Below, one piece after another: positions 1 through 26,128 of a DNA stretch of 26,128 bases (position 1 is the stretch's first letter; the number at the start of each line of letters is the position of its first letter). The position numbers and the translations under genes were made by a program. The DNA is from a virus, in IMG/VR virus record IMGVR_UViG_3300022169_000027, positions 1 to 26,128 of that record, one strand, 5' to 3'. A model generated the notes under the pieces. It saw only the letters and a program-made list of their open reading frames with translations, searched no databases and was not told where the DNA came from.

Positions 1-1461
1 CGTAATCATGTTGCCAAACTGATCTCTGCCCAAGATACCCACTTCTTCTTGCTCGGGGACATCAAAGAACCCACCTGCGCTTGCGGCACCTAGTGCTAGG
101 GGCGCGTAGCCCGCTACTTTTGACAACATGCTAGTACCCGCCGCCGCGGCTTCTCGCAAGAAAGGTTGTTTGGCGGCATCACTTAGCTCAAGCCAAGGTT
201 TAGTACCCCCTGTTTTTTTATATGCCTCTATAGCCGAATTTACTTGGAAGTTAGGTAAGAAAGCTTCTTTTAGATTAGTACCAAACCCACCAAACTCACC
301 AGAAAGTAAGTCTTGTCCGGCTTCGCCAAGGTTGCCTAAGAACGTGTTTGCCGAGCCGCGGGTCGCGTCTGCAATAGTTCCTTCTAAAGTTGCCGCATCT
401 ACACCACCTGCCGGTACTTCGGGCTTGGGGACGTAAGCATCTCCCATAGCATCTTGTATTATAGAATCTGTTGGAAGTGGTGTTGCATAAGCATCTCCCA
501 TAGCCGCTTGTACGTCAAGACTTCCGGTATTAACGCCTTGAGTAAGGTTCGATCCAACGGGTGCCGCCGCAGGATTAGCGGCGGTAGGGAAGCCTATTGA
601 TCCGTCTGCTAAAGTAGTTGACCCAAGATCAAGACTTGCGGCGTTCGCCGCAGGATCAAGACTAAGGCCTGCCCCCGAAGTTGCCGCATCTACGCCACCC
701 GAAGCCGTAGCATCCGCTACCGCATCTATCTGTGCCGTGGTCTGGCTCAAATCTGAAACAGGTGCTGGGACAGGTGCTTTAAATGCTCCTGTAAAGCCTT
801 CGCCAAACGTGCCACCCGAAATCTTAGATTGGGCACCTTTAAAAGCGCCTGCTGAAACGCCTGCAATAGCGGCAGATTTTAAAGCGTCTCCAATGTTTCC
901 GCCTTGTATTAAGGTACCTACACCTGATCCGAGGGCCGTAGCATACGCCGCGCCAACCCCAGTAATACCCAGAGCAGGAAGCATGTAAGGCATTGCAACC
1001 GCCAGTATGACCGGAGCAAACTTCTTCAGTACTTTACCAACTTTCTTAACGGCCTTCTTAATCCCCTTCCATAACTTGGAAAAGAAACCAAACTCTCTCA
1101 AGCCTGTTTCAGGGTTAAAGCTGTTCTCAGAGTTACCTACAACATATCGTTCGGGGTCTTCAATACCCGCTTCACGCAGGTGCTGGAAAATAGATTCTTT
1201 TAGTTCGGGACTTTGCTCAATTAAGCGGCGGGGAACAACAAGCTCACCTGTCTCAACGTGAACTACTTTATCATCACCAAAACGACCGTATGCGGCCATT
1301 TTGTTAGCAATATTTTCAAAGTTAGCTAGGCCTTGATCACCAAATTCTTGGCGCGCATTTTGCCTTTCAAGAGTAGAAAAGTCCTCGTCAGACATGATGA
1401 AGTCACCAATGCCTCCTACCGGTACCTGTTCTACGTCTAGCTGTTCTGCTTGTTGTGTCAT
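1..1461 (-). CDS. Large virion protein, possible internal/ejection protein (3' end cut by window)
   Basis: An uninterrupted reading frame of 487 codons runs from an ATG at 1461 to the left window edge with no stop, so the C-terminus is missing. A GGAG Shine-Dalgarno lies 7 bases upstream. The first ~120 residues are soluble and acidic/polar and include the stretch FGDDKVVHVETGELVVP. They are followed by a cationic helix (LWKGIKKAVKKVGKVLKKF), a hydrophobic stretch (VILAVAMPYMLPALG) and an Ala/Gly-rich region (GSGVGTLIQGG). Next comes a ~150-residue low-complexity Ala/Gly/Asp linker in which DAYAT/DAYVP and VDAAT motifs recur, then a second hydrophobic patch near the edge. Similar proteins recur in marine podovirus genomes beside neck genes. 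A cationic helix plus a membrane-active segment would suit a DNA-ejection or internal virion protein. That role is inferred; no catalytic motif is visible. Existence of the gene is near certain. Confidence 0.85.
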   Translation of the reverse strand, partial: MTQQAEQLDVEQVPVGGIGDFIMSDEDFSTLERQNARQEFGDQGLANFENIANKMAAYGRFGDDKVVHVETGELVVPRRLIEQSPELKESIFQHLREAGIEDPERYVVGNSENSFNPETGLREFGFFSKLWKGIKKAVKKVGKVLKKFAPVILAVAMPYMLPALGITGVGAAYATALGSGVGTLIQGGNIGDALKSAAIAGVSAGAFKGAQSKISGGTFGEGFTGAFKAPVPAPVSDLSQTTAQIDAVADATASGGVDAATSGAGLSLDPAANAASLDLGSTTLADGSIGFPTAANPAAAPVGSNLTQGVNTGSLDVQAAMGDAYATPLPTDSIIQDAMGDAYVPKPEVPAGGVDAATLEGTIADATRGSANTFLGNLGEAGQDLLSGEFGGFGTNLKEAFLPNFQVNSAIEAYKKTGGTKPWLELSDAAKQPFLREAAAAGTSMLSKVAGYAPLALGAASAGGFFDVPEQEEVGILGRDQFGNMIT

Positions 1462-1530
1462 TATCCCGCTCCACTTGACAATGATATGCGTTAAGGCTTA
1501 CATCATTGTACTGAGTTTATTGGTTATCGT

Positions 1531-1827
1531 CTATCCTGTGGTAACTGTCACAGACCCCACTGCACTGGTACCAACTGAACCGCGAGCATGTGGTGTGTTA
1601 ACTTCCGTAATCTTCAAAAAACCGTTCTGTTTAAATACAGCACCTGTTTCTAGGCCACTGTCGTCATCTTGTAGTTCTGTTAAAACCAGAGTAGTTGCTC
1701 TCCAAATACCCGGATTGTTTATTTGTTGCAAAAATACCGAGAAAGACCGTACAACTTCGGACATAAACCGACGATTATACGTCTCAGGGGCATTAGGAAA
1801 CTGCGGTGGAACAAGCCCGCGAGACAT
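1531..1827 (-). CDS. Small virion-associated protein (hypothetical)
   Basis: A 98-residue protein. Its ATG overlaps the stop of the stabiliser gene by one base (TAATG), indicating translational coupling. The N-terminus is proline-rich (MSRGLVPPQFPNAPETYNRRF), then comes a helical segment that includes SFSVFLQQINNPGIWRATT, and a Gly/Thr/Val-rich beta-like tail. The N-terminal helix plus beta tail is the layout of short fibre or trimerising virion proteins often found directly after the gp10-like stabiliser in marine phages. No enzyme motif is seen. A minor neck or fibre component is likely from position only; the function is unknown. Confidence 0.75.
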   Translation of the reverse strand: MSRGLVPPQFPNAPETYNRRFMSEVVRSFSVFLQQINNPGIWRATTLVLTELQDDDSGLETGAVFKQNGFLKITEVNTPHARGSVGTSAVGSVTVTTG

Positions 1828-3743
1828 TATTGCCGCCCATCTTGGCGGATATCTACCCGGGGAGTGCCTAACCTCCAGCTAGTGCCTGTAGTAGTGGACT
1901 GAACCTTCAAAGCAAAGGATCGGCCCCTTAGTCTCAAATTTACTTGGTCCGTGAACTGTTCAACAGGTGCCGTAGCTGTTCTGGTCACCGCACTTGTATT
2001 GCTCTGTAAGTAGTTACCGCCCGGAAAGTTACGTGCCTGAAAGATAAAGTTTGCACTGGGCGAATCGCTAGTGGAGCCGTCAAAAGTTAGGTCTGGCAGT
2101 ACTTTTCGCATAAATACAAAGCGGTCACCTTCACCAATAGATACCTGACTACTCTCAATATAAGCTGTTATTGCTGAAGCAGGGCTTGTACTGCCATCGT
2201 CATAGCCGATTTCTTGCAGGTACAAGTAGCCGTCCTCCCCCGCAGAGATAGGATCGTCATTAACGCCACGGTCTAACCAAGCGTTTCGAGCTAAAGCACC
2301 GTAGTACCAAACCTGCTCGGCGTAGTTGTAAACAACGTAGCGATCATTGTCAGAACTGCTTGCAGACGGGTAAAACCACCAGATTTCTGAGAAGCTAGAG
2401 TTAACACCCGCTACTATCTTAGACCTTTGAGAAAGGTTTATATCGTTGAAAACAAAGCTTTTTACAGAACAAGGCAGCTTCTGAACTTGACCAGTGAAAG
2501 CATAAAACTCCTCTAAACCCATCCAAAACACGTTGTCATCAACGGCTACTGCGGACAAAGGCGACATAATCGTGATGTTATCGGCTAGTTGCGATATACC
2601 AAAAGTAAACGGAGGACCCACAAACTGCATGGCGTGTAGGGAAGTATCTGTCAGAATCAGTATCTGTTGGCGCGTCTCGACTGCGGATACAATTTCAGAC
2701 CCAGAACCAATCCGTAAGTCACCGGCTGTGTTTGTAACCTGAGACTCCCAAGTAAACGGGTCGCCTTGTGCAGAAAATCTAACTAACAAGGGGTCTTGTG
2801 TGCCAACAGCATCCTGTGCATCACAACCAAATACCACTACGTGCTTGTCACGGTCAGAAACCAGAACCTGTTTAGCAATGGTAGGTGTTGTTGTATCAGT
2901 AGTGAGAGTACTTAATCCAACTGCACGTTCCGTGGGCCCCGCTGACTTGTCCCAGTAGAATATACCAGCATCCCGGGCATTAATTAATAGGTCTTCACCA
3001 AAGTTGTCGTGTGACCAAGTTCTTAGCTCCGCACCAGCAACTAAGGTAGATGAGCCCGAGTTCCACGTGCCGCGGCTCCATGTACCTGCGCCCCAACCCG
3101 TACCAATTACAGTGGTATCTAGCCCCGTGTTTACTTGATATTTAGCTCGGCCACTGCTACCACCGTTTCCGGAGTCTGAGCCACTAGCATTTACAGCGGT
3201 TGCGACAATAGCACCATCTACTGTCACCGAATCAATAGTAGAAACAGTTCTAGCAGAAATAGTGTACGAGTTAGAGTTTATAACAGAAATTATTTGATAT
3301 TCTTGGTTTAAAATAGCCGCCGTTATATTGCCACCAAGACTTGCGGCACCGTCAAAGGTAACAAAGTCGTTGACCAAAGCACCGTGGGCAGTCTCTGAAA
3401 CAGTTAGGATAGGAGAGCCGTTGGCCGCGGCAAACGTAACGTCGCCCGCGGCAGTAGTTAACCGAAGCGGCGTTATGTCCGTGTAGCCACCGCCTTCTTC
3501 AATATAGTATTTAAGATGCGTTCCAACGCCTATGTAGCGTGAGCCGTCTAAAGCGATAAAAGGATGTAAGGTTCGAGCGGACCCTAAGTAGCTTTTAATA
3601 CCTTTCTTTTGCCATCCACCAATTTTTTCCGGTGTCCCAAAACGAAACCGGATTTTGTCACAGTCAAACCAACCTCCTTCGTTTGTATACGAAGTAGTTT
3701 CACGGTTAACACCGGGTCTAAACTGTAACTTGGTAAGCGGCAT
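1827..3743 (-). CDS. P22 gp10-like packaged-DNA stabilisation / tail hub protein
   Basis: A 638-residue protein with the pattern of the podovirus gp10-type stabiliser. It starts with a PGVNRETTSYTNEGGWFDCD motif and KIRFRFGTPEKIGGW, followed by beta-propeller-like blades: RYIGVGTHLKYY, LLINARDAGIFYWD, VVVFGCDAQD, DPLLVRFSAQGDPFTWE, and VFWMGLEEFYAFTGQVQ. In P22, gp10 follows gp4 at the neck, seals the portal channel after packaging and binds the receptor-binding tail parts. Residues ~95-190 are a Ser/Thr/Val-rich insertion with a GSDSGNGGSSG linker before the propeller resumes at GWGAGTWSRGTW, a common variable module in marine relatives. It sits downstream of the fibre genes and upstream of the probable ejection protein. 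The family call is strong; the exact role is by homology. Confidence 0.85.
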   Translation of the reverse strand: MPLTKLQFRPGVNRETTSYTNEGGWFDCDKIRFRFGTPEKIGGWQKKGIKSYLGSARTLHPFIALDGSRYIGVGTHLKYYIEEGGGYTDITPLRLTTAAGDVTFAAANGSPILTVSETAHGALVNDFVTFDGAASLGGNITAAILNQEYQIISVINSNSYTISARTVSTIDSVTVDGAIVATAVNASGSDSGNGGSSGRAKYQVNTGLDTTVIGTGWGAGTWSRGTWNSGSSTLVAGAELRTWSHDNFGEDLLINARDAGIFYWDKSAGPTERAVGLSTLTTDTTTPTIAKQVLVSDRDKHVVVFGCDAQDAVGTQDPLLVRFSAQGDPFTWESQVTNTAGDLRIGSGSEIVSAVETRQQILILTDTSLHAMQFVGPPFTFGISQLADNITIMSPLSAVAVDDNVFWMGLEEFYAFTGQVQKLPCSVKSFVFNDINLSQRSKIVAGVNSSFSEIWWFYPSASSSDNDRYVVYNYAEQVWYYGALARNAWLDRGVNDDPISAGEDGYLYLQEIGYDDGSTSPASAITAYIESSQVSIGEGDRFVFMRKVLPDLTFDGSTSDSPSANFIFQARNFPGGNYLQSNTSAVTRTATAPVEQFTDQVNLRLRGRSFALKVQSTTTGTSWRLGTPRVDIRQDGRQ

Positions 3744-3748
3744 ATCAT

Positions 3749-4033
3749 TTACTCAGTGGGTTTGCGTTGCAGAAGATTAAGTATGGCCTTAGTATCAGAC
3801 CTTACCTCTGACAAGTCCTGAACGGCGTTATCAATCTGAATCTCAGTACGAGTCATCTGTTGCTGTAGCTCAGAAACGTCTTCTTCGATCTCCTCAACCT
3901 GCTCTGCCACCTCTTCAATATCCTCCGCATTCTCAGACGCAGAAGCTTCGAGGCTGGCATAGCTAAAGATAGCGCCTGTAGCAACAACTACAACAGGCAG
4001 TAAACTTAACAAATTATGTGTCTTAATTTCCAT
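3749..4033 (-). CDS. Small membrane-anchored coiled-coil protein
   Basis: A 94-residue protein with one N-terminal hydrophobic segment (LLSLLPVVVVATGAIFSYASL, about residues 8-28) and a long acidic heptad-repeat coiled coil (about residues 32-85, with EDIEEVAEQVEEIEEDVSEL). It ends in a short basic tail. The short positive N-terminus predicts N-in/C-out topology, with the coiled coil outside the inner membrane. This layout resembles inner-membrane spanins (Rz-like) or small phage membrane proteins of unknown role. It lies between the oxygenase and the stabiliser, away from the holin/endolysin, which weakens a spanin call. I do not recognise the family with certainty. Confidence 0.7.
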   Translation of the reverse strand: MEIKTHNLLSLLPVVVVATGAIFSYASLEASASENAEDIEEVAEQVEEIEEDVSELQQQMTRTEIQIDNAVQDLSEVRSDTKAILNLLQRKPTE

Positions 4034-4042
4034 TGACTACAC

Positions 4043-4684
4043 CTACAGTTTAAGCTCAGTTAATGCCTGATTGTCCCCTAAGATTCCGATTGGAAAAGTA
4101 TTAAAGGACAAGCTATACCTTGTTTTTCCTTTGACGGGATTTACCCAATGCACTAAATCTGACGGAAATAAAATTAAAGTACCTTGTCTAGCGGACAACC
4201 ACCAAGATTCAGAGTTAAAAGGCGTATGATCTTCTGATGGAATTGTTATTTTATATGAACCACCCCGTTCAAAAAAAATCTTATCATCCTCATTACCTTG
4301 AAAATAATAAACCCCCGAAACCAAACTGTTAGGGTGCGAGTGTTTATGGTGAAATCCTTCTGCGGTCGTTTTGTTTACCCATGATTGAGTAATCTTTAAA
4401 CTTACCTCATTCTTTGGTCTGTATGTATCTGCAAAATAATTTCCCACTGCTTTTTCAATCCAATGCCTTAGACCACTTACCTCGGCATTATTTAAAACAT
4501 AGGTATCCTCAGATGTTTGATTACCAGTGTTGGCTCTATACTTCCCGCCAGTTAAAAATGCCAACTCCTTTTTAGTTTCTTTATTATTATTTTTAATTAC
4601 AGAAACATGAGTGGGGAACAATGGAAATGTTTCAATTGCGTTGGGTGCGTCTTCTTTTTTAATTGGGTGAACAACGCCTGACAT
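4043..4684 (-). CDS. 2-oxoglutarate/Fe(II)-dependent oxygenase (2OG-FeII_Oxy_5-like)
   Basis: A 213-residue enzyme of the phage 2OG-Fe(II) oxygenase type (TIGR02466/PF13759-like). The start is the ATG at 4684, which overlaps the preceding stop by one base (TAATG). An in-frame start 5 codons upstream would lie inside that gene. Family motifs seen are QSWVNKTTAEGFHHKHSHP followed by SGVYYF (first metal-binding half of the double-stranded beta helix), GTLILFPSDLVHWVNP (distal His) and RYSLSFNTFP (Arg that binds 2-oxoglutarate). The reaction would be hydroxylation of an unknown substrate with O2 and 2-oxoglutarate. It lies among fibre genes, so modification of a fibre or of host surface/DNA is possible. 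The gene is much more AT-rich than its neighbours (220 G/C of 600 bases, about 37%, counted over 4081-4680), which points to separate acquisition. Confidence 0.85.
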   Translation of the reverse strand: MSGVVHPIKKEDAPNAIETFPLFPTHVSVIKNNNKETKKELAFLTGGKYRANTGNQTSEDTYVLNNAEVSGLRHWIEKAVGNYFADTYRPKNEVSLKITQSWVNKTTAEGFHHKHSHPNSLVSGVYYFQGNEDDKIFFERGGSYKITIPSEDHTPFNSESWWLSARQGTLILFPSDLVHWVNPVKGKTRYSLSFNTFPIGILGDNQALTELKL

Positions 4685-5094
4685 TATACTTCTACCCAAG
4701 ACGTTGTGTCTTCGTCCCAGATGTAAATCTCACCGTCATCTGGGTAGGCTGTTGGAGCCTCCCAAATACAACTATCATTGTTCAGTGTCCAGCTTGCGTA
4801 TGGCTGTGGCGCGTAGAAGGCATCACGTTCTGCGTCATATGTGTCGCCTATACCAGCAAAGTTCTTGCGTAACGCAACACCGCCGTCTGCAACAGGTTGT
4901 AGGATAGTTTCGGTAGTTTGGTTCAGGTCTTTATCTACTCTTACAGTAGACACTTCTTCGTAACCGTAATGAAGGCCTCCCCATGTGTTAAAAGAAGTCT
5001 GCACCCATGTGCCATCAAGACCATCAACAAAATCTTGTTCGGCAGTGATTACTTGCTCCACTGTACCATCTACTACTTTTGCAAAATGACTCAT
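4684..5094 (-). CDS. Tail-fibre-associated protein, cyanophage-like (hypothetical)
   Basis: A 136-residue protein beginning MSHFAKVVDGTVEQVI, then QDFVDGLDGTWVQTSFNTWGG, GGVALRKNFAGIGDTYDAE and PYASWTLNNDSCIWEAPTAY. These Trp- and Gly-rich motifs are familiar from small proteins in the fibre regions of marine cyanophages and other marine phages; their role is not established. Its ATG overlaps the stop of the Gly-rich adhesin by four bases (ATGA). Compared with the versions I recall, there is an extra stretch around residues 45-66 (EEVSTVRVDKDLNQTTETIL). The location between an adhesin and an oxygenase suggests a fibre tip or assembly accessory. Function unknown. Confidence 0.75.
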   Translation of the reverse strand: MSHFAKVVDGTVEQVITAEQDFVDGLDGTWVQTSFNTWGGLHYGYEEVSTVRVDKDLNQTTETILQPVADGGVALRKNFAGIGDTYDAERDAFYAPQPYASWTLNNDSCIWEAPTAYPDDGEIYIWDEDTTSWVEV

Positions 5095-6065
5095 GTTATA
5101 AAGTTCCCTGAAGACGTTATTCTATGATATGTGTAGCCCCCATCAGAAGACACTGTCCCGCCCGTTGCTCTTTGTTCGCCTAAGTAACGCAAAATTACAA
5201 CACCAGACCCGCCAGCCGCTCCGACATTGCCGGGCGAGCCGTGAGGATGCCCAGCACCTCCACCAGAACCCGTATTAGCAGAGGCCGCTGTAGCGGCTTG
5301 ATTCACGACAGGACTAGCTCTAGCCGCACCGTAGGAGGTACTTGTCTGATTGTACCAAGCCCCAAGACCTCTACCGTATGACGCGCTGTCTCCGGGTCCC
5401 ATAGAATAATACACGCTAGTGCCAAAGCCAGCAGAAGACCCGCCAGCCGCCAAACCAAATCCAAGGGAGGACGGCCCGAAAAATTTTCCGTTTCCAGCAC
5501 CATTAGACCAGCCTGCAATGCCTATTGAGCTTGAGCCATAGTCGTAGTTGCCTCCACCAACAAGTCCTGCGCTACTACTACCGCCTCCGGCACCGCCCAT
5601 GTTAACCCAATATGGAAAACTACCGCCTGTTCCCGGCGACCCAGCATTCGCATACGCAGTACCGCCAGACCCGCCAGATGTGTTAGCAGAACCGCCCGAG
5701 ATCTGGTAATATCTGGAACCGCCACCGCCTGAGCCGCCACTGCCACCGCTACCTGAAGAGCCCACGCCTCGCCCACCACCAATAGATTTTACTGTTGTTA
5801 AGCCTGTACCAGAAAACTGCGAATAACCGCCTTGCGCATTGGAACTGCCACCGGCACCGCCAGCACCAATTGTCGCCGTCCATGTTAGTCCTGATGGAAC
5901 ATCGGAAACCGTTAGCTCTCTGTAAGTACCTGCACCGCCTCCGCCACCACCGCTGTTACCGCCACCACCGCCGCCGCCCACCACAACTAATTCAATAGTA
6001 TATGGAGGCAGTCCTCTGGATGGAAAAGAGCCAAAGCCGTTTACGTTAAATCCAAAACCTGTCAT
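5091..6065 (-). CDS. Glycine-rich tail adhesin / receptor-binding protein candidate
   Basis: A 324-residue protein with an AAGGAG ribosome-binding site 6 bases before the ATG. It has a short N-terminal module (about residues 1-22), then YTIELVVVGGGGGGG and poly-Gly islands over residues 26-290, closed by GAAGGSGVVILRYLG. It ends with a short C-terminal module (SSDGGYTYHRITSSGNFIT). This matches the phage glycine-rich domain. In T-even-type adhesins such as gp38 of phage S16, stacked poly-Gly strands form a sandwich whose exposed loops bind receptors. The Gly runs between variable Ser/Tyr/Asn loops fit that design. The low-complexity DNA is prone to recombination and slippage. It lies next to another fibre gene, so a host-range role is likely but inferred. 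Confidence 0.8.
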   Translation of the reverse strand: MTGFGFNVNGFGSFPSRGLPPYTIELVVVGGGGGGGNSGGGGGGAGTYRELTVSDVPSGLTWTATIGAGGAGGSSNAQGGYSQFSGTGLTTVKSIGGGRGVGSSGSGGSGGSGGGGSRYYQISGGSANTSGGSGGTAYANAGSPGTGGSFPYWVNMGGAGGGSSSAGLVGGGNYDYGSSSIGIAGWSNGAGNGKFFGPSSLGFGLAAGGSSAGFGTSVYYSMGPGDSASYGRGLGAWYNQTSTSYGAARASPVVNQAATAASANTGSGGGAGHPHGSPGNVGAAGGSGVVILRYLGEQRATGGTVSSDGGYTYHRITSSGNFIT

Positions 6066-6075
6066 CAGTTACTCC

Positions 6076-7779
6076 TTATGCGTCATTTGCCGCGTCAGTG
6101 GTAAAGAACAGCTTAATGCCGAGCAAGCGAGCCGCGCCTGTCTGAGAGTCTGCCGAAACATCTCTAGCAATCTGGAATATGGTCAACGTATCAGCCGCCG
6201 CACCAGCAATGGTTACCGCTCCGCTTACTGCCGCTACATCTATGTCGTTAGACGTTCCAGAGTGCGCTTTAGCTGTTGCCACTACCTGAGTGCCAAAGGC
6301 GGTGTTTAGGTCTGCACTATCCGCAAAACTTCTGCCTGCCAAGCCCCAAGCTACCGTACCAGTGTTGGTTCCTGTGACAGTAAAGAAGGCTTGGAAAGTA
6401 ACAGTACCCTCGTTCCAAGACTTAGGAAAGATAACCTGAAACTGAGCAAAATCATCTGCGCCTGCCGCAAAGTCTAGGCACTTTAGTTCTGGGCCATTAG
6501 AAAGCTCAACCTGCTCTAAGTCTGCACAGCCGTTAGTTGTCTCTGGGTACATTGCAGCCGCTGGGACATAGATAGTTTCAAGACCTGCAACTTTAACTGC
6601 CGCGCCTGAGTCAGTGATTGACCCGCCAACCGCTAAGTCACCAACAACAGATACGTTGGTGGTTCCAGTTGGTACGGTCAATGCCGCCGCGTCAGCGTCA
6701 TTCTTAATGGTGACATCGGACGTTGATCCTTGCCCTGTAAGAATTAAGCCTTCCGCAGCAGTGTAACCAAGCGCCGCGTCATCACCCGCCGCTGTGTCTC
6801 CCGTAATGTCGGGGGAGTTTAGTACCGGAGTTGTTAGCGTCTTGTTGGTAAGGGTCTGTGTCGCCGCAATACCCGCCAGAGTATCCGTAGATGCTGGTAG
6901 AGTAAGTGTTACATTTCCTGAGAACGAAGAGTGCGCTGGAGCCTGAAGCTGTGCATAATGTGCGTTGCTTGACTCGCAATAGAACTTAATTGTGGACTGC
7001 GTACCGCCATTCTTTAGGGCTATATCTCCCTGAGATATGACCACACCGTTGGTTGAACCTCCCGCTACACCCAAAGTACCTGCAAGAGTTGTGTTTACCG
7101 TTCCGGTTGGAATCTGTAAAACAGCGGCATCCGCATCGTTTTTGATGGTTACATCATTCGTAGAGCCTTGTCCGGTTAGAATAAGACCTTCTGCTGCGGT
7201 ATAACCCATTGCCGCGTTATCGCCAGCGGAGGTGTCTCCGGTAGCTTCGACAGTTGACCCTGTAATTACTCCAGAGGCCGTAACGGTTGTACCGTTTAAA
7301 GTTGTCGCAGTAAGCGCAGTAACAGCTAAGTCAGCGTTTACGTCTGTAACAGTTGCTCCGGAGCCGCCACCATTAAATTTAAGTACGTAGTCTTTTCCAG
7401 CTAACAGTTCAAAATCGTTGCTGGCGTTATACGTGCCTTGAAACATAAGAATAGAGCGCGAACCCGAAAGACTGTTACGAAAGTGAACTACCTTTTCCGC
7501 ATCATTTGGAGTTAAAGAAACGTAGACCGTTCCTCCAATGTCTCCGCTATCAATAAACTCAATGTATTTGTTACGTCCATTAGAAACAGCACCGTCTGTA
7601 ATAGGTAAAGAGTTTGGGGAACCTGTTGAACCTGTAGCAGACAATGTAACCGAAATAATTCCGTCAACCGCTTGATCGACCATGTCCATATTGGTGTTTA
7701 CAGTGTTTCCCCAAGTACCAGACTGTTCCCCCGTACCGGGCTTTTCAAGCCCTAAAAAAGTTGTATATGTACTAGCCAT
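6076..7779 (-). CDS. Tail fibre protein with internal duplication
   Basis: A 567-residue protein with a GAGGAT ribosome-binding site. The N-terminus (FLGLEKPGTGEQSGTWGNTVN) is the attachment module typical of marine phage fibres, followed by a beta domain with RNSLSGSRSILMFQGTYNAS. Two copies of a ~49-residue repeat (about residues 181-229 and 327-375, sharing GYTAAEGLILTGQGST and DVTIKNDADAA) flank a middle section containing SSFSGNVTLTLPASTDTLAG and TLTNKTLTTPVLNSPDI, a common phage fibre shaft motif. The C-terminal ~165 residues (from IYVPAAAMYP) form a distinct domain with SWNEGTVTFQAFFTVTGTN, probably the distal tip. It is expected to be a trimeric fibre that contacts the host surface. 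Family recognition is good; the receptor is unknown. Confidence 0.85.
   Translation of the reverse strand: MASTYTTFLGLEKPGTGEQSGTWGNTVNTNMDMVDQAVDGIISVTLSATGSTGSPNSLPITDGAVSNGRNKYIEFIDSGDIGGTVYVSLTPNDAEKVVHFRNSLSGSRSILMFQGTYNASNDFELLAGKDYVLKFNGGGSGATVTDVNADLAVTALTATTLNGTTVTASGVITGSTVEATGDTSAGDNAAMGYTAAEGLILTGQGSTNDVTIKNDADAAVLQIPTGTVNTTLAGTLGVAGGSTNGVVISQGDIALKNGGTQSTIKFYCESSNAHYAQLQAPAHSSFSGNVTLTLPASTDTLAGIAATQTLTNKTLTTPVLNSPDITGDTAAGDDAALGYTAAEGLILTGQGSTSDVTIKNDADAAALTVPTGTTNVSVVGDLAVGGSITDSGAAVKVAGLETIYVPAAAMYPETTNGCADLEQVELSNGPELKCLDFAAGADDFAQFQVIFPKSWNEGTVTFQAFFTVTGTNTGTVAWGLAGRSFADSADLNTAFGTQVVATAKAHSGTSNDIDVAAVSGAVTIAGAAADTLTIFQIARDVSADSQTGAARLLGIKLFFTTDAANDA
6655..6801 (-). repeat. 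Fibre-shaft repeat, copy 2
   Basis: Encodes about residues 327-375 of the tail fibre. It matches copy 1 (7093-7239) closely at protein level (GYTAAEGLILTGQGST, DVTIKNDADAA), while many third codon positions differ. The duplication is therefore old or its DNA has diverged under protein-level selection. Confidence 0.8.
7093..7239 (-). repeat. Fibre-shaft repeat, copy 1
   Basis: Encodes about residues 181-229 of the tail fibre and pairs with 6655-6801. Both copies begin with a GDT(S/A)AGD motif and end in PTGT. Such duplicated shaft units let fibres change length by recombination. Confidence 0.8.
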
Positions 7780-7815
7780 TTTGATTCATCCTCAAGCTGA
7801 TTTAGCTAAAATTAT

Positions 7816-8187
7816 TTAATTTACTACCATTTCTGTCCAAGTTGCTGTTTCGCCGGGAACTACACGGCCCCATACCAACACACTACCTAACGCAGATGTG
7901 GCTTCAATTCCCGTCACATCTGTTGATACCCCCGTGCCTGTCGATACTGTTACACCACTTATTCCCGTTGTTGCAACTTGTCCTACCGGCGCGGCCTGTA
8001 TCTCAAAGATTATTGTGACACCGCTAACTGCGCCATTAGCACTAAAAGCCGTGTCTGTTGCCTGTTCACCCCAAGAACCAGAGTTCCAGCTTTGAATAGA
8101 TGAGTTCCACCCACTAAAGGCTACGGTACTATCTAGTGTATTAGCACCGTAACTAAACTGGCTCCAAGCATTTTGCGACCAAGCCAT
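7816..8187 (-). CDS. Small virion/fibre-associated protein (hypothetical)
   Basis: A 123-residue protein with a Trp/Ser/Asn-rich N-terminal half (MAWSQNAWSQFSYGAN, WNSSIQSWNSGSWGEQ) and a Val/Thr/Gly-rich beta-like second half. The ATG overlaps the previous stop by one base (TAATG). The Trp-Gly pattern resembles segments of fibre and stabiliser proteins in the same genome (compare GWGAGTWSRGTW in the gp10-like protein). Position before the tail fibre suggests a virion protein. I do not recognise a named family. Confidence 0.7.
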   Translation of the reverse strand: MAWSQNAWSQFSYGANTLDSTVAFSGWNSSIQSWNSGSWGEQATDTAFSANGAVSGVTIIFEIQAAPVGQVATTGISGVTVSTGTGVSTDVTGIEATSALGSVLVWGRVVPGETATWTEMVVN

Positions 8188-8621
8188 TACGCAATTCGTA
8201 TGATAGCGTTACTAGCGTCAGCCGCTGGCATCACGATCACAAAGTCTCCAGAAGATGACGATTTATCGGCTCCAAAATCTAGGACAAGTACGGACTTATC
8301 GCCTTGCGTATCATTATAAATCAAAGCCCCTCTAGCCGTAATCGTGCTACTGGTAAACGTAACGTCCGAAAAATCACAGAAAGCGGTGGTTCCTGAACTG
8401 GTAGGAGTTACGCTAGTTAGCGCCGTTCCGCCCGTGGTGTATCCATTGCCGTTAGCGACTTCGTTTGAAGTGGTATAAGCCGTTGTGGCCGCGTTCAAAG
8501 TGGCGCTGTTTGTGTACATAGCCAGTTTAAAAGCATTTCCGCTACTGTTAGTAAAGTTATGAGTACCCGTTAAAAGCTCTGTTTTAAAGCTTGTACACAT
8601 AAAGTTTCCGTTAAAAGCCAT
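8187..8621 (-). CDS. Beta-rich virion protein common in marine phages (hypothetical)
   Basis: A 144-residue protein with ACTSFKTELLTGTHNF-like start (CTSFKTELLTGTHNF), FKLAMYTNSATLNAATTAYT, EVANGNGYTTGG, and ITARGALIYNDTQGDKSVLV. The C-terminal part is FVIVMPAADASNAIIRIA. These motifs recur in many uncultured marine phage genomes and have no assigned activity. The composition (Ser/Thr/Gly/Val-rich, no charged clusters) is that of a structural beta-sandwich. It has an AGGAG site 6 bases before the ATG and a one-base TAATG overlap with the gene before it. A neck, fibre or decoration protein is likely. Confidence 0.75.
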   Translation of the reverse strand: MAFNGNFMCTSFKTELLTGTHNFTNSSGNAFKLAMYTNSATLNAATTAYTTSNEVANGNGYTTGGTALTSVTPTSSGTTAFCDFSDVTFTSSTITARGALIYNDTQGDKSVLVLDFGADKSSSSGDFVIVMPAADASNAIIRIA

Positions 8622-8914
8622 TATAATCTCCTGATTAATTCAGCAAGTTGCGGTTGTCCCGCGTTGTTTAGTTCGTTAAAAACGGTTGTTCTGTCGCTTT
8701 TAACCGCTTCTCGCAAATAAAAAGTGACCACTGCCTTTACTTGATCTCTAAATGCCAAAGCCTGCCCCTTAATAGCTGGTGGAGCGTCATCTGAGATGTT
8801 AATAATGTGATTTACACATCTTTCAGCAATTTCTTCCGGGGTAAAACCTCGGTTAGACGACGTTTGTACCGTAATACCAAAGTCTTCGCTCATAACCACA
8901 GGGTTTGTAATCAT
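8621..8914 (-). CDS. Small neck-region protein (hypothetical)
   Basis: A 97-residue helical protein containing RGFTPEEIAERCVNHII, DAPPAIKGQALAFRDQV and a C-terminal NAGQPQLAELIRRL. The ATG at 8914 forms an ATGA overlap with the preceding stop and has AAGGG 7 bases upstream. An in-frame ATG at 8893 (MSEDFG) could also serve, and I prefer the coupled start. Proteins of this kind lie between the adaptor and fibre genes of many marine podoviruses; the function is not known to me. Confidence 0.7.
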   Translation of the reverse strand: MITNPVVMSEDFGITVQTSSNRGFTPEEIAERCVNHIINISDDAPPAIKGQALAFRDQVKAVVTFYLREAVKSDRTTVFNELNNAGQPQLAELIRRL

Positions 8915-9585
8915 TGCTTCGCCCTTATAACCATTCCAGTTCTGTACTCGTCAGTAACTTCTTTAGCTTCACCAAACATCTTCAGCGAAGTTAACGCCTC
9001 GGTAAATCTTTTCTGGTATTCTTGCGCCATATCTGCTTCACCTTTCATATAAGTATAGCATTCTACTAAACTTCCATATAGTAAGGCTACTTCTGCATTA
9101 ATGCTCAACCATGTAGTTCCGGAGTCCGCGCCAGCCGTTAAACTTTCTGGTCTGTAGAAGTAATGAAGCTCTACAAAATAACTCTGGTCTGGAGTAGGGC
9201 CAACAATAAAGTTGGTAACGTCAAACATTGCATAACACTTAGGTGCGCCCGTGTCTGTAAGAGTAGGGTTATAAGCTTGAATGAAGTCTACGTCACGATA
9301 ATCTAGGAAACTTTTCTCGGTGGTATCCGAAAAAGAACCATCTGCAAGTGGCGGTTGTATTGAAAAAGAGAACGGTGCTAAAAAATCCGTAGGTAAGTTA
9401 ATGTACGGATTTCCTTGCGTTAAAGCCGCCTGCGCGTTTTTTCGGAACAAAGACAACTGAACATTCTTTAGAATCCGCTCTTCGGCCTGACGTATGAAAA
9501 TAGGGAGATTAGCAACAAAGCTTGTCTCATCATTTTCCGTGTAGTCTTGTAGCGCCGTTTTTAGCTGTGCGTATGTAAAACTCAT
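8911..9585 (-). CDS. Phage adaptor / head-tail connector-like protein
   Basis: A 224-residue protein. The N-terminal helix set (YAQLKTALQDYTEND, LPIFIRQAEERILKNVQL) is followed by beta segments (YINLPTDFLAPFSFSI, KCYAMFDVTNFIVGPTPD), then YFVELHYFYRPESL, and the helical STWLS-like region TWLSINAEVALLYGSLVECY. This order matches phage adaptor proteins of the DUF6682 type that sit between portal ring and tail hub. It overlaps its upstream neighbour by four bases (ATGA) and lies next to the gp4-like adaptor. A neck-ring role is inferred from family resemblance and position. Confidence 0.7.
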   Translation of the reverse strand: MSFTYAQLKTALQDYTENDETSFVANLPIFIRQAEERILKNVQLSLFRKNAQAALTQGNPYINLPTDFLAPFSFSIQPPLADGSFSDTTEKSFLDYRDVDFIQAYNPTLTDTGAPKCYAMFDVTNFIVGPTPDQSYFVELHYFYRPESLTAGADSGTTWLSINAEVALLYGSLVECYTYMKGEADMAQEYQKRFTEALTSLKMFGEAKEVTDEYRTGMVIRAKQ

Positions 9586-9905
9586 ACCGTTACCTTAACT
9601 TGTCCTACCCCGCCCGTTGCTCTCAACGGATTTGGTGTTAAATTTTCATTTCCCCTAAAACCAACCGGGTCAAACCCGTATTGTATATTGCGCTGGGACT
9701 CTAAGTTTGTTTCTGGCCTAGCATTCTGCAAAGCTTCCGGATCGACTGCTTTTCTAAAAGGCCCTAGTTGAGGCTGTTTAGCTTCATACTCGTCCTTACC
9801 AACTAAAGCGCCGTTCCACTCTTTCCGCATGTCTCTGTAGCGATATCGCATTCCGGACCTGTCCGAAATAGCGTAAGCGTTTTTACCTGAAGCATACTTA
9901 GCCAT
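9582..9905 (-). CDS. Small virion protein (hypothetical)
   Basis: A 107-residue basic protein with ISDRSGMRYRYRDMRKEWNG, ALVGKDEYEAKQPQLGP, then a flexible Pro/Gly/Asn-rich C-terminal half. The AISDRSG...EWNG...EYE.KQPQL pattern is widespread in marine phage neck modules. It lacks catalytic motifs. It is coupled to the next gene by an ATGA overlap. Probably a small virion component that bridges the two adaptor proteins coded on either side; this is inference. Confidence 0.7.
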   Translation of the reverse strand: MAKYASGKNAYAISDRSGMRYRYRDMRKEWNGALVGKDEYEAKQPQLGPFRKAVDPEALQNARPETNLESQRNIQYGFDPVGFRGNENLTPNPLRATGGVGQVKVTV

Positions 9906-9907
9906 TT

Positions 9908-10792
9908 TTAAGACCTAAAGTACATGTAGCTGGGCGTAATGTTAAATGAAGCGCGGTCACGGTCTTCCATCATGGCGCGATCAAACTCTTCTTCATAAAT
10001 AGTCTTCAGTAACTGCACTTTATTAGGCGCTCTTTTTACCGAAAGGTAGTAAGCAAGACCTGCGGCTAAACATGGGTAGAATCGAAACGGTATTTCTAGC
10101 GTGTTGGTAGGAGTATCAGCGTCTTGTATTCGAGTTAACCGAGTAAACTTAATAACATCGGTGTTGTTTTCAGGCACCGGCCAAACTTTTAAATTAGGGG
10201 TTATTAAACGATCAATGAAATATTGATTAGCTCGGCCTGTAGTAGCTTTATTAGGTATGCTTAAAAACCCGTCACGGCTTAATCGCGCAACACTGAAGTC
10301 AGTTGATGACCGAGTAACCACAACAGAAAGTAGATCAATAGTAGAATTCACATCTGAGAAGTCCACTACGGCGGATACAGTAGATGCTGTTCCACTAGTA
10401 CCTCCTGTAATAGCTTCATTAAGGCTAAAAGTGCCTTCTGGGATTGTGATAGCTAAACTTGTGGCAGACGGTATACTTGTAACAACGGCTGTTGCACCAC
10501 TAGTACCACCTGTGACGGTTTCCGTAACCGTATATCCGGTTGAAGACGCTACCGAGATGGTTAAAGTACCCGCAGGATACACGCCTACTCCAGTGGCAAG
10601 GGGTATTGTGACTTCTTCAATAGTCCACGCATTCAAGCCTCTGTTAGCCCACTCGGCTAACATAATGTTTAAAGAACGCTTGGCTGTTTTGAGATCATAA
10701 CCGGTACGAACCTCTAAACCGCATCGCTCAAACGCTTCTTCAATATATTCGGTAACGTCTAGCTCAAAATTAGTGCTGTTAGAGGTTGCCAT
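9908..10792 (-). CDS. P22 gp4-like head-completion adaptor with an inserted repeat domain
   Basis: A 294-residue protein. The flanks match gp4-like packaged-DNA stabilisation proteins: FELDVTEYIEEAFERCGLE, TGYDLKTAKRSLNIMLAEW, NRGLNAWTIEEVTIPLATG, then after a gap STIDLLSVVV, GRANQYFIDRLITPNLKVWP and IPFRFYPCLAAGLAYYLSVK. Gp4 binds under the portal dodecamer and begins the tail neck. Between the two flanks lies a ~73-residue insertion (about residues 74-146) with two copies of TGGTSG(A/T)(T/A), a motif often seen as a repeat in marine phage structural proteins. The insertion replaces what is normally a short loop. A GAGGAC site lies 8 bases before the ATG. The adaptor call is good; the insert's role is unknown. 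Confidence 0.8.
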   Translation of the reverse strand: MATSNSTNFELDVTEYIEEAFERCGLEVRTGYDLKTAKRSLNIMLAEWANRGLNAWTIEEVTIPLATGVGVYPAGTLTISVASSTGYTVTETVTGGTSGATAVVTSIPSATSLAITIPEGTFSLNEAITGGTSGTASTVSAVVDFSDVNSTIDLLSVVVTRSSTDFSVARLSRDGFLSIPNKATTGRANQYFIDRLITPNLKVWPVPENNTDVIKFTRLTRIQDADTPTNTLEIPFRFYPCLAAGLAYYLSVKRAPNKVQLLKTIYEEEFDRAMMEDRDRASFNITPSYMYFRS

Positions 10793-10807
10793 GTTTAATT
10801 GTCCTCG

Positions 10808-11488
10808 TTATTCTCCGTCATTATCTGAATATAAATTATCAAAAACAATAGACGGATCAGTGTAGCTTTCATGCCCTTCCGCAGAGTGAACTCGCTGGTT
10901 AGGGCAAAAATCTGGGGCACCCTGACCTGTTTTCCACAAAGCGGGGCTTGTTGCTCTAACCCTGTTATTTGGTAATGCTACTATATTACCATACCAAGGC
11001 CCCGGTTCTGTAATATACATCACGTGACTCTGTTTATGCTGGGCTGGATCATCCGCTATGTGATGATCGGTATAATCAACCGTAAACATGTAGCGAGCAG
11101 AGTAGAACTCGTGGTTTATCTTAGCCATCCAAGGACTGCTACTAACACGGTCCATAGTAATCACAGAATGATCCCGGGACTCGCAATCCCACGGTTGCGC
11201 TAAATGGTCGGCCATTTCTTCCGGCCATTCAGGCATTACAATGTCTGCAACAAGTGCCTGTATGGGCATTCTAGCCCACATTGCACCACCATGAACGTCA
11301 TCTATGTCCTCATCATCGTTTTCACACCCTGTAAAAACAACTTGAAAACTTAGCGACCGATCCGGAATAGTATTTACAGCAATAGCTAATGCATGTAAGT
11401 ACTCTCCGTGATAGCGTAAATGGTTACAAGTGTATTCTCGCCTAACCCAGCACTTAAAATGCGGGATATTGCTAATTAGGTAAGACAT
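10808..11488 (-). CDS. Hypothetical phage protein
   Basis: A 226-residue protein rich in Trp, His, Tyr and acidic residues. It begins MSYLISNIPHFKCWVRREYT and continues HLRYHGEYLHALAIAVNTIP, GGAMWARMPIQALVADI, WDCESRDHSVIT, EFYSARYMFTVDYTDHHI, VMYITEPGPWYGNIVALPNN and VRATSPALWKTGQGAPDFCP. The composition is that of a compact globular protein, unlike the Ser/Thr-rich virion proteins around it. Conserved-looking His, Cys and Asp residues could bind metal, but I see no known signature. The ATG overlaps the stop of the preceding Lys-rich gene by one base. I have seen similar sequences described only as hypothetical in marine phages; the function is unknown. Confidence 0.75.
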   Translation of the reverse strand: MSYLISNIPHFKCWVRREYTCNHLRYHGEYLHALAIAVNTIPDRSLSFQVVFTGCENDDEDIDDVHGGAMWARMPIQALVADIVMPEWPEEMADHLAQPWDCESRDHSVITMDRVSSSPWMAKINHEFYSARYMFTVDYTDHHIADDPAQHKQSHVMYITEPGPWYGNIVALPNNRVRATSPALWKTGQGAPDFCPNQRVHSAEGHESYTDPSIVFDNLYSDNDGE

Positions 11489-11664
11489 TAACTCTTTACA
11501 ACTTTATAACCTTTGCCTTTCAGGAACGACCTTGCTTGTGCAACAGTCATACCAGTATCCTTCTTTTTAGCCTTAGATTTAACAGCACCGCCGCTTTTCA
11601 TGTACTTAGCTGTTTTATTCTTAACAGCACCACCACTCTTCATGTACTTAGTCGATCCACGCAT
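11488..11664 (-). CDS. Short Lys/Gly-rich protein with tandem 14-residue repeat
   Basis: A 58-residue reading frame read from the sequence between two larger genes. The ATG at 11664 is preceded by GAGG at 7 bases, and the TAA at 11488-11490 overlaps the next ATG by one base. It has two tandem 14-residue units (shared core KYMKSGGAVK), followed by KSKAKKKDTGMTVAQARSFL and a basic tail KGKGYKVVKS. The spacing, ribosome-binding site and stop/start coupling make it a real gene. The (M)K.GGAVK motif is like the MKKGGSVKKK motif in the gene at 11994-12239. It may bind nucleic acid or the capsid interior; no activity is demonstrated. Confidence 0.8.
   Translation of the reverse strand: MRGSTKYMKSGGAVKNKTAKYMKSGGAVKSKAKKKDTGMTVAQARSFLKGKGYKVVKS
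11572..11655 (-). repeat. Tandem 42-base repeat inside the short Lys-rich gene
   Basis: Two adjacent 42-base units (11614-11655 and 11572-11613) encode nearly the same 14 residues around KYMKSGGAVK. Synonymous differences (for example AAGAGTGGT against AAAAGCGGC) show the copies are not brand new and that the peptide is conserved. Confidence 0.8.
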
Positions 11665-11676
11665 AGCTACGCCTCG

Positions 11677-11994
11677 TTAAAGTTTTACAACAGAACCTTG
11701 GGTTCTTTTTCTACGATTAGACATAACAGCACCACAACCTCTTGCAATCACGCCGCCTTTACTCATTTTCTGCACTTCTGCCGCTTTAGTGTTTTTCACA
11801 ACTTTTTTCTTAGAAGCCTTCTTTTTCCGCGCAGTTGCCGCTCGCTCTGATTTTGACAAAGACTGAGCTTTACTACGGGGCAAGCATCTGTCCGGGTTTT
11901 TAGTGTCTTTAGAAGTCCCGCAAGACCCTTTAATGTTACCATCAGACCCTATTCTAACCCAGTCTTGGTCAACCCACTTCTTTAAATCACCCAT
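11677..11994 (-). CDS. Lys/Arg-rich protein, DUF5872-like N-terminus
   Basis: A 105-residue strongly basic protein. The N-terminal part (MGDLKKWVDQDWVRIGSDG, then CGTSKDTKNPDRCLPRSKA) resembles the DUF5872 pattern of W..(E/Q)DWV(D/R)I followed by a Cys-containing Lys/Arg/Pro motif. The middle is a Lys/Ala-rich helix (SERAATARKKKASKKKVV), and the C-terminus contains SKGGVIARGCGAVMSNRRKR. Its TAATG start is coupled to the previous gene. The net charge suits DNA or RNA binding or an internal head protein. The C-terminal ARGCGA motif is echoed as ARGMGA in the small protein after the portal (20562-20759). Function unknown. Confidence 0.75.
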   Translation of the reverse strand: MGDLKKWVDQDWVRIGSDGNIKGSCGTSKDTKNPDRCLPRSKAQSLSKSERAATARKKKASKKKVVKNTKAAEVQKMSKGGVIARGCGAVMSNRRKRTQGSVVKL

Positions 11995-12239
11995 TAACGT
12001 CCTTTCCTTTTCCCGCCCTTAGACTTCTTGGCGTAATTAGGGTCTTTGCAGTATTTAGAAGCCGCTAAATTAGCGTAGGCCGAGGGATACGTGTCAAAAG
12101 TACGCTTTGCCCAAGCTTTACCCTCTGGGCAAATCTTTCCCCCAGACTTCTTTTTTACCGATCCGCCTTTTTTCATGCGGATAACGGCACATTTGTTTGA
12201 TTTGGGCGATCCTGCGCCTAAGTTAACTGCGCTTACCAT
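11994..12239 (-). CDS. Small Lys-rich Cys-containing protein
   Basis: An 81-residue basic protein. The core GGKICPEGKAWAKRTFDTYP, SAYANLAASKYCKDPNYAKK with two Cys is a recurring small-protein signature in marine phages. It is preceded by MKKGGSVKKKSGG and followed by a Lys/Gly tail. I used the ATG at 12239, which overlaps the end of the previous gene and has GGAG 9 bases upstream. An internal ATG at 12176 would give a 60-residue protein starting exactly at the conserved MKKGG, but no ribosome-binding site precedes it. Possibly a nucleic-acid-binding virion protein; unproven. Confidence 0.7.
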   Translation of the reverse strand: MVSAVNLGAGSPKSNKCAVIRMKKGGSVKKKSGGKICPEGKAWAKRTFDTYPSAYANLAASKYCKDPNYAKKSKGGKRKGR

Positions 12240-12517
12240 GCTTTACAACTCCAGTAACGCGCTGAAAACTTGTCTTTCGCGGTGTCGCACTTATGCCGCG
12301 CTCGAAAGTTACTTCTTCGAGCGGGCTGGTCTTTTTTAATAGACATGTTGGGATCACCAAACCGAACTAGTTTGATTTCAGAGCCTTTTTTAGCTAAAAC
12401 GGCGCTTTTTTTAGATTTCCCGGGGGTTTTTTTTGGCTTATTAAAGCCCGAAAAAGTTTCACCCCGGTACTTTATCTTTCCGGAGGGGGTTCTAGTTACG
12501 TCTTTTGTCGTAGCCAT
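12233..12517 (-). CDS. Small basic phage protein (hypothetical)
   Basis: A 94-residue basic protein. The N-terminal part contains RTPSGKIKYRGETFSGFNKP and a Lys-rich linker (KKTPGKSKKSAVLAKKG). The C-terminus FGDPNMSIKKDQPARRSNFR, ARHKCDTAKDKFSARYWSCK is a compact Arg/Lys/Cys/Trp motif known from many marine phage genomes without an assigned role. The ATG has AAGGA 6 bases upstream. The next gene starts inside its last codons. It is the first of four consecutive Lys-rich small genes, suggesting a co-expressed set of condensing or structural peptides. Confidence 0.75.
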   Translation of the reverse strand: MATTKDVTRTPSGKIKYRGETFSGFNKPKKTPGKSKKSAVLAKKGSEIKLVRFGDPNMSIKKDQPARRSNFRARHKCDTAKDKFSARYWSCKAW

Positions 12518-12540
12518 AAAACATCCTTTCCACTAAAGCT

Positions 12541-12813
12541 TTAGCTATAGAAAACAGTGGCAGACGTACAAGCTGTGAACAAAGATATGTATACATCAGT
12601 AACTCTTATACCTTCATCCGGTATATTAACAGAGTGTGTGTCTGAAGCATCTAGGTTCATGTCCAACACAGTTGAACCCCCGTTACCGTCAGTAAAAGTG
12701 ATGCGGGGCGTTCCAGTTGTTGTCTTAATTTGAACTTGACGAATACGCGCTGGCCCAACACCGGCAGAGCCGGTGGCAGTCAAGCGTATCGACCTTACAT
12801 CAGAACCAGCCAT
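12541..12813 (-). CDS. Small beta-rich virion protein (hypothetical)
   Basis: A 90-residue protein with an ideal AAGGAG site 6 bases from the ATG. It contains DVRSIRLTATGSAGVGPARI, VQIKTTTGTPRITFTDGNGG and IPDEGIRVTDVYISLF, a beta-strand alternation typical of small decoration or cement proteins. It lies directly after another beta-rich structural gene. No enzyme motif is present. The function is inferred from composition and context only. Confidence 0.7.
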   Translation of the reverse strand: MAGSDVRSIRLTATGSAGVGPARIRQVQIKTTTGTPRITFTDGNGGSTVLDMNLDASDTHSVNIPDEGIRVTDVYISLFTACTSATVFYS

Positions 12814-12830
12814 GAGGAACTCCTTCTTTA

Positions 12831-13292
12831 TTAAGCGTCAGCAAATGGAGTAACAAGAGTGCCAGAACCTAAGATGATTCCAGAAACAACATATTTAGCC
12901 GTTGCCGCCGCAGTAGCTGTAACAACAGACCCGGCCAAACCGCCTTTAGTACTGCCGTTCATAGTAATAACGTCGTTAGAAGCACCCGATATAAAAGTCT
13001 TTCCAGTGGCATTGGTTACGCCTGTATAAAGGCCACCAACGAACTTATCCGTACCGTCCGTCAAAATGTCCATATCAGTCGCCGCGGTGCTTACCATAAA
13101 GGTAAAAGTAGAACCGATATTGTCAGAAGTAATAGTAGGTAGGGTGAATTTACCGTCTGCATCAGCGGTATTTAGTACGCGACCCGCGTGGTCGTTTACC
13201 GTGATAGTAGTGTCCGCAGAAAGAGTTACTGCACCTTGGTTAATAAAACCGTTGTTAGATTTTACGGGGCCAGAAAAAGTGGTTAAAGCCAT
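12831..13292 (-). CDS. Virion structural protein, possible capsid decoration
   Basis: A 153-residue Ser/Thr/Gly/Ala-rich protein beginning MALTTFSGPVKSNNGFINQG, with TITVNDHAGRVLNTADADG and FTLPTITSDNIGSTFTFMV. Similar sequences recur in marine phages next to the major capsid gene. It is the first gene after the terminator and promoter at 13385-13447, so its transcript level can be set separately from that of the capsid gene. A decoration or head-surface role is likely but not shown. Confidence 0.7.
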   Translation of the reverse strand: MALTTFSGPVKSNNGFINQGAVTLSADTTITVNDHAGRVLNTADADGKFTLPTITSDNIGSTFTFMVSTAATDMDILTDGTDKFVGGLYTGVTNATGKTFISGASNDVITMNGSTKGGLAGSVVTATAAATAKYVVSGIILGSGTLVTPFADA

Positions 13293-13301
13293 AATAGAAT
13301 T

Positions 13302-13313
13302 CTCACATGTGAG
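13302..13313. promoter_or_regulatory. Palindrome CTCACATGTGAG before the start at 13292
   Basis: A perfect 12-base palindrome 10-21 bases upstream of the ATG at 13292. It overlaps the only Shine-Dalgarno-like GAG. It could fold into a small hairpin only with an impractically short loop, so a protein-binding site is more plausible if it has any function. ACATGT occurs a second time in the same leader. Weak evidence. Confidence 0.3.
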
Positions 13314-13384
13314 TTAAAGCAAATCTGTCTACATGTCGTCAGTCGGGTCTGTCAGATTCACCGGATTGTTTCCCGATATAAGAG

Positions 13385-13414
13385 AACATAGCATTGTACG
13401 GAGCTATCTGTCAA
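13385..13414 (-). promoter_or_regulatory. Sigma-70-type promoter
   Basis: On the minus strand, a consensus TTGACA (13409-13414) is followed after 18 bases by TGCTATGTT, an extended -10 (TATGTT at 13385-13390). It begins only a few bases beyond the U-tract of the terminator. Transcription would start near 13378 and drive the genes from 13292 leftward. The perfect -35 and the position make this the best promoter in the window. Confidence 0.6.
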
Positions 13415-13417
13415 TTC

Positions 13418-13447
13418 AAAAAAAAGGGGCGGCAAGTGCCACCCCTT
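13418..13447 (-). terminator. Intrinsic (Rho-independent) terminator after the major capsid gene
   Basis: On the minus strand a 10-base stem (AAGGGGTGGC / GCCGCCCCTT, one G-U pair) with an ACTT loop is followed by an unbroken run of T. It lies 16 bases after the capsid stop codon. The GC-rich stem plus T-run is a textbook terminator and would end or reduce read-through from the capsid operon. Confidence 0.88.
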
Positions 13448-13463
13448 CTTTAACAACATAGGC

Positions 13464-14375
13464 TTACGCCGCGCCGGGAGTACCGAACACAGAGCGCCAA
13501 TCAGATACGCCGAAGCTGTATCTTTCACGGGCTTTAAAGCGCATATTGCCGGTGTCAAAGTCTCCTTCCATTGCCGTCTTAATAGGCGAACGGTTGAAGT
13601 ATTTGAAGCCGTTTGGAGCATCAGTCTTGATAAAGTATGCATCTGAATCAGTCAGGAAGTGGTTAACCACTGCGCCTTCCGGCAACATTCCCATATTCTT
13701 CATTGCATTGTTATCGTTGTCTGCGGTTCCACTGCGGAGGTTAGAGTTGATTACTCGCTCTGCAATAAATTGCAGTTCTTTCGGAATAATCAGCTTCATG
13801 CCACGTACAGCGATCTTCAGACCACGCTCATCCGTCAGACCAGCAATGTCAATCAGCATTTGCTCAAGAGAAGTCTCGTTGAGGTCAGCCGCAGTAGCCA
13901 GAAGGTTAGTCTGGTTACCTGACAGAGATGGGTGAGAAGCAGAACACAGAGCCGCACCGTCGCCAATCGCACTAGCACCTGTCGAGAACGCATTGTTCAA
14001 GATAGAAGCCGCTTTGATTTGCTTGGTTTGAGCCATGGAACGTGCCAGAGCTTTGGTATAGCGTGATGCTAGTCGATCATACAGATTATCTTCAATTGCT
14101 TCTTCAGTAATTGAGAAAGCAAGTGCGATAGTCTCGTGAGAGTAACGTGCAGTATAAGTCTCTTGTGCATCGTCAAAACTGACGTTACCGCCTTCGTTTT
14201 TAACAGGTGCAGTTGAGAAACCACCTAGCATTACTTCTTCTTCAAAAGCGCGGTCCGAAGACTCCTCTTCAAAGATTTCAGAATGCTCGTTCTCATAACG
14301 GTCGTATTCCAAGCCGAACAAGGCATTAAGGCCGGGTTCAAGCTCTTTCGCTAGTTGTGCGCGAGAAATAGCCAT
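13464..14375 (-). CDS. Major capsid protein (Mu gpT-like, HK97 fold)
   Basis: A 303-residue protein with GGGGGA 7 bases before the ATG. Features that mark it are AISRAQLAKELEPGLNALFG at the N-terminus, EDNLYDRLASRYTKALARSM, AFSTGASAIGDGAALCSASH and HPSLSGNQTNLLATAADLNE. Further on are LMLIP-type strands (GMKLIIPKELQFIAERVINS), MGMLPEGAVVNHFLTDSDAY and a C-terminal YSFGVSDWRSVFGTPGA. The GxALC.ASHPSLSG...N motif followed by a long helix is typical of the Mu gpT-like major head subunit family. It would assemble with the portal and scaffold into the procapsid. It follows the scaffold and two capsid-associated genes and is followed at once by a terminator, which fits a very highly expressed last gene of a transcript. 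Confidence 0.88.
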   Translation of the reverse strand: MAISRAQLAKELEPGLNALFGLEYDRYENEHSEIFEEESSDRAFEEEVMLGGFSTAPVKNEGGNVSFDDAQETYTARYSHETIALAFSITEEAIEDNLYDRLASRYTKALARSMAQTKQIKAASILNNAFSTGASAIGDGAALCSASHPSLSGNQTNLLATAADLNETSLEQMLIDIAGLTDERGLKIAVRGMKLIIPKELQFIAERVINSNLRSGTADNDNNAMKNMGMLPEGAVVNHFLTDSDAYFIKTDAPNGFKYFNRSPIKTAMEGDFDTGNMRFKARERYSFGVSDWRSVFGTPGAA

Positions 14376-14387
14376 GGTATATCCCCC

Positions 14388-15038
14388 TTAAATGCCCGTT
14401 GAGGTCGCAGTAGTCTGCGAATCAAAACGGCTAGTAGGTGAGTTGAAATGAGCATTGATGCGAACAAGCATCGGCAGACCAGCCGCAGTAACATCTTCGT
14501 TACCCGGATCGTCCATAATACCCACAATTCTTAACGGCAGGGTAGCCGTAGTTGCAATAGTGCTTACACCCAACTGAGAGTTGGAAACACCAGTATTTGA
14601 GTCGCCCGTTCTAGCAGAGGTTCCCAGACTAGCATTAGCAAAAACAGCCGCTTGTGCAGTGGCAGTATTTGTCAGTGTTGCGTCTGAAGACACTTTGAAG
14701 ATTTGCATGGGGTCATCCGCAACAAAAGCTTTAACTTTGTGGTTAGTATCTACACTCACAGAGTTAGAACCGGGCCAGTAATTAATAAAGGTCGGCTTCT
14801 TTGTTACGCTATCAACGTATTCTACGCCCATCAGTACACCTAACGCTTGTGTGGTTCCACCGTCGGTAGCACCAGCGAAGGCAATAACGCCTGCCGCTAA
14901 AGGTACAACCAAACCATATTGGTAGATAGCGTTAGTGTTGTCGCTTGCGATTTCATACTGGGTTACACCAGTAGAGTTAGCACCGCTTCCGACTAGACCA
15001 ACAGGACGAAGACCATAGGCAGTATTTGAATTTGCCAT
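14388..15038 (-). CDS. Capsid-associated structural protein
   Basis: A 216-residue Ala/Thr/Gly-rich protein beginning MANSNTAYGLRPVGLVGSGA, with VTQYEIASDNTNAIYQYGLV and a C-terminal LPMLVRINAHFNSPTSRFDS. The N-terminal (N)TAYGLRPVG motif is recurrent in marine phage head modules adjacent to the major capsid gene. It lacks enzyme motifs. Ribosome-binding site GGAG at 9 bases. Likely a decoration/cement or minor head protein; placement directly before the capsid gene supports this, but no activity is known. Confidence 0.75.
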   Translation of the reverse strand: MANSNTAYGLRPVGLVGSGANSTGVTQYEIASDNTNAIYQYGLVVPLAAGVIAFAGATDGGTTQALGVLMGVEYVDSVTKKPTFINYWPGSNSVSVDTNHKVKAFVADDPMQIFKVSSDATLTNTATAQAAVFANASLGTSARTGDSNTGVSNSQLGVSTIATTATLPLRIVGIMDDPGNEDVTAAGLPMLVRINAHFNSPTSRFDSQTTATSTGI

Positions 15039-15068
15039 ATCAGTTTTCTCCTAAAAAGTAAACGGCCA

Positions 15069-15554
15069 TCACTTTCGTGGGCCGCCAAAAGTTACACGAG
15101 ATTGACGATCCGGTTTTGAAATCGCCATGGATGAATGTGCGTTCTCTCGCAACATATCTGAATCAACTGCTTCCAACTGATCGCGGTTTCTGCCATTAAA
15201 GTAGGCAGTTCGCTCGGCAATAGTTTCTTCGGGGATACGTGCAAGAAGTAGTCCGCCTACTCCAAAAACACCTTCGTATTTACCTGTATCAACAACGGGG
15301 GACTCGAAATCGGGGTATTCGTCCTTACGGACCAACTCCCAACCTTCCCTCATTTTAGCACTGACGTTCTTGCTATCGTTAAATCCTCTGGTTTCAGCAC
15401 GAATCCAACGATGCTTAAATCCGTCAGGGGCAGGTGGTGCCTCTAACATTGACGGGGGAGCCCAAGGCTTACGCACTGCCTTTTTGCCCCTTTCTGTACT
15501 AGCGCGAGAAGCCCTTTTGATGGGTGCATCAAACTTTTCTGTATTATCACTCAT
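15069..15554 (-). CDS. Head-module protein (hypothetical)
   Basis: A 161-residue protein with a near-perfect AAGGAGA site. The N-terminus is basic and disordered (IKRASRASTERGKKAVRKPW). The core is KHRWIRAETRGFNDSKNVSA, KMREGWELVRKDEYPDFESP and VFGVGGLLLARIPEETIAER. The RWIRAE.RGF.D..NVS.....GWE.VR.DEYPD pattern is common in marine phages between scaffold and capsid genes and has no established function. It probably acts in head assembly or stays in the head. No catalytic residues are evident. Confidence 0.75.
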   Translation of the reverse strand: MSDNTEKFDAPIKRASRASTERGKKAVRKPWAPPSMLEAPPAPDGFKHRWIRAETRGFNDSKNVSAKMREGWELVRKDEYPDFESPVVDTGKYEGVFGVGGLLLARIPEETIAERTAYFNGRNRDQLEAVDSDMLRENAHSSMAISKPDRQSRVTFGGPRK

Positions 15555-15555
15555 T

Positions 15556-16425
15556 TTATGTCTCCTTCACGTATTTCGCGTATTCTTCAAGCGGCACACC
15601 CAATTTTTTTGCTATCGCAATTTGGCTCGGGGTGAGTCGAACCTGTCTTTTCCCACTGCGCCCTGTAGTTTGTCTAGAAGCAGATGCCACCGTCTGGGCG
15701 TTACGGTTTCTCTGTTTACCAAATTTATGAGGGAATTCTCCCTTAATTCTTTGATCTAATTCAGTATAGTACTCATCTGACTTAGGGTCAAACTGTTCTT
15801 CTTCAACAAGTCGCTTGTGAATTCCAAACGCGGCATAAGTCATAGCCTCGTCTTGACCAAACCAATCGTTCTTTGCCGCCCAATCTTCCGCCTTTGGGTC
15901 AGGCCGTTTAGGTTGAGGCTGCTGTTGCGGCATAGGCGCTTGCAGTTGAGCCTGTTGTTGCGCGGCAACTTGACGTTGATAACGCTCTTGCTGAATACGA
16001 GCCTGTTGAGCCCTGTCATTTTCTATCGCTAAACCTGTTAAAGCTTTCTGAGCTTCAACTGCGGCTCTAGTATCACCTATCTCCATAGCACGAGATAAGG
16101 CTTCTTCTGCCGCGGCAGATTGAGAGTTAACACGTGTAGAGTACTCATTAACGTACTGAGTGTCTAAGTTAGACATCCTAGTCTTTATCGTGTCTGCTTC
16201 TTCTTTAACTTTTTTAGCGTAACTAAGGGCCTCGTTTTCACGCCGCTCCGCCTCACGCATTTTCTTAGTAAGTCGATCTATACGCTTTTGCGTAGAAGTG
16301 TCGGCTTTCTGAAACTGGTCTTCGCTAGATTCGGTGTTGTCTTCGGTACCATCCTCAACGCTTACTTCAATTTCTACGTCTTCTACCTCAGATACATCTA
16401 GCTCTACTGTATTTTCTTTACTCAT
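15556..16425 (-). CDS. Capsid scaffolding protein
   Basis: A 289-residue, mainly helical protein with an AAGGAG site. It has an acidic N-terminus (SEVEDVEIEVSVEDGTEDN), a central coiled coil of about residues 45-150 (RIDRLTKKMREAERRENEAL), a Gln/Pro-rich hinge (QQQAQLQAPMPQQQPQP), then DWAAKNDWFGQDEAMTYAAF and GIHKRLVEEEQFDPKSDEYY, and a basic C-terminus (QTTGRSGKRQVRLTPSQIAI). The acidic coiled-coil body with a basic C-terminal hook that contacts the coat, and the position before the capsid gene, mark a scaffold. The motif DPKSDEYYTELD...FPHKF is typical of scaffolds in this phage group. It is removed during maturation in relatives. Confidence 0.8.
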   Translation of the reverse strand: MSKENTVELDVSEVEDVEIEVSVEDGTEDNTESSEDQFQKADTSTQKRIDRLTKKMREAERRENEALSYAKKVKEEADTIKTRMSNLDTQYVNEYSTRVNSQSAAAEEALSRAMEIGDTRAAVEAQKALTGLAIENDRAQQARIQQERYQRQVAAQQQAQLQAPMPQQQPQPKRPDPKAEDWAAKNDWFGQDEAMTYAAFGIHKRLVEEEQFDPKSDEYYTELDQRIKGEFPHKFGKQRNRNAQTVASASRQTTGRSGKRQVRLTPSQIAIAKKLGVPLEEYAKYVKET

Positions 16426-16435
16426 ATTCTACTCC

Positions 16436-16933
16436 TTAAAAATGCAAAACGTCTTCGGGGCTGAGAATTTTAGCTAAAACTTCGTCATCGTTAAGAATCC
16501 GAACTTCGCCCCCATCAATCGAAAAACGTGATCCGGCATAACGTGCAAACATTACCCAATCTTTTTCTTCACACCACGGACCTGTAGGGAATTTCTCGGG
16601 GTCTTTGTAGGCGAGAGGACCAACCTTTAGAACGTAGCCGACTTGCGTCGAAACGTGCTGTTGCTCCATCATTTGATCAGGTAGATAGATTCCACCTTCA
16701 GTTTGACCTTTGCCACGGTATGGAAGAATTAATATTCTCCAGCCAGTAGGTGAAGGCAATCTTTCTAAAAGGCTTTCGCCAATGTTTTCTGGTCGCAAAA
16801 AAGGTTTTTCTGCGTAAGCATCTTGAAGGGTTTCTGCATCTTTCGGGGGTGCCTCGGGCGCTGGTTCTTTTTCTGCTTCTAGCTGAAAAGATGCACTCGG
16901 GGCGGCTGAAAGATCAATCTTTGATTCAGTCAT
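16436..16933 (-). CDS. GroES-like co-chaperonin (viral Cpn10)
   Basis: A 165-residue protein. The first ~55 residues are a disordered acidic/Pro/Ala leader not found in bacterial GroES. The remainder is a GroES fold: PTGWRILILPYRGKGQTEGG, IYLPDQMMEQQHVSTQVGYV, LKVGPLAYKDPEKF, DWVMFARYAGSRF, and GGEVRILNDDEVLAKI. EGGIYLPD takes the place of the mobile loop that binds GroEL, and VGYVLKVGP, DWVMFARYAG and VRILNDDEVLA are barrel strands. Viral co-chaperonins (T4 gp31 is the classic case) cap host GroEL to fold the major capsid protein. Placement just before scaffold and capsid genes fits. AGGAG precedes the ATG by 7 bases. Strong call. Confidence 0.87.
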   Translation of the reverse strand: MTESKIDLSAAPSASFQLEAEKEPAPEAPPKDAETLQDAYAEKPFLRPENIGESLLERLPSPTGWRILILPYRGKGQTEGGIYLPDQMMEQQHVSTQVGYVLKVGPLAYKDPEKFPTGPWCEEKDWVMFARYAGSRFSIDGGEVRILNDDEVLAKILSPEDVLHF

Positions 16934-17123
16934 TACTGCGCTCCTGTTTGTCTAGCAGGTGTTTTAGTTCCTGTTCCACGTGATTGAGGGCTTCCATGTT
17001 GCCCATAAGCTCACGATATTGCTCCATCGACTTAACATTGCCATACATCATTAAATCTACAATGCCTTGCCTTCTATCCCTAATGATCCGGAATACTGCT
17101 TCCGCGGTATGTATCTCATCCAT
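16926..17123 (-). CDS. Small helical protein (hypothetical)
   Basis: A 65-residue all-helical protein: AEAVFRIIRDRRQGIVDLMM, YGNVKSMEQYRELMGNMEAL, then VEQELKHLLDKQE. The sequence is highly typical of marine phages, where it recurs almost unchanged, yet no function is assigned to it. The GroES-like gene starts inside its last codons (8-base overlap), so the two are translationally coupled. The Shine-Dalgarno is weak (AAG). It is the first gene after the endolysin, behind a 77-base gap with a possible promoter. A degenerate parS-like half site overlaps its C-terminal codons. Confidence 0.75.
   Translation of the reverse strand: MDEIHTAEAVFRIIRDRRQGIVDLMMYGNVKSMEQYRELMGNMEALNHVEQELKHLLDKQERSND
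16972..16987. other. Degenerate parS-like half site
   Basis: TGTTCCACGTGATTGA matches the two perfect parS-like sites at 12 of 16 positions, including the left arm and the CACGTG core. The right arm is not conserved. It lies 758 bases from the perfect site at 17745. It could be a decayed or weak site, or coincidence. Confidence 0.25.
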
Positions 17124-17167
17124 TCTTATATGCCCGCATATTGTCTTTTAAAGTAGTAGTTTATCCT

Positions 17168-17196
17168 AGCATATCTTATACAGGCGGGGCTACCAA
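17168..17196 (-). promoter_or_regulatory. Possible promoter in the endolysin/GroES-operon gap
   Basis: Within the 77-base gap 17124-17200 the minus strand reads TTGGTA, 17 bases, TATGCT, each 4 of 6 to the sigma-70 consensus. Downstream of it, 17129-17140 holds a short inverted repeat (TATGC-CC-GCATA). The match is modest and promoter function is a guess. Confidence 0.3.
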
Positions 17197-17200
17197 CTTT

Positions 17201-17644
17201 TTAAATATGTGACCACTCTTTTCCTAACCACAGCAGGGATTCCGCTTCTCTCCGACGAATTAAACCGTCTAAGACATTCCCTCCCGCTCTATTCCACCTT
17301 TTTATCTGATGAGGGACATCCTCAAAATCACCAGAATTAATCCTAGTGAGCAAAGTGCTTTCCCGTAAGTTGTTTGGACCGAGATTGAATGTCCAAGCCA
17401 CAAGCGCATCGAACTGGTTTTGATCCAAATCCGGGTCGATATAATCAAGTACATATCTTTCAAACTCATTTAAGTCCTCCTTTAATAAAGAGTCCGCTTC
17501 TTCCTGTGTTATTACATCATCAGAAACAACGCCTGCGGTGTGTCCGTACCCTATTGTCCAGACCCCCGCACTGCACTGATACGCCTCTAGCTTGCACCCT
17601 TCAAACTTCTTTATTAGAGCAATTCCCTCACCACTAGTTTCCAT
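17201..17644 (-). CDS. Endolysin, GH24 lysozyme (muramidase)
   Basis: A 147-residue GH24 lysozyme that cleaves the N-acetylmuramic acid to N-acetylglucosamine bond of peptidoglycan. The ATG at 17644 gives the canonical N-terminus METSGEGIALIKKFEG. Longer in-frame starts would overlap the previous gene extensively. The motif KLEAYQCSAGVWTIGYGHT supplies the family triad with spacing Glu-8-Cys-5-Thr: Glu15, Cys24 and Thr30. Cys in place of the usual Asp is an accepted variant. The C-terminal lobe has NQFDALVAWTFNLGPNNLRE and LIRRREAESLLW, conserved in phage lysozymes. No signal peptide or SAR segment is seen, so release depends on the holin coded two genes earlier. It overlaps the preceding gene by 11 bases. 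Confidence 0.92.
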   Translation of the reverse strand: METSGEGIALIKKFEGCKLEAYQCSAGVWTIGYGHTAGVVSDDVITQEEADSLLKEDLNEFERYVLDYIDPDLDQNQFDALVAWTFNLGPNNLRESTLLTRINSGDFEDVPHQIKRWNRAGGNVLDGLIRRREAESLLWLGKEWSHI

Positions 17645-17813
17645 TAACCCAAGCCTCGTTGGTTTTTGTGGTGGGGTCGTCGGGTAAGTACCTTCCTTTG
17701 GTATCACGCGCTCTTTTTCTTTTGCCCGTTGGTTTTTGCTCAGATGTTCCACGTGGAACATCGGCAGACGTTTCTTTTTTAAAAAAAGAAGAAAACCAGC
17801 TAAAAACGCTCAT
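17634..17813 (-). CDS. Small basic protein carrying a parS-like site
   Basis: A 59-residue protein. The ATG at 17813 has GGGAG 8 bases upstream and sits just past the holin stop. The N-terminus is aromatic/hydrophobic and amphipathic (MSVFSWFSSFFKKE), followed by VPRGTSE (residues 19-25), which is encoded by the perfect palindrome at 17745-17760. A Lys/Arg linker (KPTGKRKRARDTKGRY) and the tail LPDDPTTKTNEAWVNG follow. The (T)KGRY..DDP.T...NEAW tail is common in marine phages without known function. It lies between holin and endolysin genes. Confidence 0.7.
   Translation of the reverse strand: MSVFSWFSSFFKKETSADVPRGTSEQKPTGKRKRARDTKGRYLPDDPTTKTNEAWVNGN
17745..17760. other. parS: parS-like ParB-binding site (perfect palindrome), copy A
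   Basis: TGTTCCACGTGGAACA is a perfect 16-base palindrome, and symmetry extends to 20 bases (17743-17762). It matches the bacterial centromere consensus TGTTNCACGTGNAACA recognised by chromosomal ParB proteins. It lies inside the small basic protein gene between holin and endolysin. A 23-base block (17739-17761) is identical to 23401-23423. Its position in coding DNA and the absence of parA/parB here imply use of a ParB supplied from elsewhere. Binding has not been shown. Confidence 0.8.
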
Positions 17814-17814
17814 T

Positions 17815-18213
17815 TTATTTCTCCCGTGATACTTTCTGAATTTTCTCAACGGTACGCATACCGCCAAGACCCAGCATACCTAAAAGCACAGGCATCATCT
17901 CAGACATCTGTAGTAAAGGTATGGCTATCTCGCTCCCTGCAACCGCCAAGGCAAAGTTGCCCATTGGGATTAAGATATAATTTGAGGCCATGCCGATTAC
18001 AGTCACCCAGCCCACAGCAGGTCTCCAGCCAGCAACAAACATTGATTTTGATGCCGCCTCGACCTTATTGACCTCCAACTGCCCCTTAGCGAGTTCTTGA
18101 GCGTGGCGCTCGGACATGGTGGCAATCTCATGTGCCAAGGCGTTTTTGGTGTCTTTATCTTCGATAAACTTGTCAAGAAGACCCGAAACTGGGCCGATTA
18201 GTGCTTGTAACAT
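17815..18213 (-). CDS. Holin, 3-TM type (Holin_3TMs-like)
   Basis: A 132-residue membrane protein. An amphipathic N-terminal region (LIGPVSGLLDKFIEDKDTKN) and a helical linker (AHEIATMSERHAQELAKGQL) precede KSMFVAGWRPAVGWVTVIGM, the hallmark FVAGWRP..GW motif of the Holin_3TMs family (PF11351), known from gene-transfer-agent and phage lysis modules. Hydrophobic segments at about residues 68-92 and 94-120 follow, then a Lys-rich tail (KIQKVSREK). It would form the inner-membrane holes that let the endolysin out. It is coded two genes upstream of the endolysin. Strong family call. Confidence 0.88.
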   Translation of the reverse strand: MLQALIGPVSGLLDKFIEDKDTKNALAHEIATMSERHAQELAKGQLEVNKVEAASKSMFVAGWRPAVGWVTVIGMASNYILIPMGNFALAVAGSEIAIPLLQMSEMMPVLLGMLGLGGMRTVEKIQKVSREK

Positions 18214-18647
18214 TAGATAACTCCAAATATCTTAAAGCCTATGTAAAGAGCAAGAGGCAGAATAACTAATATGCCTGTACCCCACAGTAACGCAGAAATT
18301 AACAATGCCCACATCTCTGCTTTCTTTCTTTTTCTTATTCTCTCTGCGTTTTCTCTATTACGCTTGCAGTCTGACTGATACTGTAGCCAGTCTTTATGCA
18401 TGTCGGCTCTGCCAGCATAGATCATAAAGTCTTTGAGCCACTCTTCCTGCTCTCTTAATTTTTCTAACTGCATGAAACATTCAAGTTCTGACTTTCCGCC
18501 TGCCTTGTTGGCTTTCTTGGCTATCGCAGACTTGCTATCGAAGTACTTGGTCGCCTGATCTGCCACATCGTAAAGCTCGCGCCCGTTTGACAGAGCGCCT
18601 TTAATGACTTGAAACGCGGCGTTGGCGGCGGCTATTTCCGCTAACAT
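18213..18647 (-). CDS. Membrane-anchored helical protein, paralogue 2
   Basis: A 144-residue protein. MLAEIAAANAAFQVIKGALS at the N-terminus is followed by LYDVADQATKYFDSKSAIAK, then FMQLEKLREQEEWLKDFMIY and a basic helix (KRNRENAERIRKRKKAEMW). A long hydrophobic C-terminal segment (about residues 112-141) would span the membrane once or as a hairpin. This layout is frequent in marine phages and has no proven role. It mirrors the gene at 18967-19434 in order of motifs, so the two look like diverged duplicates. Start and stop overlap its neighbours by one base on both sides. Confidence 0.75.
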   Translation of the reverse strand: MLAEIAAANAAFQVIKGALSNGRELYDVADQATKYFDSKSAIAKKANKAGGKSELECFMQLEKLREQEEWLKDFMIYAGRADMHKDWLQYQSDCKRNRENAERIRKRKKAEMWALLISALLWGTGILVILPLALYIGFKIFGVI

Positions 18648-18967
18648 TATTTCCTCGTCATGTAGGCTGTTGCGCCAAAAAACATGCCTATCACGCTTGC
18701 TTGACTTAGAAAAAGCATGTCACTTAATGAAGCTATAGTGTCTAATCTGGATTCTGGTATAAATGGCATAATAGGAAGAAGCGCGTAGACGCACATGCTA
18801 ACCATAGCCACCCATGCCATCTTTCTCTGAGAGTCGGCTTTTTCTTCTCGGATAGTTTGATCGACCATTTCTGTGTGACGGGATATCTCTTCATCAGTAA
18901 CAATGCCATCGTGATCTAAATCAAACTCTGAGTATTTGCTTTCTTTCTCTAATTTTTTTGGAGCCAT
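18647..18967 (-). CDS. EF-hand protein with two transmembrane segments
   Basis: A 106-residue protein. Residues ~17-28 form a canonical EF-hand calcium loop, DLDHDGIVTDEE, with acidic/oxygen ligands at positions 1, 3, 5, 9 and 12 and Gly at position 6. After a charged linker come two hydrophobic segments (about residues 49-70, MAWVAMVSMCVYALLPIMPF, and 81-103, LFLSQASVIGMFFGATAYM) joined by a short loop. A single EF-hand fused to a membrane hairpin would place a calcium-sensing domain at the cytoplasmic face if the N-terminus is inside. It is coupled by TAATG overlaps to both membrane-protein neighbours and lies two genes before the holin. A role in timing or regulation of lysis is a guess. 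Confidence 0.8.
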   Translation of the reverse strand: MAPKKLEKESKYSEFDLDHDGIVTDEEISRHTEMVDQTIREEKADSQRKMAWVAMVSMCVYALLPIMPFIPESRLDTIASLSDMLFLSQASVIGMFFGATAYMTRK

Positions 18968-19434
18968 TACTCACCCAGCACCTTCATAACCTCAATAGCG
19001 TACCAAGACGCTCCGCCAAGGACGGCAATAAACAAAACCCCCACGACATTCTTAACCATCTCGTCTCGCTTGGTAATAGCTCTGTTTTTAGCTAAACGAG
19101 CCTTCTCTCTGCGTTGTTTGTCTTCCATAAGGGATTTGTGCTGGATAGCCAGCATGTCTCGCCATACTTGCCGTGGAGTGATTTTCTTGAGTTCTTTTTC
19201 TTTCTCTCGGATATCGTTTTTAGCCCAAGCAAGCTGAAGAGCCTCCTCCTGAGTGATGAGGTGGTTCCCTTCATTTACTTCGGACTCTATCTGCTCCACA
19301 GCCGCCTTGCTTTTCGTCAGGCCGTCAAAAACACCAGTCAAACCTGTAAGGTGACTGCCGCTCTCTTTTACTGTAGATATTCCCTCATTAAGCGCCTTGA
19401 GTATCCCAACTACGGCGGAAATTTCTGCGATCAT
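18967..19434 (-). CDS. Membrane-anchored helical protein, paralogue 1
   Basis: A 155-residue protein with AGGAG 5-6 bases before the ATG. MIAEISAVVGILKALNEGIS at the N-terminus is followed by LTGLTGVFDGLTKSKAAVEQ, LAWAKNDIREKEKELKKITP, RQVWRDMLAIQHKSLMEDKQ, a Lys/Arg stretch (REKARLAKNRAITKRDEM) and one C-terminal hydrophobic segment (about residues 128-149, NVVGVLFIAVLGGASWYAIE). The segment order and several positions match the gene at 18213-18647. The cytoplasmic part is coiled and charged. Function is not known; membrane anchoring near the holin suggests a lysis or envelope role. Confidence 0.75.
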   Translation of the reverse strand: MIAEISAVVGILKALNEGISTVKESGSHLTGLTGVFDGLTKSKAAVEQIESEVNEGNHLITQEEALQLAWAKNDIREKEKELKKITPRQVWRDMLAIQHKSLMEDKQRREKARLAKNRAITKRDEMVKNVVGVLFIAVLGGASWYAIEVMKVLGE

Positions 19435-19442
19435 TTAAGCTC

Positions 19443-19631
19443 CTACGCAGGCATCCACTTAAACAAAGCTATCGCGCTTATAATAAACGGATACATGCTG
19501 AACATTATCATTTCAAGTCGATCAAACCTTTTGGCTCCAGACTCTAAGCGCCTCTCTATATTCTCATACCTTAGACTGCATTCTTTTTCGTGCGCCTCAA
19601 GCTTCGCAATGGTGTTTTTTACTGTAGGCAA
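19443..19631 (-). CDS. Small coiled-coil protein with C-terminal TM segment (XhlA-like layout)
   Basis: A 62-residue protein: VKNTIAKLEAHEKECSLRYE, NIERRLESGAKRFDRLEMIM form a charged coiled coil, then a hydrophobic C-terminal span (about residues 39-59, MIMFSMYPFIISAIALFKW). The start codon is TTG, chosen because a strong GGTGGAGG ribosome-binding site lies 6 bases upstream and no ATG or GTG fits. The architecture is like that of XhlA/haemolysin-type phage membrane proteins that assist holins. Sequence evidence for that family is weak, so this is a layout-based suggestion. It opens the membrane-protein run. Confidence 0.75.
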   Translation of the reverse strand: MPTVKNTIAKLEAHEKECSLRYENIERRLESGAKRFDRLEMIMFSMYPFIISAIALFKWMPA

Positions 19632-19633
19632 AA

Positions 19634-20560
19634 CTATCCTCCACCAAACAGGTCACTAGAAACAGGTTGCACTACCTCGGGTTGAACAAAAGACCCTATT
19701 CCCGATTGAAAAGGACTGGCCTGTTGTGCCACTGGCGCTACCGGATTAGCAAAAGGACTTACCGGCGGCGGAGCTATTGCGTTAACAGGCTGAACAGTTG
19801 CTTTTGGCGCATCATACGAAAACTGCGTACCATCGTCTTGCATTTGACCCGACAGGTCTACTTCCCACCCCTCCGGCATGTCATAGTTGCCACCATTCGT
19901 AGCCGTCCACCTGTCACCTGTTTTCGGGTTGATGTAGCTGACCATACCCATTGTGACGGGGCCCGTTGACGTAGATTTAAACCCGGGAGGCATGTTGTCC
20001 TCACCCGTCCCGTAATCAATAGAAGTAGGCTGTGTCAGGAAAGGGTTTGGCTGTGGTGCAACCGGAGAAATAGGTGTTCCACCCGGCTTAGTAGCGTACT
20101 CGGGGAAAACGGGGTCATAAACCGGGGGAACGTAAGGCTCGGGCTCCTCGACCGGCTTAACAGGTTCGGCGGGTAACGGAGTAATATAACCGTCAAAAAG
20201 TCCGTCCTCATTACTGTCTAAGTCAAACAGAGGACCTCGGGCTCCTTGGGTACCGACGAGTACCATGTTTCCACGCTCATCGGCACGGTAGACATCTTTC
20301 CCGTTTTGACCTGTAAATAAAGAACCTAATCCCGAATCTACCTGTGAAGTAGGGTCGTCAGTTCCTGTAGGGTCGTCAGTTCCTGTACGACCATCATCTA
20401 CGTTACCGACTGCGGGGGGAATAGCGTCCGGGTTATTGCTACCCGCCGTACGAGCCCTTTCTGTAAACCACGCCGTTTTCTCGGCATCGGTCATTTCGCC
20501 CCAGTTATCTGGGAATCCGAAATCAAAGTTAGCGAAATTAAAACCCGTTATAACAGACAC
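19634..20560 (-). CDS. Proline-rich protein (hypothetical)
   Basis: A 308-residue protein. I choose the GTG at 20560, one base beyond the previous stop; a GTG at 20602 would overlap that gene by 41 bases. The N-terminus contains FNFANFDFGFPDNWGEMTDA and EKTAWFTERARTAG. Most of the rest is disordered Pro/Gly/Asp-rich sequence, with a direct repeat of (G)TDDPTGTDDPT near residues 60-72, an NGKDVYRADERGNMVLVGTQ segment, and GMVSYINPKTGDRWTATNGG. No catalytic motif is present. Similar low-complexity proteins after portal genes are common in marine phages. It may be a virion or tail-linker protein. Function unknown. Confidence 0.7.
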   Translation of the reverse strand: MSVITGFNFANFDFGFPDNWGEMTDAEKTAWFTERARTAGSNNPDAIPPAVGNVDDGRTGTDDPTGTDDPTSQVDSGLGSLFTGQNGKDVYRADERGNMVLVGTQGARGPLFDLDSNEDGLFDGYITPLPAEPVKPVEEPEPYVPPVYDPVFPEYATKPGGTPISPVAPQPNPFLTQPTSIDYGTGEDNMPPGFKSTSTGPVTMGMVSYINPKTGDRWTATNGGNYDMPEGWEVDLSGQMQDDGTQFSYDAPKATVQPVNAIAPPPVSPFANPVAPVAQQASPFQSGIGSFVQPEVVQPVSSDLFGGG

Positions 20561-20561
20561 C

Positions 20562-20759
20562 TTACTTACAACCCATGTAACCGCCGCCCTTAACAGCGGC
20601 ACCCATGCCGCGAGCAGTCATGCGAGTCATGGTAGTAGGTATCTTTACGTCCGCAGTCTTGCCATACGGAATACGGCCCTGACCTTTGATGTCAGCGTAA
20701 GTAGTGGCCTTTGGAGCCGCCTTCGGAGTGTTAGTTACAATGCTTACTTTAGATTTCAT
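20562..20759 (-). CDS. Small basic Gly-rich protein after the portal
   Basis: A 65-residue protein starting at the ATG at 20759, one base past the portal stop, with a GGGGC ribosome-binding site inside the end of the portal gene. It contains VTNTPKAAPKATTYADIKGQ, YGKTADVKIPTTMTRMTARG and a Gly-rich C-terminus MGAAVKGGGYMGCK. The ARGMGAAVKGG tail is a recurrent motif in small marine phage proteins, echoed here by ARGCGAV in 11677-11994. Role unknown; position suggests a head or packaging accessory. A longer frame to 20918 lies within the portal gene and is not used. Confidence 0.7.
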   Translation of the reverse strand: MKSKVSIVTNTPKAAPKATTYADIKGQGRIPYGKTADVKIPTTMTRMTARGMGAAVKGGGYMGCK

Positions 20760-20760
20760 G

Positions 20761-23208
20761 TTATTGCCCCTGCTGTTTAATAAATTCGCGCTCTCTTGCG
20801 GCATCAATACGAGCCGCAGTCTGCCGCTCTTGTGCCTCAATCCTTTCGCCAAACTGGCGGTTACGCATCTCAAGCGCCTGCGCGTCGAGTTGCACCTTGG
20901 TCTGATCAAGCTGTGCATCCGCCTGCTCAGACTGAGCTTTAAGTTCTAGCTCCTGTTGCTTGAGTGCAATCAGTGGATCAGGCCCTTGCTCTTGTCCGCC
21001 TGTTGCTATCTGCTCAGACAGTTGCTTGAGTTGTTGCATACCTTCCGCAACGTATTGTGCCGTCATCGCCTCCATCTCCAGCATCTCTTCCGGAGTAGCT
21101 GGCGCGCCTTGATTGCCCATAACTTTCTGCATGTAAGCTACCGAAGCCTGCTCTTTAGCCGCAATCTGAATATGCTCCATCACATGTTTCTGCAATGTTA
21201 TCGCAACTGGCGGCAATTGACCAACCATAGGTGTGTTACCAAATACCAAGTGAGCCATAATGTGAGCCTGATGGTCCTGACCTTCAAAAGCCTGTAACTC
21301 CAACATATCAAGAGCGTTGATGTTCTCTTGTGCAGGGTCCACGGGCCGTGGGTCGGGAGTAGCCTTCATAATCCGATCTAAGTCAGTCACGCCCATCGCT
21401 TCATACATGTCACGGTAAACTTCGTGCAAGTTATGTAGCTCTGGTGCCGCAGTAGCAAGCTGTAGCTTACTCTGAGCAAGAGCAATGCGTTGCGCCTGAC
21501 TAAAGATGTTCGGGTTACTTACAGGTATAACATCGACCCGCGAATCAAAGTCCGTAGCCATAACGGTGCCGTCAGCACCTGCAACCTCAAACGGATACTC
21601 CGCTGGGAGACTCTCACCCATAACTCGGGCCAAAATCTTAAACTCAACACGCATGGCATAATGCAGACGCTTATGCACCGCACTCATTACACGCGAGCCC
21701 TGCTCAAGCATCGCTATTGTAGTTCCAACTGCCGCCTGCTGATTACCGTCGCCCACCTTCATATCGGTGATAGTGGCGAACCGCTGACCGGCCTGAACAA
21801 CAAAACCTAACAATTGATACAGCGTCTGATCCGGTCCCTTAAACGGTAACGGCATCAAGCTGTCTCGGATCGCACCACCGGGTGCATCAACATCCCTAAA
21901 CTCACCGGGCTGTAGAGGCTCATCGTCGTCCCTGATCCGTAGGCCGCGGGCCTTGAATCCTGCTGGGAGGTTAGACAGAGTACCGGCATCTATAAGCTGA
22001 CGTAGTGCAGAAGTAGCTGTGCGAGACAAACCACCGATAGTGTGAATCAAACCAAGGCCGTAGAAACCAAAACCGGGCAAAAACTTGTAGTGAACAAAAT
22101 ATTGTATTTTCTTCTTTAACTCGTCATCTTCGCGGTAGTTTCTGCGTATAGATAGTATCTGTCCGTTATCTTGGGAAATAGTAACCAGATAAGGAACCTT
22201 AATGCCGGTAGGATCACCGTCATCGTCTAATTCTTCGTACCCCTCAATCTCTAAGTCAGCATGTACCTCTAAAAGAGTGCAGTCGTAATCAATGGTAGAA
22301 GGCTCTACACCATCAACATAGTTGATCTCTTTTCGTACAGAATCCAACTCACCCTGTGAAGGCAAGACATCCATATCCAAATACTGGCCTGAAAACTGTT
22401 TTTTACGCAAATCATTCAATGACATGCGTACAACTTGAGTAATGTTAGGGCAGGTATCTAAATCAGATGTCTCGTAAGGAACCACAAGATTCTCAGCGGG
22501 GATAAACTTACTTACCGCACGGCCCATAGTCTCGTCGTAATAAACCTTCTTAAAGGTACTTCCGGCCAAAGGCAGATAAAACAACATCTGATCCATATCC
22601 GGCGTGTAATCTTCCATTACATTTGTAATGTAGTAATTCATAAAGGTCTGAACACGCTCGGCCTGATCTTTCTTAGCACGTGTGTCCTTACCCAAGGAAA
22701 CTGTTTTGACGGGACCCGTGGGAGGTAAAAGCTCGTTAAACGCTTGAGCTTGGAATTGTGTAGCGGCCTCGGCCAATAGGGGGTGAGTCACGCCTGACGA
22801 ACCACGGAAGGGTTGCTCACGCTCCTCGTAGTTGAATCCAAGCAACTCTAAGCCATTGGCGTATGTCTCTTCCCAGTCCTGACGGCTGGCTTTGTTAGAG
22901 TCAAACTGATCTAGAAGATCGCTGGCAATAGCGGCAAGCTCGCGGTCCGGCATCTCTTCCGCTAAGTTAGCGTAGAAGTCATCACTTGCGCCGCGCTCGT
23001 CCTGCGGATCAAAATCTATTGTGACACCGCCGTCGTCTTCCTGAATGATCTCTATCTCGGGGGACCCTTCAATGTCGGAGTTTCGGACTAGGGGCTCACC
23101 CAAATCCATAATCTCTAATTGAACTTCCGCATCTAGGTCATCTGGATCAATCTGAGATGGAACATTGTTGTCCATCAAAGAGCCTACACCTTTTATCTCA
23201 TTAGCCAT
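20761..23208 (-). CDS. Portal protein (P22-like)
   Basis: An 815-residue portal protein, within the size of large P22-type portals. GAGGA lies 7 bases before the ATG. After an acidic leader of ~85 residues come DLLDQFDSNKASRQDWEETY, ANGLELLGFNYEEREQPFRG, SSGVTHPLLAEAATQFQAQA and FNELLPPTGPVKT, the core of the family. FYLPLAGSTFKKVYYD-type strands, LPGFGFYGLGLIHTIGGLSR and DMKVGDGNQQAAVGTTIAML follow. The C-terminal ~150 residues form a Gln/Glu/Ala-rich helix (LIALKQQELELKAQSEQADA) that matches the barrel or coiled coil of P22 portals. It forms the dodecameric channel for DNA entry and exit and docks terminase. Neighbours (terminase, scaffold, gp4-like adaptor) agree. Confidence 0.9.
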   Translation of the reverse strand: MANEIKGVGSLMDNNVPSQIDPDDLDAEVQLEIMDLGEPLVRNSDIEGSPEIEIIQEDDGGVTIDFDPQDERGASDDFYANLAEEMPDRELAAIASDLLDQFDSNKASRQDWEETYANGLELLGFNYEEREQPFRGSSGVTHPLLAEAATQFQAQAFNELLPPTGPVKTVSLGKDTRAKKDQAERVQTFMNYYITNVMEDYTPDMDQMLFYLPLAGSTFKKVYYDETMGRAVSKFIPAENLVVPYETSDLDTCPNITQVVRMSLNDLRKKQFSGQYLDMDVLPSQGELDSVRKEINYVDGVEPSTIDYDCTLLEVHADLEIEGYEELDDDGDPTGIKVPYLVTISQDNGQILSIRRNYREDDELKKKIQYFVHYKFLPGFGFYGLGLIHTIGGLSRTATSALRQLIDAGTLSNLPAGFKARGLRIRDDDEPLQPGEFRDVDAPGGAIRDSLMPLPFKGPDQTLYQLLGFVVQAGQRFATITDMKVGDGNQQAAVGTTIAMLEQGSRVMSAVHKRLHYAMRVEFKILARVMGESLPAEYPFEVAGADGTVMATDFDSRVDVIPVSNPNIFSQAQRIALAQSKLQLATAAPELHNLHEVYRDMYEAMGVTDLDRIMKATPDPRPVDPAQENINALDMLELQAFEGQDHQAHIMAHLVFGNTPMVGQLPPVAITLQKHVMEHIQIAAKEQASVAYMQKVMGNQGAPATPEEMLEMEAMTAQYVAEGMQQLKQLSEQIATGGQEQGPDPLIALKQQELELKAQSEQADAQLDQTKVQLDAQALEMRNRQFGERIEAQERQTAARIDAAREREFIKQQGQ

Positions 23209-23211
23209 CTA

Positions 23212-24834
23212 TTATTCCTCCGAAGAACGGCCCATTATAGCGTCTAATTGCTCTAATATCTCCGGCTCAATGTCGGAGGCATCTGTCTCTGATTTTACAG
23301 GAAGTCCCGCCTGACGCATAATTTTAGCGGTAGCCGCGTTTTTTCTGCTGTTTTCAGGGGCCGTGGGCCGTGATTTGTTCATAATTGTGCCTATCCCATC
23401 CTCAGATGTTCCACGTGGAACATTCTTTTGTTCTATGTTTAAGCTCTTTAGACCTTGATCCATAAGTCTTTGTCGTCGATCTCCCGTATAACCCGGCTTT
23501 TCCGAGGCTTTAAGGTCAAGGTATCGCTCCATTATCTCTTCTTCAGTGATTTGTGGAACACCGCGCTGGTCTTCCACAAGTTCCGGGTTAGCCTCTGCAT
23601 AATCCCTGTTAATCAATGTCATCGGCTCGGCGGTACGAATACGCTCATACTTTGAAATCTCGTCCGGGTTAGCCGTGGAATCCATAAAGTAACCGGTGTC
23701 GTAGCCATAATCAGGCTCTTCAACAAGTTTACCCAATCCCAAAAAATTTTTAAGAGAAGGCTCTGTGAGTAGCTCCTCTCGACGCTTACCAAAAATGCTG
23801 TTGGTAACACGCATTTCATAAAGGTCGTCTAAAAGCTCTTGCTTAGTAGGAGTGTCTTCTAAACCGAAAAAGTCTGCTATACCACCCATAATGGTATCTT
23901 GCGTATCTTCTATGCGAGGTCCGCGCTTGCCTTGAGCAAACTCTTCAAAAACCATTTGAGAAGGGACCGACTTGTTAGCGGGCAGACCCCCACGTTTGTA
24001 GGGACGCTCGGTGATATCCAGTAATATGTTTTTTTCTAATCCGGAAGGTAGCTCGGTGTCTTCGCCCCTTTGCAATTTTGCATACGTCGCAAGGTTGGGC
24101 AAAGTAAAACGGTCTGTCTCAGGGTCCTTTAACAAGTCCATACGATATTTTGAAGCATAGTCCATCACCGCTTGTTTATACTCTAAAGGCGTTTGAGCGT
24201 TTATAACGGACATTGTGTAGATGGGTTTTTCTTGGTTAATCCCAGAGCGGTGATAAAACTCGTGAGCCAGTGTTTGAGCGTCCATCCCGCCGGGACCTAC
24301 CGTAAATATTTGATCCCCCTCCGTAAACATCTTCGGATCGGTGTAAATATCTGGCGTAGGGCTATTACCAAAAGCGTCCTCGTATTCTGACATACGGTTG
24401 TAGATAGAATTCATCTGATACTCGGCAGGGAAAAAGTCAGAACGACGGTGGCCGCCGCCCCTTACTTCGCTAAACACTCTGTCTCCAACTACTTCAGGAA
24501 AATACATCCCATGGATAGTGGACATTTTGTCGCCAGTACCCAGACTATTCACCCTCTGCATATCGACCGGAAGGGCATAACCCGACCTCTTCGCTACCTC
24601 AACCGCGGCCTCCGAATCCCCCAAAGACATGGCCTGATAAACATCAAGCGGGTTCATGCCACTTACAGAAGCCGTCTCTAATGCATCAAAATAATTACTG
24701 CCCTCAATCTGGTCCGGGTAGTTTTCAGACATGTACGCGTCAAAAGCCATACGTTCAGGGTTATCTGAATTATATAAGGGACTCGCAAAAACCGTCACAG
24801 TATCTACGTTCTGGGAATAGGAGGGTTCAGCCAT
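23212..24834 (-). CDS. HExxH metallopeptidase-like protein between terminase and portal
   Basis: A 540-residue protein. I use the ATG at 24834 (MAEPSYSQNVDTV); an upstream TTG at 24849 is possible. The motif TLAHEFYHRSGIN at residues ~188-200 has the zinc-peptidase signature HExxH (HEFYH) preceded by a hydrophobic strand (IFTVGPGG), as in zincin metallopeptidases. A third ligand cannot be assigned. The first ~180 residues and the last ~300 match no family I know; the C-terminal region is acidic and probably disordered. VPRGTSE (V472) is encoded by the second parS-like palindrome. The place usually holds only terminase and portal. It could be a virion-borne peptidase, a maturation factor or an ejected enzyme acting on the host. 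Fold and activity are inference from one motif. Confidence 0.75.
   Translation of the reverse strand: MAEPSYSQNVDTVTVFASPLYNSDNPERMAFDAYMSENYPDQIEGSNYFDALETASVSGMNPLDVYQAMSLGDSEAAVEVAKRSGYALPVDMQRVNSLGTGDKMSTIHGMYFPEVVGDRVFSEVRGGGHRRSDFFPAEYQMNSIYNRMSEYEDAFGNSPTPDIYTDPKMFTEGDQIFTVGPGGMDAQTLAHEFYHRSGINQEKPIYTMSVINAQTPLEYKQAVMDYASKYRMDLLKDPETDRFTLPNLATYAKLQRGEDTELPSGLEKNILLDITERPYKRGGLPANKSVPSQMVFEEFAQGKRGPRIEDTQDTIMGGIADFFGLEDTPTKQELLDDLYEMRVTNSIFGKRREELLTEPSLKNFLGLGKLVEEPDYGYDTGYFMDSTANPDEISKYERIRTAEPMTLINRDYAEANPELVEDQRGVPQITEEEIMERYLDLKASEKPGYTGDRRQRLMDQGLKSLNIEQKNVPRGTSEDGIGTIMNKSRPTAPENSRKNAATAKIMRQAGLPVKSETDASDIEPEILEQLDAIMGRSSEE
23407..23422. other. parS: parS-like ParB-binding site (perfect palindrome), copy B
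   Basis: TGTTCCACGTGGAACA again, with perfect symmetry over 18 bases (23406-23423), inside the C-terminal coding region of the HExxH gene. It is 5,662 bases from copy A. The same peptide VPRGTSE is encoded in the same frame at both sites. That peptide could be written with 18,432 codon combinations, yet the two DNA copies are identical through the whole block, which favours selection on DNA or a shared origin. Confidence 0.8.
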
Positions 24835-24855
24835 TAGCTCGACTCGCAATTATTG

Positions 24856-26128
24856 TCAATAATATACCTGCATCCTACCAGAGTTCTCGCTATCTTCCCA
24901 ATCATCTGATGGCAACTGAACAAAATTGCCCTGACGATAACGCATTAAAGCCTGTGTCATGCTATCAACCAAATCGTCATGCTCACCATTTGGAAATGCC
25001 GCAACCTCCTCAACTAACTCATCCGCCCAAGTAGTGTCGGGGACCCAAACCATCCCAGCTTCAAATAATGGCGATACCGAGTGAACCCTCGTCACCTTAT
25101 CATTACCCCTAGATGGCGTGAAGTTAACAACCGGAATCCCCATATTTCTCATCTCCTGAGTCAGAGGGGTCCCGCTCGCTTTTGCCTCCACTATGACGGT
25201 GTCGGGGTCCCAAAACTTATACTCGTCAAACGCAACCTGCTTTAACTCCGGAAAATCCCACCGACCCTTCTTACTATCCAACAAAATTAAATTAGGACCA
25301 GAACCCCCCTCATTCGGATAAAACACACCCCACGTAGTAATCGCACTGTAATCCGCCGTCTGCTTCTTACTAAACGCCGTATCGTAACTCTGGATCACAT
25401 ACTCCAAATTAGGGACAGCCTTCTTCTCCCACGTGCGCCACCACTCGCGCTTGATAATCGCGTTCTCTTCACCCGTAGGATTCTGCTGATACTGCGCGTT
25501 CCATTTGCTCGGGGGAATAGATGCGCGGACCGCGGTCAAATCCTCAATGCTCCAAAACTCCGGCCAACACGCCGTGCCATCATCAAAAATAGCAGGCAAC
25601 TCCACAACTTCCCACTGATCCGCCAACGGGTCCTTCGCCATCGCACGTAACAACTGACCCGTCATGTCCTTCTCAGACCACCGAGTCTGTACCAATACAA
25701 TAGCACCGCCCGGCTGTAGTCGCTGTCGAGGACCACCCGTATACCAATCCCACGCATCATCAAAACCAGCATTTGACATCGCCGTCTGCTCCGAGTGCGG
25801 ATCATCAATAATAATTAAATCACCACCACGACCCGCGAGATTCGACCCAACGCCCACGGCATAATACATACCACCCACAGAGGTGTCCCAACGGCCCGAG
25901 GCCTTACTGTCAGATGCCAAATGAACCTTGTCAAAAACCTCCTTGTACTCGTCCGAATCCAAAAGGTTCTTTGTCTTACGACCAAAGTTAACCGCTAACT
26001 CAGTCGTGTGTGTCGCTTGAATGATCTTCATCCGCGGATTACGGCCCATCATCCACGCAGGAAATAAGAACGACGCAAACTCACTCTTCGTGTGCCGCGG
26101 TGCCATATTGATAATCAAACGCTTTAGT
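24856..26128 (-). CDS. terL: Terminase large subunit, TerL (5' end cut by window)
   Basis: The frame is open to the right edge (the residues before the apparent start, LKR, are coded), so the N-terminus is missing; a TTG at 26118 is not the true start. The ATPase domain shows the phage Walker A-like motif MAPRHTKSEF, Walker B DLIIIDDPHSE, and the coupling motif VQTRWSEKDMTG. The C-terminal RNase H-like nuclease shows its acidic residues in VIQSYDTAFSKKQTADYSAI, DTVIVEAKASGTPL and GEHDDLVDSMTQAL. TerL pumps DNA into the procapsid through the portal and cuts the concatemer at start and end of packaging. Its stop precedes the HExxH gene closely. The APRHTKSE form is typical of terminases of many marine and lambdoid-like phages. 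Confidence 0.93.
   Translation of the reverse strand, partial: LKRLIINMAPRHTKSEFASFLFPAWMMGRNPRMKIIQATHTTELAVNFGRKTKNLLDSDEYKEVFDKVHLASDSKASGRWDTSVGGMYYAVGVGSNLAGRGGDLIIIDDPHSEQTAMSNAGFDDAWDWYTGGPRQRLQPGGAIVLVQTRWSEKDMTGQLLRAMAKDPLADQWEVVELPAIFDDGTACWPEFWSIEDLTAVRASIPPSKWNAQYQQNPTGEENAIIKREWWRTWEKKAVPNLEYVIQSYDTAFSKKQTADYSAITTWGVFYPNEGGSGPNLILLDSKKGRWDFPELKQVAFDEYKFWDPDTVIVEAKASGTPLTQEMRNMGIPVVNFTPSRGNDKVTRVHSVSPLFEAGMVWVPDTTWADELVEEVAAFPNGEHDDLVDSMTQALMRYRQGNFVQLPSDDWEDSENSGRMQVYY

Follow-up and report, generated by a model that had tools for sequence, protein, structure and literature searches.

Late genes and two parS sites in the window

The DNA analysed here (the window) corresponds to an entire IMG/VR record, a linear fragment of 26,128 bp that carries podovirus-like late genes, namely those for the terminase large subunit (TerL), a 545-aa protein, portal, 3TM holin, endolysin, GroES, capsid and tail. 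The terL gene (24856-26118, minus strand, like all the genes given below) is truncated at the right end of the record, its 5' end being lost at the contig end. The 545-aa gene (23212-24849), whose product belongs to no known family, stands between terL and the portal gene (20761-23208); the genes for the holin (GTA_holin_3TM; 17815-18213), the endolysin (Phage_lysozyme; 17201-17761) and a GroES-like co-chaperonin that marks the family (16436-16933) complete the region of interest. Elsewhere in the window there are a 2OG-Fe(II) oxygenase gene (4043-4699), a kind of enzyme also annotated in the related pelagiphages, and a match to PHROG 3704, annotated as ferredoxin (10808-11488). A near-identity search of the window against the phage collection gave no match, nor did Rfam and tRNA scans of it.

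As the earlier note had it, the exact sequence TGTTCCACGTGGAACA occurs at 17745-17760 (site A) and 23407-23422 (site B). Both copies lie in a 23-bp identical block (17739-17761 and 23401-23423), and direct reading confirms palindromy of 20 bp at site A (GATGTTCCACGTGGAACATC, 17743-17762) and 18 bp at site B. The figure of about 6e-6 put forward for the chance occurrence of a given 16-mer in the window is correct (26128/4^16). Both sites fit the 16-bp parS palindrome TGTTNCACGTGNAACA, and no further match to it, with up to 2 mismatches allowed, was found across the window. Their membership in the chromosomal parS family, as originally proposed, is strongly supported by the comparisons with phage relatives and with chromosomal sites described below.

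The same note placed both sites in late genes, which holds for site B, inside the 545-aa gene where it is read as NVPRGTSED, and does not really hold for site A, which belongs to a 168-bp insertion between the holin and endolysin genes. The mechanical start of the endolysin frame falls within site A, while the lysozyme domain begins at about residue 40, and the mechanical start is probably wrong, the real one being near that residue. Within the insertion, a 59-codon frame (MSVFSWFSSFFKKETSADVPRGTSEQKP...; 17634-17813, bounds read from the sequence, inside the mechanical frame 17634-17867) reads site A as VPRGTSE, so that both sites are translated in one frame, as the same peptide. The insertion and its parS copy are shared with one relative (L133) and missing in three others (L124, L128, L132), and its flanks align closely between the window and L124.

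Site B is exact in 9 of the 9 relatives that span its position (L123-L128, L131-L133), and in a distant homologue, L143, it differs at one position (TGTTCTACGTGGAACA). By eye, the 545-aa protein contains the stretch AHEFYHRSG, an HExxH-like zinc metallopeptidase motif. It is 70-79% identical between relatives, against mostly 97% for the portal protein, and its gene appears frame-disrupted in L132.

Conservation of the site as DNA

An alternative explanation is that the palindromes arose by chance or that the peptide VPRGTSE is kept for protein reasons. The common reading frame of the two sites speaks for a peptide constraint, and the codons of the 545-aa gene do little against it: all 4 fourfold-degenerate positions in the site are invariant, but so are half of all fourfold positions in the gene (p ~0.05, a weak test, for which the relatives were fetched partly by the peptide pattern NIEQKNVP, which overlaps site B). 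The earlier note had proposed that relatives keeping the peptide with other codons would count against a parS; in this same weak test, the relatives keep both peptide and codons. Conservation through the peptide alone is nevertheless rejected, since in relatives this DNA sequence also stands where nothing is coded, and chance or peptide together are refuted by the counts in two sets of 80 loci, with an enrichment of several thousand-fold over permuted palindromes. We consider this explanation very improbable.

The first set was made of 80 viral loci (651 kb) picked solely by TerL similarity, without reference to parS. The parS core GTTNCACGTGNAAC is present in 48 of them, in 67 copies, whereas the 179 other half-site-permuted palindromes occur on average 0.017 times. 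Because several of these loci are near-identical, the 67 cores and 48 loci are not independent events; at least 16 changes between presence and absence are needed on the TerL tree. In a sister lineage, whose TerL is about 29% identical to that of the window, 34 of 80 loci hold 96 cores, the control palindromes having a mean of 0.034. The reverse test gave a concordant picture: among the 120 viral stretches listed as selected by TGTTNCACGTGNAACA, 33 resemble TerL, portal or capsid of the window's family, and 25 carry a TerL, portal or capsid gene of the family with at least 40% identity, while TGTTNACCGGTNAACA, a control palindrome matched in composition, selects only 57 stretches across the entire collection, none of them such a family member. 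The remark that sites of this kind are unusual in phages fails for this family, where they are common. In a quick TerL tree of 120 loci, 41 have no site, partly owing to short contigs; as the records are mostly fragments, a site missing from a record is not necessarily missing from the phage.

In a comparison of 37 distinct copies upstream of terL, in which the 14-bp core is invariant by selection, conservation falls off where the 16-mer ends; the outer T and A, to which that selection did not apply, are conserved in 95% and 97% of copies, respectively, and the degenerate parS position alternates between T and C. The site is conserved across relatives as DNA, above chance and above peptide constraint (the coding-only test being weak), and, on these comparisons, the sites in the phage family are probably kept by selection at the DNA level.

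Position and relocation of the site

Most commonly, the site lies about 50 nt upstream of the terL start codon, either single or as a pair about 24 bp apart, one with the TTT/AAA and one with the CC/GG spelling. It follows a promoter-like element, TTAACTGTCTTATA...TTAAAATCGCATA, which is strongly conserved some 40-130 nt upstream of the terL ATG (L146, L173, L189 and others). In the same loci, CCATGTTTCTCNCAAATATTTA is found further upstream of this element, and GGGNCCCC blocks occur directly before terL and at other upstream places. These three sequences are possibly late promoter or packaging signals.

The usual position is outside the window contig, since the 5' end of terL is cut by the contig end. 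In the window's lineage (L123, L126, L132), a similar element precedes terL and parS is missing there. The idea that parS belongs to the terL promoter was rejected, as this lineage retains the element without the site. In the TerL tree, the window lineage is nested among carriers of the terL-upstream site; as read from the tree and the alignments, its late-gene position is a derived relocation of a site usually found just upstream of terL. A 62-kb relative (G010) has an arrangement that resembles the window's, with a site 395 nt ahead of where the TerL alignment starts and another between portal and GroES.

This distribution bears on two explanations. One is a timing switch: host ParB would load at parS and spread over terL and the late operon, silencing them early, until replication multiplied the sites, diluted ParB and freed late transcription. 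The commonest site, between a promoter-like element and a start codon, is well placed for it, and Pseudomonas aeruginosa ParB does repress promoters adjoining parS3 and parS4 (PMC5521831), a precedent in its favour. The position is variable, though: in the 545-aa gene, before the endolysin, between portal and GroES, about 2.2 kb upstream of terL in phage QDWS535 and 2.5-5.3 kb upstream in pelagiphages; and the window lineage has the promoter-like element without parS. Both the early silencing and the later release are, in our estimate, unlikely. The other explanation, which we find clearly less likely again, is an aid to packaging or condensation, with ParB, or SMC recruited by it, organising DNA for terminase at the terS-terL end or marking DNA as that of the phage. 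Nearly all mapped sites are near the terL-portal-GroES module, but these genomes may just have their largest non-coding space there, and several relatives package without a site. The closeness to terL seen in all lineages does leave room for late-gene silencing or a packaging role.

Arrays and cultured relatives

In the sister lineage, arrays of typically 2-5 sites are found 0.3-2.5 kb upstream of terL, and all the cores among the matches listed are GTTTCACGTGAAAC. The most centromere-like arrangement met is that of L378-L396, L417 and L448, with 2-5 copies of GTTTCACGTGAAAC at varying spacing. Seven other, unassigned viral contigs (L017, L033, L049, L058, L065, L075, L081) carry 2-3 exact parS sites, and no ParB_N match was found in the whole of six of these (L017, L033, L049, L065, L075, L081).

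Arrays also fit the idea of a decoy, in which multiplied phage parS titrates host ParB and blocks segregation of the host chromosome or cell division. It would suffice for this to have the site and a high copy number, and the sites match the host consensus exactly. However, the 1-2 sites per genome of most members would make a weak sponge for a clamp-loading protein, and titration leaves the constant closeness to terL unexplained; we hold the decoy to be rather unlikely, a little more so than the timing switch.

The nearest cultured relatives are the pelagiphages HTVC027P and HTVC023P, together with 023Pt_psg01 and DSL-LC04 (TerL 57-63%, portal 48-51% identical). HTVC027P, a SAR11 phage described as strictly lytic (PMC11066056), resembles the window in TerL (63%), portal (49%) and the presence of a GroES gene, and has one site, CGTTTCACGTGAAACA. 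Of the 17 HTVC027P-type loci that extend to at least 4.4 kb upstream of terL, 5 have this exact sequence and 11 have a core with no more than one mismatch, mostly CATGTG. The HTVC027P type differs from the window in a site 2.5-5.3 kb upstream of terL and in the frequent CATGTG for CACGTG. Searched by term, the papers on these phages gave no mention of parS or ParB (PMC9599517) or of ParB (PMC12753301). Alcaligenes faecalis phage vB_Af_QDWS535 (OK172329), with portal and capsid 35% and 46% identical to those of the window, carries the window's exact TGTTCCACGTGGAACA at about 47935-47950; unlike the window, it is a cultured phage with a 50-kb circular record, and its single site is about 2.2 kb upstream of terL. 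No parS site was found in HTVC023P, 023Pt_psg01, DSL-LC04 or Roseobacter phage CRP-901, nor in most of CRP-902 and parts of Caulobacter phage RW and of ctpbd312, showing that the site is dispensable for some relatives. The window's family is large, mostly marine and podovirus-like, and many of its members are apparently lytic.

Search for phage-coded ParB and ParA

ParB_N (in whole records), HTH_ParB and ParA (AAA_31) domains were searched for, ParB in more than 90 records and ParA in 19, a set outside which QDWS535 falls. No HMM-recognisable match to any of them was found in parS-bearing members of these TerL lineages. All three are absent from the complete genome of HTVC027P, and ParB_N from that of QDWS535. 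The suggestion that a ParB might be coded elsewhere in the phage is not borne out by these two complete genomes or by long records of up to 62 kb. Among 48 parS-selected viral records of any kind, a ParB_N match was met in 3 (G032, G033, G188 below cut-off). The only one in the window's family is in a record without parS (G002), where the ParB_N stretch (L220; G002:C1:41950-42144) belongs to a 1056-aa open frame, possibly of a polyvalent protein. No complete ParABS system, with parA/parB adjoining the site, was found in the parS-bearing records of the family, nor were par genes such as phage-plasmids carry. Since the family carries an exact parS and not the protein that binds it, it probably borrows host ParB.

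The palindrome might, by mere resemblance, be the operator of a regulator coded by the phage itself, and it does adjoin the promoter-like element in most relatives. Against this, the base at N in the parS consensus varies and the spelling is the chromosomal one; sites are found in unrelated positions and in arrays; and no phage HTH_ParB domain was detected. Such an operator seems to us improbable, slightly more so than a packaging aid.

Host spelling

The window's spelling, TGTTCCACGTGGAACA, is that of all 39 exact sites found in Verrucomicrobiota chromosomes (26 of 59 genomes have sites). In alphaproteobacteria, almost every site reads TGTTTCACGTGAAACA, and no site among the matches listed is spelled as in the window; one alphaproteobacterial chromosome has CACGTG and CATGTG copies of parS beside rsmG-parA-parB (gene names given by eye from the translations). 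TerL relatives were found in genome collections in 3 Verrucomicrobiota MAGs, 1 Rhodobacteraceae MAG and 1 Maricaulis MAG, hosts being named here by co-binning only, with misbinning possible. A verrucomicrobial host is plausible for the window, in view of the shared spelling and of this binning, on which the assignment rests. The TTT/AAA spelling, unlike that of the window, is found in two phages from Verrucomicrobiota bins, which means that host matching is imperfect or that the bins are wrong.

Probable borrowing of a host centromere

ParB acts as a CTP-dependent clamp: once loaded at parS, it spreads from there and engages ParA and SMC. The phage sites share with chromosomal parS of ParABS systems (ParB/Spo0J family) the exact 16 bp and the same degenerate position; host copies, too, may be inside coding genes, as in two verrucomicrobial MAGs with sites within mnmG/gidA. 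They differ in being predicted ParB sites with no adjoining parA/parB. Phages are known to carry partition systems of their own. The extrachromosomal prophages or phage-plasmids P1 and N15 and the mycobacteriophages RedRock and Miko carry parABS (PMC7157519) and resemble the window's family in having centromere sites on phage DNA, sometimes in arrays; they have their own ParA and ParB and a plasmid prophage state, whereas the family has the site only.

We argue from these observations: the sites are identical to chromosomal parS and massively enriched, have been gained and relocated within phage genomes, and occur in arrays, and no phage ParB or ParA was recognisable. We favour, with a probability of roughly 0.65, the reading that these are true chromosomal-type parS sites, selected at the DNA level in a family that has no recognisable ParB or ParA, and at which host ParB is expected to load. 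Binding of host ParB to the phage sites is, judging from the biology of ParB, very probable. Bound ParB would load as a CTP-dependent clamp, and the clamps would slide across the neighbouring late and packaging region. The phage genomes could then be coupled to the host ParA/SMC machinery, a step proposed with less confidence than loading, which would tether them to the nucleoid, fix their position in the cell or let daughter cells share them in a slow or carrier-state infection.

That tethering, positioning or partition is the main use of the site is a tentative view, to which we give a little less than even odds. A site mobile within the genome and yet retained points to a genome-wide effect rather than to a single operator, and arrays would suit a partition complex. 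On the other side, HTVC027P is described as strictly lytic, so that partition to daughter cells is no obvious need, and simple tethering does not account for the steady closeness to terL.

Significance

Searches of the open-access literature, most subscription journals being outside it, brought up no earlier report of phages with an orphan parS of the chromosomal type. It is fairly likely, in our judgement, that a worldwide phage family, lytic members included, carries the host centromere but no segregation proteins and puts host ParB clamps to use when it infects. Centromere hijacking would then be a general strategy of phages, its sites following the host's spelling and moving about the genome. 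If orphan host-type parS is indeed under selection in phages that have no ParB, host chromosome segregation would be a target or a tool of phages. This raises questions about the location of phage DNA in the cell, the control of late genes by ParB and the relation between host ParB level and infection, for which the cultured phages QDWS535 and HTVC027P are available; and the site itself may hint at the hosts of uncultured phages.
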